A stretch of 64,000 bases of DNA from NCBI GenBank assembly GCA_951812735.1, contig OX638332.1, positions 876,732-940,731 on the forward strand. Direction: 5' to 3'. Positions 1 to 64,000 of this stretch are shown here, piece after piece. Each line of letters starts with the position of its first letter. Position 1 is the first letter of the stretch. A model generated the notes under the pieces. The model saw only the letters and a program-made list of their open reading frames with translations, had not been told where the DNA came from and made no database searches. The DNA comes from Candidatus Dadabacteria bacterium (GTDB lineage Bacteria; Desulfobacterota_D; UBA1144; Nemesobacterales; Nemesobacteraceae). A program made the position numbers and the translations under genes.

Positions 1-988
1 CCGCCAGAATGCCTATCAAGGCAATGGCACCTATAACAGGATTCTGTTCAAGTATCAGTTTACCGATGAACTCTGGACCCGTGTTAGCCGGTATTGCAAC
101 TGCACCGTATAAACCAATTATAAGCCCTGCTATCAGAAGCAGAAAGGTGAAAGACGCATGCAAAACCGGAATTTTGCGTCTCTCGTTCAAACCCTTCAGA
201 ATGCTGAGTCTCGAAGTCAACTGAGGCTGCGACACAGGTAGCAACACAATTGATATAAATCCTGCGATAAGCCACTGAACCGATAACAACCCCTTGGGAC
301 CGGGAGTAGACAACAGTTCAGGTTTCTCCGCTGCTACGGCCTGAACTAACTTTCCAAGACCTCCAAAGTTTTCCAAAACAATGAATGCCATTATCCATAT
401 AACGGTAAACAGCACAATTCCCTGGAGTGAATCACAGTACATAATACCCCTGAGTCCTCCTATGGAAGAGTAGAGATACATAAGAAACAGTATGGTTACA
501 GCCCAAGCCCACTGGGGAACTTCATAGGGAACAGTGTGGGATAGAATGCCCGACGCTCCTTTTATTTGAATTGCTATGTAGGGAACGAGGAATATGACAA
601 GGCCCAGAACATACACGAAAACTCCGGGGGAACTAAAAGTTTCACGTAGCAGATCCGATATGCTGCGAAAATCCGTTGAAGAGATCCTTTTCCTTAATTT
701 GAGTGAGAGCCAAAGCGTGAAAACAGCTAAAACCATATCGGTAACGCCAAGGAATATCCACGTTCCCACACCGTGTACACGGAAGAAATTGGGCATCCCT
801 ATCAATATGAATGTACTGTAGAGAGTAGCAAAAAAGGTTAAGAAGCCAATTATAGTTCCAAGATTGCCGCCCGCAAGAAGGAATTGGTACTCATCCCCTT
901 TGTTTTTCCTGTTTCCTATAACAGCGAGGGTTATCAGCACTGCAAGATATACTAGTGCAACTGCAACAAATGCCATTCCCCTGTTCAT
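1..988 (-). CDS. Sodium:solute symporter (SSS family), C-terminus beyond window
   Basis: About 329 codons are visible; the 3' end lies outside the window. The protein starts MNRGMAFVAVALVY and is a chain of hydrophobic segments separated by short loops, as in the SSS (SLC5-like) family, which couples uptake of an organic solute to sodium entry across the inner membrane. The loop after the first helix carries the NRKNKGDEYQFLLAGGNLG stretch, which resembles the family's start of TM2. An AGAGGA ribosome site lies about 8 bases before the ATG at 988. The small membrane-protein gene 28 bases upstream is probably co-transcribed and is the usual partner of such symporters. The substrate cannot be told from the sequence. 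Confidence 0.85.
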   Translation of the reverse strand, partial: MNRGMAFVAVALVYLAVLITLAVIGNRKNKGDEYQFLLAGGNLGTIIGFLTFFATLYSTFILIGMPNFFRVHGVGTWIFLGVTDMVLAVFTLWLSLKLRKRISSTDFRSISDLLRETFSSPGVFVYVLGLVIFLVPYIAIQIKGASGILSHTVPYEVPQWAWAVTILFLMYLYSSIGGLRGIMYCDSLQGIVLFTVIWIMAFIVLENFGGLGKLVQAVAAEKPELLSTPGPKGLLSVQWLIAGFISIVLLPVSQPQLTSRLSILKGLNERRKIPVLHASFTFLLLIAGLIIGLYGAVAIPANTGPEFIGKLILEQNPVIGAIALIGILA

Positions 989-1016
989 GTCTATTTTTTC
1001 CTCTTATATAAATAGA

Positions 1017-1223
1017 CTATCTTTGGCCACTAGACGTCAGCATTGCCAAAACAAGCAGCACATATATGGAGAGTGATATTCCCAACCCAGCCCAGAGAGT
1101 CCTAGGAAGTCCTAGAAAAAATGGCTCCGTCACTCCATAGGGGATTACCAAGGGAGTGAAGGATACCGCTGCCAGAATAGATACCACCACCGCAAACAAT
1201 ATCCATCGACTCTTATTATTCAT
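1017..1223 (-). CDS. Small two-helix membrane protein, DUF3311-like symporter partner
   Basis: A 68-residue protein beginning MNNKSRWILFAVVV with two hydrophobic segments separated by the loop IPYGVTEPFFLGLPRTLW. The P-x-x-LG-LP pattern between two helices resembles DUF3311, a family of short proteins encoded next to SSS symporters. An in-frame ATG at 1298 would add 25 residues, but 1223 gives the length usual for the family; neither start has a convincing ribosome site. The gene precedes the symporter by 28 bases on the same strand, so a joint operon is likely. Its role is unknown, perhaps assembly or regulation of the transporter. Confidence 0.65.
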   Translation of the reverse strand: MNNKSRWILFAVVVSILAAVSFTPLVIPYGVTEPFFLGLPRTLWAGLGISLSIYVLLVLAMLTSSGQR

Positions 1224-1576
1224 GTCTAAAACACAACAGCCTACTAACGTTAGAGCTTCTGAAGAAATCAACCTACTAAATCTACAAGAAAGCGCCAAAT
1301 AGATTAAAACTAACTATAAATTTCTTTATAATTATAGACAAATTAATATGCCGATAACCCTTCCATATGTAAATACCGTTTGTTAATAGCAAATGGAACT
1401 GTCCGCTTTTGCTTTCTTCATATCAGCCTCGCAGGGCGTAGCCCGAAGCGCCTAGTGACTTAAATTCCCCGGATCTGAATTCCAGATGGACTTTGCGGGC
1501 ACAAAAGTTCCAACACAGAGCTCTGTTGCTGACGGGAGAGAAGATATGCAAGGCGCGGGCAAAAGCCCCCAGCTCT
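1224..1576. other. Intergenic stretch, no gene seen
   Basis: This 353-base gap lies between the small symporter partner and the end of the MFS gene. The half near 1310-1400 is A+T-rich and must hold the minus-strand promoter for the partner/symporter pair, but I could not pick convincing -35/-10 boxes. A short GGGC-AAAA-GCCC hairpin near 1557 lies just past the end of the MFS gene but has no clear T-run. Open frames here have no recognisable protein features. Confidence 0.5.
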
Positions 1577-2887
1577 CTATATATCAAGTTCCTTGCCTTT
1601 CGTTTCAGGAAGGGTAAAAACGATAAACGCACCGGCGAGGGCAAAAACCGAAATGGTAACAAGCGCCGGGCCGTAACCTTTAATTTCCGCCAAGTAGCCC
1701 ACGAGAAGCGGTGCGAAGGCCGCCACCCCCCTTCCCACGTTATAGCAGAAACCCTGGGCTGTGGCTCTCGCTCTGGTCGGGAACAGTTCGGAGAATATTG
1801 CCCCGAATCCCGAATAGAAACCGGCTCCGAAAAACCCTACCAGCGGACCGAGTATGAGAATCTGGGTAAAGGTCGTTGACTGCCCGAAGAAATAAATGAG
1901 TATGGCTAGGATAACCAGGAAGGAGGCAAAAATCGGCCTTCTTCCAAACCTGTCGCTTATCCAGCCGAAAGAGTTTTGTCCGAAGAAAGCCCCGAGGCTA
2001 AGCGGTACTATCCACATAAATCCCTTCATCCCGAGTCCGACTCCCCCCTCTTCTATGGGTCTTGCAAGGAACTGAGGAACCCAGAACATCAGGCCCCAGT
2101 AAGCGATCATGCAAAAGCTCGCAAGAAAGGTGGACATTACTGTGTAACGTAGAAGCTCTCCCTTGAATATCTGGTTCAGGGTAAATTCCTGACCTCCGGC
2201 ATCGAGTTTCTTCTCTTTTCTCATCCGGGAGGTCTTCCGCCATATCTCCGGTTCAGTCAGATTGCGCCTTATGTAGAAAATCAGAAGCAGCGGGACTGCC
2301 CCAACAAGAAAAAGTATTCTCCATCCCAGTTCAACTTCGAAACGTGGGAGTATCAAAGCGGCAAGAAGCGCGATCAATAGGTAACCGACTGACCATCCGC
2401 TTTGCACCATGCCGACAACTTTTCCCCTGTGTTCCTTCGGCCACGTTTCCGCGACAAGCACTTTTCCCGAAGCCCACTGACCTCCCATGCCGATACCCAA
2501 AAACACGCTGCATATGATAAGAAATGTAATGTTGGGAGAAAATGCGCTGAGGCCGGCAAAAAAAGAGTAGCAAAGTATAGTCAAGGTAATGGCCTTTACC
2601 CTTCCGGCATAATCCGAAACTATACCGAAAAGAATCCCGCCGAAAGCGGTAGAAAAAAGCATTACTGAGAAAATCCCCCCGACGGCTTTGGGAGATAAAC
2701 TGAAAACATCCGCGATGCTTACTGCCGCGAAAGTGAAAAGCAGAATGTCCATAGTGCCGAACGTCCATCCCGAAAAGGTCACCCCGAATATCTTCCACTG
2801 CTCCGGGGTTATGTCGGACATCCAGGCGAATATCCCTTTTTTGCTTGCGAGGCCAGGAGAGTCAGATTCCAGCTTGTTGTCTGTCAT
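1577..2887 (-). CDS. MFS transporter (sugar acid / organic acid type)
   Basis: A 436-residue major facilitator with about twelve hydrophobic helices. The first helix has FGWTFGTMDILLFTFA-like residues (SGWTFGTMD), and the loop after TM2 reads GIVSDYAGRVKA, the cytoplasmic MFS signature (G-x-x-x-D-x-x-G-R). The second half repeats it as GWISDRFGRRP. These patterns are shared by the AAHS/SHS/NanT-like groups that move aromatic acids, lactate or sialic acid with protons across the inner membrane. The ATG at 2887 follows GGAGAAAACGGAA. It is transcribed away from miaB and has no pathway genes beside it, so the substrate is open. Confidence 0.85.
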   Translation of the reverse strand: MTDNKLESDSPGLASKKGIFAWMSDITPEQWKIFGVTFSGWTFGTMDILLFTFAAVSIADVFSLSPKAVGGIFSVMLFSTAFGGILFGIVSDYAGRVKAITLTILCYSFFAGLSAFSPNITFLIICSVFLGIGMGGQWASGKVLVAETWPKEHRGKVVGMVQSGWSVGYLLIALLAALILPRFEVELGWRILFLVGAVPLLLIFYIRRNLTEPEIWRKTSRMRKEKKLDAGGQEFTLNQIFKGELLRYTVMSTFLASFCMIAYWGLMFWVPQFLARPIEEGGVGLGMKGFMWIVPLSLGAFFGQNSFGWISDRFGRRPIFASFLVILAILIYFFGQSTTFTQILILGPLVGFFGAGFYSGFGAIFSELFPTRARATAQGFCYNVGRGVAAFAPLLVGYLAEIKGYGPALVTISVFALAGAFIVFTLPETKGKELDI

Positions 2888-3117
2888 TTCCGTTTTCTCC
2901 GTGAACCAGAGTTCCGAATCCCGCTAAGAGAACCGGGATAGAAAAGATCATCCTTTGACGCCCACGAATCAGAGCATTCCAGTTGTATTTTAATGAGTAC
3001 GTAAGAATAATCAAAACACACCATTCAATTCAGCCCAACCGACGATTGTTCCCCCAAAGTCTCTTCCCTTGCCTCACTTGATACTTATATTGGCATGCGT
3101 TACGATTTCAGTTCATC

Positions 3118-4428
3118 ATGAAAACCGACACCCTTTACCTTGAAACCTACGGCTGCCAGATGAACGAGTACGACTCGGACAGGATACAAAACGCTCTAGG
3201 CGCCAGTATCACCAAAAACCCCAAGGAAGCCGACATAGTAATCGTGAACACCTGCGCCATAAGGGAAAAGGCCGACCAGAAGGCGCTTAGCAGCCTAGGA
3301 CGATTCAAACACCTAAAGACGAAAAACCCGGAGCTCATAGTCGGAGTATCAGGATGCGTGGCGCAGCTCTACGGGGAGGAACTCATCCGCAGGATGCCGC
3401 ATCTTGACTTCGTGCTCGGACCCCGAGCGATCCCCGGACTCCCGCGGCTTATAGAAGAGATAAGGGAGAAGAAATCAAGGCCCGTTGAAACATCCTTTGA
3501 CGTGGAAGAACCATTCGACGTACTTCCCTACCACGAGGAGGGAAAGCCCACCGCGTTTGTTTCCATACAGCAGGGATGCAACAAGAAATGCGCCTACTGC
3601 ATAGTGCCAACGGTAAGGGGATCGGAAGTGAACAGGCCGGTTGAGGACATAACCGCCGAAGCGCGGTACCTGATCGCAAAAGGAGTAAAAGAGATAACGC
3701 TCATAGGGCAGACGGTTAATTCCTGGAAACTGGAACGGCTTAAATTCGGGGACCTGCTTCGGGTCTTGGGGGAACTCGAAGGTCTTGAGAGGATAAGATT
3801 CACGACCTCTTACCCAAGAGACATAACGAAAAAAATGGTGGAGGCCATGGCCGAGGTGCCAAAGGTGTGCCGCCACATCCACCTGCCCGTGCAGTCGGGT
3901 TCAGACAAAGTGCTTAGACTCATGAACAGGACCTACACCAGAAGCTGGTATGTAGACTCGGTTAACAGACTCCGCGACGCCATGCCGGACATAGCAGTAT
4001 CTTCTGATATAATAGTAGGGTTCCCTGGGGAAACGGAAGATGACTTCGAGCAGACGATGAGCCTTGTCGGGGAAGTGGGGTTTGACAGTTCCTTCTCGTT
4101 TAAGTACTCGCCGCGCCCCGGAACAGTGGGGAATGAGCTTTGGAGATCGGGCGAAAGGGTAGAAGACCATACGGCCGGCGAGAGGCTCTCCCGTCTTCAG
4201 GAATACCAGCGGGAAATCACCCGTGCGAAAAACATGGAGAGGGTGGGAGAGTCCGAGCAGGTGTTGGTCGAGGAGGAGAGCAGGAATGACTCTTCTTGGC
4301 TCTCCGGGAGAACGGAGCATAACAGGATAGTTAATTTCCCCGGGAAAAAGGAACTTATCGGAGAAATGGTGGACGTAGAGGTAACCGAAGGACTTGCGAA
4401 CTCACTTAGAGGACAATATCTGAACTAA
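3118..4428 (+). CDS. miaB: tRNA-2-methylthio-N6-dimethylallyladenosine synthase MiaB
   Basis: Radical-SAM methylthiotransferase that adds a methylthio group to i6A37 of tRNAs reading U-starting codons. The N-terminal UPF0004 domain has its three cluster-binding cysteines at C13 (TYGCQMNEYDSD), C46 (NTCAIRE) and C80 (SGCVAQ). The radical-SAM triad is C154, C158 and C161 (GCNKKCAYCIVP). A TRAM domain ends the protein (ESRNDSSWLSGRTEHNRIV). The 436 residues match the family. No good ribosome site precedes the ATG at 3118. The bifunctional nuclease gene follows by 14 bases, so the two are probably one transcript. Confidence 0.96.
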   Translation: MKTDTLYLETYGCQMNEYDSDRIQNALGASITKNPKEADIVIVNTCAIREKADQKALSSLGRFKHLKTKNPELIVGVSGCVAQLYGEELIRRMPHLDFVLGPRAIPGLPRLIEEIREKKSRPVETSFDVEEPFDVLPYHEEGKPTAFVSIQQGCNKKCAYCIVPTVRGSEVNRPVEDITAEARYLIAKGVKEITLIGQTVNSWKLERLKFGDLLRVLGELEGLERIRFTTSYPRDITKKMVEAMAEVPKVCRHIHLPVQSGSDKVLRLMNRTYTRSWYVDSVNRLRDAMPDIAVSSDIIVGFPGETEDDFEQTMSLVGEVGFDSSFSFKYSPRPGTVGNELWRSGERVEDHTAGERLSRLQEYQREITRAKNMERVGESEQVLVEEESRNDSSWLSGRTEHNRIVNFPGKKELIGEMVDVEVTEGLANSLRGQYLN

Positions 4429-4442
4429 AGGGAGGAGAGAAA

Positions 4443-4919
4443 ATGTTTCTTGAGATGAAGGTTTCCTGCATAGTTGCCGACCCGTTTACCGACATGCCTG
4501 TAGTCATTCTAAACGACGAGGAAGGAGAGAAAAGTCTTCCGCTTTGGGTGGGATTTGAAGAGGCAAGCGCAATAGCTATGGAGATCAAAAAAACTCCGAG
4601 ACCCAGACCCCTAACCCACGATCTTCTTAAAAACGTAATCGCCGCCACGGGCTACGAAGTCAGTGAAATAGAAATCACCGAGCTTCGGGAAAACACCTTT
4701 TACGCGCGTCTTCGCATAAAAAAAGATGGAGAAGAGCTCCTAGTTGATTCCCGACCGAGCGACGCCATAGCGATAGCACTGAGGACGGGGTGCCGCATCA
4801 TGGTTGACGAAGAGGTGATAAAAGCCTCCCTGAGCGTAAAAGTCGGTGATAAAGACCAAAGCGCGGGCGATATCCTCGAAGACATACCGACTGAGGATTT
4901 CGGAAAGTACAAGATGTGA
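4443..4919 (+). CDS. Bifunctional nuclease family protein (DUF151)
   Basis: A 158-residue protein of the bifunctional nuclease (BFN/DUF151) family. Recognisable segments are PVVILNDEEGEKSLPLWVGF near the start, RPLTHDLLKNVI in the middle, and the very conserved DSRPSDAIAIALRTGCRI. Plant members have RNase and DNase activity; bacterial roles are not well defined. A clear GGGAGGAG ribosome site lies just before the ATG. It sits 14 bases behind miaB, an arrangement also seen in other bacteria, which suggests coupling to RNA metabolism. Confidence 0.92.
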   Translation: MFLEMKVSCIVADPFTDMPVVILNDEEGEKSLPLWVGFEEASAIAMEIKKTPRPRPLTHDLLKNVIAATGYEVSEIEITELRENTFYARLRIKKDGEELLVDSRPSDAIAIALRTGCRIMVDEEVIKASLSVKVGDKDQSAGDILEDIPTEDFGKYKM

Positions 4920-5153
4920 TCAGCGGTTGCGGCGCGTATATTCCTCAAGGAATTCTCCGGTTCCCTCAATCACGTCGAAAACCTCCCCGCAACGATCGCA
5001 CTCTATGTTGATCCGATTAGGCGGATAGCTTATTCCGCAGCTCATCACGAACCAGCCGAAAAAAGAGTACCTCTGTTTCGGAACTACCCATGGATCCCCG
5101 ATGGAGTACCCGCAGCCACAAACCCTCGTATCCTGCGAACGAGGGTTCTTCAT
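4920..5153 (-). CDS. Small zinc-ribbon-like hypothetical protein
   Basis: A 77-residue protein with cysteines arranged as a possible zinc site: VCGCGYSIGD near the start, MSCGISY in the middle and ECDRCGEVFDV towards the end. The aromatic stretch KQRYSFFGWFVM between them is rich in W and F. Its stop codon abuts the stop of the convergent nuclease gene (4919/4920), typical of tight packing of real genes. I do not recognise the family. A structural or regulatory metal-binding protein is the most that can be said. Confidence 0.6.
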   Translation of the reverse strand: MKNPRSQDTRVCGCGYSIGDPWVVPKQRYSFFGWFVMSCGISYPPNRINIECDRCGEVFDVIEGTGEFLEEYTRRNR

Positions 5154-5189
5154 CCGTAAACTATGCGGGCGTAAACCCCCACTTCGGCT

Positions 5190-6515
5190 CTAGACGTCGT
5201 AATAACCCACCTCTCCGTGATCGGTTATGTCAAGACCTTGTGTCTCTTCCTCATCGCTGACCCTGAGCCCGACGACGAGATCAACGATCTTGAGTACGAT
5301 AAAAGTTACTATGGCGGTGTAGACAACGGTGAATATTCCCCCATATATCTGCACGCCTAGCTGGGCGCCTATGTCCAGGTCAGCAATCGAACCGCCGTAG
5401 GAGGTAGACGCAAAGATTCCGACCAGTATGATTCCCACAAGCCCTCCGACTCCGTGGACTCCCACGACGTCAAGAGCATCGTCATACTTGAAGCGGAACT
5501 TGATATAGGTCGCGGCTATATAGGCAAGAATGGAAGACGCGGCCCCTATGGCTATGGCTCCCAGAGGTCCCACGGTGCCCGAGGCGGGCGTTATGGCGGC
5601 AAGACCCGCAATAGCCCCCGTCGCGAAACCCAAGGCGCTCGGCTTGCCCGACCTCACATTTTCAAGGAATATCCAGGTAAGAGCGGCAACACACGGAGAG
5701 ATCTGGGTTACAACGACAGCCATGGCCGCCTGTCCCCCCGCCGCGAGGGCGCTTCCTCCGTTAAACCCGAACCATCCAACCCAGAGCATCGCGGTGCCAA
5801 TCATCGTAAGAGTGAGATTGTGCGGGAGCGGAACCTGATTCGGGTAACCTCTCCTCGTCCCGATCAGTATCGCCGCCACCAGGGCCGCAGTACCCGCCGT
5901 GATGTGGACAACTATCCCACCGGCAAAGTCAATCACCCCCATGTCTCCGAGGTAGGAACCCTCGCCTCCCCAGACCATATGCGCAATCGGGAAATAGCAG
6001 AATATTACCCACAGGGCCGTAAAAAGAAGCATCGCCGAGAATTTCATTCTCTCCGCAAATGCCCCGATTATAAGTCCCGGAGTGATAATGGCAAAGGTAA
6101 GCTGAAAGGCGAAGAAAAGAACTTCGGGAATCGTTCCCGAAAGGGTATCGGTGCCCACACCGTTTAGAAACGCCTTTGAAAGACCTCCGACAAAAGCGTT
6201 CACTCCAGTCTCTCCCCCCACCATTCCCGTGGTATCGAAAGCCATGCTGTAACCGAAGATCGTCCATATGATCGTTACCACCGCAGTAATTGAAAAGCAC
6301 TGCATAAGCACCGAAAGGACATTCTTTTTGCCGACAAGCCCCCCGTAGAAAAGCGCAAGCCCTGGAATCATCATGAAAAGAACAAGACCGGTTGAAATCA
6401 GTATCCAGGCGGTATCGCCTGTATCAAGTTCACTCGCAGAAGCCGGATCGGTAAAAGAAAAAAAAGCTAAGACAAAAAAGAAAACCAAAAGCGAAAGCGT
6501 TTTTTTGAAACTCAT
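5190..6515 (-). CDS. amt: Ammonium transporter (Amt family), first copy
   Basis: A 441-residue Amt/Mep channel for ammonium uptake. It starts with a cleavable signal peptide (FTDPASASELD boundary), then eleven helices. Family marks include ALFYGGLVGKKN in the first membrane segment, the pore-region WVGWFGFNGGSAL and the C-terminal HGVGGLVG with its conserved histidine. The C-terminal tail ends VSDEEETQGLDITDHGE, the conserved part through which Amt channels respond to P-II proteins. GGAGGAGAG precedes the ATG. No glnK/glnB gene is next to it. A second Amt gene, with a different N-terminus, lies at 46306-47658. Confidence 0.95.
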   Translation of the reverse strand: MSFKKTLSLLVFFFVLAFFSFTDPASASELDTGDTAWILISTGLVLFMMIPGLALFYGGLVGKKNVLSVLMQCFSITAVVTIIWTIFGYSMAFDTTGMVGGETGVNAFVGGLSKAFLNGVGTDTLSGTIPEVLFFAFQLTFAIITPGLIIGAFAERMKFSAMLLFTALWVIFCYFPIAHMVWGGEGSYLGDMGVIDFAGGIVVHITAGTAALVAAILIGTRRGYPNQVPLPHNLTLTMIGTAMLWVGWFGFNGGSALAAGGQAAMAVVVTQISPCVAALTWIFLENVRSGKPSALGFATGAIAGLAAITPASGTVGPLGAIAIGAASSILAYIAATYIKFRFKYDDALDVVGVHGVGGLVGIILVGIFASTSYGGSIADLDIGAQLGVQIYGGIFTVVYTAIVTFIVLKIVDLVVGLRVSDEEETQGLDITDHGEVGYYDV

Positions 6516-6545
6516 CGCACACTCTCCTCCTCTTAATTCCGTGTT

Positions 6546-6571
6546 CCCCGTTAGTATATCACATAACGGGG
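6546..6571 (-). promoter_or_regulatory. 8-bp hairpin in the leader of the first amt gene
   Basis: A perfect inverted repeat with arms CCCCGTTA and TAACGGGG around a 10-base loop lies between the aldo/keto reductase gene and amt, about 30 bases upstream of the amt ATG. It has no T-run on either strand, so it is not a plain intrinsic terminator. It could be an RNA structure in the amt leader, a processing site, or an operator. Confidence 0.4.
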
Positions 6572-6587
6572 TGACAAAAACGCAGGC

Positions 6588-7370
6588 TCAAAAAGACTCA
6601 TCCAGTCTGCGAATCTGCTCAGTGGAAAGTCTCCACCCCGAAGCCCCGCAGTTCTCAATCGTTTTTGCGACCGAATCCGCCTTCGGAATGGCGATGACGT
6701 TCTCCCGGCAGACACACCAGTTAAGAGCGACCTGCGCCTCAGTCTTCCCCGTCTCAGCCGCTATTTGGGATAAAACCCTGCCGTGGCGGGATCGGCAGAG
6801 CCTTCCGGCATCAAGCGGAGTGTAAGCCATCACGGTGATATCGTTATCAAGGCAGTAGGGAAGCAACTCTTTTTCTATATCCCTTGATCTAAGGTTATAG
6901 AGCACTTGGTTTGAAACTATCGGATAGTTGGGAAAATAGTGCTGCGCCTCACGCATCTGCCTTACCGAAAAATTGCTCACCCCCACGTAACTCACGCACC
7001 CACGGTCAACCAACTTCTCAAGCGCGCTCATCGTCTCGTCTATAGGGTAAACGGGATTCGGCCAGTGTATCTGGTAAAGATCTATGCAGTCTGTGCCAAG
7101 CTTCTTGAGGCTGGCTTCGCAGGATCTAATCACGCTGTCGTGAGCCAAGTTCCTTCCCGAAACCTTGGTCGCTATAATGACCTCGTCCCTGAAGGGCCGC
7201 ACGGCCTCGCCGACTATGTCCTCGGTATAGTACCCCTCGGCGGTGTCTATAAGCGAAGCCCCAAGCTCGATTCCCGTTCTCAGAGGCTCCACTCCCCCCT
7301 TGTAGTTCCATGTGCCGAGGCCGATCTCGGGAACGAGAACTTCCGTGTTTCCAAGCTTCTTAAGATTCAT
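6588..7370 (-). CDS. Aldo/keto reductase
   Basis: A 260-residue NAD(P)H-dependent oxidoreductase with the AKR barrel. Conserved parts are GLGTWNYKG, the catalytic-Asp segment ASLIDTAEGYYTEDIVGEA (D and Y of the tetrad), the Lys strand IIATKVSG, and YQIHWPNP with the tetrad His. The NADP-binding end reads VIAIPKADS. It reduces carbonyl compounds; the true substrate is unknown. Slightly shorter than typical (270-320) because the C-terminal loop ends soon after the cofactor helix. It precedes amt on the same strand by 72 bases and follows the aquaporin gene. Confidence 0.9.
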   Translation of the reverse strand: MNLKKLGNTEVLVPEIGLGTWNYKGGVEPLRTGIELGASLIDTAEGYYTEDIVGEAVRPFRDEVIIATKVSGRNLAHDSVIRSCEASLKKLGTDCIDLYQIHWPNPVYPIDETMSALEKLVDRGCVSYVGVSNFSVRQMREAQHYFPNYPIVSNQVLYNLRSRDIEKELLPYCLDNDITVMAYTPLDAGRLCRSRHGRVLSQIAAETGKTEAQVALNWCVCRENVIAIPKADSVAKTIENCGASGWRLSTEQIRRLDESF

Positions 7371-7402
7371 CCTGCGAAGTCCTTACGCTTTGCGCCGCGA
7401 AG

Positions 7403-8047
7403 TCACTCGTCCGAGTGGATGAGCTTGTAGATCGCCGGCGCGAAAAAACCTCCGATAGAATTCGCACACAGGTAAATCCATATGGAGGAGGGATCCACTA
7501 TTCCCATTATGATCATTCCCACCGCCACCGCAGGATTAAAAGCTCCCCCTGAGATGCTCCCGACCGCGTACGCTCCCCCCATAACCGTGAGTCCTATGGC
7601 GATGCCGTAATAGGAGTTGCCCTGTATTGCTTTCGAGGTTGAGACTTCAAGTATCACCAGGCAGAGCGCGAAGGTGAAAAGGGTTTCCGCGATGAGAGCC
7701 GGGAGGGGGGATATCTCCATGGGCAAGGTCTCGGGAGCTCCTTTTACAAGCATAACGGCCAAGGCGGCTAAGACGCCCGCAACGACCTGAGTAACCATAT
7801 AGGGAAAAACGTCACCCGACTTCATTTTTCCCCTGAACCAGAACGCCACCGTCACAGCCGGATTATAGTGCGCTCCCGAAATGTGAGCCCCCGCATAGAT
7901 CATCGCGGTTAGCACGGCTCCTATGGCCAGAGGAGCGAAAAGTCCCGCACCGGAAGCAAAAAGCCCGGAACCGGGAACAACAACGACATTCCCTATCGTG
8001 AAGACGAGAAAGAAGGTTCCTATGAATTCGACAAAATACTTTTTCAT
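7403..8047 (-). CDS. Aquaporin / MIP-family channel
   Basis: A 214-residue major intrinsic protein with six helices and both pore motifs intact: HYNPAVT after helix 2 and AFNPAVA after helix 5. The arginine normally following the second NPA is replaced (NPAVAVGM), which affects the selectivity filter. MIP channels pass water, glycerol or small neutral solutes through the inner membrane. A GGAGG site lies 7 bases before the ATG. It lies in the same-strand run with the aldo/keto reductase and nitroreductase genes, with short gaps. Confidence 0.92.
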   Translation of the reverse strand: MKKYFVEFIGTFFLVFTIGNVVVVPGSGLFASGAGLFAPLAIGAVLTAMIYAGAHISGAHYNPAVTVAFWFRGKMKSGDVFPYMVTQVVAGVLAALAVMLVKGAPETLPMEISPLPALIAETLFTFALCLVILEVSTSKAIQGNSYYGIAIGLTVMGGAYAVGSISGGAFNPAVAVGMIIMGIVDPSSIWIYLCANSIGGFFAPAIYKLIHSDE

Positions 8048-8105
8048 TTAAAAGCCTCCGTCAATATGCTTTTTCGTCCGTCGCGCGGAAAATCCCGCAA
8101 GTCTG

Positions 8106-8618
8106 TTACCTCGGAATTTTTTTTCCGTAACCGTCCAGATGAAAGACCTCGTCCGGAGTTTTCCTCAACTTCCCGGTAGCGACCCGCCTTTTGTCAAAGT
8201 AACCGAACGGAAGCACAGTAAGGACGTCGAACTCTTCCGGCACCCCCAGATACCTTTTAAGCTCTTCCTTCTCTATCCTCCCTATCCAGCAGGACCCGAG
8301 TCCGTGACTCCACGCCACTAAAACCATGTTTTGCGCAGCCCTGGTGCCGTCGATCTGGTGCCACTTGCTTTGTGGATCCACCAGAAGCACCACCGCGAAA
8401 GCCACCTGCACGATGAAGCTGCCGCTTGTGCAGTACTTTCCCATTTCCTGTAGCATTGCACGGTCCTTTATAAGCACGAATTCCCACGGCTGATTGTTGT
8501 GGGCACTCGGCGAGAATCTCCCCGACTCCATAACCTCCATGATGACTTCTTCCGGAACTTCCCCGTCAAGATAACTTCTTACGGAACTAAGCGATCTTAC
8601 GCACTCGTAAACGTTCAT
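8106..8618 (-). CDS. Nitroreductase family protein
   Basis: A 170-residue FMN-dependent nitroreductase-fold protein. It has the N-terminal SVRSYLDGEVPEE segment, SPSAHNNQPWEFVLI (FMN-binding S-x-H-N-Q-P-W) and the C-terminal GLGSCWIG segment near the flavin. These enzymes use NAD(P)H to reduce nitroaromatics, quinones or flavins; the substrate is not predictable. I place the start at the ATG at 8618 because GGAGG lies five bases before it; an in-frame GTG four codons upstream would overlap that site. One-domain short form, no fused ferredoxin. Confidence 0.9.
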   Translation of the reverse strand: MNVYECVRSLSSVRSYLDGEVPEEVIMEVMESGRFSPSAHNNQPWEFVLIKDRAMLQEMGKYCTSGSFIVQVAFAVVLLVDPQSKWHQIDGTRAAQNMVLVAWSHGLGSCWIGRIEKEELKRYLGVPEEFDVLTVLPFGYFDKRRVATGKLRKTPDEVFHLDGYGKKIPR

Positions 8619-8716
8619 AACCGCCTCCACCTGTGAAATTGATTGAAAGTTAGTATACCGGCTTTGACTATACGGCAGAACAGGGAATAACCACTCTCAA
8701 CGAGGGCTCCGCTTGC

Positions 8717-9328
8717 CTATGTCCAGACAAGCTTGGATTTCCCCCTGGTCAAGGAAGCAACCCTCTCTTCAAGGCTCGCGACAACGCCGAGAGGTGCCGT
8801 GAAACCGAAGCGGATATCCTCCCCGCGCTCGACGCTCGTTATCGTAACGCCCGATTTCTTAAACAGAACCCGTATGGAATTCTCATGCGCGTAAGAAAAA
8901 ACAATGTGCCCCGCCCTCACCGGAACGTGCTCTTTAAGCTCAAGCTCCCCCAAGGCCGCCCTCAGGGAATCCGTGTACGCTCTTAAAAGCCCTCCAGGGC
9001 CAAGCTTTATCCCTCCGAAATACCGGCTTACGACTGCCGCTATTTCCCCTATACCGCTGTGCTCTAAAAGAGTGAGCATGGGCCGCCCCGCAGTTCCCGA
9101 CACTTCTCCGTCGTCGCCGAAACCGATATTGTCCCCTCCCGGAGCACAGGCCAAAAACGCGTAGCAGTTATGGCTAGCCGCGGGATGGAGATCCCTTACG
9201 CTCTCTATGAAATCTTCGGCGTCCTGTTTCGTGGCGGCCCTGCCGACGGTAGCCACGAACCTGCTTTTTCTTACAACCCTCTGCGCGGTCGCAACTTCCG
9301 CGGGAACCTGATAGGAGATATCTCCCAC
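8717..9328 (-). CDS. YigZ/IMPACT family protein
   Basis: A 203-residue member of the IMPACT/YigZ family. The N-terminal domain shows KSRFVATVGRAATKQDAEDF and the hallmark DDGEVSGTAGRPML, followed by VVSRYFGGIKLGPGGLLRAY. The C-terminal part is the ferredoxin-like DUF1949 domain. Eukaryotic IMPACT modulates Gcn2; the bacterial function is not settled. I choose the GTG at 9328 because GGAGG lies eight bases upstream and the protein then begins at the family's usual place (VGDISYQVP). Longer readings to 9454 add 42 unlike residues. Confidence 0.9.
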   Translation of the reverse strand: MGDISYQVPAEVATAQRVVRKSRFVATVGRAATKQDAEDFIESVRDLHPAASHNCYAFLACAPGGDNIGFGDDGEVSGTAGRPMLTLLEHSGIGEIAAVVSRYFGGIKLGPGGLLRAYTDSLRAALGELELKEHVPVRAGHIVFSYAHENSIRVLFKKSGVTITSVERGEDIRFGFTAPLGVVASLEERVASLTRGKSKLVWT

Positions 9329-9549
9329 TCTCTCTGCCTCCGTCCGAAAAAAATACCCTATCCACCTCCGTACGGGCAAAAATCGCCCACGGACACAGCA
9401 AATTACCTTCTCCGGGTTTTTCACTGTATAATGATTCCTGGCGGTCGCGCACACCGCCCAGATTTTAAAATTCGCTTTTTATCCTAATAGGATCGGAACC
9501 GGGCAGCCGCCAGGTTTTTCGGTCCGGAAAAATATTTACTCGTATACCG

Positions 9550-11265
9550 TTGGTCAGAAAAACAAGCATCTCCTCCCTTATTTTACGGTACAGGTACTCA
9601 TTTCTAACCGGTATCGTCTCCCTTACGCTGGTGGATATGGCCCAGCTTTCAGTTCCCATAGTAATCCAGTGGATAATAGATGAGCTCACCCTGCAGAGCG
9701 CCGATTTTTCCCTCATAACAAAGTACTCCCTCTACATACTCGGCCTCGGACTGTTCATGGCTTTTTTCCGCCTCGGCTGGCGGTATTTCATAATGGGCGG
9801 GGCTAGGAAAATAGAGTATTCGCTCAGAAACGACTTCTTCGAGCACCTCCAGAAGCTTAACTTCGATTTTTTCTCGGGGAGAAAAGTCGGCGACCTGATG
9901 GCGCACACGGTAAACGACATAGAGACCCTCAAGTTCTCCTGCGGTTTAGGGCTGCTCATAGCTTACGACGGGATCTTCCTGTTTTTCTTCATTTTCGCCG
10001 CGATGATTTACATTTCTCCCGAAATGGCTTTTTACGCGTTTTTGCCGTTTCCCGCGCTCGCCGTCTTCATATACAAGTTCGGAAACATGATAGAGAGGAG
10101 ATTCCAGAACTCCCAGGACTCCTTTTCAGAGCTCACTGAAAGCGCAAGGAAACCGGTCTCGGGCATCAAGGTGGTAAAAGCGTTCGGGCTTGAGCAGGCC
10201 GAGGGACGAGATTTTGACCGCGCAAGCGCGGATTACCTTGAAAAAAACGTACACCTCGTGAAAATCCGGGCAGCCTTCCAGCCGTTTATATATTTCGTGC
10301 CCTCCTTAGCAATGGCCCTGTTTCTTTTCTTCGGTGGAGCCGGAGCGATCGGCACCGAAATAACCCTTGGGGAGTTCTCCGCCATACTCGTTTACCTCAT
10401 GATGCTCGCCTGGCCCATGATGGCCATGGGATGGGCGATTGACCTTCTCAAAAGAGGGAACGCTTCGATAAACCGGCTAAACGACATTTTCGCGGTTGAA
10501 CCGAAAGATGGGACCCAAAAAGAAGAGAGGGACCACGAACTCAAGGGAGACATAAAATTCTCCGGGATTTCCTTCTCCTACGGCTCCACACCGGCTTTGC
10601 GCAATGTTAACCTCCACATACCCCACGGAGCAACCCTGGGAATAACGGGCCTCATGGGGTCGGGAAAGACAACGCTCATGAAGCTGCTCATGAAAATCCA
10701 CGAGGCCGAGTCGGGGGAAATAACGGTCGACGGGATCGACATAAGGGGGATATCGAGAAAAAGCCTCCAGGAAACAATCGTCTACGTGCCACAGGAAATA
10801 ACCGTGTTCAGTGGCACGGTTTATGACAACATCACTTTCATAAACCCGAACATAACCCGCGAACAGGTGGAACAGGCCGCCAAAACGGCGGAGATATACG
10901 AACAAATAATGGAGTTTCAGCAAGGATTCGATACCGTGGTGGGAGAGCGGGGACTCAGCCTCTCGGGAGGGCAGAGACAACGCCTGGCTATAGCGAGGGC
11001 CCTGGTGCTCAAGCCCGAGGTTCTGATACTCGATGACGTGCTCTCGTCCCTTGATCCGCAGACGGAGAACACCGTGATAACAAACGTGACAGAGGCAATG
11101 CGCGGACGCACAGTGGTGATAATCTCAAACAGGACGTCTTCTGTGAGCGGACTCTCGCAAATCGCGGTCATGAAAGACGGGCAGATAATCGAGAGCGGGG
11201 AGCGCAGAGAACTTTTGGAGCAATGCGGAGTCTACAGCGCGCTTGAGAAACTGCAGTCGGCCTAG
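9550..11265 (+). CDS. ABC exporter subunit with degenerate Walker B (half of a heterodimer)
   Basis: A 571-residue type IV ABC half-transporter: six transmembrane helices, then a nucleotide-binding domain with Walker A GLMGSGKTT (about residue 368), a canonical signature LSGGQRQRLAIARAL (about 468) and Walker B VLILDDVLSSLD. The catalytic glutamate after Walker B is aspartate, and the switch histidine is asparagine (VVIISNRTSS). This is the pattern of the degenerate-site subunit in heterodimeric exporters such as TM287/288 or BmrCD. The start is a TTG with a weak ribosome site. The partner subunit starts 9 bases after the stop. Substrate unknown: drug, lipid or peptide export. Confidence 0.93.
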   Translation: MVRKTSISSLILRYRYSFLTGIVSLTLVDMAQLSVPIVIQWIIDELTLQSADFSLITKYSLYILGLGLFMAFFRLGWRYFIMGGARKIEYSLRNDFFEHLQKLNFDFFSGRKVGDLMAHTVNDIETLKFSCGLGLLIAYDGIFLFFFIFAAMIYISPEMAFYAFLPFPALAVFIYKFGNMIERRFQNSQDSFSELTESARKPVSGIKVVKAFGLEQAEGRDFDRASADYLEKNVHLVKIRAAFQPFIYFVPSLAMALFLFFGGAGAIGTEITLGEFSAILVYLMMLAWPMMAMGWAIDLLKRGNASINRLNDIFAVEPKDGTQKEERDHELKGDIKFSGISFSYGSTPALRNVNLHIPHGATLGITGLMGSGKTTLMKLLMKIHEAESGEITVDGIDIRGISRKSLQETIVYVPQEITVFSGTVYDNITFINPNITREQVEQAAKTAEIYEQIMEFQQGFDTVVGERGLSLSGGQRQRLAIARALVLKPEVLILDDVLSSLDPQTENTVITNVTEAMRGRTVVIISNRTSSVSGLSQIAVMKDGQIIESGERRELLEQCGVYSALEKLQSA

Positions 11266-11274
11266 AGTGGGAAA

Positions 11275-13308
11275 ATGAGCGATCTGGAAAAACAGAGGAA
11301 ATCAACCTACGACCTTAAAATCCTAAGATGGATTCTCGGGTTTTTGGGAAAGTACCGCATTTACTTCGCCCTGTCGCTTCTCCTGATGATCGCTACCGCG
11401 GCGCTTGAAATCACGGTTCCCTATCTCATCAAAGTCGCGGTCGACAATCATATATATCCCACCTGGAGCAAAGCGGAGGGAGGAAATGAGGCGAAACGGG
11501 TGCTTTCCGGACTCGGGGAGAAATCCGCGCTTGCGCTTGCAAACGGAGGATTCCTGGTCGATTTTTCAAAACTCTCCTCCTCCGAGAAAGACAGAATTGA
11601 GCGCTCGGGCGTTTCGTTCTCCGAGACAAAATACATCGCGGTCGCCCCCGGGGAATTCGAGGGAGACCAGAAACAGGAGGTTCTGGGAATAATAGCCCGA
11701 AACGCTTCTTTGTTTGAGGAAACCAAAGGGATCGTTTTTTTGGCTCATTCTGACCTTGAGGCACTCGACAAGGCGGAAGTGTCGCTTCTTCGCTCAAAAC
11801 AGACAAAAAGACTCGGGACTCTCGCTTTCTACGTAGTCTTATCCGTAATCGGAATTTTCATCTTCACCTCCGCTTTTACCTATATTCTTCACTACTCGGG
11901 CCAAAGAATAATGCACGACATGCGGAACCACACCCTCTCCCACATACTCACCCTTCCCCAGCAGTATTTCGACCGAAACCCCGTGGGCAGGATAACCACC
12001 CGCGTCACAAACGACGTGAACGCCATAAACGAAATGTACACCTCCGTTCTCATACATTTCATAAAGGACATAATAATCATAATCGGCACCCTAGTGATCA
12101 TGTTCAGGATGAACGTCGGTCTTACGCTTATAATTGTCGGCCTCACCGCATTTCTGGCTTTCACGGTCTCCATCTTCCGAATGAGGCTCAGACTAGTGTA
12201 CAGGGAAATCAGAAGGACCATAGGCAAGCTGAACGCCTTTGTCGCTGAAAGCATGAGGGGAATAGTGCTCCTTAAGCTTTACGGAAAGGAGAAAGGAAAC
12301 TTCGAGAGATTCTGGGAAGTGAACAGGGAAAACTACAGGGCCAACATTCAGCAGCTCTGGATCTACGTGATTTTCCGTCCCTCCATAGAGTACGTGGGCA
12401 TAGCCGCGACGGGCATAATTCTTTGGTACGGGGCAATCGGGGTAATGAACCTCGACCTCTCTCTCGGCGCCCTGCTCGCGTTTCTTTACTACGTAAGGAT
12501 GATATTCAAGCCCATACAGGAGCTTTCGGAAAAATTCAACGTCTTCCAGTCCGCCGTGGCCGCCTCTGAGAATCTCTACGACACCCTGGCGGAAGAACCC
12601 GAGGTAAGCGGAGATCTGGTGCCCGCAGGCACCGAAGGTTCGCTTGAGTTCCGGGGCGTATGGTTCTCATATAACGAGCAGGAGTGGGTGCTCAAGGACG
12701 CCTCCTTCGTAATAAGACCCGGTGAGAGCACGGCTCTTGTAGGAATCACTGGGGCAGGGAAAACGACCATAGTTAACCTGATCCTCAAATTCTACAAGCC
12801 CCAGAGGGGAGAGATACTGTTTAACGGCATAAACGTGGAGGAACTCTCAAACCGGTACCTGCGCTCTAACATAACCGCCATTTTCCAGGACCTGTTTCTG
12901 TTCGAAAAGGACGTATCCGACGAAAGGGACGGGCAGGACAGCCCGGTGCCTGAAGCTGAGAAGCTCTCTTCCGGGGAAACTCAGGCCCGATCGATCGAAA
13001 AAGCGGTCAGAAAGAACTCAAAACTCCTTATAATGGACGAGGCCACTTCTCACCTGGACGCGGAAACTGAGGAGGGGATACAGGGGGTAATAAGGAAAAA
13101 CGCAGGCTCCCAGACAAGGCTGGTGATAACCCACAAGCTCTCAACCCTAAAGAAGGTGGATAACGTGATAGTCATCCACAGGGGAGAGGTAGTGGAACAG
13201 GGAACTCACGAGAAGCTCCTCCAGAACGAAAGCATCTACTACACGCTCTATGAATTTCTGAGAAAAACCTCAGCAGACCCAGATCCCCTCCCAAGTTCCG
13301 GCGCGTGA
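11275..13308 (+). CDS. ABC exporter subunit with degenerate signature (second half of heterodimer)
   Basis: A 677-residue half-transporter. A roughly 100-residue extra segment sits between the first two membrane helices (about 50-170) and would face the periplasm. The ATPase domain has Walker A GITGAGKTT (about 489), catalytic LLIMDEATSHLD with its glutamate, and the switch histidine VITHKLST. Its signature is LSSGETQ rather than LSGGQ. The stretch between the Q-loop (AIFQDLFLFE) and the signature is only about 28 residues, so the helical subdomain is much shortened. With the upstream partner this leaves one full ATPase site (this Walker A/B plus the partner's signature). Co-transcribed with that partner. 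Confidence 0.92.
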   Translation: MSDLEKQRKSTYDLKILRWILGFLGKYRIYFALSLLLMIATAALEITVPYLIKVAVDNHIYPTWSKAEGGNEAKRVLSGLGEKSALALANGGFLVDFSKLSSSEKDRIERSGVSFSETKYIAVAPGEFEGDQKQEVLGIIARNASLFEETKGIVFLAHSDLEALDKAEVSLLRSKQTKRLGTLAFYVVLSVIGIFIFTSAFTYILHYSGQRIMHDMRNHTLSHILTLPQQYFDRNPVGRITTRVTNDVNAINEMYTSVLIHFIKDIIIIIGTLVIMFRMNVGLTLIIVGLTAFLAFTVSIFRMRLRLVYREIRRTIGKLNAFVAESMRGIVLLKLYGKEKGNFERFWEVNRENYRANIQQLWIYVIFRPSIEYVGIAATGIILWYGAIGVMNLDLSLGALLAFLYYVRMIFKPIQELSEKFNVFQSAVAASENLYDTLAEEPEVSGDLVPAGTEGSLEFRGVWFSYNEQEWVLKDASFVIRPGESTALVGITGAGKTTIVNLILKFYKPQRGEILFNGINVEELSNRYLRSNITAIFQDLFLFEKDVSDERDGQDSPVPEAEKLSSGETQARSIEKAVRKNSKLLIMDEATSHLDAETEEGIQGVIRKNAGSQTRLVITHKLSTLKKVDNVIVIHRGEVVEQGTHEKLLQNESIYYTLYEFLRKTSADPDPLPSSGA

Positions 13309-13322
13309 TTCCCGACGAGGGT

Positions 13323-14084
13323 CTAAAACGCCCCCAAAAGCTTAAGAGCCATAAGCCCGACGGCAACGACAAGGGCCATCCTTATGTACTTTTCGCCGCC
13401 CCTTACAGAAACCGTAGCACCAAACCATCCGCCAACCGAATTCCCCGCAGCGAGACATATCCCTATGAACCAGCTTATGTTGCCGCTCAGAAAAAATATG
13501 AGGATTGCGGGAATTGTGTAGATAAGCACCACAACCACCTTGTGCGCATTCACCTTGGCGAGGGATGCTCCCATAAGATGGTAAAGAGCCGCCATTATGA
13601 AAAGCCCCACTCCGACCTGGATAAAGCCGCCGTAAAAACCTATAAGTACAAGTGCCGGGTAAAGAACCCAACCACGCCCTGCTTCGTCGCTACCACCAAG
13701 CAGTTTGCCCAAAAAATCAACTTTAAGGAAAAAAGAGGCGCAGACAAAGATAAGTACAGCGGCCAGGATTTTCTCGAAAAGCTCATCCCCCACCCGTACC
13801 GCCGCGAAAGCTCCCACAAGAACGCCGGGAAGGGTGAAAGCCGCTAGCTTGACGCTGGTTTTTATGTCGGCAACGCCCTCTTTTCTGAAGGAAAGAGTCG
13901 CGAAAAAATTTTGAAACAGAATCGCCACTCTGTTTGTTCCGTTTGCAACTGTGGGGTCAATTCCGAGAAATATGAGCACGGGAAGCACAATGCTGCTTCC
14001 GCCGCCCGCCATTACGTTTATCACTCCCGCAAGAGCACCCGTGAAGAAAAGCAGGATTAAAGAAAAAAGATCGTATTCATACAT
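13323..14084 (-). CDS. TSUP (TauE/SafE) family permease
   Basis: A 253-residue inner-membrane protein with about eight helices in two repeats. The first repeat starts with GALAGVINVMAGGGSSIVLP and the second with YGGFIQVGVGLFIMAAL, both typical of TauE/SafE proteins that move sulfite, sulfoacetate or other organosulfur anions. The second signature (GGFIQVG) has Q where many members have G or S. It converges on the ABC exporter with a 14-base gap and lies 17 bases downstream of the Fic gene. The substrate is unknown. Confidence 0.9.
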   Translation of the reverse strand: MYEYDLFSLILLFFTGALAGVINVMAGGGSSIVLPVLIFLGIDPTVANGTNRVAILFQNFFATLSFRKEGVADIKTSVKLAAFTLPGVLVGAFAAVRVGDELFEKILAAVLIFVCASFFLKVDFLGKLLGGSDEAGRGWVLYPALVLIGFYGGFIQVGVGLFIMAALYHLMGASLAKVNAHKVVVVLIYTIPAILIFFLSGNISWFIGICLAAGNSVGGWFGATVSVRGGEKYIRMALVVAVGLMALKLLGAF

Positions 14085-14101
14085 TTTATCCAGCTACCTG
14101 A

Positions 14102-15613
14102 TCAGGATAATTGCTCGTAGTTTTCCCTAATAACATTTTCCATTAAAAAAAGTTCGTCATCACTCAAGAAATCAAAATATGATTTTCTTTTGTTTGCAGA
14201 CAGCGTGCCGTTGTTTTCAAGGCAAATCCGGATAAACAAATCTATCAGACGGTCGGGCATATCGATAACATCCTGAATCGCCTTTTTAGTACTGTCGTAA
14301 TTTGCAAGGAAACTCAACTCCTCTACAAGTTCACTCTCAATAGTTTGAATGACAAAATCATATAAAGCTTCAGCTTGTGCCGTCATATCGATGTAACGAT
14401 ACCAGTACGCAGTATCATTGTGGACGGTCATCTGGGCAAGTTCATCTAGACTGTATTCCACAAGTCGGTTTAAGGGAAGTGAAAACGCCTCTAAAGAATC
14501 ATTGTAGCCTTCAGGATTGTTAAGCATTACCGCAGATACGGGAAACATCAGACCTTCCGGAACCATTCCTTGAAGGGAGAAAATATTGTGGATCAAAAAC
14601 CGGTGGATTCGGCCGTTGCCATCTTCAAACGGATGAATAAAAACAAAGCCGTAGGCTACTATAGTTGCGTGAACAATAGCTGAGACACCGCCGGTCATCA
14701 TAAACCGATGAGAAGTCAGAAGCCCCCGCATCAGGCCAGGAAGATCTTCCGGCTTGGGACATACATAATGAATTAATTCTTTTTGATAGGAAATCGTCTG
14801 ACCTACATAGTTTTGAACCGTTCGATAATCTTCGTTCATGAAACGTGGATCGACAATTCGATTCTGCAAACCAATTAACGACTCCTTGTCGCAGAAATCC
14901 TGCCGACGTGCCATCTCCAAAGATGCTATGAATTTTTCAGTCCGTGACGCGTCGGGTTTAATGTTTTCTATTTCAAAAGAAGATTTGGTTTCTTTGCTGT
15001 AGAGATAACTTAATGCTCTTCTAAGTAGTTGCGGAGGGTACGATTCGACTATCTTCTCGCATCTCTCTCGAAAATCGGTCTGATCCATCTCTCGAAGCTT
15101 CTCCGTTTTCCTGACAATAGGACAAAACTCCCTTGTTCCAAGCAAATTGTTGAGAATGCGGTGTCTTTGAGATTTTTCACCCCGAGGGAGAGTGTAATAG
15201 ATGTCCGGTTCAAGTGCTTCCAGATAATTCCCCTTGGGCAGATCTTCAATAAGGAGCCTGCGGTCAGTTAAAAACTCGTAAAAAAACCAGATGCGACGAG
15301 CATACTTTCCCGTTGGCTTGGATTTGATGTAATCGACAAGCTCATCTTCTGCGACAGCATCGAAAATAACCTTTAAAGAGCTCAGGCTTACACCATCATA
15401 TTTCAAGGCAAATTCCAGATGATCCCCTGTTTTTTCACCGGGCCAGTATTGAAGAGAATAAATATCTTCAACCCTACCACCCTGTACTTTCTGTTGCCGG
15501 CCACCTGTTGCCGCAACAAAGGAACTGTGTGGGTTAGGCATTGCGGTCAATCCGAATCTTCTCAGGAGCCAAGCATAGCCTGCGGGCCGTGTTTTCGAAA
15601 CGTTTGTTTTCAT
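14102..15613 (-). CDS. Fic-domain protein, class II-like
   Basis: A 503-residue protein with a complete Fic motif HPFEDGNGRIHR at residues 327-338; this motif catalyses AMP (or other nucleotide) transfer from ATP to hydroxyl groups of target proteins. A match to the inhibitory helix consensus S-x-x-x-E-N is seen at 212-217 (SFEIEN), about 110 residues before the active site, as expected for self-inhibited class II Fic enzymes. The flap region reads MRGLLTSHRF (295-304). The C-terminal 130 residues may form a winged helix. Neighbours give no target. A lone Fic gene with its own A+T-rich leader hints at lateral acquisition. Confidence 0.92.
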   Translation of the reverse strand: MKTNVSKTRPAGYAWLLRRFGLTAMPNPHSSFVAATGGRQQKVQGGRVEDIYSLQYWPGEKTGDHLEFALKYDGVSLSSLKVIFDAVAEDELVDYIKSKPTGKYARRIWFFYEFLTDRRLLIEDLPKGNYLEALEPDIYYTLPRGEKSQRHRILNNLLGTREFCPIVRKTEKLREMDQTDFRERCEKIVESYPPQLLRRALSYLYSKETKSSFEIENIKPDASRTEKFIASLEMARRQDFCDKESLIGLQNRIVDPRFMNEDYRTVQNYVGQTISYQKELIHYVCPKPEDLPGLMRGLLTSHRFMMTGGVSAIVHATIVAYGFVFIHPFEDGNGRIHRFLIHNIFSLQGMVPEGLMFPVSAVMLNNPEGYNDSLEAFSLPLNRLVEYSLDELAQMTVHNDTAYWYRYIDMTAQAEALYDFVIQTIESELVEELSFLANYDSTKKAIQDVIDMPDRLIDLFIRICLENNGTLSANKRKSYFDFLSDDELFLMENVIRENYEQLS

Positions 15614-15913
15614 GAACTAATCTAATAAAATCATTATTTTCCTTATAATATAGTTAAAAAACTACCTTTTGTAAAATAAATAATTATAGATTTGCTTATT
15701 TCCAATAAAATAATTATAGATTCAAAAATTCTAATAAATCTTTTAATTTTTCTAGTATTTCTAAAAAAATGATTATAAAACTAGAAAAACAATTAAAAAA
15801 CACCGTCTCTCGAATAAAACAGTTACAAACTCCGGTTTCCCTCATCGAAAAATCGCGGAAAGAAGCCTCTTTATCTTCTTTTATTATCCCACTTGTGGAG
15901 TTATCGTATTCGC
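15614..15913. promoter_or_regulatory. A+T-rich leader between fic and aguB with direct repeats
   Basis: This 300-base intergenic region is far richer in A+T than its surroundings. The 15-base sequence AAATAATTATAGATT occurs twice, at 15678-15692 and 15708-15722, exactly 30 bases apart (about three helical turns). A degraded third copy (AAATGATTATA) starts near 15767, close to another two spacings away. These are candidate operator sites for control of fic on the minus strand; the divergent aguB promoter must also lie here. No gene is seen. Confidence 0.5.
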
Positions 15914-16810
15914 ATGAGCAGTCTTAAAATTGCCCTTGTTCAGACCCAAGCGCACGAAGATAGGAAAGAAAACCTCAAAAAAGCCATATTGAATGTAGAA
16001 AAGGCTTCGGCTCTTGGAGCAAATATAATCTGTCTTCCGGAACTCTTCCTCACGAGGTATTTTTGTCAGTCGGAGGACACGACCTGTTTTGACCTTGCCG
16101 AGCCCATCCCCGGTCCTGCTACGAACAGATTCTGCGGGGAAGCGAAAAAAAGAGGAGTTTTCATCGTGTGCCCGCTTTTTGAGAAAAGGGCTTCCGGAGT
16201 GTATCACAATTCCCTTGTCCTTATTGACCCTGCGGGAGAGATTTCCGGCATTTACAGAAAGATGCATATACCAGATGACCCGGGTTATTTCGAGAAGTTC
16301 TATTTTGCTCCCGGAGACACGGGGTTTTCCTGCTTTGAAACCGGCTTTGCGAAGATAGGCACACTTATCTGCTGGGACCAGTGGTATCCTGAAGCGGCAC
16401 GCATAGCATCGCTCAAGGGAGCAGACATTATCTTCTATCCAACCGCCATAGGGTGGCACACAAACGAGGACGAACACTCGAAAAAGACTCAGCTTGAAGC
16501 ATGGAAAACTGTTCAGCGCGCCCACGCGATCTCAAACGGAATCTATGTCGCGGCCGTAAACAGGGTGGGTTTCGAGGAATCGGGAGAAAACAGCGGAGGG
16601 ATAGATTTTTGGGGAAATTCCTTTGTTTGCGACCCCCAAGGAGCGGTGATTTCCGAGGCTTCCGGCAACAGAGAGGAAATCATACTGGCTGACGTCGATC
16701 TTAGAAAACTTGAGGAAACAAGAAGGAACTGGCCTTTTCTTCGGGACCGAAGAATTGACGCTTACTCGGAACTTCGGCAAAGGTTTATCGACAATGATTC
16801 CGGGACCTGA
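15914..16810 (+). CDS. aguB: N-carbamoylputrescine amidase
   Basis: A 298-residue nitrilase-superfamily amidohydrolase that cleaves N-carbamoylputrescine to putrescine, CO2 and ammonia. The catalytic triad is visible as Glu in CLPELFL, Lys in YRKMHIPDD and Cys in LICWDQWYPEA. WDQWYPEAAR and the tail segment RRNWPFLRDRRIDAY are close to known AguB proteins. An upstream in-frame TTG at 15893 would add seven residues; the ATG at 15914 suits the family (MSSLKIALVQ). The agmatine deiminase gene follows after two bases, giving both steps of agmatine breakdown. Confidence 0.93.
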   Translation: MSSLKIALVQTQAHEDRKENLKKAILNVEKASALGANIICLPELFLTRYFCQSEDTTCFDLAEPIPGPATNRFCGEAKKRGVFIVCPLFEKRASGVYHNSLVLIDPAGEISGIYRKMHIPDDPGYFEKFYFAPGDTGFSCFETGFAKIGTLICWDQWYPEAARIASLKGADIIFYPTAIGWHTNEDEHSKKTQLEAWKTVQRAHAISNGIYVAAVNRVGFEESGENSGGIDFWGNSFVCDPQGAVISEASGNREEIILADVDLRKLEETRRNWPFLRDRRIDAYSELRQRFIDNDSGT

Positions 16811-16812
16811 AA

Positions 16813-17868
16813 TTGAGTGATTCTCGGGCGATTAGCTACAGACTTCCAGCGGAGTGGGAACCTCACGAAGCCACGTGGCTTGTGTGGCCGCAGAATGAAA
16901 GCGACTGGCCTGAGAAACTCTCGAGTATTAGGCAGGTTTACCGCGAAATCGTAAGCTACCTATCAGAATCTGAGAAAACAAGAATAATCGTCAACCCTGG
17001 GGAAGCACATAAGCGGGCTGAGGATTTTCTCGAAAAAGAATCGACTGACCTAGCCAATGTGGAATTTTACGAGTGTCCCACCGACAGGTCTTGGATACGG
17101 GACTCAGGACCTTTCTTTGTAAGGGAGAAGTCCGGGGAGCTAAGCGTCCTTGATTTCGGGTTTAATGCATGGGCGAAGTATCCCGACTGGGAAAACGACG
17201 ACTTGGTTCCGGGATTCATAGCCGAAGCCCTTCGCCTTGACTCTAAAACCCTGACCCGCCTCGGAAGGAAAATCATTCTTGAGGGTGGAAGCATTGACGC
17301 AAACGGAAAGGGCTCCCTAATTACGACAAAGCAGTGTCTTTTAAGCGCGGATAACCAGGCGAGGAATCCTTCTTTTGAAAGAAACGACTACGAGACGATA
17401 TTCTCCGAGTACTTGGGAGCGACGAACATTCTCTGGCTAAACGGGGGAATCGAGGGAGATGACACAAACGGCCATGTTGACGATATATGCAGGTTTACAG
17501 GTCCCGCAACAGTTGTTTTATGCCTGGAGGATAACCCCGAAGATCAGAATTACCACCCGCTTCGCGAAAACCTCGAGATACTCCAAGACCTGAGACTTGA
17601 GGACGGAGGAAAAGTTGAAATCATCCCCCTTCCTATGCCCTCCCCGCTTTTTTTCGACGGCGAGAGACTGCCAGCGACTTACGCCAATTTCTATATCTCA
17701 AACGAAAAGGTTCTCGTTCCCACCTATAACGACCCGAAAGACCGTGAGGCAATTGGCATACTGTCAGAACTTTTTCCCGCAAGACACGTCGTAGGAATAG
17801 ACTGCGTCGACCTCGCGTGGGGGTTCGGGGCTATTCACTGCATGACAAAAGAAGAGCCTGTCCGCTGA
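16813..17868 (+). CDS. aguA: Agmatine deiminase
   Basis: A 351-residue guanidino-group-modifying enzyme converting agmatine to N-carbamoylputrescine and ammonia. Conserved parts are EWEPHEATWLVWPQ at the start, RSWIRDSGPFFV, GGSIDANGKGSLITT, the catalytic-His region DDTNGHVDDICRF and the nucleophilic Cys in GFGAIHCMTKEEP. It begins with TTG two bases after the aguB stop, so it is likely translated by coupling. Together the pair makes putrescine from agmatine; no arginine decarboxylase is in the window. Confidence 0.94.
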   Translation: MSDSRAISYRLPAEWEPHEATWLVWPQNESDWPEKLSSIRQVYREIVSYLSESEKTRIIVNPGEAHKRAEDFLEKESTDLANVEFYECPTDRSWIRDSGPFFVREKSGELSVLDFGFNAWAKYPDWENDDLVPGFIAEALRLDSKTLTRLGRKIILEGGSIDANGKGSLITTKQCLLSADNQARNPSFERNDYETIFSEYLGATNILWLNGGIEGDDTNGHVDDICRFTGPATVVLCLEDNPEDQNYHPLRENLEILQDLRLEDGGKVEIIPLPMPSPLFFDGERLPATYANFYISNEKVLVPTYNDPKDREAIGILSELFPARHVVGIDCVDLAWGFGAIHCMTKEEPVR

Positions 17869-17892
17869 CTTTGCAAATTCGAACCGGATTCG

Positions 17893-18513
17893 TCACCCCA
17901 TAACCCCTTCGTATTCAAGAATCGCTCTTTTTACTTCCAACCCCCAGCGGTAGCCGTGAAGGTTCCCCGACTTGCCTATGACGCGGTGGCACGGCACAAG
18001 GTAAGCAACCGGATTTCCAGCCACCGCATTTGAAACGGCCCTTACAGCCGCTGGCTCTCCAATCAGTTCCGCAAGATCCGAATAGGACAGGGTCTCTCCC
18101 TCCCGGACTTCCAGCAGTCTTTCCCAGACCCTAAGCTGAAACCGCGTTCCAAGAAGCAGAATCTCCGGCGGCTGTTTCTCCGGGGAAAATAATAAATTCC
18201 GCAACACTTCGGCCGTCTTTTCGTCATCCCTTAGGTTCTGAGGGTTCCGCCATATTTTCCTGAATTCTTCCGCGTGGGTTTCCGGGGCCGAACGGAAAAA
18301 ACTCATATGGCATATACCTTCTTCGCAGACCCCGACAAGGCATTTTCCAAACGGGGTATCGTGAACTCCGTAGACAAGGCGCATCCCGGCCCTGACTTTT
18401 TTCTTTTCCCTAGAGGAAGTCTCTTTGGTGCTAACTACAATATTTCGCCATAAACGGTTCGGGGAACTCTTCAGGACACTCTTATCGCGGGTTTCTCCGT
18501 TTATCAACTGCAA
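17893..18513 (-). CDS. ogt: Methylated-DNA--protein-cysteine S-methyltransferase
   Basis: A suicide DNA-repair protein that takes alkyl groups from O6-alkylguanine. The active-site PCHRVIGKSG and upstream VRAVSNAVAGNPVAYLVPCH are typical, as is the helix-turn-helix YSDLAELIGEPAAVRAV. The TTG at 18513 has a strong GAGGTG site seven bases before it and gives 206 residues; about 43 N-terminal residues then precede the usual domain and resemble nothing I know. An ATG at 18384 would give the standard 163-residue form. It lies 7 bases after the acyl-CoA dehydrogenase gene and is probably co-transcribed. Confidence 0.9.
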   Translation of the reverse strand: MQLINGETRDKSVLKSSPNRLWRNIVVSTKETSSREKKKVRAGMRLVYGVHDTPFGKCLVGVCEEGICHMSFFRSAPETHAEEFRKIWRNPQNLRDDEKTAEVLRNLLFSPEKQPPEILLLGTRFQLRVWERLLEVREGETLSYSDLAELIGEPAAVRAVSNAVAGNPVAYLVPCHRVIGKSGNLHGYRWGLEVKRAILEYEGVMG

Positions 18514-18520
18514 AGCAATA

Positions 18521-19735
18521 TCACCTCTTTCCGAAAATAGATCTCGCTATTATCATCTTGTGTATCTCGTTTGTACCTTCGTATATCTCCCCGACCTTAG
18601 AATCCCTGTAAATCTCTTCAACCTTGTAAGTGGAAGAGTCATGGGCAAGTTCTACCATGAGTCCTAAGCCTCCGAATATCTGAACCGCGTCGCGGGCCAT
18701 TGTAACGCTTATTTCCGAGCCGTAGTACTTGGCGGCGGATGTCTCGAACGTCGGAAAAGGATCTCCCTTGTCAAGGCAAAGGGCGGCTTTAAGATACAAA
18801 TTCCTCGCATTTTCTATCTCCACAGCCCTTTGTGCAAGCAGAAACTGCCAGTACTGAAAATCTGCTATTTTTCTTCCGAAAGCCTCCCTTTCGTTCATGA
18901 ACTCCACGCACTCATCAAACGCCGACTGCGCCATCCCCACGCCACTTGCCCCGATTCCAGTCCTTCCGTAGAGAAGAGAATTAACGGCAACACGGAGACC
19001 GTCCCCTTCCTGTCCTATTAGGTTTTCTCGGGGCACCTCTACGTCTTCAAGATATATGTCGTAGGTAAGTTCCCCCCTGTTTCCGAGTTTTTTATCCGGG
19101 GCGCTCACCGAACAGCCCGGTGAATCAAGATCGACCACTATCATAATGGATTTGTCTCCCATGCTTGCGAGCAGGGTAACGAAGTCCGCCACCCCTGCAT
19201 TGGTTATGTAGCGCTTGCGGCCGTTTATAACGTACTTGTTGCCCTTCTTGCGGGCTTTCGTTACAAGAGACTCGGTCCTTACGTCGGAACCCGACTGGGG
19301 TTCCGTCATCGCAAACGACCCCACCGAAGTTCCATCAAGAGCAGAAGCGAGATATTTTTCCTTTATGTGGGCCGAGCCCATGGCGAGGGTTTTTCCCGAA
19401 AGCAGAAAGTGAGCGTTTATCGTTCCCGCCACGCTTGCGCTTACATAGGCCAGTTCCTCGGCCATTACCACCGCTCCGCACGCGGGGTAGGAAAGACCCA
19501 GCCCCCCGTCTTTTTTTGAAAACGGAATTCGAAAAAAACCCTCGGCCGCCATTTTCCTGAAAACCTCGTGGGGAAAATTCTCATTTTTCTCGCTTTTCTC
19601 CCCTATGTCACGAGCCAGTGGAAAGACCTCTTTTTCCGCAAAAGCCCTTACCTTTTGCCTGACCTCTCTCGTTTCCTCGGGAAAAAGGTGCTCCTTGTAA
19701 AGTTTTGTCTGCATTCTTGGGGGCAACTTGCGCAT
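18521..19735 (-). CDS. Acyl-CoA dehydrogenase
   Basis: A 404-residue FAD enzyme that introduces the 2,3-double bond in acyl-CoA substrates. It has the standard three-part fold: N-terminal helices, the beta domain with SFAMTEPQSGSDVRT (FAD/substrate contact) and YITNAGVADF, then the C-terminal helical domain with RDAVQIFGGLGLM and the catalytic-base segment VGEIYEGTNEIHKM. The Glu in YEGTNE is the usual catalytic base of short/medium-chain types. It precedes ogt on the same strand. No other beta-oxidation genes lie nearby, so chain length preference is open. Confidence 0.95.
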   Translation of the reverse strand: MRKLPPRMQTKLYKEHLFPEETREVRQKVRAFAEKEVFPLARDIGEKSEKNENFPHEVFRKMAAEGFFRIPFSKKDGGLGLSYPACGAVVMAEELAYVSASVAGTINAHFLLSGKTLAMGSAHIKEKYLASALDGTSVGSFAMTEPQSGSDVRTESLVTKARKKGNKYVINGRKRYITNAGVADFVTLLASMGDKSIMIVVDLDSPGCSVSAPDKKLGNRGELTYDIYLEDVEVPRENLIGQEGDGLRVAVNSLLYGRTGIGASGVGMAQSAFDECVEFMNEREAFGRKIADFQYWQFLLAQRAVEIENARNLYLKAALCLDKGDPFPTFETSAAKYYGSEISVTMARDAVQIFGGLGLMVELAHDSSTYKVEEIYRDSKVGEIYEGTNEIHKMIIARSIFGKR

Positions 19736-19954
19736 TTTGCTAACTCCCGTAGTAAAGGATTTATTTGTCCGAAGACAGGTTGGCGAATGTCTTCAAAATA
19801 GTTTAACCAACTATAGAATGAACGTTAAAACCGTCTCCGTAAAACCGAGACCCTGGGAGTGGAGAATAAAAACCCTAGGGCCTCCATGTCTTCTCACGGT
19901 CTTAAAACTCAAGTAAAATGAACCTCAGCAAGCCCGCGTGGAAGGAGGAAACTG

Positions 19955-20923
19955 TTGTCTCTTACCGGAATTGTCGTGCCCTACTGGGCAGACGTAAAAA
20001 AAGATGATCTCACGTATTTCTCGAAACTGGCCGAGGACCTGGGCTACCACTCTATCTGGGTTCCCGAGATGTGGGGACGCGACGCGTTTTCCGTCATATC
20101 TCACATGGCGTCGGTAACAGAAAGGATAAATCTGGCTACGGGCATCATCTCCGTTTACAGCAGGTCTCCGGCGCTTATAGCTCAGACAGCCGCCACTTTG
20201 GATGAGTATTGCGGGGGAAGATTCATTCTTGGCCTGGGGATAAGCAGCGTTTATCTCAACGAATACTGGCACGGAGTGAAATTCGAGAGGCCCATCCGGC
20301 GAACTCTTGAGTGCGTCGAGATAATAAGAACGATACTCGCGGGAAAAAGGGTTAACTATGAAGGAGAAATCTTCAGGCTTAAAAACTTCAAGCTTCTCTT
20401 CGAACCCCAAAGAAGCGGGATTCCGATATACATCGCGTCCATGGGACCGAAAAACATCAAGCTTACCTCCCAAGTCGCAGACGGCTGGATTCCATACCTG
20501 TGCCCTGTGAATCTTATAAACGAAAGAAAAAAAATACTCAGATCAAGCGGAAGACAAATAACTGTAGCTCCGTTTCTCCCGGCAATGGTTTCTGAGAACA
20601 GAAGCGAATCAAGAGAAATCGTAAGGGAATTCGTGGCCCTCTACGTATGTTCCATGGGAGATTATTACCACAAGCTTGTAAGCAGCTACGGATTCGGTGA
20701 GGAAGCGGACAGAGCAAAAAAACTCTGGCGGGATAACAGGACGGAGGCGATAAAAAGCATAAGCGACGAACTGCTTGACCTTGTTTCCGTGAGCGGATCC
20801 CCGGAGGAGGGAAGAGAAAAGCTCGAGGCGTTCGCCGATAGCTCTGATCTTCCCATCCTTATGTTTCCCTACAACGCCTCAAGGGAGCAGACAGCTTTCA
20901 CCATGAAAGCACTCGCGCCTTGA
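19955..20923 (+). CDS. LLM-class flavin-dependent oxidoreductase
   Basis: A 322-residue bacterial-luciferase-like barrel protein. It shows DLGYHSIWVPEMWGRDAF, the ATGIISVYSRSPALIAQTA block (strand 3-4) and RFILGLGIS, all typical of the LLM/F420- or FMN-dependent family. The start is TTG with an ideal AAGGAGG site six bases upstream. Such enzymes oxidise or reduce diverse substrates; if F420 is used, its biosynthesis genes are not in this window. It stands alone between the acyl-CoA dehydrogenase and the RAYT-like gene. Confidence 0.9.
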   Translation: MSLTGIVVPYWADVKKDDLTYFSKLAEDLGYHSIWVPEMWGRDAFSVISHMASVTERINLATGIISVYSRSPALIAQTAATLDEYCGGRFILGLGISSVYLNEYWHGVKFERPIRRTLECVEIIRTILAGKRVNYEGEIFRLKNFKLLFEPQRSGIPIYIASMGPKNIKLTSQVADGWIPYLCPVNLINERKKILRSSGRQITVAPFLPAMVSENRSESREIVREFVALYVCSMGDYYHKLVSSYGFGEEADRAKKLWRDNRTEAIKSISDELLDLVSVSGSPEEGREKLEAFADSSDLPILMFPYNASREQTAFTMKALAP

Positions 20924-20987
20924 GAAGATAATCCGATTCAAGGGTCAGGTCTTGAAATAATTTTCCGTCTCCATTATAATTCCTCCC

Positions 20988-21833
20988 ATGGCAAGACCAT
21001 TAAGACCGGAATACGCGGGAGCCGTCTATTACATCTCTTCTGTCGGAAACAGGGGGCAGAGCGTCTTTCAGAACTCGGCTGACGGTAACGCCTGGGTAGA
21101 GGTTCTCGAAGGGGTATGCGGAAGGTTCGACTGTCGCTGCTTCGGTTACTGTCTTATGTCCGACGGATACCATCTCGTCATCAAGACCCCAAAACCGAAC
21201 CTCTCAAAAGCCATAAGGCAGTTAAACGGCGTTTACACCCAGCGCTCAAACAGGCTGCATGATACAGATGGCCATGTTTTCCGGGGAAGATACAAATCCA
21301 TAGTAGTACAGAGGGAAAAATATCTTCTACCGCTTATGGCCCATATTTTTCTCCTGCCCCTTAGGGCCGGGTTCGTAAAACATCCGAACCAGTTCAAATG
21401 GAGCAGCTGCAGGTATCTTTATGGAAAAGATGATGTGCCGGGATATGTTGACCTTGGGTGGTTCTCAGAGGGCTTTTCTTCGGACACAGATAACTTTGAT
21501 GAATTTTTAGACGAGAATCACTCGCGCGATGTGGTCTCTGAGACCCGAAAGCAGATATATCTCGGGGATGACAAATTCATAGAGCTTGTGCAGGAAAAAA
21601 CAAGCAAGGCATCCAAGTCAAAGGATATTCCTAAGTACCAAGTCACAAAACCTGTATTAAGCCTGATAAACGGCTTCGCGCGAAGCGGAAACTCAAGGGA
21701 AGAGGCAATAGCAAAGACCTACCTGACCGGGGACTACACTCTAAGGGAGGTCGCCGACGCGGTCTCCGTTCACTACTCGGTCGTAAGCAAGATCGTAAAC
21801 GAATACGAGAAAAACTCTGCCCGTTCGCAGTAA
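20988..21833 (+). CDS. RAYT-like Y1 transposase relative with lost HUH motif
   Basis: A 281-residue protein with the clear framework of REP-associated tyrosine transposases: MARPLRPEYAGAVYYISSVG at the start, YCLMSDGYHLVIKTP, LNGVYTQRSNRL, GHVFRGRYKS, LRAGFVKHP and a C-terminal DnaA-like helix-turn-helix (YTLREVADAVSVHYSVVS). The usual N-H-Y-H of the HUH motif is D59-G60-Y61-H62, so the first metal histidine is gone; the YHV-T-RG histidine is Y15. The tyrosine at 112 remains. The frame is intact, which fits either recent inactivation or a retained DNA-binding role. A GGGTCAGGTCTTG sequence at 20942 precedes it. Confidence 0.82.
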   Translation: MARPLRPEYAGAVYYISSVGNRGQSVFQNSADGNAWVEVLEGVCGRFDCRCFGYCLMSDGYHLVIKTPKPNLSKAIRQLNGVYTQRSNRLHDTDGHVFRGRYKSIVVQREKYLLPLMAHIFLLPLRAGFVKHPNQFKWSSCRYLYGKDDVPGYVDLGWFSEGFSSDTDNFDEFLDENHSRDVVSETRKQIYLGDDKFIELVQEKTSKASKSKDIPKYQVTKPVLSLINGFARSGNSREEAIAKTYLTGDYTLREVADAVSVHYSVVSKIVNEYEKNSARSQ

Positions 21834-21841
21834 AAAAGCCC

Positions 21842-23632
21842 TCAGCAGCGCCTGGAAAGCTTCTCAACCTCATCCACCATAGCACTTATTACATTAAGCC
21901 CTGACTGCCAGAAATCAGGATCGTTTATGTCCACCCCCAGTTTTGAGAGAAGCTCCGCGGGCGAGGCGCTTCCCCCCGAGCGAAGAAGCCCCATGTAATC
22001 GGGAACGAAAGCTCTTCCCCGCTCAAGAAACATTCCGTAAAGAGCAAGGGTAAGCAGTTCGCCGAAGGAGTACGCGTAGCAGTAAAAAGGAGAGTGTATG
22101 AAATGGGGAATATAAAGCCACCAGTAAGAGTAGTTCTCGGTAAGGGTGACAGAATCTCCGAACATCTCGCGGTTAGCTTCGATCCAGAGTTCGTTTACCC
22201 TCGCGGTCGTAAGCTCCCCTTCACTCCTTCTTTCGCGGTGAAGGCTTTGCTCGAATCTCGTGAGCACCACCTGTCTGAAGACCGTGGCCATTATGTCCTC
22301 AAGTTTCTCCGCTACCAGAACCAGCTTGCCTTCCCGTTCAGTCTCAGATTCCTTCAACTGGTGAAACACTAGCATCTCCGCGAAAACGCTTGCGGTCTCA
22401 GCCGTTGTAAGAGGCGTGTGGGCCTGCAGATAACCTTGGCGCCTTGAGAGATACTGGTGCACTCCGTGGCCGAGTTCGTGCGCAAGAACCATCACGTCTC
22501 TGGGTTTTCCTGTGTAGTTCATAAAAACGTAAGGGTGTACTCCGGGAACCGTCCCGTGACTGAAAGCCCCTCCTCGTTTTCCATCACGAAGCTCGGCGTC
22601 AATCCAGTTTTTCTCAAAAAACAAGGACGCAGTTTTTCTCATATCTGAAGAAAACTCCCCAAATGATGTGAGCACGATCTCCTTTGCTCTCTCCCACGGC
22701 ACCTGTTCCCTTTCCGAACCCAGAGGGGCATAGCGATCATAGTCATAGAATCTGCGGTACCCGAGAAGTTCCCTTTTGAGTCCATAATAGCGCCTTACGA
22801 ATCCGAAGTTCCGCTCGCACGATTCAAGAAGGGCTTCTACGGCACCGTGGGATATCTCGTTGCTGAGGTGCCGGGCCGCCATGGGGTTCTCGTAGGTTCT
22901 CAGCCTGTCGTTTATCGAGTGATCATTTACAAGTGTGTTGAATATGTAGGTGAGCACGTGGGAGTTTTCGGTAAGTCCTCTGGTAAGGCCAGACCAGGCT
23001 GCCTTTCTTTTCTTTCTGTCCTGATCGTAGAGAAGCGAGAGCGTCCGGGACTGGTTCAGTTTTTCAGTCTTTCCCGAAAGCCTCACCCGAAACTGAATAT
23101 TGTTCACGACCTCATCAAAAAGCCTTGAAAAAGCCTTCTGCCCGGTATTTGATTTCTCCTGGAGTATTTTTTCCTCGGCTTCCGAGAGAGTGTGGTCTCT
23201 GTACTTTCTCTCCTGCTCCAGAAAATGCCTGTATCCCGAAAGGTCCGGGTGATCCAGCAGTTTCCTCGCCCTTTTGTTCGGAACCGAAACCCATTCGACG
23301 TAAAAGAAGATAAGCTTTTTTTGAATTTCGGTCGCTTTCTGCTGCATTGATGAACGAAAAGCGCCGTTTTTCGCGTCCTGCGTGTCGGCGGCGAAAAGAA
23401 GATAGGCGAAGGAGAGTATTTTCCCGACTCCTTCCGATAAGCGCTCAAGTTCCCTTACCGCTCCGGCAAGTTCACTCGCAGTAAGCGAGGGAGATTTTAT
23501 CCTGCCCCTGTACTTTTTCTCAAACTTCTCGGCACGCGCCGATATCCTCCCAAAGTCCTTTTCCACGCGAGGATCAGAAATTCCCTTGTAAAGGTCCCCG
23601 AGATTCCACCTTACGTCTTCTGCTTTCGCCAT
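21842..23632 (-). CDS. pepF: Oligoendopeptidase F (M3 family)
   Basis: A 596-residue zinc metallopeptidase degrading short peptides in the cytoplasm. The zinc motif is in VMVLAHELGHGVHQYL (H-E-L-G-H), and the third ligand glutamate is in TTAETASVFAEML. The N-terminal half has the helical M3B lid (VRWNLGDLYKG). The motif HTPLTTAETAS and the C-terminal PFYCYAYSFGELL match PepF. It is the last gene of a same-strand run after hpt, with a 37-base gap. Confidence 0.95.
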   Translation of the reverse strand: MAKAEDVRWNLGDLYKGISDPRVEKDFGRISARAEKFEKKYRGRIKSPSLTASELAGAVRELERLSEGVGKILSFAYLLFAADTQDAKNGAFRSSMQQKATEIQKKLIFFYVEWVSVPNKRARKLLDHPDLSGYRHFLEQERKYRDHTLSEAEEKILQEKSNTGQKAFSRLFDEVVNNIQFRVRLSGKTEKLNQSRTLSLLYDQDRKKRKAAWSGLTRGLTENSHVLTYIFNTLVNDHSINDRLRTYENPMAARHLSNEISHGAVEALLESCERNFGFVRRYYGLKRELLGYRRFYDYDRYAPLGSEREQVPWERAKEIVLTSFGEFSSDMRKTASLFFEKNWIDAELRDGKRGGAFSHGTVPGVHPYVFMNYTGKPRDVMVLAHELGHGVHQYLSRRQGYLQAHTPLTTAETASVFAEMLVFHQLKESETEREGKLVLVAEKLEDIMATVFRQVVLTRFEQSLHRERRSEGELTTARVNELWIEANREMFGDSVTLTENYSYWWLYIPHFIHSPFYCYAYSFGELLTLALYGMFLERGRAFVPDYMGLLRSGGSASPAELLSKLGVDINDPDFWQSGLNVISAMVDEVEKLSRRC

Positions 23633-23669
23633 ATCCGTCTCCGTAACCTCTTGAGTTTAAAGCTAAAAG

Positions 23670-24212
23670 CTACTCCTGAAGCAAGTATATATCCTCAAAC
23701 GCTCTTCCCTTTTCCATGTAATCCATTCCGTAGCCCACGAGAAATCCCCCGTCCACCTGAAAACCTGTGTAATCAGGCCTGGGACCCGCCGCGTTTTCTC
23801 CCCTCTTGTCTATGAGCGCGCATATGCGGAGCGAACCCGGATTTTTCGATTCCACATGCCGCAGGATAAATTCCGCCGTCTTCGAGGTGTCAATTATGTC
23901 CTCAACGATTATAACGTCCCTGTCTTCGAGTTCGCACTCAATGTCCATAACAAGTTCAAGGCGCCCCGGCCGCACCGCCTCTCTGTAACTTGAAACCCTG
24001 AGAAACTGCTTCTCGACCGTTACGGTCATCTGCTCCACAAGGTCTTCAAAAAAAGGGCGCGCGCCCATGAGAACGCAGACCGCAACGGGGGTTTTCCCCT
24101 CATAGTCCCCTGAGACTTGCCTTGCAAGCCTCGAAACGGCGTTTTTTATATCGTCTTTTGAGAGAAACTTTTTAAGCGTGACGCCCTCCAGGATTTCGGT
24201 TTCTTCAGACAG
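23670..24212 (-). CDS. hpt: Hypoxanthine phosphoribosyltransferase, apparent CUG start
   Basis: A purine-salvage enzyme making IMP/GMP from base and PRPP. The PRPP loop reads VIIVEDIIDTSKTAEF (family usually DTGKT), and the tail FLVGYGMDYMEKGRAFEDIY is typical. The first ATG (24068) would cut off the first strand and the VAVCVLMGA PPi-binding loop. The frame is open upstream to a TGA, but in that stretch there is no ATG, GTG or TTG. A CTG at 24212 has AAGGAGG nine bases upstream, gives 180 residues (normal length) and overlaps the end of folK by 8 bases. I therefore take CTG as start, translationally coupled to folK; a second CTG seven codons on is the alternative. Confidence 0.85.
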   Translation of the reverse strand: MSEETEILEGVTLKKFLSKDDIKNAVSRLARQVSGDYEGKTPVAVCVLMGARPFFEDLVEQMTVTVEKQFLRVSSYREAVRPGRLELVMDIECELEDRDVIIVEDIIDTSKTAEFILRHVESKNPGSLRICALIDKRGENAAGPRPDYTGFQVDGGFLVGYGMDYMEKGRAFEDIYLLQE

Positions 24213-24615
24213 GACCTCGCTCCTCCTTCAAAATTTCTTCAAGTTCAGGACAAAGTTCGATCACGGAGCGGCGAAGAAAATCTCGCTTGTAAATGTCGGA
24301 ATCGATAATCTCTCCGTTCCACACGAGCATGTCGAGGTCCATTTTTCTTGGGCCGTAGCGATCCTCTCTGACACCTCTTCCAAGAGCAATCTCCACCCCC
24401 TTGAGCACGGTTTTCAGTTGCTTACGGCCAAGACGGGTTTTCACCAGCAAGGAACCGTTTAGAAAATCCTGCTGCTCCCGGGGTCCTATGGGTTTGGTTC
24501 TCACGAATTTCGATTCTCCGAGAACGTTGAGCTTCTCCCTCAGCATTCGTTTGGCGGCGGTTACGTTCTTCTCGGCATCTATGTTTGAACCAATTCCAAC
24601 AATAACTGTATTCAA
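24205..24615 (-). CDS. folK: 2-amino-4-hydroxy-6-hydroxymethyldihydropteridine diphosphokinase
   Basis: A 136-residue HPPK that pyrophosphorylates hydroxymethyldihydropterin for folate synthesis. It shows VGIGSNIDAEKN, KPIGPREQQDFLNG (substrate-binding G-P-x-x-Q-x-x-F-x-N) and the metal-binding DRYGPRKMDLDML (normally RWGPR-x-x-DLD). The last codons contain the AAGGAGG ribosome site of hpt, and the stop codon overlaps the hpt start, so the two are coupled. folB and a FolM-like gene lie upstream on the same strand. Confidence 0.94.
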   Translation of the reverse strand: MNTVIVGIGSNIDAEKNVTAAKRMLREKLNVLGESKFVRTKPIGPREQQDFLNGSLLVKTRLGRKQLKTVLKGVEIALGRGVREDRYGPRKMDLDMLVWNGEIIDSDIYKRDFLRRSVIELCPELEEILKEERGPV

Positions 24616-24750
24616 TCTAGCTACCTTATATTAATGGTTTAGAATCCGGAAATTATAACTGAAAGGTTACGCGAAAAGGTGAAAAAGCTTGGGTCTTCGA
24701 ACATCTCTCCCTTTCTTCAGGAATTCTCCGGTGACCAAAGATGCCCCGCG

Positions 24751-25053
24751 TCATAGTGCCAGAGGATATGGCCAGCCTGATTCGTTGTCAAGAGAGCAGA
24801 CCGTATACGCAAGGTTGCCTCGGCGGATGCGATATGATGCCCTGGCACTCGGGCTGACTATATAGTTCTCCCCCTCGGGATAATAAGCGCGAAAGGCCTC
24901 AATGGACTCCCCCCAGAGAACCGGATGCAAATGAATGGTCTGTCTTCGGCCAGTAAGCGTATCGCGGAACTTGCGCGTGGCGGCAAGCCAGACAATAGGA
25001 CGGCGAGACCAAGCTTCCCGTAATCGATTTAACCAGTATTTCCGTCTAATCAC
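24751..25053 (-). pseudogene. Internally deleted remnant of an AAA ATPase (DUF4143 type) gene
   Basis: A 100-codon open frame that joins pieces of a much longer protein. The start IRRKYWLNRLREAWSRRPIV matches the beginning of DUF4143-type ATPases just before their Walker A loop, which is absent. It jumps to ATRKFRDTLTGRRQTIHL, the sensor region, then to YYPEGENYIVSPSARASYRI, a C-terminal segment. Two in-frame internal deletions explain this. No ATPase function can remain. It lies inside the pterin/folate run between folB and folK, suggesting insertion and decay. Identification rests on remembered family sequences. Confidence 0.6.
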
Positions 25054-25058
25054 AACTA

Positions 25059-25090
25059 TATTTGATATTTAGACGTCTAAATATCAAATA
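25059..25090. promoter_or_regulatory. Perfect 32-bp palindrome upstream of the ATPase remnant
   Basis: Each arm is 16 bases, TATTTGATATTTAGAC and its exact complement, with GACGTC at the centre and no spacer. It begins 6 bases in front of the ATPase remnant's ATG, so it overlaps its promoter or leader region. A no-spacer palindrome of this length suits a dimeric operator or a recombination/insertion site better than an RNA hairpin. It is A+T-rich unlike the flanking fol genes. Confidence 0.7.
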
Positions 25091-25159
25091 CAGTTTCAGA
25101 ATTGCGGAAAACTCGTATGCGACGCTGCTTTCACGATAACCGGCAAAAATTCCAGTTGT

Positions 25160-25507
25160 TTACCTCTCCCTCGCTTCGGTTACCGAGACGGAATCGGCGA
25201 AGCGAAGCGCTCCGGGTTTCTCCACCTTTACCGAGGCCCACTTCACCACCGGGTACTCAAAAACTATATCGCATATGCCCCCGGCGACCCCCTCAAGCAG
25301 GTTAAAATCATTTGTCTCTACAAAGCTTATGATCTTTTTGTTTATGGCCTTGTAGTCCAAAGTATCATCTATACTGTCGCTCTCGGCCGCCTTGCGTCCA
25401 TCAAAATCGATGGTGACATTTATGACCAGGTCCTGACGGTTCTCCTTCTCCCAGTCATAAATCCCTATTATCGTGCGAAGCCTCAGATTCTCGATCTTTA
25501 TTATCAT
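25160..25507 (-). CDS. folB: Dihydroneopterin aldolase family protein
   Basis: A 115-residue pterin aldolase/epimerase-fold protein (FolB/FolX). It starts MIIKIENLRLRTIIGIYDWE, the normal family opening with I-G-x-x-x-W-E, and has DLVINVTIDF, DYKAINKKII (D-Y-x-x-x) and the catalytic-Lys strand VVKWASVKVEKPGALR. It forms 6-hydroxymethyldihydropterin in the folate pathway; a FolX epimerase role is possible because the neighbour resembles FolM. It starts 4 bases after the FolM-like gene, so they are co-transcribed. Confidence 0.9.
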   Translation of the reverse strand: MIIKIENLRLRTIIGIYDWEKENRQDLVINVTIDFDGRKAAESDSIDDTLDYKAINKKIISFVETNDFNLLEGVAGGICDIVFEYPVVKWASVKVEKPGALRFADSVSVTEARER

Positions 25508-25511
25508 CTTA

Positions 25512-26225
25512 TCAAGTAAGGCTCATTCCTCCGTCAACAAAAAGACACTCTCCTGTGACATAATTATTCTCCAGAAGATAGTTAAACGCGTTAATTATAT
25601 CTTCAATAGAGCCCGGGCGCTTCATCGGAGCGCCGCGCGCCATCTTGAAAAGGTAGTCTTCCCCAAGCCCAGAGGGGGCGAGGATTGCTCCTGGACACAC
25701 GGCGTTTACCCGGAAATCGGGAGCAAGTTCCCGTGCAAGCATTTTCGTTAAGTGATAAAGACACTTCTTGCTTAGGTTATAGCAGAAATGTTCGACGGGA
25801 TTTTTCCTGACCCTAGTGTCGAGGAAATTAACAATAAGCCCTCCGCCCGTCTCGGCGGAAAAAGACTGTGAGAGAAAAAAAGGTGCCTTGAAGTTTATGG
25901 CCATATCCGTTTCAAGAAATTCAGGAGTCACGTCATGGAACCCAACGTTCTCAAAGACCGAGGCATTATTGACTAGAACGCATAGTCCCTCGAAGCTTTT
26001 TGCGACTTTCGGAACAAGTTCCTTCGCATCATGAGGGGAGGAAAGATCGCATCTGAAGAGCTCACAGCCCGCGCCGGTATTGAGAATCAGTTCCCGTGCA
26101 GCTATGGCCTCTTTTTCCGAGGAATTATAGTGAAGGGCGATATCGTAGCCCTTTTGTGCAAGGTTAAGGGAGATTTCCTTTCCTATTCTCACCGCCCCAC
26201 CTGTAACCAAAGCCGCCTTTTTCAT
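25512..26225 (-). CDS. Short-chain dehydrogenase, pteridine reductase/FolM-like
   Basis: A 237-residue SDR with the variant cofactor motif TGGAVRIG (T-G-x-x-x-R-x-G) found in pteridine reductases and FolM rather than the common TGxxxGxG. It also has LVNNASVF, the catalytic Tyr-Lys as YNLSKKCLYHLTK and NAVCPGAILAP. The expected reaction is NADPH-dependent reduction of dihydrofolate or dihydromonapterin. Its place four bases before folB supports a pterin role. A hairpin with arms GGCGGTTT/AAACCGCC (26240-26278) lies in its leader. Confidence 0.85.
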   Translation of the reverse strand: MKKAALVTGGAVRIGKEISLNLAQKGYDIALHYNSSEKEAIAARELILNTGAGCELFRCDLSSPHDAKELVPKVAKSFEGLCVLVNNASVFENVGFHDVTPEFLETDMAINFKAPFFLSQSFSAETGGGLIVNFLDTRVRKNPVEHFCYNLSKKCLYHLTKMLARELAPDFRVNAVCPGAILAPSGLGEDYLFKMARGAPMKRPGSIEDIINAFNYLLENNYVTGECLFVDGGMSLT

Positions 26226-26367
26226 TTCGCTCGGGAAGTGGCGGTTTTCATGACGTGCGCACGCAGCGCGAAACCGCCTTATTGATATATTATTCCCATT
26301 GTTTATTATAAGTAAACTTAAAAGAAAGCGGCCCGCGCAAGCGAAACCCCGGTCGTCGTTTTACATG

Positions 26368-26400
26368 AATCCGACGCACGCTACGGCGGATTTTTAATAT
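26368..26400 (+). terminator. Hairpin plus T-rich tail in the transketolase leader (possible attenuator)
   Basis: Arms AATCCG and CGGATT pair around a 13-base loop in which two further base pairs can form, and the 3' arm runs into TTTTTAATATTTT. This has the layout of an intrinsic terminator reading towards tkt, ending about 35 bases before the start codon. The genes upstream are on the opposite strand, so it cannot end an operon there; a leader attenuator is the simplest reading. Confidence 0.35.
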
Positions 26401-26433
26401 TTTCCGTGCGGATTTCTCCCCGAGGATAAAGAA

Positions 26434-28428
26434 TTGGAGAGCCTTGTAATCAACTGCATAAGAACGCTCGCGATGGACGCCGTGGAAAAAGCGAAGTCCG
26501 GCCACCCGGGAACCCCGATGGCTCTCGCTCCCGCAGTTTTTATGCTTTTTGATAAATTCCTAAGACATAACCCCGAGAATCCAAACTGGTCCAACCGCGA
26601 TCGCTTCGTCCTTTCCGCAGGTCACGCTTCCATGCTTCTCTATGCCGCTCTTTACGTAAACGGATACGACATCTCGATTGACGACATAAAGAAATTCCGA
26701 AGCCTCCACAGCCGCTGCCCCGGCCATCCCGAGCTTGGAATTACAGCTGGAGTTGAGACCACAACCGGACCTCTGGGACAGGGAGTATCAAATTCGGTCG
26801 GAATGGCCATAGCCGGCAAATGGCTTTCGGCGCACTTTAACCGCCCCGGCTACGACATCATAGACCACAAAGTGTATTCAATCTGCAGCGACGGGGACAT
26901 GATGGAGGGCATTTCCTCAGAAGCCGCATCCATAGCGGGACATCTCGGACTCGGAAACCTGATCTGGATATACGACAGCAACAGCATAACCATTGAGGGC
27001 AACACCTCGCTTGCGTACTCAGAGGATACGGAGATGCGCTTCGGTTCCTACAACTGGCATGTGGAGAAAGTCACAGACGCAAACGATCTTGAAGAAATAG
27101 AGAAAGCCCTTGCGCGCGCGCGATCCGAAACCGAAAGGCCTTCCATTGTCATACTTAAAAGCCAGATAGCCTACGGAAGCCCCAACAAGCAGAACACGTG
27201 TGAGGCCCACGGGGCACCACTTGGAGAAGAGGAAGTCAGGCTGGCGAAAGAATTTTACGAGTGGGAAGCTTCCGAGGATTTTCACATTCCCGATGAAATC
27301 CTCTCCTATATGGAGGGAGCAGCTACCAAGGGAAAGGAAGCCGAAGCGCTTTGGAAGGAAAATTTCAGAAAATACTCAAACGAGTACCCGGAACTCGCTC
27401 ACGAATTTGAGATGCTTGAGAAAAAAAAACTGCCTGAAGGATGGGATAGCGACATTCCGTCTTTTCCCTATCCGTCAGATCCGGTCGCTACGCGCTCGGC
27501 GAACTCAAGCATAATCAACGCCATAGGAAAAAAAGTGCCGTGGTTCATGGGTGGTGCCGCGGATGTCGGCTCTTCGACGAAAACCTACCTTAAGTGCACA
27601 ACGAGTTTCTCTGCCGAGGACCGCTGGGGAAGGAACTTTCATTTCGGAGTCAGGGAACATTCAATGGCGGCAATAGCAAGCGGCATGTGTCTGAGCGGGC
27701 TCAGAGCCTATGCCTCGACCTATTTCGTCTTTGCCGATTACATGAAGCCTTCTATAAGGCTCGCGGCTCTGATGAAACTGCCCGTCATCTACATTTTCAC
27801 TCATGACAGCATAGGGGTCGGCGAGGACGGACCTACCCATCAGCCCATAGAACATCTGGCGGCTCTCAGGGTAACGCCTAACATCGACGTCATCCGTCCC
27901 TGTGACGCAAATGAGCTTGCGGTTCTGTGGAAGCACGTGATGGGGCTTTCGGACCGCCCTGCCGCACTTGTTCTCACAAGACAGAATGTTCCGGTAATAG
28001 ACAGAGACCACTACGCTACGGCCGAGGGAGCGCTTGCAGGCGGCTATGTAATAGCGGACTCCGACGGTACACCTGATATCATACTGATATCAACGGGTTC
28101 TGAGGTTCACATCTGTCTTGAAGCGTATGAGAAATTGCGCGAAATGGAGATAAATCCGAGAGTCGTGAGCCTTCCCTGCTGGAATCTCTTCGAAGCCCAG
28201 TCCCAAGAGTACAAAGACAGCGTTCTGCCACCTTCTGTTGGCGTAAGATTAAGTGTTGAGGCCGGAGCAACGTTCGGATGGGAGAAATTCACGGGATCGG
28301 GCGCCAATGCCAAGGCCTACGGAATAGATTGCTTTGGGGAATCGGCTCCATACAGCGACGTGATGAACAATTTCGGTTTTAATGCGGATACTATTCTAAA
28401 AGAATGCCTCGAACTGCTCGGTAGCTAG
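26434..28428 (+). CDS. tkt: Transketolase
   Basis: A 664-residue thiamine-diphosphate enzyme moving two-carbon units between sugar phosphates in the pentose phosphate/Calvin pathways. It shows AKSGHPGTPMALAP, GPLGQGVSNSVGMA, the ThDP/metal motif CSDGDMMEGISSEAASIAGH, and the pyrimidine domain segments FGVREHSM and SIGVGEDGPTHQP. The start is TTG after a CGAGGAT site. The phosphoglucose isomerase gene follows after 4 bases, indicating a sugar-phosphate operon; rpiA is convergent nearby. Confidence 0.96.
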   Translation: MESLVINCIRTLAMDAVEKAKSGHPGTPMALAPAVFMLFDKFLRHNPENPNWSNRDRFVLSAGHASMLLYAALYVNGYDISIDDIKKFRSLHSRCPGHPELGITAGVETTTGPLGQGVSNSVGMAIAGKWLSAHFNRPGYDIIDHKVYSICSDGDMMEGISSEAASIAGHLGLGNLIWIYDSNSITIEGNTSLAYSEDTEMRFGSYNWHVEKVTDANDLEEIEKALARARSETERPSIVILKSQIAYGSPNKQNTCEAHGAPLGEEEVRLAKEFYEWEASEDFHIPDEILSYMEGAATKGKEAEALWKENFRKYSNEYPELAHEFEMLEKKKLPEGWDSDIPSFPYPSDPVATRSANSSIINAIGKKVPWFMGGAADVGSSTKTYLKCTTSFSAEDRWGRNFHFGVREHSMAAIASGMCLSGLRAYASTYFVFADYMKPSIRLAALMKLPVIYIFTHDSIGVGEDGPTHQPIEHLAALRVTPNIDVIRPCDANELAVLWKHVMGLSDRPAALVLTRQNVPVIDRDHYATAEGALAGGYVIADSDGTPDIILISTGSEVHICLEAYEKLREMEINPRVVSLPCWNLFEAQSQEYKDSVLPPSVGVRLSVEAGATFGWEKFTGSGANAKAYGIDCFGESAPYSDVMNNFGFNADTILKECLELLGS

Positions 28429-28432
28429 CATC

Positions 28433-30163
28433 GTGTCCACTGAAAACAAAACCGACTTCGAGTCAGCAGACTACACGGAATATGCGGGCGATTACGGAAG
28501 CCTAATAAAATCCAAGCTCCTTGAACTCGATAAAAATCGCTTTGCCGAAAGATTCTTCAATTTTGATCATCTACTCTGGGCAGATGATCCCTCGGAAATC
28601 ACAAACCGCCTCGGCTGGGTTCATCTTCCACAGAAGATGCTGGGGGTTGCGGATGAAATTTGCGACTTCTCAGAATCCATACGAAAAAAAGGGTTCACCA
28701 ATGTCGTGGTTCTGGGTATGGGGGGATCAAGTCTCTCCTCCGAGGTGTTCAGAAACATATTCGCTCCCCGAGACAGCTTTTTGCGCCTGACTCTTCTGGA
28801 TACGACGGATCCCGATTTCATTCTGAAAACCCAGGAAAAGATCGACCTTCTGAGAACCCTCTTCGTGGTCTCCTCAAAATCAGGCTCGACCGTGGAAACC
28901 GTTTCCCTGATGAAATATTTTTACGGCGAACTCACAGAAAAGACTAACTCTGCGGGAGAACATTTCGTCTGCATCACTGACCCAGGTTCGCAGCTCATCG
29001 ATACAGCCCGCAAACACCGCTTTACCAAGGTGTTCATCAATGATCCGAATGTCGGAGGAAGATTCAGTGCGCTTTCCTACTTCGGTCTGGTGCCAGCTTC
29101 TCTCACAGGAGTCGATATACGCAAAATACTGCAATCGGCCGCTTCCGTACTGCTTGAACTTGAAGACGCGACTGGAGGAAACTGCCATGAGAGCCGTTCT
29201 TTTCGTCTGGGAACCTTTCTCGGGATCATGGCAAGGGAAGGAAGGGACAAGCTGGGATTTGTTTTTTCTGAAAAACTTTTTCCCTTCGGCTATTGGGCGG
29301 AGCAGTTGATTGCGGAAAGCATTGGAAAAGACGGCGTCGGCATCCTTCCGCTGCTCGACGAGGCAAACGCCGATGCACCGCGACACGGAGAAGACAGAGT
29401 TTACATCGTTTTTTCCCTGATAGGGGATGAAAGCGCAGACGCCGTGGTGGGGCGTCTTGCGGACTCTGGAGTTCCTTTCATGCAAATAGCCATTGACTCA
29501 CCAGAGCAAGTTGCGGCGGAGTTTTTGCGCTTTGAGTTTGCGGTTGCGCTTGCCGGAAGCATAGTGGGAATAAATCCCTTTGATCAACCCGATGTCGAAT
29601 CCGCAAAGACCTTCGCCAGAAGCTTTCTCAAACTCTATGGAGAAACCGGCGAGCTTGAATCCGAAGAGCCCGATTTTTCCGAAAATGGACTTGTTTTTTC
29701 AAGTAACAGGAACATAAAATCTCTCGAGCATCTAAAAGATCTCGTCCATTCGAAAAAAAGAGGCTACATATCGATTCAGGCATATGTGGATCCCGGAGAA
29801 GAAAACTCAAAAGAGCTTCTCTCCCTCCGCGCCCAGATCGAAAGCATATCATCAGTGCCCGTGACTCTGGGTTTCGGCCCGAGATTTCTCCACTCAACCG
29901 GCCAGCTTCACAAGGGAGATTCCGGAGAAGGGTTTTTCATTCAGATCGTGAGCCAAAACGCAAACGACCTTCGCATACCCGACGACATCGGCTCCCCGGA
30001 ATCGGTATTTTCTTTCGGGATACTCAAGACGGCACAGGCCACAGGCGACTTCAAATCTCTTGATGAAAAAGGAAGGGGGGTAATAAGAATTGGCATTTCA
30101 TCCGAGGTTGCAAAAAACATCGGGAAGATCACCCAGCTATTTCTCCCCCAAGAGACGGATTAG
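28433..30163 (+). CDS. pgi: Glucose-6-phosphate isomerase (type found in transaldolase-PGI fusions)
   Basis: A 576-residue enzyme interconverting glucose-6-P and fructose-6-P. The first SIS domain has VVVLGMGGSSLSSEV and the second VVSSKSGSTVETV. The segments FPFGYWAEQLIAESIGKDG and GPRFLHSTGQLHKG are hallmarks of the PGI half of bifunctional transaldolase/PGI proteins. No transaldolase part is present here: upstream is tkt, ending 4 bases before the GTG start. The roughly 75-residue N-terminal part corresponds to the linker/lead region of the fused forms. Confidence 0.92.
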   Translation: MSTENKTDFESADYTEYAGDYGSLIKSKLLELDKNRFAERFFNFDHLLWADDPSEITNRLGWVHLPQKMLGVADEICDFSESIRKKGFTNVVVLGMGGSSLSSEVFRNIFAPRDSFLRLTLLDTTDPDFILKTQEKIDLLRTLFVVSSKSGSTVETVSLMKYFYGELTEKTNSAGEHFVCITDPGSQLIDTARKHRFTKVFINDPNVGGRFSALSYFGLVPASLTGVDIRKILQSAASVLLELEDATGGNCHESRSFRLGTFLGIMAREGRDKLGFVFSEKLFPFGYWAEQLIAESIGKDGVGILPLLDEANADAPRHGEDRVYIVFSLIGDESADAVVGRLADSGVPFMQIAIDSPEQVAAEFLRFEFAVALAGSIVGINPFDQPDVESAKTFARSFLKLYGETGELESEEPDFSENGLVFSSNRNIKSLEHLKDLVHSKKRGYISIQAYVDPGEENSKELLSLRAQIESISSVPVTLGFGPRFLHSTGQLHKGDSGEGFFIQIVSQNANDLRIPDDIGSPESVFSFGILKTAQATGDFKSLDEKGRGVIRIGISSEVAKNIGKITQLFLPQETD

Positions 30164-30187
30164 CTTCTCGATAGGAATATCAACGAC

Positions 30188-30889
30188 TCAACCCGGTTCG
30201 CCCGGGACAAGATGTTCCACTCCTCGCGCGGAACCTATTATGACATCGCTTGCGGTCCCGATAAAAAGACCGTGCTCAACTATCCCCGCCCTTTTTGACA
30301 GCCGCTCGGCAAAACAGGACGGATCTTCCATTTCTCCAGAACCCCAGTCGACAATAAAATTCCCCTGATCCGTCAAAAATGGGGAACCGTCCCGAGTAAG
30401 CCGCAAGCATGCTTCTCCTCCCAAGCTCTCAAGGTAGCCTTTTTCAACTTCGAGAGCGAATTCAAGTACCTCGACGGGCACGGGAAAACGCTCTCCCAGC
30501 CGCTTCGAGAGTTTCGACTCGTCGGCGACAATTATGTTCCTCTCGCTGTTCTGGGCAAGTACCTTCTCCCTTAAAAGAGCGCCCCCACCCCCTTTTATAA
30601 GATTGAAGCCAGTGTCAATTTCATCCGCTCCGTCAATAGTCACGTCAATCTTCCTCTCCGAATCAAGCGGAACAAGATCAAGACCCAGAGCCTCCGCAAA
30701 ATTTCTCGTTCTCTCAGAACTCGGAACACAGGATATGTGCGAGAGTCGACCGTCTTTTATCCGCTTCGAGAGCTCTTCTATGGCGAACTCCGCAGTCGAC
30801 CCGGTGCCGAGTCCGACAAGCATGCCAGGGTGGATGAAGTCAACGGCTTTTACGCCCGCGGCTTTTTTAAGTTCTTCGGCTTTATTCAT
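30188..30889 (-). CDS. rpiA: Ribose-5-phosphate isomerase A
   Basis: A 233-residue enzyme linking ribose-5-P and ribulose-5-P. Clear motifs are MLVGLGTGSTAEFAI, DVTIDGADEIDTGFNLIKGGG with the catalytic Asp, and RNIIVADESKLSKRLG. The tail GLFIGTASDVIIGSARGVEHL is typical. It converges on pgi with a 24-base gap, placing three sugar-phosphate enzymes together though on two strands. Confidence 0.96.
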   Translation of the reverse strand: MNKAEELKKAAGVKAVDFIHPGMLVGLGTGSTAEFAIEELSKRIKDGRLSHISCVPSSERTRNFAEALGLDLVPLDSERKIDVTIDGADEIDTGFNLIKGGGGALLREKVLAQNSERNIIVADESKLSKRLGERFPVPVEVLEFALEVEKGYLESLGGEACLRLTRDGSPFLTDQGNFIVDWGSGEMEDPSCFAERLSKRAGIVEHGLFIGTASDVIIGSARGVEHLVPGEPG

Positions 30890-31084
30890 TGCGAAAAAAG
30901 GAACGGGGGAACTGTTCCGGGTACCCAGACATTTAACATAAACATAATACTATACGAATAATCCCAAGATACAGTAACAAGAGAAATGAAATACTCCGAA
31001 AGCTGCTACGAAAAACAAGTGCCGGTTCTCCAAGCCCGCTCCCGTTTTGGATATCTCCCCATCTCTGACACGTACCGTTTTGTT

Positions 31085-31114
31085 TTGGCGTAAAAAGCTT
31101 ATATACTTGATAAT
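31085..31114 (+). promoter_or_regulatory. Candidate sigma-70-type promoter for the CBS protein
   Basis: TTGGCG at 31085-31090 and GATAAT at 31109-31114 are 18 bases apart, near consensus spacing, and lie about 37 bases before the CBS gene's ATG. The region is otherwise non-coding between the divergent rpiA and CBS genes. Confidence 0.4.
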
Positions 31115-31151
31115 AAAGCTGGGTTACGAGACATAAAAGACAGAGTGGGTC

Positions 31152-31586
31152 ATGGAAAATCTAAGACACATACTAAAACACAAGGGCAGCAGCGTATGGT
31201 CCATAGGACCGGATGAGACTGTATACAGAGCCCTCCAGATGATGGCGGAAAAAGAGATAGGCGCTCTGCTCGTGCTTGACGGAGAAAAGGTCGTTGGGAT
31301 ATTCTCCGAGCGGGACTACGCGAGGAAGGTTATCCTCCAGGGAAGATCCTCAGCCAACACGAAAATAAGCGAGCTCATGATAAAGAACGTTATCTACGGC
31401 TCCCCCGACGACCCGATCCAAGAAAGCATGGCTATCATGACGGAGAACAAGATAAGGCACCTTCCGGTAATAGAAGAGGGAAAACTCTGCGGGATGGTGA
31501 CAAGCGGTGACATCATAAATCACATTATCTCCCGTCAGAAATTTGAGATCGAGGCGCTCAAAAAATATATAACCGGAGGCTACTGA
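31152..31586 (+). CDS. Protein of two CBS domains
   Basis: A 144-residue protein made of a CBS pair and little else. The first repeat runs through TVYRALQMMAEKEIGALLV and VVGIFSERDYARKV, the second through IQESMAIMTENKIRHLPVI and LCGMVTSGDIINHI. CBS pairs bind adenine nucleotides or similar ligands and act as energy sensors. The S-E-R-D-Y and S-G-D-I motifs fit nucleotide-binding members. Stand-alone, so its partner is unknown. Confidence 0.9.
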   Translation: MENLRHILKHKGSSVWSIGPDETVYRALQMMAEKEIGALLVLDGEKVVGIFSERDYARKVILQGRSSANTKISELMIKNVIYGSPDDPIQESMAIMTENKIRHLPVIEEGKLCGMVTSGDIINHIISRQKFEIEALKKYITGGY

Positions 31587-31639
31587 TCTCCCGGCGCTGA
31601 GTCGCCCGACAAGGGAAAGGTTTTTAAGTCCTCTTGGTT

Positions 31640-33766
31640 CTACGCGATAAGCTGTTCCTGAACCATTTCGCAGGCGGAGTGAAAACTCTTTGCGACTTCG
31701 AGGAACTCTATGGCTTTTGACGCCGAAGCCTCTCCGTTTCTGTATTCCCCGAACCTGCGCGAGACATCAAGCCACTTCTCATCGGTCTCCCCGGTCCTTA
31801 CGACAAGGTTCTCAAACTCCCATATCGTCTGCTCCGGCGTAAACGGATCAATAAGCTTGGTGTAGAGGGGAACATGGGCACTGTCTGAGCACGCAAGGTA
31901 AAGTTCGTTTATGCACGATTCGTAATCGCCGTGCAGGAAAAGAGCCTGGGCTTGTTCAAGACGCCTCTCGGCGTTTGAGAAGACCGGGATTTTCTCCTCA
32001 ACCGTAACTCCCGCGCACTCTCCCCTTACTCCCTGCTGAACGGCGAACTTTTCCTCTTCATGCCCCCAGTCGGTGTAAAAATCGGGATCCTCCTCGTATG
32101 AAGGAATCGCGTTGAACTCGGAAACCGCCTCCTTTATGTACTTGGCGCCGAGCCTTTTCATCGTGAGGTCAAAATGCTCGCCGTTTTCCTTCTCCCTCTC
32201 GTATATCTCAAGCAGTCTCTCGACAACTTTGGGAGCGTTTCTCGTCGGAATCTTGGTAACGGGCATGGCAAGGCGTGAGTCGTCTCCATAAAGTCCCCCG
32301 CCGAGGAAAAGCATCTCCGCCGGAATGCTTCTTCCTTCTCTGGTTATTGAAGCCCCTTGAAACCCTATGTTAGCCGAGACATGCTGGGCGCACGCGTTAG
32401 GGCACCCCGATATCTTGATCCTCAAGTTTCCAAGAGTCTCCTTGTATTTTCCAAGACCGTTATCCATCATGCCTGTAAGCTTAGTAGCAAGACCCTTGGC
32501 CGAAGTGATACCCAGACGGCAGGTATCGGCACCCGGGCAGGCGGTTATATCTTCAAAAGTGTTCGCACCCGAACCGGAAACACCCTCTTTCTTAAGCCCG
32601 GCGTAAAACGAGGGGAGTGCCTGATCAGGAACCCACCTCACCACGAAATTCTGCTGGATCGTTATCCGTATCGAACCGTCGGCGAAAGTATCTATCATAT
32701 CCGCAAGCGCTCTTGCGGTATCAGACGGAACGTCTCCCAGAAGCACTCTCACGTTAACGATGGAGTATCCCTCAACCCCCGCCGGGAAAACGTTTTCTTG
32801 CCGCCACTGCATAAAATCCGAGTCATCCTCCACCCAGCCCGGAGCATCTGGAAAGTCGCTTCCGTTCCGTCCAGGAGTTTCGTGCTCCCGGTCAATTGCC
32901 TCAAGATAGTCATTCCATGAAGGGTCAACCTCAAGCGAAGCCCTCTCCTCCTCGACTACCTCCCTGAATTTTTCGAAACCGAGTTTTCTCACAAGAAACT
33001 TCATCCTGGCCTTCATCCGCACCTTTCTCTCCCCGTATCTGTCAAAGACCCTGACGACTGACGCGGAAAAAGGTATCATCTCCTCAACCGGCATAAATTC
33101 CGTCCAAAGATGTCCGAGCGAAGGCGAAGCGCCTAGCCCGCCGCCCACGTAGACCTGAAAGCCGCGTTTTCCATCCTCTTCTCTCACCCTGGCGCGAAAG
33201 CCCAGATCGTGTATTCGCACTCCCGCGTTATCAATATCGGGATTGCTCTCGAAGCAGACCTTGAATTTCCTTCCCATGTTCTGGCATATGGGGTTTCGGA
33301 GCATAAATTCCTTAAAGGCTTCGGCATAAGGAGTCACGTCGAAAGTTTCGGTAGGTGAAGCACCGGTTATGGGGGAAGCCGTAACGTTTCTTACGGTGTT
33401 GCCGCAGGCCTCACGGGTGGTGATTCCCACGCTTGCAAGATCCCTCATCATGTCGGGAACCGTCTCAAGATTGAGATAGTAAAGCTGGGCGTCCTGACGG
33501 GTCGTAAGATGAAAGAAGCCGCTTGCGTACTTGTCAGAGACGTCCGCAAGCTTTCTCAACTGAACGGAACTGAGTTTCCCGTAGGGAATCTTTATCCTCT
33601 GCATCTGGACTCCTTCCTGACGCTGGGCGTATACTCCCAGCTGGAGTCTTATTTTCTGGAATTTTACCTCGCTTATCTTCCCGTTGCTGTAATCGGAGAC
33701 CTGACCTTCAAATTCGTCAATCTCGTCTTTCACAAGTTTAGGAAGGGCGACTGTTTCTTCGTCCAT
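31640..33766 (-). CDS. Siroheme nitrite/sulfite reductase with extra C-terminal domain
   Basis: A 708-residue ferredoxin-type nitrite/sulfite reductase. The cluster/siroheme cysteines are in DITACPGADTCRLGITS (about residues 407-413) and KISGCPNACAQHVSAN (about 448-452). The N-terminal half-domain includes KLADVSDKYASGFFHLTTRQ and ACGNTVRNVTASP. After about residue 590 a roughly 115-residue extension follows (RRLEQAQALFLHGDYESCIN), all-helical and HEPN-like in look, absent from ordinary family members. Likely assimilatory reduction of nitrite or sulfite in the cytoplasm. No nitrate reductase or cysteine genes adjoin it to decide which. Confidence 0.88.
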   Translation of the reverse strand: MDEETVALPKLVKDEIDEFEGQVSDYSNGKISEVKFQKIRLQLGVYAQRQEGVQMQRIKIPYGKLSSVQLRKLADVSDKYASGFFHLTTRQDAQLYYLNLETVPDMMRDLASVGITTREACGNTVRNVTASPITGASPTETFDVTPYAEAFKEFMLRNPICQNMGRKFKVCFESNPDIDNAGVRIHDLGFRARVREEDGKRGFQVYVGGGLGASPSLGHLWTEFMPVEEMIPFSASVVRVFDRYGERKVRMKARMKFLVRKLGFEKFREVVEEERASLEVDPSWNDYLEAIDREHETPGRNGSDFPDAPGWVEDDSDFMQWRQENVFPAGVEGYSIVNVRVLLGDVPSDTARALADMIDTFADGSIRITIQQNFVVRWVPDQALPSFYAGLKKEGVSGSGANTFEDITACPGADTCRLGITSAKGLATKLTGMMDNGLGKYKETLGNLRIKISGCPNACAQHVSANIGFQGASITREGRSIPAEMLFLGGGLYGDDSRLAMPVTKIPTRNAPKVVERLLEIYEREKENGEHFDLTMKRLGAKYIKEAVSEFNAIPSYEEDPDFYTDWGHEEEKFAVQQGVRGECAGVTVEEKIPVFSNAERRLEQAQALFLHGDYESCINELYLACSDSAHVPLYTKLIDPFTPEQTIWEFENLVVRTGETDEKWLDVSRRFGEYRNGEASASKAIEFLEVAKSFHSACEMVQEQLIA

Positions 33767-33843
33767 TTCTCATAGCTCCGTAACATGAACTCTCTTAAAT
33801 ATCTCCCGATATTCTAACATAAAACAAGAATTATTTGAGGAAA

Positions 33844-34242
33844 TCACTCATCCAAACCGCCCTGTGCCGAAAGCCATCTCTCAATCACTAGAAGAACATA
33901 ATCAAGTTCCCGTTGGGTGAGCTTTTTTTTCTTAGGAATCCCGTGCCACTTAAAAAGACAACTCCGACAGCAGGTAGCCGTCGCGTGCTGGGCACGAAAC
34001 ACTGGATGTCCTCCCCAGGGAGTCTGCTTTCCGTCGTTTGCGGGCAGAGCGGGGGCAAGCCTTTTCTCAAGAAAATCCCTTCCGTGCGAAAGCACCGCGG
34101 CGAGACCCTTTTCTTTGAGATAAAGCGCCTCTTTGGAATTCAGCCTGAAGCCCGAGCGGAAACGGGATCCGCTGAGTCTTCTGAAAACAGCGTCCAGGCG
34201 CTTGCCTAAAAACTCTTTCTCACCGTCTTCCACTCTCTCCAC
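33844..34242 (-). CDS. DUF4186 family protein
   Basis: A 132-residue protein with the conserved core GHPVFRAQHATATCCRSC followed by KWHGIPKKKKLT and a C-terminal helix ending in ERWLSAQ, which I recognise as DUF4186. The paired cysteines and histidines suggest a metal site. Function is unknown. It begins 8 bases after the JAMM-DinG gene on the same strand, so the two are likely co-expressed. Confidence 0.85.
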   Translation of the reverse strand: MERVEDGEKEFLGKRLDAVFRRLSGSRFRSGFRLNSKEALYLKEKGLAAVLSHGRDFLEKRLAPALPANDGKQTPWGGHPVFRAQHATATCCRSCLFKWHGIPKKKKLTQRELDYVLLVIERWLSAQGGLDE

Positions 34243-34250
34243 AGAAAAAC

Positions 34251-36761
34251 TCAGTATTTTTGCCCCCTAGAGAAAAAATCGCGCATCCGCCCGAGTACCT
34301 GTTCTGTTTTTCCGCAGAAAAAATCGCTCCCCGAAACGGAGTTGATAAAAAACTTCCCGTAATATTTCGATACGATGCGTCTGTCAAGAACCATAACCAC
34401 GCCGCGGTCCGTCTTGGTGCGTATGAGCCTCCCGAAACCCTGCTTGAATCTCAGCACCGCGTGGGGAAGTATGTATTCGCGAAACGAATCTACATCCTGT
34501 TTTTCCATGTACTCGATTTTCGCCTCCGTAACCGGGTCCGTGGGAACCTTGAAGGGGAGTCTGCATATGACTACCATCCTCAGGGAATCTCCGGGAATGT
34601 CGACCCCCTCCCAGAAGCTGTCTGTCGCGAAAAGCACCGAGTTCCCAAGCGTTTTGAACTTCTCAAGCAGCAGGCCTCTCGGCATTTCTCCCTGCTTGAA
34701 AAGGGAGAGGTGTGCGAACCCGCTGCGCTCAAGGATCTCCCCAGTCTTCTGGTAGACACTGTTAAGCGAAGAATAAGACGTGAAAAGCACGAGGGCGTTT
34801 CCGTTCGTCACGGAGATCGAATCGGAGAGTATCTGCGCAATGGAATCTTCGTAGTTCTCTCTACCGGGTTCGGGAATGTCCGCAGGAACCAGAAGCAGGG
34901 ACTGTGTGCGGAAATCAAACGGGGAATCGACAATCAGCCCCCTGAATCTTTCGTTATCTGAAAGTCCGATGTTTTTTTTCTGAAAATCGAAATTCTTATC
35001 CACCGCGAGCGACGCGGAGGTCATAACAACGGTCTTGGTCTTTGAGTAGAGCTTTTCCTCAAGTTCTTTTGACACATCAAGCGGGGAGAGGTTGATTGAG
35101 CAGAAAATCGCCGCGCGCCTTCGGTTCCCCTCAAACCATCTGATATAACTCTCGTCCCTCTCGCCAAAAAACCTTCCTATAACTTCGCGGAAGGCAACGG
35201 ATCTTTTAGCAATGCCGCCAAGTTCGGCAGTGAGCTTTATGTAGGAATCCGCACGCGGTGAGGCTTCAACCACTCCCAGCAGGTGGGTTATCTCGTTTCC
35301 AAGCGAGAAAAGGGATTTTTCAAGCGCCCCGAAACGCTCCTTCACACCAGTCCATTTCTCGTGCCCCGAAACCTCTTCTGTAAGCCTCAGGCTTATCGCC
35401 GTTTCACCTGACATCTCCGCTCCGAAACCATAAAGCGAATTAAAAACTTCTTCGCTTACAGCTTCAATTTGCTCAACGGCCCTCGCAAGACCACCACCCG
35501 AGCGCTCGAAAATCTCCCTTAGAGCAGGATCTTTTTCGCTCTGCGCAAGATGTGAGATGTAGGATAGGAGTCCCTTGTCGCCGCCTTTGTTTTTCCGGGA
35601 GCGAAGCCTCGAGAGCGTCTTCATAATCCCGTGCTTGCTCAGTTTCAGGCTAAAGTGTGATGTCGCCGCCTCGGCGATATTGTGCGCCTCGTCGAAAACG
35701 ACCTTCGCGTAGCGGGGAATTATCCCGAAATCAGAATCGGGCCCCGCCGTCCCTTTTATCGCAACATCGGAAAAAAGCATGTGATGGTTAGAGACCAGCA
35801 CCGAAGCTCTTGAGAGTTCCCTGCGCGATTTAAAGAAAAAGCAGCTCGAATAGTGGGGACACTTGGCCCCCGGGCAGCTTTCGCTTTCCGCAGACACCCT
35901 GTCCCAGACATCGTCATGGGGAGTGAAGGCAAGATCAGAGAGTGAACCATCCGTAGTGGTCTTCGCCCACTCGAGTATGTCTTTCATCGACCCTCTTTCT
36001 CCGTCATCTATAAAATCGAACAGATCCTGCCCCACGGCCTCTCCCCGCAGAAGACAGAAATAGTTTCTCATTCCCTTAACTAATGCATAATCGAACTTTT
36101 TCGGGAAAGCGTCGCGAAGAAGCGGAAGATCCTTGTTTATCAGTTGTTCCTGAAGATTAATGGTGTTTGTGGAGATCAGAACCCTCTCGTCATTATTAAT
36201 CGACCAGAGAATGGAAGGTATGAGGTAGGAAAGGGTTTTTCCGGTACCTGTACCTGCCTCTATCATCGACAGGTATTCGTCGTTAAAAGCCTCGATTACG
36301 TTTGAGAGGACTTCTAGTTGCTCGTCCCTATGCTCGTATTTCTCTCCAAGAACCCGGGCTACGGGACCTGCAGGAAGAAGATATTCCCTCGCGGATTCAT
36401 TATCAACGCGGACCGTTTCCCCCGGAATGAAAGGTTCGACCACGACGTATACCTTTTCGACCTCGCTGTCCACTATGTAGAAACCGACCCCTTTGTTTCC
36501 GAAAGCCGAAGCGACAGCCACGTCCTGCTGGGAAGGCTCGAGATTGCCCGAGGGGTGATTATGCACCACAACGTTTCCTGTTTTCGCCGCGTCAAGAATC
36601 GCCGGAACTGCCTGGCGGTTGCCGCGGGCAAGGACTTGGACATCGCAGACCAGGGAACTTTCGTTTATCTTGCCAACGAAAAAAACCTCGTTTCCATAGG
36701 CCTCCGTTATCGCCTTCCTGATGAACTCAACAGCCTCGGGGGTAAAGTGGTTTTCTATCAT
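34251..36761 (-). CDS. DinG-type DNA helicase fused to an N-terminal JAMM (RadC-like) domain
   Basis: An 836-residue fusion. Residues 1-120 form a JAMM/MPN+ domain: Glu25, the metal motif H67-N-H69-P-S-G and PSQQD with Asp80, as in RadC proteins. Residues 135-836 are an XPD/DinG superfamily 2 helicase: Walker A GTGTGKT at 170-176, DEAH at 357-360, and four cysteines (236, 296, 301, 307) placed to hold the 4Fe-4S cluster of this family. The C-terminal motif LRFKQGFGRLIRTKTDRG is helicase motif VI. DinG unwinds 5'-3' and clears R-loops; the JAMM part could be a metalloprotease or nuclease-like module. Both active sites look intact. Confidence 0.92.
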   Translation of the reverse strand: MIENHFTPEAVEFIRKAITEAYGNEVFFVGKINESSLVCDVQVLARGNRQAVPAILDAAKTGNVVVHNHPSGNLEPSQQDVAVASAFGNKGVGFYIVDSEVEKVYVVVEPFIPGETVRVDNESAREYLLPAGPVARVLGEKYEHRDEQLEVLSNVIEAFNDEYLSMIEAGTGTGKTLSYLIPSILWSINNDERVLISTNTINLQEQLINKDLPLLRDAFPKKFDYALVKGMRNYFCLLRGEAVGQDLFDFIDDGERGSMKDILEWAKTTTDGSLSDLAFTPHDDVWDRVSAESESCPGAKCPHYSSCFFFKSRRELSRASVLVSNHHMLFSDVAIKGTAGPDSDFGIIPRYAKVVFDEAHNIAEAATSHFSLKLSKHGIMKTLSRLRSRKNKGGDKGLLSYISHLAQSEKDPALREIFERSGGGLARAVEQIEAVSEEVFNSLYGFGAEMSGETAISLRLTEEVSGHEKWTGVKERFGALEKSLFSLGNEITHLLGVVEASPRADSYIKLTAELGGIAKRSVAFREVIGRFFGERDESYIRWFEGNRRRAAIFCSINLSPLDVSKELEEKLYSKTKTVVMTSASLAVDKNFDFQKKNIGLSDNERFRGLIVDSPFDFRTQSLLLVPADIPEPGRENYEDSIAQILSDSISVTNGNALVLFTSYSSLNSVYQKTGEILERSGFAHLSLFKQGEMPRGLLLEKFKTLGNSVLFATDSFWEGVDIPGDSLRMVVICRLPFKVPTDPVTEAKIEYMEKQDVDSFREYILPHAVLRFKQGFGRLIRTKTDRGVVMVLDRRIVSKYYGKFFINSVSGSDFFCGKTEQVLGRMRDFFSRGQKY

Positions 36762-36854
36762 ATTCGCTTAATTTTACACAGAGGCGTTGATAACAAAACT
36801 TTCCGAGAGATGTTGCCTTGCCCCTTGGGCTTCGGTAGCCTGTTTTGCGGGTTG

Positions 36855-36945
36855 GGAGGGATGGCCGAGTGGTTTAAGGCGCTGGTCTCGAAAACCAGTG
36901 GGGTCTTTTTGGCCCTCGTGGGTTCGAATCCCACTCCCTCCGCCA
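36855..36945 (+). tRNA. tRNA-Ser (anticodon CGA)
   Basis: A long-variable-arm tRNA. The acceptor arms GGAGGGA and TCCCTCC pair, the anticodon stem CTGGT/ACCAG encloses loop CTCGAAA giving anticodon CGA for UCG codons, the class II variable arm is GTGGGGTCTTTTTGGCCCTC-like, and the T arm is GTGGGTTCGAATCCCAC. Discriminator G42 is followed by an encoded CCA at 36943-36945. It is divergent from the JAMM-DinG gene. Confidence 0.96.
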
Positions 36946-36980
36946 TTGACTTAAAACGAACTTTCATATGTCCTTGATGG

Positions 36981-37017
36981 CATACCTTCAAAAGCACAGG
37001 TATGTGGGGGCTTTTTT
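36981..37017 (+). terminator. Probable terminator after tRNA-Ser
   Basis: CATACCT and AGGTATG form a 7-bp stem around a 10-base loop, followed by TGGGGGC and a six-T run. The seven bases between stem and T-run are longer than ideal, though an alternative pairing of CAAAAGC with GCTTTT reaches the T-run. It lies 35 bases past the tRNA. Confidence 0.45.
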
Positions 37018-37791
37018 GCTGTTTGCTTCACCAATCTCAAAAGTTGTGCTTCAAACTTGAAACCACGTTTTTAATCAATTTGTGTTATTTCTAGTTTTCC
37101 ATTGGTTCGGATGTAAATAATGCTTTCTTCTTTTGTGTCTGAAGTAATCACATATCCTGAAGTACTTTCCGAACCAAAATAACTACCAGCTTCTAGGGTA
37201 GAGTTGTTATAATGAGGGCGACCTTGAATAATAATTCCATGAAATACGGACCCATTGCTAACAATTCGACTGCTTGCGCCAGCCGGGATTTTAACAAGAG
37301 AGCCGTTTAATTTCCCATAGTGTGGGCTGCCCCATAAAAATGCTATTTCTATGCCATCATGGTCAATCCACTGAATGTCTGATGCGTTTAGCCAAACGAG
37401 GTTGGATTTATCAACATTAACAGGGCGCTCACCATTATCAAACGCCTCGCTTTCCGGTTTTACAAGGTATGGTCCGCTATCAATCTCAATATATGCGATG
37501 TTTTCTTGCCCTTTAGCCGCCGTTACATGAGCCTCTCCTGCAGGCTGAGTCCAAAAAGAGCCCGCAGGCAACCACATATTCTTCGCGGCAGGGTCATCAT
37601 TATGAACAAGACCACTTATGACCACGCCTCGATAGGTGACATTATGAATATGTGGAGGCGATTCAAATCCATCAGCAAACTTCACAAGGAAGCCTGATGG
37701 GCCAGAGCCTGTACGCTCTCCCCAAAGCGCTCCTGCCTGAGGACTTTTATCTCCACGTGCGGGGTTAAGAGGGCTCCATGTGATATCAGAT

Positions 37792-37818
37792 AGAAGTGGA
37801 CCCCAAAAACAGGACAGT
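37792..37818 (+). repeat. Left terminal inverted repeat of the IS
   Basis: 27 bases starting AGAAGTGGACCCCAA and ending AGGACAGT; differs from the right repeat only in the four central bases (AAAC here, TGTT in the other). Confidence 0.92.
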
Positions 37819-37869
37819 GTCTTAAGTGTATTCCTTCGGTAGAGTAAAATCATATACTGGAGGTTCATT

Positions 37870-38151
37870 ATGAGACGTAAGAGGCGTAATCATTCACCGG
37901 GGTTCAAGGCTAAGGTAGCCCTGGCGGCAATCAGAGAAGACAAAACGGTTGCTGAGCTCGCCCGGCAGTATGACGTGCATCCCAACCAGATTGCCGAGTG
38001 GAAGAAACAGTTGTTGGAGGGTGCCGAGAGTGTCTACCAAAGCGCCCGGGATAAAAAGGGAGGAGAACAGGTTCATACCAAGGAACTGCATGCCAAGATC
38101 GGAGAGCTGACACTTGAGATAGATTTTTTATCCAAAGCGCTCGGTCGTTAG
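37870..38151 (+). CDS. IS3-family transposase OrfA
   Basis: A 93-residue DNA-binding protein with a helix-turn-helix ([20 protein letters not shown], then [20 protein letters not shown]) and a C-terminal coiled segment ([21 protein letters not shown]). It ends in a TAG. A six-T run at 38124-38129 near its end is a plausible slippery site for the -1 frameshift that makes the OrfAB transposase; the -1 frame is open from there into orfB. Confidence 0.93.
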
Positions 38152-38171
38152 AGCGGGCGCGGAGAAGGCAG

Positions 38172-39005
38172 TTGATAGATCACAATCATGATCTGAGCGT
38201 TGCAAGGCAGTGTGTGCTGCTTGATGTAAACCGCTCAAGCGTTTATTATCGCCCCAAGGAGCTGTCGCTGGAGAATGAAAGACTGATGAGGCTTATTGAT
38301 GAGATATATCTTGAGTACCCGTTCAAGGGTTCCCGAAGGTTGCGCGACGTGCTTTTGGCAAGGCATGGCATTTGCGTTAATCGCAAGCGGATAAGAAGGC
38401 TGATGAGACTTCTGGGGCTTACGGCACTGCATCCCGGGCCCAGGACCACCCACAGGAGGAAGGGGTATAAGATATATCCTTATTTGCTTGGAGGAATGGA
38501 CATAGAGCGTGTGAATCAGGTGTGGGCGGCTGATGTTACGTATATTCCCATGTCCAGAGGTTTTGTGTACTTAGTGGCTATCATGGACTGGCACTCAAGG
38601 AGGGTGCTTAGCTGGAGGGTGTCGAACACGATGGATGTGAGTTTCTGCGTGGAAGCATTGGAGGAGGCGATAGGCAAGTGCGGGCGGCCCGAGATCTTCA
38701 ACACAGATCAGGGAAGCCAATTCACAAGCCGGGGGTTTACGGGGGTATTGAAGAGAAACGGCATAAGGATCAGTATGGACGGGAAGAGAAGCTGGATGGA
38801 CAATGTGTTTATTGAGAGATTATGGAGGAGTTTAAAATACGAGGAAGTGTATCTTAAGGCCTATGATTCGGTTCGCTCGGCGAAGGAAGGGATTGGGGAA
38901 TGGATAGATTTTTACAATACTCGTCGGCGACATCAGGGTCTTGATAGATCTACGCCAGATCAGGTTTACTATGGTCTGCCTCGTGGATTACCAAAAGTGG
39001 CTTGA
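38172..39005 (+). CDS. IS3-family transposase OrfB (DDE integrase domain)
   Basis: A 277-residue catalytic part of the transposase; the first listed codon is TTG but it is normally made as an OrfA-OrfB fusion by -1 frameshifting. The HTH_21 part reads RLMRLIDEIYLEYPFKGSRR. The rve core has the DDE residues in WAADVTYIPM, IFNTDQGSQFTS and the Glu of VFIERLWRSLKYEEVY. The ending FYNTRRRHQGLDRSTPDQVYY is typical. All catalytic residues are intact. Confidence 0.95.
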   Translation: MIDHNHDLSVARQCVLLDVNRSSVYYRPKELSLENERLMRLIDEIYLEYPFKGSRRLRDVLLARHGICVNRKRIRRLMRLLGLTALHPGPRTTHRRKGYKIYPYLLGGMDIERVNQVWAADVTYIPMSRGFVYLVAIMDWHSRRVLSWRVSNTMDVSFCVEALEEAIGKCGRPEIFNTDQGSQFTSRGFTGVLKRNGIRISMDGKRSWMDNVFIERLWRSLKYEEVYLKAYDSVRSAKEGIGEWIDFYNTRRRHQGLDRSTPDQVYYGLPRGLPKVA

Positions 39006-39038
39006 AAATGGTTGGAATACACTTAAGAAAACGAAAAA

Positions 39039-39065
39039 ACTGTCCTAACATTGGGGTCCACTTCT
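39039..39065 (-). repeat. Right terminal inverted repeat of the IS
   Basis: Reverse complement starts AGAAGTGGACCCCAA and ends AGGACAGT; pairs with the left repeat at 23 of 27 positions. Followed by the GAT target copy. Confidence 0.92.
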
Positions 39066-39242
39066 GATTTTAAAACAACTTTGGATGTGAGTTCAACTGT
39101 TGTACCTACTAATGCAATTAGAAAAATAGAGCCAATAATGCTTGCAAATGTAATGGCAAATAATCTTTTCATAGGTTTTTTCCTTTAGTTTTAGAAGTGG
39201 ACCTCGCCCAGGGTTATCCTTTTAGAGAGCGGAGAAAGATGG

Positions 39243-41195
39243 TCAGGATGCCAGATTGAAAGTAAGCCTTCTTCTCTCCATGTCCGCTGATACAAGCTTC
39301 ACACGAACTTCCTCTCCGAGTTCGAACCACTTTCTTTTCCTGCCCCTGCCCTTGTAGGAATGCTCGGGGATGAGTCCTTCGACGAAGTGTTCCTTTATTT
39401 CTATGAAGACTCCGAAAGGATGTATGCTGAGTATTTTCCCGTGGAATACTTCCCCCACGCGAGTTTTCATGAAATTCGCGGTCTCAAGGTTCATGAACTG
39501 GCGCTCCGCGTCTTCAGCCGTTCTCTCCAGGATCGAGCAGCGTTCGGCGATCCGTTTGAGACGGGCGGAGTCGTAGGAAGGGGGTTTTGCCCCCAGTATA
39601 TCGTCGATAATCCTGTGAACGACAAGATCTGAATACCTTCTTATTGGGGAAGTAAAGTGAGTATAATCGTCTATCCCAAGGCCGAAATGGGGAACATGCT
39701 TTGTCGAATAAACGGCTTTTTTTAGTGCACGCAGAATCATGAAATTTATTTGTACCCGGTCTTTTCTTCCCGAAGCGGTTTTCATCACCGCCTGAATCTC
39801 CGGCTGCTTAACCCGTGCTCCGAGATTCGCCTTTATGCCCATTTTGAGAAGGCTTTCGCGCAGTTGCTCTATGGAGTCCGAATCCGGAGGTTCGTGAATT
39901 CTGTAAATCGATTCGAAACCGTTTTTGAAAACAAACTCCGCAACAACGGAGTTGGCCATGATCATAAACTCCTCTATTATCTCATGGGCAACATTCCGCT
40001 TAAACCTGCCAACATCCATCACCTCTCCTGTGGGATCACGAAGCAGTACGGCCTCGGGAAAATCAAAGTCAAGACCGCCTTTTCCAATCCTAAATTCTCT
40101 GAGCTTGTCGTAAAGCTCTTTCATGGCAAGCAGGGAAGAAACAATGTTTTTGCGACGGGAGGGGACAGTGCCGTTTCCCCCCAAAACAGCTGCAGCCTCA
40201 GAGTAGGTGAGTCTCGCGCAGCTTTTTATCACGCTGTTGTATATCCTTGAGTCCTTAAGACGCCCCGAGGAATCAAAATCCATCTCGACTGTTTTGGTAA
40301 GTCGTCTTTTCCCTGGACGCAGACTGCAAAGATCGTTTGAAAGCTTCTGGGGAAGCATGGGAATCACCCTGTCCGAGAGATAGGTGCTGGTGGTCCTGCG
40401 CGCGGCCTCCTCATCGCACGCGCTCCCAGATAGCACGTAATGAGAAACATCCGCTATGCTTACACAGAGTCTGTACCCCTTGCGGATTTTTTTTATGCCT
40501 ACCGCGTCGTCAAAATCCCTTGCGTCATCCCCGTCTATGGTGAAAACGGTTTCTTTTTCAAGATTCACCCTTGCCGAAAGATCTCCGTTTGAGAACTCCG
40601 CACCAAGGTTCCCGACCTCTTTGGTCACGTTGCGCGAAAAACCTTTGGGAAGACGATATTCGGAGATAATCCCCTTTTTTTCGGTTTCAATTTCTCCTGA
40701 AAGCCCCAGACGCTCGGTCACCCTAGCCAACGGTTTCCCCAGCCCAACCTCTATGACTACAAGTTCTCCGTCGGAAAAATTCCTTTTTCCCCCTCCGTTT
40801 TCAATCCCAGACTCGGGAATCTCCGCTTTTCTCGGGTAGGCCACAAGACCCTCCGGGGTTTCTCTCAAGTCGGCCAGGACCCTCAGGGACTTCTCGTTGG
40901 AGAAACCGTTTGACCCGATTTTTTTTCGGTTCCCGTTTAGCGGGTAACCGGAAGAATTCTGCTGCCCGCGGTCTTTTTTTTCTGTAGTTTTTTCCCCGTG
41001 GCTTCGAAGACGGTAGCGGCCCTTGGAGGTTTTTTTGAGCGTTCCCTCAAGAACCATCTGCTCCAGCGTAGCCCGTAGGTTTTTTCTTTTTCTCTCAGGC
41101 ATCTTAAGTCCGCGGAGAACATTGCCCTCGGAGAGGCTTCTTTCCTCTTTTTCGCTTAGCAATTTTAAAATTCGCTGTTTCCTTTTATTCGACAT
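39243..41195 (-). CDS. rnr: Ribonuclease R
   Basis: A 650-residue 3'-5' exoribonuclease of the RNase II/R family. The N-terminal winged helix (RILKLLSEKEERSLSEGNVL) precedes cold-shock-like domains; the RNB core starts FTIDGDDARDFDDAVGI with the metal-binding aspartates and includes ARRTTSTYLSDRVIPMLPQKL and HFTSPIRRYSDLVVHR. An S1 domain ends it (GEVFHGKILSIHPFGVFIEI). It lacks a long basic tail. It degrades structured RNA and takes part in rRNA/tmRNA quality control. Confidence 0.95.
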   Translation of the reverse strand: MSNKRKQRILKLLSEKEERSLSEGNVLRGLKMPERKRKNLRATLEQMVLEGTLKKTSKGRYRLRSHGEKTTEKKDRGQQNSSGYPLNGNRKKIGSNGFSNEKSLRVLADLRETPEGLVAYPRKAEIPESGIENGGGKRNFSDGELVVIEVGLGKPLARVTERLGLSGEIETEKKGIISEYRLPKGFSRNVTKEVGNLGAEFSNGDLSARVNLEKETVFTIDGDDARDFDDAVGIKKIRKGYRLCVSIADVSHYVLSGSACDEEAARRTTSTYLSDRVIPMLPQKLSNDLCSLRPGKRRLTKTVEMDFDSSGRLKDSRIYNSVIKSCARLTYSEAAAVLGGNGTVPSRRKNIVSSLLAMKELYDKLREFRIGKGGLDFDFPEAVLLRDPTGEVMDVGRFKRNVAHEIIEEFMIMANSVVAEFVFKNGFESIYRIHEPPDSDSIEQLRESLLKMGIKANLGARVKQPEIQAVMKTASGRKDRVQINFMILRALKKAVYSTKHVPHFGLGIDDYTHFTSPIRRYSDLVVHRIIDDILGAKPPSYDSARLKRIAERCSILERTAEDAERQFMNLETANFMKTRVGEVFHGKILSIHPFGVFIEIKEHFVEGLIPEHSYKGRGRKRKWFELGEEVRVKLVSADMERRRLTFNLAS

Positions 41196-41242
41196 GGTAT
41201 AAGCCTAGCTTTCTAGCCGCGGGAAGGTCCCTGTTTTAAGAA

Positions 41243-41270
41243 TTGAAATTTACGGGGTCTTGTATACAAT
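41243..41270 (+). promoter_or_regulatory. Candidate sigma-70-type promoter
   Basis: TTGAAA at 41243-41248 and TACAAT at 41265-41270, 16 bases apart, 40 bases before the ATG of the small membrane protein. It lies between the divergent rnr and this gene. Confidence 0.5.
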
Positions 41271-41309
41271 AGTGCCGTTTTTTATTAATTCTGCTTGCTG
41301 GAGCTTCGT

Positions 41310-41492
41310 ATGCTTAGAACAAACATCCTTGGAGGGATTTTGATAACCGCACTCGTTCTTTTTATAATCGGTTTCGGAATTTCCCTCAAATTTTCACTCG
41401 ACTGGTCTTTTTACTTCAAGATTCTCTCAGTAGTAGGCGCGGTCGCGCTTGCGGTTTCTCTGATAATACACCTTATACCTTCAAAAAACTGA
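41310..41492 (+). CDS. Small two-helix membrane protein
   Basis: A 60-residue protein (MLRTNILGGILITALVLF) of two hydrophobic helices separated by SLKFSLDWSFYFK, ending in HLIPSKN. A GGAG site lies six bases before the ATG at 41310, and a promoter-like pair precedes it, so it is probably a true gene. An in-frame TTG five codons upstream would overlap that site. I do not recognise the family. Confidence 0.6.
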   Translation: MLRTNILGGILITALVLFIIGFGISLKFSLDWSFYFKILSVVGAVALAVSLIIHLIPSKN

Positions 41493-41531
41493 ATCCGGTA
41501 CGCGGAATTTCTTACCAGTTTTTTCCCCTAT

Positions 41532-42539
41532 TCACAAACCCCTGAGCGCAAGACCCACTGCGATTGCCATCTTCGGAGCCAGATGCTCAATGTATTCAGG
41601 GTCAAAACGTGAATCCGAAACATCGATATTCCGAAAGGGATTTGAGATCTCAACCGGAACCCCCGTAGCTTCACCAAGTGTATTGGCCATAGTCGCAATT
41701 CTGGAAGATCCTCCGGAAAGAATCACACGGGCAAGCCTGCCCCCGCATTCGCCGAGAACCGTTTTTATCTCGTCTGCGGCATGGGCAACGAAATCGGCGA
41801 GAACAGACGTTATCTCTTCATATCTGCCGTAGCCCTTTATGCTGCACTTTATTCTCTCCGCCTCTTCGTAGGTGATTTTAAATTTCTCCATAAGACGAAG
41901 AGTTACCCATTCTCCTCCAAGCGTAATGTCCTTCAGCATGAGAGGTATGCCGTCGTCTAAAACGCTTAAATTGACTACCGACGCTCCGATATTAACGAGT
42001 GCCACCTTTTCACCGCGAACTGCAGAAGAAACCGCGTAGGCATTCGAAAGTGCCATGGCGTCAATATCAACTATCCGGGCCCGAAGGCCCGCGGAGGAAA
42101 CAGAACTTTTATATCCCTGCGCCGTTTTTTTAGAAACAGCAGCGATCAGCACCGAGACCTCCTTGCATCTCCCATTGCGCGGGAGAAGAGGAGTGTAGCT
42201 GTAATTGACCCCGCTAATGTTTCTCGAAAGACTGGCGCTCACAAGGTCCGGAACAAGTTTCTCCATGTCTTTTCTGAGAAACATCCTAGGAATACTGACG
42301 ATTCTAGAAGCAACAGCCTCGCCGGAGATGCCTATCACCACCCCCTTGGCCTTTATGTCGAGTCTGGAAACAAGATTTGATACAACCCCGGAAACCACAT
42401 CGCCCCTTGAAACCGAATTACCGGTTATAGCGTCGCTTGGAAGCATGGACTCTCCGATATTCTCAAGCTGGTAGTTTTCGCCCTTGCGGGCAAGTTCCAC
42501 AACCTTAACGGAGTTTGAACCTATATCTATTCCAACCAT
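41532..42539 (-). CDS. pilM: PilM-like type IV pilus assembly ATPase-fold protein
   Basis: A 335-residue actin/FtsA-fold protein. It begins MVGIDIGSNSVKVVELARKG, the normal PilM opening, with phosphate-binding loops ALVNIGASVVNLSVLDDG and VILSGGSSRIATMANTL; the SHS2 part includes VVIGISGEAVASRIVSIP. The ending VEISNPFRNIDVS-x-x-F matches PilM. In type IV pilus and type II secretion systems it forms a cytoplasmic ring with PilN. No pilN, pilO, pilP or pilQ is next to it, so it is a lone copy here. ATG start; ribosome site weak. Confidence 0.85.
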   Translation of the reverse strand: MVGIDIGSNSVKVVELARKGENYQLENIGESMLPSDAITGNSVSRGDVVSGVVSNLVSRLDIKAKGVVIGISGEAVASRIVSIPRMFLRKDMEKLVPDLVSASLSRNISGVNYSYTPLLPRNGRCKEVSVLIAAVSKKTAQGYKSSVSSAGLRARIVDIDAMALSNAYAVSSAVRGEKVALVNIGASVVNLSVLDDGIPLMLKDITLGGEWVTLRLMEKFKITYEEAERIKCSIKGYGRYEEITSVLADFVAHAADEIKTVLGECGGRLARVILSGGSSRIATMANTLGEATGVPVEISNPFRNIDVSDSRFDPEYIEHLAPKMAIAVGLALRGL

Positions 42540-42637
42540 GACGTCTCACCCCGCAAGGAACGAGTCCGAACGGAGAAAGGGAGTGTACTGAAAGCCAACT
42601 TTTTAAACGGAAAAATCAAGGAAGTGGAGATTGGAGA

Positions 42638-43000
42638 TTACTCCTCCAAAAGGTCGTAATATATTTGTACTTCCTTGGAGTGGGCTTCCGGGGGAAGATC
42701 ATCAAAACTGGCAGTGAAGAAAAAGCTTTCCGACGGATCAATTCTATCTCCTTCCTCGACAAGTGCCGAGGTCACGGCAAGGGCATTTCCGTCCGAATCT
42801 TTTATGAAGATAACGACGTAAACCGACTGCACGGGAAAATCCGCCGTGTTCACTATAGCGCCGTTAAAATCCACGCCCCCATCAAAGTTCTCGGTCTGGA
42901 GAACAGGTCCGTCAAGTTCGACGGCGGATTCCTCCGCGGTACAAGCCGCAAGAAAGAGAACCAAAGAGGCAAATAACGTGATAAGAAAACCTTTTTTCAT
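42638..43000 (-). CDS. Lipoprotein of unknown function
   Basis: A 120-residue protein with a lipoprotein signal: MKKGFLITLFASLVLF then lipobox LAAC at residues 17-20. The mature part (FNGAIVNTADFPVQSVYVVI, KDSDGNALAVTSALV) resembles the beta-sandwich FxLYD-type domains that follow many bacterial lipid anchors. Its ATG overlaps the stop of the membrane protein by four bases (ATGA), so they are translated together. A surface or periplasmic partner of that protein is likely. Confidence 0.75.
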   Translation of the reverse strand: MKKGFLITLFASLVLFLAACTAEESAVELDGPVLQTENFDGGVDFNGAIVNTADFPVQSVYVVIFIKDSDGNALAVTSALVEEGDRIDPSESFFFTASFDDLPPEAHSKEVQIYYDLLEE

Positions 43001-43761
43001 TTCTCCAGTTTAGTCCCCGCGTTTGAAATCGAAATTACGTTTGCCGCATCCGCGGTTTTTTCCTCCGCAGCTTTTTTATCTTCCGAAACGTGATCCTCTA
43101 TTATGTCTCCAAGCACCTTATGCATAAGCTTAAGCGCGCTTATGGAGTGTTCCTTAAGGTAGCCTTCTCCGCCAAAAGGCACTTCTTCTTTTCTCCTTCT
43201 GAGGAACAGATGAAGAATGAAGGCCTGGTTGTTAAGCACCACTAAAATGGCTACGTAAAGCAGGAAGTTGTCGGCGAAAACCTTTTTCATCAACGTCTTC
43301 GTATCAGAATCGATTTTAACTATGCCAAGCGGCCCTTCGGCTTGGGGAGCAAGAAACGGAACGGAAACGGAAATTTTCCCGGCGTATTTCTCAACCGAGT
43401 ATCCCTCGGGCGGATAGGTGTTTTCTAGGAAGTGCCCGGAAGCCATTTCGTCTTCCCCCTGCTTCATGAAAGTAACGCTGAAAAACTTGGGAGAGACTCC
43501 AAAAGTGTTAAACAGTTTTTCCCTGCCCAGCCTTTCGTCAAGAAAAAGGTAGAACTCGTCGCTTGTGGATTCCGCTCCGTGGTCCTGGTAAAAGCTGGTT
43601 GCCTGGTCTCCTATCGTTTCGGCGATTGCCTTGGTTCTGGTGACAAACTCTTTTTTGGCGTTATCAAACTGGAAATAAAACACCACCCCTATAAGGGCGA
43701 TAATGCCCAGCTCAACCATGGATATTCTGAACAGCAATCCAAGTTTTTGGTTCAGGCGCAT
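42997..43761 (-). CDS. Two-helix membrane protein with a sensor-like periplasmic domain
   Basis: A 254-residue protein: membrane helix at about 14-31 (SMVELGIIALIGVVFYF), a periplasmic part of about 135 residues that looks like a Cache/PAS-type sensor (EGPLGIVKIDSDTKTLMKKV at its end is typical of such domains), a second helix (FLLYVAILVVL), and a roughly 70-residue charged cytoplasmic tail without a kinase, cyclase or HAMP. It overlaps the HTH gene upstream by 10 bases and the lipoprotein downstream by 4. It reads like the input half of a receptor with no output domain of its own. Confidence 0.72.
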   Translation of the reverse strand: MRLNQKLGLLFRISMVELGIIALIGVVFYFQFDNAKKEFVTRTKAIAETIGDQATSFYQDHGAESTSDEFYLFLDERLGREKLFNTFGVSPKFFSVTFMKQGEDEMASGHFLENTYPPEGYSVEKYAGKISVSVPFLAPQAEGPLGIVKIDSDTKTLMKKVFADNFLLYVAILVVLNNQAFILHLFLRRRKEEVPFGGEGYLKEHSISALKLMHKVLGDIIEDHVSEDKKAAEEKTADAANVISISNAGTKLEK

Positions 43762-44165
43762 TTTACGAATTCTTCAAGTATCTTGCGTAACTTTTTGTCT
43801 TGGGAGTGTCGGAGAAGCATGAATATCATTCCGGCAAAATCCTTTTTGATTTCTCCGTCAAGGCTTCTGTAAAGCTTAACGAGCATCTTCTCCTCATTTG
43901 TGAGAACCTCGAGCTCCTGCTCGGATATAGCCTCTTTTTCAATAAATCTTTTGAGTCTCTCTGCCCTTGAAACGCTCCATATTTCCTCAATCTTGACTCC
44001 CAAGATTGAAGATATCTGCTGGCAACGGTCAAAAGAGGGCGCATCAACCTTTCCAGTTTCAAGCTGATGTATGTACACGCTTGAGACTTCAAGAGATCGA
44101 GCTAGGTTCTCCTGCGTAATTTTTTTCCTTTTCCTTACCCTCTTTAGGTAATCTCCAAATTTCAT
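43752..44165 (-). CDS. XRE-family HTH regulator with C-terminal helical domain
   Basis: A 137-residue protein. Residues about 3-62 are a classical Cro/CI helix-turn-helix (DYLKRVRKRKKITQENLARS, EVSSVYIHQLETGK). The rest is helical and charged (ELEVLTNEEKMLVKLYRSLD, KKDFAGMIFMLLRHSQDK), suited to dimerisation or to binding the partner's cytoplasmic tail. It heads the overlapping run regulator, membrane protein, lipoprotein. Confidence 0.82.
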   Translation of the reverse strand: MKFGDYLKRVRKRKKITQENLARSLEVSSVYIHQLETGKVDAPSFDRCQQISSILGVKIEEIWSVSRAERLKRFIEKEAISEQELEVLTNEEKMLVKLYRSLDGEIKKDFAGMIFMLLRHSQDKKLRKILEEFVKCA

Positions 44166-44377
44166 TCAAAACTCCTCCGAGAATAGAATAGTGCTATATA
44201 TACTAAGTTTAACCTAATGTATATAACAAAACAATCCGGTCGGACATGCCTTAAGGCTTTGGATTAAAAAGGGGAAAGGGCAGATAGGGAACCTCAACCC
44301 ATGGCGTCTGCTGTCCCGGCGGTGATTCAGTCTTCAGCCAACGCTCCGGCAGCCTCGGCCAGAGATAATACAAAGAA

Positions 44378-44827
44378 TCAGAACGACGCACAGGTAGGTT
44401 TGATCTCGCGCAATACCCCCTGCTGAGCAAATCTGGTTTTGTATTCTTCAATGATCCTGTCTATTCCGGGAGCGGAACCGGCTTCCGGCGGTACAAGGAT
44501 TACAAGCATCTTAGTGTCCTCTTTTACCAGGTTTCCGGCGGAGTCGGTGTACTGTCCATAGGCATCTAGAATTGTGAGACCGGCAGGAAATTCTACGGTG
44601 ATAGCGTCTTCGAGAAACTCTTCCCACTGCTGATCACTCACGATCTGGCGATTATCAGCATTTCCACGTCCGAAAAAGAGTCTGTATTCGGTATACGATT
44701 CAGTGCCTTCCGGACATGGGGTTGTCTGGGCCTCGGAAGAACATGACAGGATAAAGGCGCAGGCCGCAAGAATCGCAACGGTGGAGAAAGTAGCAGCAGT
44801 CCGATTAAGCGTCTTTAACATAATCAA
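44378..44827 (-). CDS. DUF3574-family lipoprotein
   Basis: A 149-residue protein with a lipoprotein signal (hydrophobic 10-28, lipobox ILSC) and the DUF3574 core: EYRLFFGRGNADNRQIVSDQ, WEEFLEDAITVEFPAGLTIL, DAYGQYTDSAGNLVKEDTKML. The function of the family is unknown; members are short secreted or anchored proteins. It stands alone with non-coding sequence on both sides (44166-44377 shows no gene). Confidence 0.82.
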   Translation of the reverse strand: MIMLKTLNRTAATFSTVAILAACAFILSCSSEAQTTPCPEGTESYTEYRLFFGRGNADNRQIVSDQQWEEFLEDAITVEFPAGLTILDAYGQYTDSAGNLVKEDTKMLVILVPPEAGSAPGIDRIIEEYKTRFAQQGVLREIKPTCASF

Positions 44828-44890
44828 CCTCCCTCAAGCGGAGAAACGGAAGGATTCCACTCACTCCATAAGAACACAACAGAAATAATG

Positions 44891-44963
<73 letters not shown>

Positions 44964-45030
44964 AGAAACAAACGGGCTTTAATTCTACCCGAAGAAAATA
45001 TTTCGTTTCAAGGAAGAACTCCTCTTCATC

Positions 45031-45075
45031 CATAAACAAAGGGGCCTCGGCCCTTTTCTAAAGAACCGAAGCCCC
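45031..45075 (-). terminator. Intrinsic terminator after the porin gene
   Basis: Read on the minus strand, GGGGCTTCGG...CCGAGGCCCC forms a strong stem with one mismatch and a 15-base loop, followed by TTTGTTTATG. It lies about 70 bases past the porin stop and 70 before tRNA-Phe. Confidence 0.65.
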
Positions 45076-45144
45076 CCTGAACACAGAAAAAAGAGGCATG
45101 GAGAGATGGTTTTTTTCTTCTGCGTTGTGTTTGTTTCCCTTTAT

Positions 45145-46254
45145 CTATACGTCAAGCCAGTAAAGAAGCTGTACGGCGAATCCGTGCTGATCCTCTTCGC
45201 CAGCGAAATAAGTATCGTCGCCGTCCGCCTTGTCGTACCTGTACTCAAGTCTCGTCTCAAAATTCCCCACAGACTCGAAAGGAGTCAGTATGAGCGTCGA
45301 GGTAAACTCGTAGAGTTCAAGCCCCAGAGTATCAACTCTTTCCGACTCGTCAACGTACTCACCCCTGAGGGCAAGAGCAATGGCGTCCGAAAAACTTGCT
45401 ATTGCGTAACCCGCAATACCCCAGCGATCCCCGCCAGCGTCATGTGACGTGTACTCGAAATCGGCAACTAGCGTCACACTATCCGCAATGGTCATTGTAC
45501 CAACGACGGTAAAGAGGGATCTTGTATCACCATCTGTATCGCCGAAATACGCGGTAGCACCAAGCCAGCCATCGTTCGGGAAATTAAGCGCGATCTGGCC
45601 TTCAAACGTCTTGCCGTCGTCAGCGTCATCAAGCGCGTCCCAGTCGTTGCTCAGGCCAAGCGCTAAGTCAAGCGACCCGGCACTGAACGTGGCCCGCACG
45701 CCGCTGTGTGCAAACGGAATCCTGTAGAAAAGAAGGGATCTCGTTATGTTGGTGTTGTCCTTTGCCTCTATAAGCTCCCAGCCGGCAAGAGTGGTGAACT
45801 GACCTGCGTAGATGTTAAGAGCATTTTCACCCCCGGGAATCAGCACGTTTATGTAAGCCTGATACGGACTTACTGCGCCGTCTGTGGGATCACCTTCGTC
45901 GTTGTAAACGCTTCCGAAACCGAAGCCAAGCCGCTCAGACTGTTCGCCGAAAAGAACATCCGCCCTGAAACCCACTTGATCCATTACTCCTTCGCCAACG
46001 GTAGGAACCTTTTCAAGCGAAAGGGTGATGGCATCTATCGAAAAATCGTTATGTTCGGGATAAAGACCCCTCTCAGGTATATCCCCTCCAACTTCCCCAT
46101 TCGAAACGTACTGATAGGTCGTGTCAAGCGAGACGCCGAGCCCGATCGAATTTCCGATATCAACAGCGTTTGCCTTTGGGACCGCTAACTGGACCCCGAG
46201 CAGCAAAGCCACCGCAATCATCATCAATGAAAGTTTAGAAACTATACTTCTCAT
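45145..46254 (-). CDS. Outer-membrane beta-barrel porin (BBP2-like)
   Basis: A 369-residue protein with a cleavable signal (IAVALLLGVQLAVPKANA ending in A-N-A), then alternating beta strands and acidic loops (SNDWDALDDADDGKTFEGQI) and a C-terminal strand ending FAVQLLYWLDV, as needed for barrel assembly. The pattern YQAYINVLIPGGENALNIYA and GQFTTLAGWELIEAKDN is typical of BBP2/DcaP-like porins. AGGAGGAG precedes the ATG. It lies 51 bases behind an ammonium transporter gene on the same strand, which suggests it serves uptake of nitrogen compounds across the outer membrane. Confidence 0.85.
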   Translation of the reverse strand: MRSIVSKLSLMMIAVALLLGVQLAVPKANAVDIGNSIGLGVSLDTTYQYVSNGEVGGDIPERGLYPEHNDFSIDAITLSLEKVPTVGEGVMDQVGFRADVLFGEQSERLGFGFGSVYNDEGDPTDGAVSPYQAYINVLIPGGENALNIYAGQFTTLAGWELIEAKDNTNITRSLLFYRIPFAHSGVRATFSAGSLDLALGLSNDWDALDDADDGKTFEGQIALNFPNDGWLGATAYFGDTDGDTRSLFTVVGTMTIADSVTLVADFEYTSHDAGGDRWGIAGYAIASFSDAIALALRGEYVDESERVDTLGLELYEFTSTLILTPFESVGNFETRLEYRYDKADGDDTYFAGEEDQHGFAVQLLYWLDV

Positions 46255-46305
46255 TTTTTCTCCTCCTAAGAATTATTATTTTTCTTTTTTTCCGTTCTCA
46301 TACTA

Positions 46306-47658
46306 TCAAATCTCCGATGCAGCCTGGAAATCGGGATAGGCTTCCATTCCATGCTCGGTTATATCCAGTCCTCTTCTCTCTTCTTCCTCGCTTACCCTTA
46401 TACCCATAGTCATTTTTATAGCGTAGAAAATGATGAAGGCGCAGACAACCGTGAAAGCACCGTAGGCGAGAACCCCGATAAACTGAGTCACAACACTGAA
46501 ATCAGGTCCTCCGAAGATTCCCACCGCGAGAGTTCCCCAGATACCGCAGACGAGGTGAACTGAAATCGCACCCACCGGATCATCTATCCTTATCTTGTCA
46601 AAGAAGCTGACAGCGAAAACCACTATTATTCCGGCCACAAGTCCTATGATGACCGCCTCTCCAGGGCTAACCACGTCGGCTCCCGCTGTAATTCCAACAA
46701 GACCCGCGAGCACGCCGTTTAGGGCCATTGAGAGGTCAGGGTATTTAAAGGTTCCCCACGAGGTGAAAGCCGCTCCTAAAGCACCGGCCGCCGCCGCAAG
46801 CGAAGTCGTCACTATGACAAGTGAAATCAGCTCCGGATCCGCGCTCAGCACCGAACCGCCGTTAAAACCGAACCACCCCATCCAGAGCAAAAACACCCCG
46901 ATGGCAAGTAACGGAAGAGAGTGACCAGGAATTGGCCTCATTGCTCCCGAGGAGAGATATTTCCCGAGACGTGGGCCGAGAAGATATGCACCGACAAGTC
47001 CTCCCCATCCGCCGACGCTGTGAACAAGCGTGGACCCGGCGAAATCGTAGAAACCCATCTGATCAAGCCATCCTCCACCCCACTTCCAGGATCCCGCTAT
47101 GGGATAAACAATCGCGACGAATATGGTCGCGAAAATAAGGAAACTGGAAAGCTTTATTCGTTCCGCGACTGCTCCAGAAACAATTGTGGCCGCAGTAGCG
47201 GCAAACATCGCCTGGAATATGAAATCGGTGTAGTAAGTGTAGCCACCGTCGGCATACTCTATAAGCCCCTCAGCCCCGGCCGGTGCGGAAATACCGAAAC
47301 CCGCAAACCCGAAGATACCGCCACCTATAATACTGAAGTCCCCCGGGTACATAAGGTTAAAACCCATAAGGGCGTAAGTGAGAATACCCGCCGAGATGAT
47401 AAACGTGTTTTTAAACAATATGTTTACGGTGTTCTTCGATCTGGTAAGTCCGGTCTCAAGAGCGGCAAATCCGAGGTGCATTATAAAAACAAGAAAAGTA
47501 GCTAACAGCATCCATACGTTGTTCGCCACGAAAACCGAGTGGGCTGAGCCGTCTGACGCAAAAGCTGAGTAGCCCCCCAGAACAATAAAAGCGAAAACCG
47601 ATAGAAACAGCACGCGACTGTATCCGAAAGGTTCTCTCAAAAAATCTGCGATATTCAT
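46306..47658 (-). CDS. amt: Ammonium transporter (Amt family), second copy
   Basis: A 450-residue Amt channel. It has an N-terminal membrane segment (YSRVLFLSVFAFIVLGGYSA) that may be a signal, then MHLGFAALETGLTRSKNTVN, WMGWFGFNGGSVL and the HSVGGWGGLVGAY pore region. The tail ISVHLVCGIWGTLAVGIFG and VSEEEERRGLDITEHGMEAY is the P-II-responsive type. I use the ATG at 47658, preceded by GGAGGAG seven bases upstream; an ATG five codons earlier contains that site. A sigma-54-like promoter lies in front and a porin gene behind. Confidence 0.95.
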   Translation of the reverse strand: MNIADFLREPFGYSRVLFLSVFAFIVLGGYSAFASDGSAHSVFVANNVWMLLATFLVFIMHLGFAALETGLTRSKNTVNILFKNTFIISAGILTYALMGFNLMYPGDFSIIGGGIFGFAGFGISAPAGAEGLIEYADGGYTYYTDFIFQAMFAATAATIVSGAVAERIKLSSFLIFATIFVAIVYPIAGSWKWGGGWLDQMGFYDFAGSTLVHSVGGWGGLVGAYLLGPRLGKYLSSGAMRPIPGHSLPLLAIGVFLLWMGWFGFNGGSVLSADPELISLVIVTTSLAAAAGALGAAFTSWGTFKYPDLSMALNGVLAGLVGITAGADVVSPGEAVIIGLVAGIIVVFAVSFFDKIRIDDPVGAISVHLVCGIWGTLAVGIFGGPDFSVVTQFIGVLAYGAFTVVCAFIIFYAIKMTMGIRVSEEEERRGLDITEHGMEAYPDFQAASEI

Positions 47659-47703
47659 AACCAACTCCTCCATGTTTGGGCAATTTTCTTCTCAACACCT
47701 TTT

Positions 47704-47719
47704 TGCAATTAAGGGGCCA
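47704..47719 (-). promoter_or_regulatory. Sigma-54-type promoter of the amt-porin operon
   Basis: On the minus strand the sequence is TGGCCCCTTAATTGCA: TGGCCCC (consensus TGGCACG), four bases, then TTGCA (consensus TTGCW). The essential GG and GC are present at the right distance. Transcription would begin about 35 bases before the amt start codon. Sigma-54 control of ammonium uptake is common. Confidence 0.6.
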
Positions 47720-47838
47720 TAAAAAGGAAAGAGTCGGCATGCCAACACTAACTCCCTGAGATAATTAGAAAAAATTAAATTCTCAACACCTCCAGATTTT
47801 CGAGTAAAATTAGAACCTATAGACAATGCCTAAAAAAT

Positions 47839-47853
47839 GTGCACGGCGTGCAC
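47839..47853. promoter_or_regulatory. 15-bp palindrome upstream of the sigma-54 promoter
   Basis: GTGCACGGCGTGCAC: half-sites GTGCAC around a 3-base centre, about 135 bases upstream of the -12 element of the amt promoter, where an enhancer-binding protein site would be expected. It contains the TGCAC half-site of NtrC, but NtrC half-sites are farther apart. It is also about 90 bases before fmt. Confidence 0.45.
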
Positions 47854-47939
47854 CGAAAAAAGCCTTTTAGAATAAGATTGCGCGCAGACACAAGGAAATG
47901 GAGGCAGAAGCGGTAGCTTCTCGCAAGAACACGGAAAAA

Positions 47940-48872
47940 ATGAGAATTATCTTCGCCGGAACGCCTGAATTCGCCGTACCGTCGCTCGTGGCGCTTTGCG
48001 ACTCACCCCACGAGGTAATCGCGCTTCTCTCAATGCCGGACAGGCCGAGAGGCAGAAGCCGAAAGCCCGTATGGCCGGAGACAAAAAAAGTCGCTATGGA
48101 GCGCGGAGTGCCGGTTTTTCAGCCCCAGGACCTAAAAACACCCGAGTTCAACGAAGCCCTGAAGAAACTCTCCCCTGATCTGATAGTGGTCGTGGCTTAC
48201 GGAAAGATATTTCCCGCAACTGTGCTTAACGCGCCCCCGCTTGGCTGCGTAAACGTGCACTCATCACTGCTTCCAAGCTACAGAGGGGCCGCCCCCATTA
48301 ACTGGGCCATAGCAAAAGGAGAAAAAAAGACGGGAATTACCATCATGCTCATGGATGAGGGAATGGATACGGGGGACATTCTCGCTCAAAAGGAGATCCC
48401 TATAGGAGAGGAGGAAACCGCCGAACAGCTTTCAAAAAAACTCTCCCGCGATGGAGCCGAGCTTCTTTTGGAAACAGTCGACCGTATCGCAAGAAATGAC
48501 GTATCCCCTGTGAACCAGGATGGGAACGCCGCCACCTATGCACCTCTTCTCTCGAAAAAAGACGGCGAAGTCGACTGGAACCGGGACGCAGAAGAGATAA
48601 AAAATTTGGTCAGGGCGATGACCCCGTGGCCATGCGCCCACACAACTTTGGGAGAAAAGAATCTGAAGATATTGAGGGCGCTTGCGGGCCCGGGGCATGG
48701 AAGGCCCGGAGAAATAGTATCGGTCGGGGGCGAAAGCTTGGATGTCGCAACGGGCAATGGGATCCTGCGGATACTCTCCCTTCAGATCGAAGGCGGGAGA
48801 ATAATGGATGCCTCCGAATTCATGCGGGGAAGAAGAGACCTTCGGGAAGGGCAGTTCTTGGGAGTTGACTGA
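47940..48872 (+). CDS. fmt: Methionyl-tRNA formyltransferase
   Basis: A 310-residue enzyme that formylates initiator Met-tRNA with 10-formyl-THF. It starts MRIIFAGTPEFAVPSLVAL; the catalytic region is GCVNVHSSLLPSYRGAAPIN with the His and the downstream TGITIMLMDEGMDTGDIL. The C-terminal domain binds tRNA (RAMTPWPCAHTTLGEKNLKI). An ATG at 47898 would add 14 residues and is preceded by AAGGA only two bases away, so I prefer 47940. No def gene adjoins it. Confidence 0.94.
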   Translation: MRIIFAGTPEFAVPSLVALCDSPHEVIALLSMPDRPRGRSRKPVWPETKKVAMERGVPVFQPQDLKTPEFNEALKKLSPDLIVVVAYGKIFPATVLNAPPLGCVNVHSSLLPSYRGAAPINWAIAKGEKKTGITIMLMDEGMDTGDILAQKEIPIGEEETAEQLSKKLSRDGAELLLETVDRIARNDVSPVNQDGNAATYAPLLSKKDGEVDWNRDAEEIKNLVRAMTPWPCAHTTLGEKNLKILRALAGPGHGRPGEIVSVGGESLDVATGNGILRILSLQIEGGRIMDASEFMRGRRDLREGQFLGVD

Positions 48873-48878
48873 GGCTCC

Positions 48879-49247
48879 CTATGTCCTGATTGAGATCTCG
48901 AAAGTTCCTATGTTCACTTTGCCGGCGAGTCCGCATTTCCAGCAAAGATCCGTAGCGTGAGTTTTTGACCTCGCGGGAACGAGCAGGACAAGCTGAGCAG
49001 AAAGCTCCGAGAGTTCTTTCCAGTACTCGCTTCTTTTCTCGTCAATAGTGGCTTCAGTTTCAACTTCAATGATCTGCACGACCTGTCCGTAGGAACCAAG
49101 AATTATGTCGGGGAAAAAACCCTCGAACTCGCAGAGCTGCTCTCCCCCGGGGTTGGTGCGAATCTCCTTGTAAAGCGAAGAGTACTTGTTCTCCACCTGC
49201 TTTATTACCCAGTCGTGCATGAATTTCTGCTCATCCGGAATTTTCAT
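48879..49247 (-). CDS. Hypothetical protein, possible PD-(D/E)xK-like fold
   Basis: A 122-residue protein with a strand pair reading FFPDIILGSYGQVVQIIEVE: an Asp (PDIIL) followed by a strand with E-V-E-T, similar to the PD-(D/E)xK nuclease core, although the usual lysine is not clear. A Cys pair (LCWCG-like, CWKCG) lies near the end. Its start overlaps the end of nadK by 17 bases on the same strand, suggesting coupling. I do not recognise a family. Confidence 0.6.
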   Translation of the reverse strand: MKIPDEQKFMHDWVIKQVENKYSSLYKEIRTNPGGEQLCEFEGFFPDIILGSYGQVVQIIEVETEATIDEKRSEYWKELSELSAQLVLLVPARSKTHATDLCWKCGLAGKVNIGTFEISIRT

Positions 49248-50097
49248 ATCTTCCGCTCCACATAAGCTTTGTTTTCAGAATATTGAAATAATCCCTGAAA
49301 GGAGATTTTATAATGTTCACGTAACTCTCAGAACTTTCAAGGATAACATCGTCGCCAAGATAAAGAGGTACTCCCACCTGACCGTCAAGAGTGAGATAGG
49401 TGTTCTGTATGTCGGTAAGTACCTTTGTCCTTATTCTTTTCGTGTTGGGCACCACAATGGGCCTGTTGGTGAGAATATGCGGACATATGGGAGTGACGGT
49501 TATCACGGGCAGAGTGGGATAAATTATCGGCCCACCCGCAGAAAGAGAATAGGCAGTTGAGCCAGTAGGGGTCGCGAAGATGATTCCGTCAGCCTTGAAG
49601 GTCGTTACGTATTTTTCCTCTATATATATGGAGAGGTCCACTACCTTGGAAATAGGACCGTTGTTGATCACGATGTCGTTTAGCACCTTAAACTCTTCCC
49701 GCTCTCCATCCTTTCTGGCTACGTAGCACGATATCATGTCCCTCCTCTCGATCTCGTAATCTCCGGCGAGTATTCTTTCCATCATAGGAAAAAACTCATC
49801 CACGGTAAACTCCGTGAGAAATCCGAGCCCGCCGAGGTTGCAGCCGAGTATTGAAACGTCGTTTCCCTGCACCAGGCGGGAAACCCAGATAAAGGAACCG
49901 TCGCCACCGAACACGACTATTATGTCAACGGTCGTAGCCAGGTCCCGTTCCGCAAGCAGGTTCTCCTCATCTATGCTCCGCCCAAGTCTCTCCTCAACGA
50001 AAAACTCTATGTCTCTTTCGCGAAGCCACTCGCATAGCCGCCTGGCAATATCGTAGACTTCCGCGCTGTCCTTTTTCCCCGTTATACCGAACTTCAA
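49231..50097 (-). CDS. nadK: NAD kinase
   Basis: A 288-residue ATP-NAD kinase making NADP. Motifs: DIIVVFGGDGSFIWVSRL (GGDG loop), LGCNLGGLGFLTEF, VLNDIVINNGPISKV and TPTGSTAYSLSAGGPI. The tail ESSESYVNIIKSPFRDYFNIL is typical. Its ATG overlaps the prfB stop by four bases, so translation is likely coupled. Confidence 0.96.
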   Translation of the reverse strand: MKFGITGKKDSAEVYDIARRLCEWLRERDIEFFVEERLGRSIDEENLLAERDLATTVDIIVVFGGDGSFIWVSRLVQGNDVSILGCNLGGLGFLTEFTVDEFFPMMERILAGDYEIERRDMISCYVARKDGEREEFKVLNDIVINNGPISKVVDLSIYIEEKYVTTFKADGIIFATPTGSTAYSLSAGGPIIYPTLPVITVTPICPHILTNRPIVVPNTKRIRTKVLTDIQNTYLTLDGQVGVPLYLGDDVILESSESYVNIIKSPFRDYFNILKTKLMWSGRYENSG

Positions 50098-51216
50098 GTT
50101 GCTTTCCCCCTTGGATTTTCAGTCGCATTATGCAAAAGATAAGATTCTATGAAATCATCTATCTGCCCGTCAAGTACCGCATCAATTCCCGAGGACTCAA
50201 AATCGGTGCGATGGTCCTTCACCATGCGGTAAGGATGCAGAACGTACGATCTTATCTGACTTCCCCAGCCGATCTCCATTTTCGAGGAATTCAGCTCTTC
50301 CTCTTTTTGCTTTTCCTCCATCCTGCGCAGTTCATAGAGCCTCGCCTTGAGCATCTTAAAAGCGCTTTCCTTATTCTGACGCTGAGATCTTTCGTTCTGA
50401 CAGCTCACTACTATCCCCGTGGGAATATGTGTGATCCGCACCGCGGAATCAGTCTTGTTAACGTGCTGACCACCTGCCCCGCTTGCACGGTAAGTGTCAA
50501 TCCTGAGGTCTTTTTCCTCTACGTTCACCTCTATCGAATCATCTATTTCGGGAGAAACGAAAACTGAGGCAAACGACGTATGCCTTCTCTTGTTCGAATC
50601 ATAGGGCGATATTCTCACCAGCCTGTGAACCCCTGTTTCCGCCTTGAGATAACCGAATGCAAATTTCCCCTGAGCGAGTATAGTGGCGCTTTTTATGCCG
50701 GCTTCCTCTCCATCCTGAGTTTCGAGCAGCTTTACGGAAAACCCCCTCCTCTCGGCATACCTAAGGTACATGCGAAGAAGCATCTCGGCCCAGTCCTGAG
50801 CCTCCGTTCCTCCCGCTCCGGCGTTTACGGATATAATAGCGTTTCGTGCGTCGTCAGAGCCGCCGAGAATCCGGGCGAACTCAAGTTCGGAAAGTCTCGC
50901 GTCAACGGACGCAAGCATGTGGTGTGCCTCTTCAATCGAGTCCTGATCGTCCTCACCGACCGCAAGCTCGAAAAGGCAAGCCGCGTCTTCCATGTCGGAG
51001 TGGAGCTTTTCGAATCCCGAAACACAGTCTTTTATTTCGGACTGCTCCTGAAGCGTTTTGCGCGCTATCTCGGAGTTATCCCAAAAACCCGGGCCCGCCG
51101 TAATTTTTTCAAGCTCTTTGAGTCTTTTAGTCTTGGCAGGCAGGTCAAAGACAGTCTCCTGTGCTGTGGATTCTGCTTCTCAGATCTTCTATTAAACCGC
51201 GCAGTTCTTCTCTCAT
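50094..51216 (-). CDS. prfB: Peptide chain release factor 2, with programmed +1 frameshift
   Basis: RF2 ends translation at UGA and UAA. The first 23 codons (MREELRGLIEDLRSRIHST...) run to an in-frame TGA at 51145-51147; the main frame continues after a +1 shift at CTTTGAC. After the shift the protein reads DLPAKTKRLKELEKITAG and keeps the whole RF2 structure: catalytic GGQ in RASGAGGQHVNKTDSAVRI and the codon-reading region ISPYDSNKRRHTSFASV. The UGA-specific tripeptide is SPY rather than the usual SPF. Total about 373 residues. GGAGG precedes the ATG; nadK overlaps the stop. Confidence 0.95.
51145..51161 (-). promoter_or_regulatory. RF2 autoregulatory +1 frameshift site
   Basis: On the minus strand: AGGAG, a short spacer, then CTT-TGA-C. 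The AGGAG acts as an internal Shine-Dalgarno, CTT is the slip codon, and TGA is the stop that RF2 itself would read. Low RF2 allows slip to the frame that encodes the rest of the protein. Confidence 0.93.
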
Positions 51217-51369
51217 CTAAGATACCTCCTTAAACGCACCGAAACATAGTACGCAAATAACACGTGAATTCAAAAAAAACGGTACGCGTATCAATTGAAA
51301 CACTTCCCGTTTGTGGGTATGTTACCCGCTTTGATTCAATCCCTTAACTATGTGAGGAGAAACACCGAA

Positions 51370-52509
51370 ATGAAAAGATTGCTGCTGACTCCGGGCCCCG
51401 TAGCGGTCTCAAGCGAAATAATGGTTGAGATGGCAAAACCGCTCATTCATCACAGAACTAAAGAGTTCGAAGCAATATTCGAGCGGACAAGAAAAGGGCT
51501 GAAACATATTTTCCAGACCGAAAACGAAGTTTTCATATTGGCAGCTTCGGGAACCGGCGCCATGGAAGGAGCGGTTGTGAACACCCTCTGCGCAGGCGAC
51601 AAGGTGATCACGGTAAACGGCGGAAAATTCGGTGAGAGGTGGGGAAAAATTGCGAGGGCCTACGGACTTGAGGTAGATGAGATAGAAGTTACGTGGGGCG
51701 AGGCGATTTCACCCGCAATCATAGAGGAAAAACTTGATAGCGACCCCTCGATAAGGGCGGTCCTGATGCAGGCAAGCGAAACATCCACAGGCGTGAAGCA
51801 TCCTACCGAGCAGATCGCGGCGATTACCTCCAAAAGAGACGACGTGCTGCTGATAGTCGACGGCATAACGGCCGTCGGCGTGTTTCCTCTCCCGTTTGAT
51901 GAACTGGGAGTAGATGTTCTCGTGGGCGGCTCTCAGAAGGCTTTCATGCTTCCACCGGGACTTTCATTCGCGGCGATGAGCGAGAAAGCCTGGGAATTTA
52001 ACAAAACCTCGGATCTTCCGAAGTTCTATCTCAATTTTGCCGATTACCAAAAAAGCGCCCAGAAAAACACGACGCCCTGGACTCCGGCCGTTACGCTCAT
52101 AATCGGCCTCGGCAAAGTTATAGATGGATTCATGGAAGAAGGGATGGAGAACATTTACAGAAAACGCCAGATCATGTCGCTTGCTACACGTGAGGCGCTT
52201 GAAGCGATTAACATAGATCTTTTCACCACAGATGAGGCAAGCCAGGCTCTTACCGTTGGGGTAGCCCCCGAGGAAATAGGTGCGGGAAAGATCATCTCCG
52301 AGCTTCAAACGAAATACCGCATGACCATCGCAGGCGGACAGGATCACGCCAAGGGGAAAATATTCAGAGTATCCCATATAGGAGATGTTGACCGAAACGA
52401 CATGGTGGCGTTTGTCTCGGCGCTTGAATCCGTTCTGAAATCTCTAGGACATGATTTCACAGGCGGAGCCGGCGTTTCCAAAGTTTCGGAAATACTGGCA
52501 ATGGCGTAA
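51370..52509 (+). CDS. Class V aminotransferase (alanine--glyoxylate / serine--pyruvate type)
   Basis: A 379-residue PLP enzyme starting MKRLLLTPGPVAVSSEIM, the typical T-P-G-P opening. The PLP-binding segments are AASGTGAMEGAVVNTL, VDGITAVGVFPLPFDELGVD and GGSQKAFMLPPGL with the Schiff-base lysine. It ends LGHDFTGGAGVSKVSEILA. It likely uses alanine, serine or phosphoserine-like donors with glyoxylate or hydroxypyruvate. The ATG at 51370 follows GAGGAG ten bases upstream; earlier ATGs add residues unlike the family. Confidence 0.92.
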   Translation: MKRLLLTPGPVAVSSEIMVEMAKPLIHHRTKEFEAIFERTRKGLKHIFQTENEVFILAASGTGAMEGAVVNTLCAGDKVITVNGGKFGERWGKIARAYGLEVDEIEVTWGEAISPAIIEEKLDSDPSIRAVLMQASETSTGVKHPTEQIAAITSKRDDVLLIVDGITAVGVFPLPFDELGVDVLVGGSQKAFMLPPGLSFAAMSEKAWEFNKTSDLPKFYLNFADYQKSAQKNTTPWTPAVTLIIGLGKVIDGFMEEGMENIYRKRQIMSLATREALEAINIDLFTTDEASQALTVGVAPEEIGAGKIISELQTKYRMTIAGGQDHAKGKIFRVSHIGDVDRNDMVAFVSALESVLKSLGHDFTGGAGVSKVSEILAMA

Positions 52510-52567
52510 CTACCATTATTGCTGTTACATCCGGGAACCGGGCAAACCGAATCTTGCCGACACTACC

Positions 52568-53239
52568 ATGAAGCACTTCTCCGCGGAAACTTTCCGCTTT
52601 CTAAAAGACCTGAGCAGTCCGCGCGACAGGGCTTGGTTTGAGGAAAATCGCGGACGGTACGAAGGTAGTCTTCTTGGCCCGCTGCGCCAAGCCGTCACCG
52701 ATATAGGTCCTAGCCTCCGCGAAGTAATCAAGGACTGCGAGATACATCCCGCCGTTAACAAAACGATCACCCGGATAAACCGAGACATGCGTTTTGCCAA
52801 GGGGCAGAGTCCTTACAAAGACAACATGCTCGCTCTTTTTTACAGAGAGGGACGCAAAAGGCTCGACGCTCAATTGTTTCTGGGTTTTCAGTCGGAAGGC
52901 GTATGGCGAGGACTTTACGTGCCCACCCCTCTGCTCGCCCCCGACGCCCCGATGGCCGAGGAAATTGAAAATGATCCACAGGCAGTCGTCAACTTGGCCC
53001 AAGAAATCGGCCTCGGAGCCGATATCGATCTGGTCGCGTGCAAAAAGTATGGCGAAATTGACCGGACGCTTGACCCCGCAAAACCCGAAAGCTTCCTTGA
53101 AGGTCCGCATCTTTGCGCCCTGCAGACATGTGAACCGGACGAGGTCGCAGCTGACCCCACCGCCTTTATCCGTGAAACCCGAGATCTGTTAGTGCAGCTT
53201 GCTCCCCTCTGGAATCTGTATTCTGGAGATGCAAGATAA
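52568..53239 (+). CDS. DUF2461 family protein
   Basis: A 223-residue protein of the DUF2461/TIGR02453 family. Conserved parts: FSAETFRFLKDLSSPRDRAW, FEENRGRYE, NKTITRINRDMRFAKGQSPY, KDNMLALFYREG and GLYVPTPLLAPD. The function is unknown. The ATG at 52568 gives the family's length; an ATG further up (52451) would run back over the aminotransferase end. It follows that gene by about 60 bases on the same strand. Confidence 0.88.
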   Translation: MKHFSAETFRFLKDLSSPRDRAWFEENRGRYEGSLLGPLRQAVTDIGPSLREVIKDCEIHPAVNKTITRINRDMRFAKGQSPYKDNMLALFYREGRKRLDAQLFLGFQSEGVWRGLYVPTPLLAPDAPMAEEIENDPQAVVNLAQEIGLGADIDLVACKKYGEIDRTLDPAKPESFLEGPHLCALQTCEPDEVAADPTAFIRETRDLLVQLAPLWNLYSGDAR

Positions 53240-53310
53240 AAATGTTTGGATTACAGTCCAATCGTTGCTGTTCCGCGTTTGTGGGCAGAACAGATTGTTA
53301 CAGTTGCTTC

Positions 53311-53592
53311 CTACTTGATTGCTTCAAAACTGATTTTGAGCCGTGTCCCGGTTGCCTGCGCAATCTTCTTCAGCGTATTTGTAGAAGGATGAATCCTGCC
53401 ACCCTCGAACCGAGCCACAGCAGATTGTACCATCTGAATTCTTTCGGCTAATTGTGCTTGAGTCAGCCCCGCCCGAGTGCGAGCTTCAATAAACAGGCGC
53501 GCAACTTCAAATTCCGGTCTGAGTTTATCATAGGCAGTCCTATACTCCGGATCCTTGCTCCATCTCTTGTGTAATTCGCTTATCTTGCCCAA
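53311..53592 (-). CDS. XRE-family HTH protein, HigA-like, no toxin beside it
   Basis: A 93-residue DNA-binding protein with N-terminal helices (ISELHKRWSKDPEYRTAYD) and an HTH (RTRAGLTQAQLAERIQMVQ, SAVARFEGGRIHPSTNTLKK), closely like antitoxins of the HigA type. The gene upstream on the same strand, 4 bases away, is a MAPEG membrane protein and not a RelE/HigB toxin. It may be a solitary regulator or a leftover antitoxin. Confidence 0.82.
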   Translation of the reverse strand: MGKISELHKRWSKDPEYRTAYDKLRPEFEVARLFIEARTRAGLTQAQLAERIQMVQSAVARFEGGRIHPSTNTLKKIAQATGTRLKISFEAIK

Positions 53593-53596
53593 TTAG

Positions 53597-54004
53597 CTAA
53601 AGCACGGAACCTAGATTGATCGCCACGACAATACCGTAACCCAGAAAGGTCAGGACCATACCTCCAACTCTCATAAAGATGCTCCGCTGTTTCATAAAAC
53701 TGAAAAGAATTCCGTGCATAAGCCTGCCGATCAGAAAAGCCACACCTGCAAAGTGCAGGTATGCGGAGGACAGATGATTAAGTTCCGCGATAAGCATCAG
53801 AATCAGAAACAGTGGTGCGTATTCGATTAAATTTCCGTGTCCCCTTACAGCTCTGTTAAGAGTTTCCTGCGAAATCGTTTCGCCCTTCTTACGCAGAAAA
53901 TCGGTAAATGGACTACCCCTCAGATATATGACTCTCATGCTCAGGATTATAAGAAATATCGCCAGAAGGCATGAATAAAGAAGTGTTATTTCAATTGACG
54001 GCAT
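53597..54004 (-). CDS. MAPEG-family membrane protein
   Basis: A 135-residue protein with four hydrophobic helices: YSCLLAIFLIILSMRVIYLR, the conserved loop RAVRGHGNLIEYAPLFLIL (the R-x-x-x-N-x-x-E-x-x-P pattern of MAPEG), and SSAYLHFAGVAFLIGRLMHG. MAPEG proteins are glutathione- or lipid-dependent membrane enzymes; bacterial ones are of unknown activity. It follows two small hypothetical genes on the same strand. Confidence 0.85.
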   Translation of the reverse strand: MPSIEITLLYSCLLAIFLIILSMRVIYLRGSPFTDFLRKKGETISQETLNRAVRGHGNLIEYAPLFLILMLIAELNHLSSAYLHFAGVAFLIGRLMHGILFSFMKQRSIFMRVGGMVLTFLGYGIVVAINLGSVL

Positions 54005-54042
54005 TTTAATCTCTCGAAATTAAACTGCAACCCCTTGGAAAA

Positions 54043-54324
54043 TCAGGAAAAATGCTTTGAGACGAGCGGGTCTTCGTCTATTTCCGAGATCAGGTAGCCA
54101 ATCCCGTAATAATCACCCGAGTTATGGTAGAGCCTTATTCCCTGGGGAGTGGTAAGGTAGTTTCCCGTTTTTACGGTTTGTTCCGGAAAATCGACCTCGT
54201 ACACCGTGTAGCCGACCGTTCCGCTTCCTATGTTAACTTTTTTCCGCTCTTCCCTTAGTTTTCTTACGCTTTTCGCGATCTTCCAGGCCTTGGGGTAGAT
54301 GTGTCCTTTAACGAGAAATTTCAT
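54043..54324 (-). CDS. Hypothetical protein
   Basis: A 93-residue protein starting MKFLVKGHIYPKAWKIAKSV. It has a basic N-terminal half and a compact beta-rich end (NYLTTPQGIRLYHNSGDYYG, IGYLISEIDEDPLVSKHFS). It starts 14 bases after the preceding gene on the same strand; a longer reading to 54381 overlaps that gene. I do not recognise a family. Confidence 0.5.
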   Translation of the reverse strand: MKFLVKGHIYPKAWKIAKSVRKLREERKKVNIGSGTVGYTVYEVDFPEQTVKTGNYLTTPQGIRLYHNSGDYYGIGYLISEIDEDPLVSKHFS

Positions 54325-54338
54325 GACAATCAGAAAAA

Positions 54339-54683
54339 CTAAGCAACCTCCATCTCCACGCGGTCTATCAAACCGATGCACATCATTATCTTGTCTATAC
54401 CCGGATTCCTTTCATGGACGAAAGTTTCCGAGAACTCTCCGCCGCAGTCCCCGCATGCGCCGCCTTCGTCAGACTCCTTTTCGCAATCCCCGCAGTAATA
54501 TGTCTTCAGGTTATACCAATGTAAAGAGGAATAAAGAAGCTCCCTGAAACCGCTTTTACTAAGACACTCCCCCCACTCGGAAATCGCCTCAACCAGATTG
54601 CGGCGGTAGTAGTCCGGTATGTCAGCCAAGTGCCCCGAGTATATCTCTTCCTCTCCTACGTAGATTTTGAACAGTTCTGACAT
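54339..54683 (-). CDS. Hypothetical protein with a zinc-ribbon-like cluster
   Basis: A 114-residue protein, MSELFKIYVGEEEIYSGHLA at the start. Two CxxC pairs, in YYCGDCEKES and GACGDCGGEF, are spaced as in a zinc ribbon. It lies 10 bases after aroC on the same strand and probably belongs to that transcript. Family unknown. Confidence 0.62.
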   Translation of the reverse strand: MSELFKIYVGEEEIYSGHLADIPDYYRRNLVEAISEWGECLSKSGFRELLYSSLHWYNLKTYYCGDCEKESDEGGACGDCGGEFSETFVHERNPGIDKIMMCIGLIDRVEMEVA

Positions 54684-54693
54684 GGCAGCAAAA

Positions 54694-55764
54694 TCAGATA
54701 GTCGACAGTTTTGAGATCAGCAAGTGATCGACCAGAACGAGATTGACCATAGCCTCCGCTATGGGAACCGCCCTGGGGCAAAGACACGGGTCGTGTCTCC
54801 CCTTTACCCGCAGTTCCTTCTTTTCTCCTTTTTTATCCACGGTGTCCTGCACCTGGGATATTGAAGAAGTGGGTTTTATGGCGATTCTCACGACCAGATC
54901 CGCCCCGCTTGTTATCCCGCCGAGAAGGCCGCCCGAGTTGTTAGTCCTGAAGCCGAGGGTTCCGTCTTCCTTTTTATACATGAGATCGTTTACCTGCGAA
55001 CCTTTTTTCTCGACAACCCCGAAACCCATTCCCACTTCAAAACCCCTTATCCCTCCTATACTCATAAGAGCGCGGGCAAGATCCGCATCAAGCTTGTTAA
55101 ACACGGGCTCGCCGAGACCCGAGGGAAGCCCCTGGGACACTACCTCAACGGTTCCTCCAACGGAATCTCCCTCCTTCCTGACCGATTCTATAAGATCAAT
55201 CATCCTCTGGGCCGCTTCCGGGTCGGGGCAGCGTACAGGATTATCCTCGATCCGGTCAAAATCAATATCCTGAGCAATTATGTCTCCCACCTGTTTTACG
55301 TATCCGGTGGTAGTCACTCCGTGGGAGTTAAGGATTTTTTTCGCTATCGCGGCCGCCGCTACCCTGCCTACCGTCTCCCGTGCCGAGGAACGTCCTCCCC
55401 CGCGGTGATCCCTGCGCCCGTACTTTTTATCGTAGGTGAAATCAGCGTGGCCGGGGCGGTAAACATCTTTTATGTCCTCGTAGGATTTTGATATGGCGTC
55501 TGTGTTTCTCACCATCATGGATATGGGGGTTCCGAGGGTTTTGCCCTCAAAAACGCCCGAGAGTATCTCGATTGCGTCGGCTTCCTTTCTCTGGGTCGTA
55601 ATCCTGCTTTGCCCGGGACGCCTCCTATCGAGTTCGTACTGTATGTCCTCGGTGGATATCTCAAGGCCCGCGGGGCAGCCATCGACAATCACCCCAAGAG
55701 CTAGACCGTGGGACTCCCCCCAAGTGGTAATCCTGAAAAATCTTCCGAAACTGTTTCCCGCCAC
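54694..55764 (-). CDS. aroC: Chorismate synthase
   Basis: A 356-residue FMN-dependent enzyme forming chorismate from EPSP, the last shared step of aromatic amino-acid synthesis. Motifs: FFRITTWGESHGLALGVIVD (signature 1, catalytic His), the RRDHRGGGRSSARETVGRVA (signature 2) stretch, and HDPCLCPRAVPIAEAM (signature 3). It starts 13 bases after the epimerase gene and heads the following small genes. Confidence 0.97.
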   Translation of the reverse strand: MAGNSFGRFFRITTWGESHGLALGVIVDGCPAGLEISTEDIQYELDRRRPGQSRITTQRKEADAIEILSGVFEGKTLGTPISMMVRNTDAISKSYEDIKDVYRPGHADFTYDKKYGRRDHRGGGRSSARETVGRVAAAAIAKKILNSHGVTTTGYVKQVGDIIAQDIDFDRIEDNPVRCPDPEAAQRMIDLIESVRKEGDSVGGTVEVVSQGLPSGLGEPVFNKLDADLARALMSIGGIRGFEVGMGFGVVEKKGSQVNDLMYKKEDGTLGFRTNNSGGLLGGITSGADLVVRIAIKPTSSISQVQDTVDKKGEKKELRVKGRHDPCLCPRAVPIAEAMVNLVLVDHLLISKLSTI

Positions 55765-55777
55765 TTCATTCCCTTTC

Positions 55778-56764
55778 TTACTTCAGATAGCCGTTTTCCC
55801 TGAACCACTCAACGGTTTTCCGTATAGTCTGCTCAATGGGAGTCACGGTGAATCCGAGCTCCCTTACAGCTTTTGAATTGTCAGCATGCCAGTTGTACCT
55901 TGAAAGTTTTATGGAATCGATATCCAACGTTGAATAATTCGGAAATCCGAGTCCCAGAACCCTCTCAAGGAGAAACGCAGTGGTGTAAGCGAATATGTAG
56001 GGAATCTTCATTTTCGGAGCCGAGATGCCGGTTATCTCTTCTAGAAGGGCGAAATAACCTTGCACATTGACGTTCTCGTTTGCGAGTATGTAGCGCTCTC
56101 CGGGCTTTCCCTTCTTCTCCGCAAGCAGGTGTCCGTTCGCAACGTCATCAACGTCGACAATGTTAAATGTGCCGTCCATGTAACCCGGGAACCTTTTCTT
56201 GCAGAACCAAAGAACTGAACCCGAACTTGAAAGATAGATGTCACCGGCGCCAAGAACCACTGAAGGATTCGTTATAACCACGGGAAGCCCTTTCTCGCTG
56301 AAGCTCACGGCTTCTCTTTCCGCGAGGTACTTGCAGTTCATGTACCCTATTCCATCGGAGTAGAGATCGTACTGAGTAGATTCGGTTACCGGAGAACCAT
56401 CCCGCTCGACCCCGATGGCAGCCACGCTGCTTGTGAAAACAACCTTTGATATTCCCACATCCATGGCGGCAGAGAGAACATTTGAAGCGCCGCGCACGTT
56501 TATATCCAGCATTTTCTGGTGATCGGATTTTTTAAACGATACGAACCCCGCCGTGTGGAAAAGCGTGTCGCATCCTGAGAAAGCAGCCTTGAGAGAATCG
56601 GGGTCTCCAACGTCTCCGTAAACCTTTTCCACGTCAAGGGAGTCTATGTTTTTAGTATTGCTCGTCTTCCTGACGAGAACCTTGACCCGGTCTCCCCTCT
56701 CAACCAGTTTTCTCGTTATGTGCGATCCTATAAAACCGGTCGCTCCCGTAACTACTGTAGCCAT
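55778..56764 (-). CDS. NAD(P)-dependent epimerase/dehydratase (extended SDR, HpnA/DFR-like)
   Basis: A 328-residue extended SDR. The cofactor motif is TGATGFIGSHI, followed by VYGDVGDPDSLKAAF and FTSSVAAIG with the Ser. The Tyr-Lys pair is in YMNCKYLAE. The opening (VKVLVRKTSNTKNIDSLDV) resembles hopanoid-associated epimerase HpnA and dihydroflavonol-4-reductase proteins. No other hopanoid genes are here, so the substrate is open. It is co-oriented with aroC, 13 bases apart. Confidence 0.85.
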   Translation of the reverse strand: MATVVTGATGFIGSHITRKLVERGDRVKVLVRKTSNTKNIDSLDVEKVYGDVGDPDSLKAAFSGCDTLFHTAGFVSFKKSDHQKMLDINVRGASNVLSAAMDVGISKVVFTSSVAAIGVERDGSPVTESTQYDLYSDGIGYMNCKYLAEREAVSFSEKGLPVVITNPSVVLGAGDIYLSSSGSVLWFCKKRFPGYMDGTFNIVDVDDVANGHLLAEKKGKPGERYILANENVNVQGYFALLEEITGISAPKMKIPYIFAYTTAFLLERVLGLGFPNYSTLDIDSIKLSRYNWHADNSKAVRELGFTVTPIEQTIRKTVEWFRENGYLK

Positions 56765-56852
56765 CCGTATTTCCTCCGGGAAATTTGATTGAAGAAAATC
56801 CTATCCCAACATTATAACAATTCCGCCTGACAATGTACAAAAACAGATACAA

Positions 56853-56866
56853 AACCGTGCACGGTT
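56853..56866 (-). terminator. Possible weak terminator after queA
   Basis: The perfect palindrome AACCGTGCACGGTT lies ten bases past the queA stop. On the minus strand it can fold as a 5-bp stem with a TGCA loop followed by TTTTG. The stem is short, so this is tentative; a protein-binding palindrome is the alternative. Confidence 0.35.
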
Positions 56867-56875
56867 AAAACCCAG

Positions 56876-57886
56876 TCACACTATCATCATCGAGTCGCCG
56901 TAGCTAAGGAACCTGTAATCGTGTGATTTCGCTTCCTCGTAGGCGCCGAGGGCAAGTTCCCGACCGCCACAGAACGCGGAAACAAGCATAAGAAGAGTCG
57001 AACGCGGCATATGGAAATTAGTTATAAGAACGTCCACGAAACGGAACTCGTATGGGGGTCTTATGAAAAGATCCGTCCTGCCGGAAAAAGGCCGCATATT
57101 GCCGCCTTCGCTCCCGGCGGACTCAAGCGTCCTCGTGACCGTGGTTCCAACTGAAATAATCCTTCTTTTCTCCGTCTTGGCTTCATTTACTGCTTCCGCG
57201 GTTTCCCGTGACACAAAAACACGTTCGGAATGCATTGCGTGGTTATCAATCAGTTCTTCCTTTACGGGCCTGAAGGTTCCCTCTCCTACATGCAGAGTGA
57301 CATATTTCATCAGAACTCCCTTTTCACGAAGATCGGAGAGAAGCTCGAGGTCAAAATGAAGACCGGCTGTTGGAGCGGCGACGGCTCCCTCTTCGGTTGC
57401 GTAGACGGTCTGATAGGTTTTTTTATCCGACGGCTCGGGTTCCCTCGGTATATAAGGAGGAAGCGGCATTTTCCCCGTGCTTCTAACAAGCCGTTCTACA
57501 GGCTCACTGAATCTTATAGTCCAGCTTTTATCAGGTTCTCTTTTAAGACTGCCTGATACTCCTCCGTCAAGCCTGATACCAAGACCCTCGGTCGGTTTTT
57601 TAAAAAGCACTTTCCACTGGGTCTCATTCTTTTTCTCTGTAAGAAGAAACTCTACGGCTCCCCTTCGCTCCACATATCCCGTAAGCCTTGCGGGAATGAC
57701 CCTGGTATTGTTTAAAACCATTAAGTCGCCGAGGCGGAGCAGGTCCTTAAGATCGGAGAACTTGGCGTGAGAAAAACGCTGCGTTTTCCTGTCAACCACA
57801 AGGAGCCTGGAAGAACTGCGCTTGGAAAGCGGATACTGGGCAATCAGCCGCGGAGGAAGATCGTAGTCGAATTGATCCGTTCTCAT
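56876..57886 (-). CDS. queA: S-adenosylmethionine:tRNA ribosyltransferase-isomerase
   Basis: A 336-residue enzyme of queuosine synthesis that transfers the ribose of SAM to preQ1 in tRNA. It starts QFDYDLPPRLIAQYPLSKRS, has LMVLNNTRVIPARLTG, GAVAAPTAGLHFD and the ending DVLITNFHMPRSTLLMLVSA. All match QueA. It starts 12 bases after argG on the same strand. No other queuosine genes lie in the window. Confidence 0.97.
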   Translation of the reverse strand: MRTDQFDYDLPPRLIAQYPLSKRSSSRLLVVDRKTQRFSHAKFSDLKDLLRLGDLMVLNNTRVIPARLTGYVERRGAVEFLLTEKKNETQWKVLFKKPTEGLGIRLDGGVSGSLKREPDKSWTIRFSEPVERLVRSTGKMPLPPYIPREPEPSDKKTYQTVYATEEGAVAAPTAGLHFDLELLSDLREKGVLMKYVTLHVGEGTFRPVKEELIDNHAMHSERVFVSRETAEAVNEAKTEKRRIISVGTTVTRTLESAGSEGGNMRPFSGRTDLFIRPPYEFRFVDVLITNFHMPRSTLLMLVSAFCGGRELALGAYEEAKSHDYRFLSYGDSMMIV

Positions 57887-57898
57887 CCGCGAAAGGGT

Positions 57899-59101
57899 CT
57901 ATTTTCCCTCAAGAAGCTTTTTTACGGAAAGCCGAAGAGAGTTAAGCCTTATGAATCCGGTAGCGTCCGACTGGTCGTAAACCGAATCCTCCTCGAAAGT
58001 CGCCAGATTCTCGCTGTAAAGAGAATTCGGGGATTTTCTCCCGCAAACAATAACATTTCCCTTGTAAAGCTTAAGCCTTACTGTACCGCTTACGTCTTTC
58101 TGACTCTGCCTGACAGCGGCAGTCAGCATTTCCATCTCGGGAGAAAACCAGAAGCCGTAGTAGATAAGTTCCGATATCTTGGGAATCAGGGAATCCCTAA
58201 GGCGCATCACTTCCCTGTCCATGGTAATCGACTCAAGAGCCCTGTGCGCCACGTGAAGAATCGTGCCGCCCGGGGTCTCGTATACCCCCCTTGATTTCAT
58301 TCCGACGAACCTGTTTTCAACAATATCGACCCTTCCGATGCCGTTTGCACCGGCAACCTCGTTTAGGTCGGCAAGAAGATAAGAAGGTGAAAGTTCCTTC
58401 CCGTCCACGGAAACGGGTATGCCGCTCTCAAATCCGATTTCCACGTAAACCGGCTGATCGGGAGCCGTTTCCGGAGAAACAGTCATCTCAAACATATCCT
58501 CAGGCGGTTCGGCCCAAGGGTCTTCCAGAATCCCACCTTCATAGCTGGTATGGAGAAGGTTGCGGTCACAGCTGTAGGGTTTTCTCTCCGTCACCGTAAC
58601 GTCTATTCCGTTTTTCTTGGCATAATTTATGAGATCAGTTCTTGATTTAAAATCCCACTCGCGCCACGGGGCTATGATCTTTATGTCGGGATGGAGAGCG
58701 TAGAAGGTAAGCTCGAAGCGGACCTGGTCGTTTCCCTTGCCGGTTGCTCCATGGGAAACCGCAAAAGCTCCTTCGCGCTTGGCTATTTCGATCTGCCTCT
58801 TCGCGATAAGGGGCCTCGCTATGGAAGTGCCCAGAAGATAGCTGCCCTCGTAAACGGCGTTTGCGCTTATCGCGGGAAAAACATAATCCCTGACGAATTC
58901 GTCTCTCAGGTCTTCAATGAATACCGCGCACGCCCCGGTTTCCCAAGCCTTCTGCTCCGCCTCTTCCAAGTCCTCTTTCTGTCCTATGTCCGCCACATAG
59001 GCTATGACATCGGAATCGTACTCATTTACAAGCCACTTAAGAATTACCGAGGTGTCAAGTCCCCCTGAATAGGCAAGGACTATCTTGTTTTTCTCAGACA
59101 T
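57899..59101 (-). CDS. argG: Argininosuccinate synthase
   Basis: A 400-residue ATP-dependent ligase joining citrulline and aspartate. Motifs: [17 protein letters not shown] (PP-loop), [19 protein letters not shown] and the C-terminal [18 protein letters not shown]. It is the first of argG-queA on this strand. Confidence 0.97.
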
Positions 59102-59143
59102 TTTACGGTTGCTCCGGGATTTCTTCGCGTACGGAAAGCTTGA

Positions 59144-59572
59144 TCAAGGCCTGTCCTGATTCTGCTGAGAGATCGTGCGAAGATCGAGAAGATAAAATTT
59201 TATTCCCTTGTTCTGGTAGAATTTTTCGAGCGAGAGACCGGCATATTCTATTTTCTGGATGTCGTCTCCCGTGTAGTTAAGTTCCTTTACTTCCCCTGAA
59301 AGCTTGCATGAAATCGGCACGTCCTTATCCGGTCTTTCCTGACAGATAAAACCCATGTCTATCTGCCCGCTCAAGTCCATATCAAGAGGAACAACGAATC
59401 CAACCACCAGATTCACGCTCTGCAGTTCAACCACCATGATCTTTATCCTGCTTGAATCTTCCTCGTCTCCGACCTCCATAACGTAACCGTAGTAGTTTAT
59501 TTCCTTGTTCTGCTCGCTTAGGGAGTTCATATACCAGTAATCTTCCGGATCGAGCCAGGACATTATTTTCAT
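59144..59572 (-). CDS. Hypothetical protein, beta-rich, PilZ-like size
   Basis: A 142-residue soluble protein beginning MKIMSWLDPEDYWYMNSLSE, rich in strands (RIKIMVVELQSVNLVVGFVV, ISCKLSGEVKELNYTGDDIQ). GGAGG lies eight bases before the ATG at 59572, so the start is good. It precedes argG by 42 bases on the same strand. I do not recognise the family. Confidence 0.65.
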   Translation of the reverse strand: MKIMSWLDPEDYWYMNSLSEQNKEINYYGYVMEVGDEEDSSRIKIMVVELQSVNLVVGFVVPLDMDLSGQIDMGFICQERPDKDVPISCKLSGEVKELNYTGDDIQKIEYAGLSLEKFYQNKGIKFYLLDLRTISQQNQDRP

Positions 59573-59766
59573 TGTTTTTTCCTCCGAGGATTCACATAAA
59601 TATTCTAGGAAATTATATACTATTATCCCATCTTTGGGCAACGATGCGGGATTGATTTAAACTGTCGTTATCCCTTATTGTCAACTGTCTTTTCCGCCAT
59701 GCTCTTAAGAATTCCGAGAAAATCTTTTTCTCATTCTGCAGTTTCTATGACAAAATAGTTGCCATT

Positions 59767-60960
59767 ATGCGAAAATTCGCAATTCATCTTCTCGCCTTGT
59801 TCCGACAGACATCTCTTTTCATCTGGAAGCTGCGTGGCAAAACGGAAGCCGACTTAGCCGCTCAACGGGTAGTCAGTGGAAAGTCCTGGGATGAGTTCTG
59901 CGACACTTTAAAAGCCGCGGGGGCATCTTTAAATTTTCCAAAAGCGCCTCAAGATGCATTCAATCAGGCAGAAGGGTATCGATACTTAAGCCGTATCGCC
60001 CGAGCCGGATTGATGGCATTTATCGAGCATGCTGACCCGAAAGCACCTGTACTTCACCGCGTCGTCGACGAAACAACCAAAATGGGCGCGGACAACCCTG
60101 ATAACTTCTACCAGACAGCAGCCCTCAGCGGCGAGTATGAATACAAAATCACAGGGCGGCGCAACAATATTGCATACTTAAGCTTCGGCACTCAGTCCGG
60201 TAACTATGGGCAAGGACGAGGACTGCCTCCAACGGGGCATATAGAGTCTGACCAAATAGAAACCGACGAAGACGGGTACTTTGAATTGATACTCAGTTGC
60301 AAATCTCAAAGTAAGAACTGGCTTCCTATGACACCAAAAACTGGCACATTAGTGGTACGTCAGACTTTCCTTGATCGCGAAACAGAAACTCCAGCAGACT
60401 TGCGAATAGAACGGATCAATTGTTCCGAAGATGAACGCCGCCCTTCTCCATTGACGCCGAAACAGCTCGACGAAGGATTGAAAACTGTGGGAATGCTCGT
60501 GGCAGGCGCACCACTACTGTTTGCCAAGTGGGCTCGTGATTTTCAAAAGCACACCAACGAACTGCCAATGTTTGATCCGGAAGTATCGCTGGCCGCCGGG
60601 GGTGATCCAAATATTGTTTACTACCACAGTTATTGGAAAGTAGCGAAAGACGAAGCACTTTTGATAGAGGTAATACCGCCAGAATGCGAACATTGGAATT
60701 TTCAATTAAACAACTACTGGATGGAATCGCTCGACTATCGCTATCACACGATACACACTAACAAGCATCTTGCCCACTATGAAGATGACGGTTCTGTGCG
60801 CCTAGTGGTAGCTCACGAAAATCCCGGTCATCCCAACTGGCTCCAAACAGCCGGACATTCTTCCGGCACGATGTGCTTTAGATGGGTGCGCGCCAAGGAA
60901 CATCCTCAACCACAGACCAGATTGATCAAGTTAACTGACCTTAAGCAGCTATTGAGTTAA
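59767..60960 (+). CDS. DUF1214-domain protein
   Basis: A 397-residue protein. The N-terminal 40 residues include a hydrophobic stretch (KFAIHLLALFRQTSLFIWKL). The C-terminal third matches DUF1214: EALLIEVIPPECEHWNFQLN, then DGSVRLVVAHENPGHPNWLQ and the ending FRWVRAKEH. The domain occurs in proteins of unknown activity often found beside sulfotransferases and short-chain dehydrogenases. It is the first of four same-strand genes here; base composition is more A+T-rich than upstream genes. Confidence 0.82.
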   Translation: MRKFAIHLLALFRQTSLFIWKLRGKTEADLAAQRVVSGKSWDEFCDTLKAAGASLNFPKAPQDAFNQAEGYRYLSRIARAGLMAFIEHADPKAPVLHRVVDETTKMGADNPDNFYQTAALSGEYEYKITGRRNNIAYLSFGTQSGNYGQGRGLPPTGHIESDQIETDEDGYFELILSCKSQSKNWLPMTPKTGTLVVRQTFLDRETETPADLRIERINCSEDERRPSPLTPKQLDEGLKTVGMLVAGAPLLFAKWARDFQKHTNELPMFDPEVSLAAGGDPNIVYYHSYWKVAKDEALLIEVIPPECEHWNFQLNNYWMESLDYRYHTIHTNKHLAHYEDDGSVRLVVAHENPGHPNWLQTAGHSSGTMCFRWVRAKEHPQPQTRLIKLTDLKQLLS

Positions 60961-60970
60961 ATAAATCGCG

Positions 60971-62227
60971 ATGGCTAAAAAGAATCTAGTGACTTCTACG
61001 GACTATGAAAATCCCTATCGTCCTCTTCCCGTTAGGATTTTCAATTCCATCGGGAAACTAAGTGAAAGCATCGGATTGTCGAGTTCTTTGAATATTGAAA
61101 AGCTCACCGCCAGCGCAATTCGAAAAACGGGGCTTGAAGATTTTGGTGACGACGGTCACTTTGACGCGTTGGAAGTTCTCATAAATTCGATTAATAACGA
61201 AGCCGAGCTAACCCCGACTGGCAGGCTGATACAAGAATTTCGACTTGCAAGCGCATTAGTTCATCGTTTGCGAATTGAAGAACTACTAAAACAACACCCT
61301 GAAATACATGACATCAACTTGGGGAAAATTATCCTGATCACGGGATTGCAGCGCAGTGGAACGACAATACTGCATAGGCTGCTGAATTCTCATCCGAATA
61401 TTCGAGGTGTGTCAGGGATGGAAGCACTCAACCCGTTACCACCAAGCAACAAAGCCAAAGGAATGGCCACTCGAAATGTGCATGCAGCCCTCGCACAACG
61501 ACTGATTGCATATTTGTCACCGCAGTTCATGGCAGTTCACCCTATTGACCATAATGAGCCGGAAGAAGATGTAATGCTTCTTGACCTGAACTTTATGAGC
61601 CAAGCGCCGGAAGCCACAATGCATGTGCCGAGTTACTCCCGGTGGCTTGAGGAACAGGACCATACACAGACCTACGAATATTTCCATAAGGTGCTGAAGA
61701 TTCTCTGCTGGCAGCGCCCCAGCAATAATTGGGTACTCAAAACGCCGCATCATATGGAATATCTGGACGTGTTTCTTAAAGTTTTCCCCACTGCGATAGT
61801 CGTGCAAACCCACCGCGACCCTCGAAAAACCATGCCTTCCTTCTGCAGTATGGTTGCTCACAACCGCGGCATATTCAGCGATCATGTGGACCCAACGGAA
61901 ATCGCCAGACACTGGTCCAGAAAGGCTCGCAAGATGGTCGAATTAACCATTCAATCTCGAACCAAAGCAGATACCGATCGATTTGTCGACGTTTCATACT
62001 ACGACTTGATGCAGGATCCGATTGCTCAGCTTCGCCGGATTTATCTAAAGGCGGGGGTTGGTTTTGATGCAGAAGCGGTGCAGCAAGCCAAGACTTTTAT
62101 GAAAAGAAATCCCCAAAACCGCTTTGGCAGGCACGCCTACCATTTAAGTGATTTCGGATTGAGCGAGGAAATTATCGAGGATCATTTCTCCTTTTATCGG
62201 GAGAAATATGAAATTCCTTTCGAATAG
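60971..62227 (+). CDS. Sulfotransferase family protein
   Basis: A 418-residue PAPS-dependent-type sulfotransferase. The 5'-phosphosulfate loop is LITGLQRSGTTILHRLL (122-138), and the 3'-phosphate region is VVQTHRDPRKTMPSFCSMVA. The rest (ASALVHRLRIEELLKQHPEI, KTPHHMEYLDVFLKVFPTAI) matches the Sulfotransfer_3 type common in bacteria with sterol or lipid modification clusters. It starts 10 bases after the DUF1214 gene. Acceptor unknown. Confidence 0.9.
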   Translation: MAKKNLVTSTDYENPYRPLPVRIFNSIGKLSESIGLSSSLNIEKLTASAIRKTGLEDFGDDGHFDALEVLINSINNEAELTPTGRLIQEFRLASALVHRLRIEELLKQHPEIHDINLGKIILITGLQRSGTTILHRLLNSHPNIRGVSGMEALNPLPPSNKAKGMATRNVHAALAQRLIAYLSPQFMAVHPIDHNEPEEDVMLLDLNFMSQAPEATMHVPSYSRWLEEQDHTQTYEYFHKVLKILCWQRPSNNWVLKTPHHMEYLDVFLKVFPTAIVVQTHRDPRKTMPSFCSMVAHNRGIFSDHVDPTEIARHWSRKARKMVELTIQSRTKADTDRFVDVSYYDLMQDPIAQLRRIYLKAGVGFDAEAVQQAKTFMKRNPQNRFGRHAYHLSDFGLSEEIIEDHFSFYREKYEIPFE

Positions 62228-62283
62228 TCTATGCAAATTCAAGCAACCACAAAGAACCGAAAAACAATGCAGAGAAACTCACC

Positions 62284-63285
62284 ATGAAGCGAAAAACAAA
62301 CCAAATGGGTGATGGTTCTTTCATAAACGCTATAACCATCGCAATTCGAGATTTGGCGCAACCCAAGGTATCGGAAGTAAATCCTGTTCCAAAGCACGTA
62401 CGTATTGATGGCAAAACTTGTCTAATAACCGGAGCGAACAGCGGGCTGGGTAAAGCCGCTGCCATCGAACTTGCAAGACGTGGCGCAAACATGATTTTAG
62501 CTTGTCGACCTGGTCATACGAAAACATGCGACGAAATAAAGGAACTGTCTGGTTCTCAGGATGTAGAAATGATGGAAGTAGACCTCTCAGATCTTCGGTC
62601 GGTACACCGTCTTTGCGATGGTCTGAGCGACCGGAACATCAAAATTGATATTGCGGTTTTCAACGCAGGCTTAGCGCCCAAAAAGGCAATTAAAACACCG
62701 CAAGGATACGAAACAATGTTCGCGGTTCATTTCCTGTCGAATCGCATCATGATTGACCGGTGGTTGAAAGACGGCGTGATTTTTCCATCGAGCCAAGCTG
62801 GAAAAACACCGCGAATTATCTTCGTTTCATCTGAGGCTCATCGGTCCTCTCATACTATCGATTTCGACCACCTCGGGGAATTTACCGACTATGGACTCAG
62901 GGATGGCTTCAAGTATTACGGTATAAGCAAACTTACTCTGTGTATGTTTGCAACTGAACTCTCGCGCCGTTTGAACACAGGAAGAAAAACTGAGGTTGCA
63001 GTTCACTCAATGTGTCCTGGAGGCGTCGCTACGAACCTTTCACGAGAAACGCCGTCGATTTTGAAACCTATAGTTAACCCATTGCTAAGATATTTTTTTC
63101 AATCTCCAGAAGAAGCTATTGGACCGGTAATTTACTTATGCTGTGCAGAAGAAGCTGGTACCGACACAGGCATCTACTTACATTTAATGCAGCGAAAGTA
63201 CGTGTCTCCTACGGCGTTGGATAAGGGAAACGGAACTAAGTTGTGGGAAGCAAGTGGGCCCTTAGTCGCTAATTCCCGAGAGTAA
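62284..63285 (+). CDS. Short-chain dehydrogenase (retinol dehydrogenase-like)
   Basis: A 333-residue classical/extended SDR. The cofactor loop is LITGANSGLGKAAAIELARR, then VFNAGLAPK (usual NAG), IIFVSSEAHRSSHTIDF and the Tyr-Lys in FKYYGISKLTLCMFATELSR. The HSMCPGGVATNLSR part is typical. The N-terminal 40 residues precede the fold. Resembles retinol dehydrogenase and protochlorophyllide reductase-like SDRs that act on lipophilic alcohols. Third of the same-strand block. Confidence 0.9.
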   Translation: MKRKTNQMGDGSFINAITIAIRDLAQPKVSEVNPVPKHVRIDGKTCLITGANSGLGKAAAIELARRGANMILACRPGHTKTCDEIKELSGSQDVEMMEVDLSDLRSVHRLCDGLSDRNIKIDIAVFNAGLAPKKAIKTPQGYETMFAVHFLSNRIMIDRWLKDGVIFPSSQAGKTPRIIFVSSEAHRSSHTIDFDHLGEFTDYGLRDGFKYYGISKLTLCMFATELSRRLNTGRKTEVAVHSMCPGGVATNLSRETPSILKPIVNPLLRYFFQSPEEAIGPVIYLCCAEEAGTDTGIYLHLMQRKYVSPTALDKGNGTKLWEASGPLVANSRE

Positions 63286-63394
63286 GCCCTATAGCTGGCG
63301 TAGTAGCTGGGTGAGCAAGTACCAGATGCGCATTTGTGTTATATAAAGATTAGTTGTACGCGAGACCACACCTTATACATAAAGTTGCTCCAGC

Positions 63395-64000
63395 ATGCCT
63401 AAAACGTTCTCAAAATCTGTAACTCATATCTTGCAGTTGTTTACCAGTAAGCCGATGGCGGAAGAAGTTGATATGTCGAGTCGGAACGTCATTGTGACAG
63501 GTGCTGCTCCTCATTCAATTGGTTACGAAACGGCCAAGATTCTTGCAAGTTGGGGGGCTACAGTTGTTGTCACCAGTACTCACAATATTGAATTGATGGA
63601 AAGTTCTCTAAAAAGAGACTTGCGGATCATTGGCGCTGACGAAAAGAAGATTACAGCCCACACGTTAGATCTGTGTGATGTCGGTAGTGTTAATAATTTT
63701 ACGACGTGGTACCAAAAAAATTACAACGACCAACTACATGTACTTATCAATAACGCAGGGATTCATAAGAACATTCTTAATCCAAGAAAAAAGCCACCCA
63801 TGACAAAAGATGGTTTCGAAATTCACTGGCGAACCAATTTCCTTGGAACTTTTCACCTGACGAGTTTATTGCTTCCAATTCTTAAGCAAAATGGTTTAGA
63901 AAACGGAGATGCGCGAATCATAAACGTGACTTCCCACTTGCACGACAGGGTGAAAAACAAGAGCATGTTTAACGATGACAGAGGCTACCACTCCTGGGAT
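63395..64000 (+). CDS. Short-chain dehydrogenase, 3' end beyond window
   Basis: 202 codons are visible from the ATG at 63395. It starts MPKTFSKSVTHILQLF; the cofactor motif is VIVTGAAPHSIGYETAKILA, a variant of TGxxxGIG with an extra residue, followed by HVLINNAGIHKN and ARIINVTSHLHDR. It looks related to the SDR just upstream (same N-terminal layout and length), so gene duplication is likely. The catalytic Tyr lies beyond the window. Confidence 0.82.
   Translation, partial: MPKTFSKSVTHILQLFTSKPMAEEVDMSSRNVIVTGAAPHSIGYETAKILASWGATVVVTSTHNIELMESSLKRDLRIIGADEKKITAHTLDLCDVGSVNNFTTWYQKNYNDQLHVLINNAGIHKNILNPRKKPPMTKDGFEIHWRTNFLGTFHLTSLLLPILKQNGLENGDARIINVTSHLHDRVKNKSMFNDDRGYHSWD

Follow-up and report, generated by a model that had tools for sequence, protein, structure and literature searches.

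To our knowledge, RadC domains have no settled function. Fusions of RadC to DinG/RAD3 helicases were noted in 2017 (PMC5512222), and in its DinG/RAD3, HhH and ArdC-N fusions RadC occupies the position of a nuclease (PMC5512222, PMC3482391). Partly on the basis of the DinG/RAD3 fusions a role in nucleic-acid processing was proposed for RadC-type JAB domains (PMC5512222, PMC3482391), and the RadC clade was reported to be devoid of the ubiquitin-tail groove (PMC5512222). The 'RadC-like DinG' was named and defined in 2025, including its E/H/H/D residues and a modelled zinc (Cheng 2025, PMC11981726). According to that article, no research on any RadC-like DinG exists, a DALI search for topological relatives of the RadC-like domain returned metalloproteases instead of nucleases, and E. 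coli radC mutants are cited as not being damage-sensitive. Since the architecture was noted in 2017 and named in 2025 it is not new, and the Candidatus Dadabacteria protein analyzed here belongs to the RadC-like DinG subgroup.

The gene is located at 34251-36761 on the minus strand of the window (the whole 64,000 bp stretch of DNA that was analyzed) and consists of a single uninterrupted reading frame with an ATG start that encodes 836 amino acids, in which a RadC-type JAMM domain precedes a complete DinG/YoaA-type helicase. An earlier note had described one frame joining an intact JAMM site (E25, H67, H69, D80) to a full DinG-type helicase with iron-sulfur cysteines, and the reading frame, Pfam, the alignments and AlphaFold2 all agreed with this description. 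The JAMM/MPN+ domain spans residues 1-112 (36426..36761, minus strand) and is followed by a linker of residues 113-141 (36339..36425, minus strand), which bridges the JAMM fold and the first of the helicase motifs and was modelled with helices at 121-126 and 133-141. Residues 142-836 (34254..36338, minus strand) form the XPD-like superfamily 2 helicase with the Walker A motif EAGTGTGKT (168-176) and the DEAH box (357-360). Pfam detected a RadC-like JAB domain (PF04002) at 12-86 with 29.5 bits, which is above the cut-off, as well as DEAD_2 (304-377) and Helicase_C_2 (647-809, E 1.4e-46). The top NCBIfam matches were YoaA (538 bits) and DinG (396-493 bits), both under their equivalog cut-offs. 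Both parts of the protein were modelled confidently (pLDDT 88, pTM 0.84; JAMM domain pLDDT 90), with a C-terminal helix (819-835) after motor domain 2. In Foldseek searches the helicase part best matched the DinG structures of E. coli (6fwr/6fws) and S. aureus (8zef/9ii8), and these two DinG proteins were likewise the nearest PDB sequences to the fusion protein. In the stretch with the putative Fe-S cysteines (35841..36056, minus strand), C296, C301 and C307 were invariant and C236 was at least 90% conserved among 26 homologues; the helicase thus has a four-cysteine Fe-S site by its sequence and is predicted to bind a cluster. The nearest named homologue is from Candidatus Dadabacteria (91% identity over the N-terminal 200 residues). 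A tRNA-Ser(CGA) gene (36855-36945) lies divergently 93 bases upstream of the fusion gene. The minus-strand frame at 36758-36997 is spurious, being an antisense read of this tRNA gene, and a like artefact occurs upstream of one of the JAMM-less Dadabacteria helicases (L041). An insertion sequence of two ORFs that has an rve integrase core is present nearby (37870-39005). A promoter scan gave matches no better than shuffled sequences.

The JAMM motif HxHx7SxxD is complete in the fusion protein (H67, H69, S77 and D80, plus E25). The earlier note had pointed out that non-conserved JAMM residues among homologues would indicate an inert extension; the residues turned out to be invariant in nearly every member. 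In an alignment of 38 diverse fused domains from Dadabacteria, Geobacteraceae, KSB1, Sumerlaeota, Gemmatimonadota, Fusobacteriota, Spirochaetota and others, the only invariant columns were E25, G47, H67, N68, H69, P70, P76, S77, D80 and I96, nearly all of which belong to the JAMM motif or adjoin it. Within the genus, purifying selection on the JAMM domain (dN/dS about 0.04-0.08) is as strong as on the helicase (0.05-0.08). The site therefore looks catalytically competent as judged from its residues, with hydrolysis as a predicted activity, and conservation of the metal site suggests that catalysis is probably used while saying nothing about the substrate. Profile comparison related the domain to RadC (2qlc, E 6.6e-8) rather than to AfJAMM (0.05-0.06), and in Foldseek 2qlc took ranks 1-5, with Rpn11, CSN5, AMSH and BubCD following. 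By profile and by predicted fold the domain is thus nearer to RadC than to deubiquitinase-type JAMM proteins.

To trace the descent of the fusion, a tree of 108 helicase domains was calculated. Full-length homologues with the same domain order, for which the earlier note had recommended a search, were found throughout the genus and across phyla, demonstrating that the fusion is not a chance artefact. All 50 JAMM-fused helicases fell into one clade (SH-aLRT 95) covering at least seven phyla, apart from the long-N-terminus (ExoDinG-like) and the short YoaA/DinG-like helicases. Five JAMM-less helicases were nested within the fused clade, of which L040 and L041 come from a single Dadabacteria family and L096, L097 and L113 from Chlamydiota; no JAMM gene was observed beside JAMM-less helicases in the flanking stretches examined. 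As the fused helicases form one clade, a single old fusion followed by losses is likely and is the simplest reading, with some doubt left by the quick tree method, the midpoint root and several long branches. An origin from mobile elements was also considered and rejected: the fusion was not found in phages, and the only plasmid match spanning the whole N-terminal query was a 2.1 Mb record. PLSDB lists this Fusobacterium vincentii record (NZ_CP084075.1) among the plasmids; it is probably the chromosome.

The DUF4186 gene lies 8 bases downstream of the fusion, as had been noted earlier (33844..34242, minus strand; PF13811, 158 bits). It adjoins the fusion in the 14 genomes of the genus. In one sister genus and in one other Dadabacteria family the two genes are about 0.8 kb apart. 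In the remaining fusion genomes it is on other contigs or absent, and the suggestion that it is a co-conserved partner was therefore abandoned; it is probably a mere neighbour. Across phyla no neighbouring family recurred convincingly beside the fusion, and those clusters that did recur were either confined to particular lineages or made up of spurious frames. RadC domains, fused copies included, were present in 105 of the 148 genomes sampled. Stand-alone RadC was missing from all 14 genomes of the genus; most other Dadabacteria of the order have it, and it accompanies the fusion in most other fusion genomes. In Fusobacteriota it occurs regardless of the state of the fused domain, so that there is no general trade-off between the two. 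The idea that stand-alone RadC compensates for the state of the JAMM domain was accordingly dropped, leaving the Dadabacteria genus as the only one without a stand-alone RadC. In the genome searched (a single 1.59 Mb contig, 91% complete) neither HolC (PF04364), which was detected in the E. coli and Caulobacter controls, nor a LexA DNA-binding domain was detected. The fusion protein is therefore unlikely to be a HolC-bound YoaA or to be regulated by LexA.

Because the JAMM domain sits where other DinG subgroups carry an N-terminal exonuclease or endonuclease, a nucleic-acid substrate is favoured. We tentatively propose, at somewhat below an even chance, that the domain is a metal-dependent hydrolase acting in cis with the helicase on the nucleic acid that the latter exposes. 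The Fe-S helicase would engage single-stranded DNA and, moving 5'-3', would unwind a fork, an R-loop or a G-quadruplex, and the N-terminal JAMM domain might then hydrolyse the exposed material in cis. Polarity and helicase substrates are taken over by analogy from known DinG proteins, and metal-dependent hydrolysis, its coupling to unwinding and the nucleic-acid substrate are all steps that we infer. The fuller proposal, a helicase-coupled RadC-type JAMM metallo-hydrolase with DNA, RNA or a DNA adduct as substrate and a pseudo-enzyme form in one Fusobacterium lineage, is possible and put forward with more reserve. Less probable still is a peptidase, in line with the earlier note's suggestion of work on DNA-bound proteins or ubiquitin-like conjugates. 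It would trim or clear away proteins that the helicase encounters as it translocates, be they DNA-protein crosslinks or ubiquitin-like or sulfur-carrier conjugates. Those JAB/JAMM enzymes that have been characterised biochemically are peptidases (PMC5512222), the zinc-site residues are the same, the Foldseek matches after RadC include the proteins named above, and the genome contains one clear E1-like ThiF/MoeB gene; a search for E2 gave no match in the genome, nor did its controls. However, the fused domain is RadC-type and not deubiquitinase-type, its clade is the one reported without the groove, and a separate typical Prok-JAB gene is present in the genome (HSHPDHPSVPSETD). The role on ubiquitin-like conjugates that the earlier note had raised is thus conceivable and disfavoured, nucleic acid being the more likely substrate. 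The Prok-JAB gene directly adjoins a TnpB-like gene (L166:294-1944).

The idea of a fixed fusion was borne out with a qualification: the fusion forms one clade with a mostly invariant JAMM site, but the JAMM domain has been deleted and the helicase kept in four lineages, and the domain is catalytically degenerate in one Fusobacterium-type genus, so that the helicase can do without it. The deletions comprise two within Fusobacteriota (L172, L173, L208-L215), that of the Dadabacteria family and that of Chlamydiota. The helicase is present in 93 of 98 Fusobacteriota genomes. Among 53 proteins of this phylum, 39 have all five residues, four retain the domain without E, H and H, and ten are without the domain. 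The four dead-site domains belong to F. vincentii (L168:3989-6457) and three related species (L169-L171) and carry E to S, first H to R/K and second H to T/A substitutions. They were missed by Pfam and are still recognisable by hhalign (probability 95.6, E 1.2e-8). Judged by these residues, the JAMM domain of the F. vincentii group is a pseudo-enzyme form. In the Fusobacteriota tree the dead forms are sister to one of the deleted forms (support 100), while the second loss concerns a separate clade of small genomes. A chiefly structural or regulatory role of the domain (docking of proteins, guidance of DNA or autoinhibition), with catalysis secondary or absent, is improbable: it would fit the retention of the dead domain under purifying selection (dN/dS about 0.16-0.25) and the parallel with the pseudo-exonuclease subgroup pExoDinG (PMC11981726), but elsewhere no part of the domain is better conserved than its catalytic residues, and the dead group, being sister to a domain-deleted group, looks like decay. 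The nucleic-acid hydrolase is favoured over both the peptidase and the structural role. Counted for it were the invariant JAMM columns, the helicase-like dN/dS, the single fused clade, the kinship to RadC, the published argument from the nuclease-like position of RadC and its missing ubiquitin-tail groove, and the separate Prok-JAB gene; counted against it were the four deletions and one inactivation, which make the domain dispensable, the metalloprotease relatives and the lack of damage sensitivity of radC mutants. An active site kept nearly everywhere and dead or deleted in a few lineages limits where the substrate can lie, and intact, dead and deleted forms provide a natural series for asking whether catalysis matters. 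If true, a helicase-coupled metallo-hydrolase would give the RadC clade its first defined activity.

Compared with known systems, E. coli DinG and YoaA share the helicase core with its Fe-S site but are without an N-terminal JAMM domain. The S. aureus-type ExoDinG (8zef, 9ii8) is alike in the helicase core and in the place of the extra N-terminal domain, but this domain is an exonuclease and its helicase belongs to a separate clade; no exonuclease was matched by Pfam in the fusion protein. An assignment to type IV CRISPR CasDinG is disfavoured, as the matches to the PADLOC typeIV_DinG models are generic ones to the helicase core and no Cas gene occurs among the neighbours examined. Stand-alone RadC/YicR (PF04002) has the same JAMM residues and provides, with 2qlc, the best PDB and Foldseek relative of the fused domain, which scores 29.5 bits against PF04002 compared to about 120-161 bits for the full stand-alone RadC of related genomes. 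The dead-JAMM helicase of F. vincentii is paralleled by pExoDinG with its pseudo-exonuclease domain, and the passages of PMC11981726 consulted hold no mention of a pseudo-RadC form of RadC-like DinG. The closest system is RadC-like DinG itself, as represented by the Desulfuromonas soudanensis model (PMC11981726): the domain order, the E/H/H/D site, the Fe-S helicase, the C-terminal helix after motor domain 2 and a HolC-less genome are common to both, and the host, Dadabacteria, sets our protein apart with no difference of kind found. To this subgroup the present analysis adds the grouping into one clade, the near-invariant JAMM site, the purifying selection, the losses, the dead form, the limits of the DUF4186 linkage and the genus-wide loss of stand-alone RadC.
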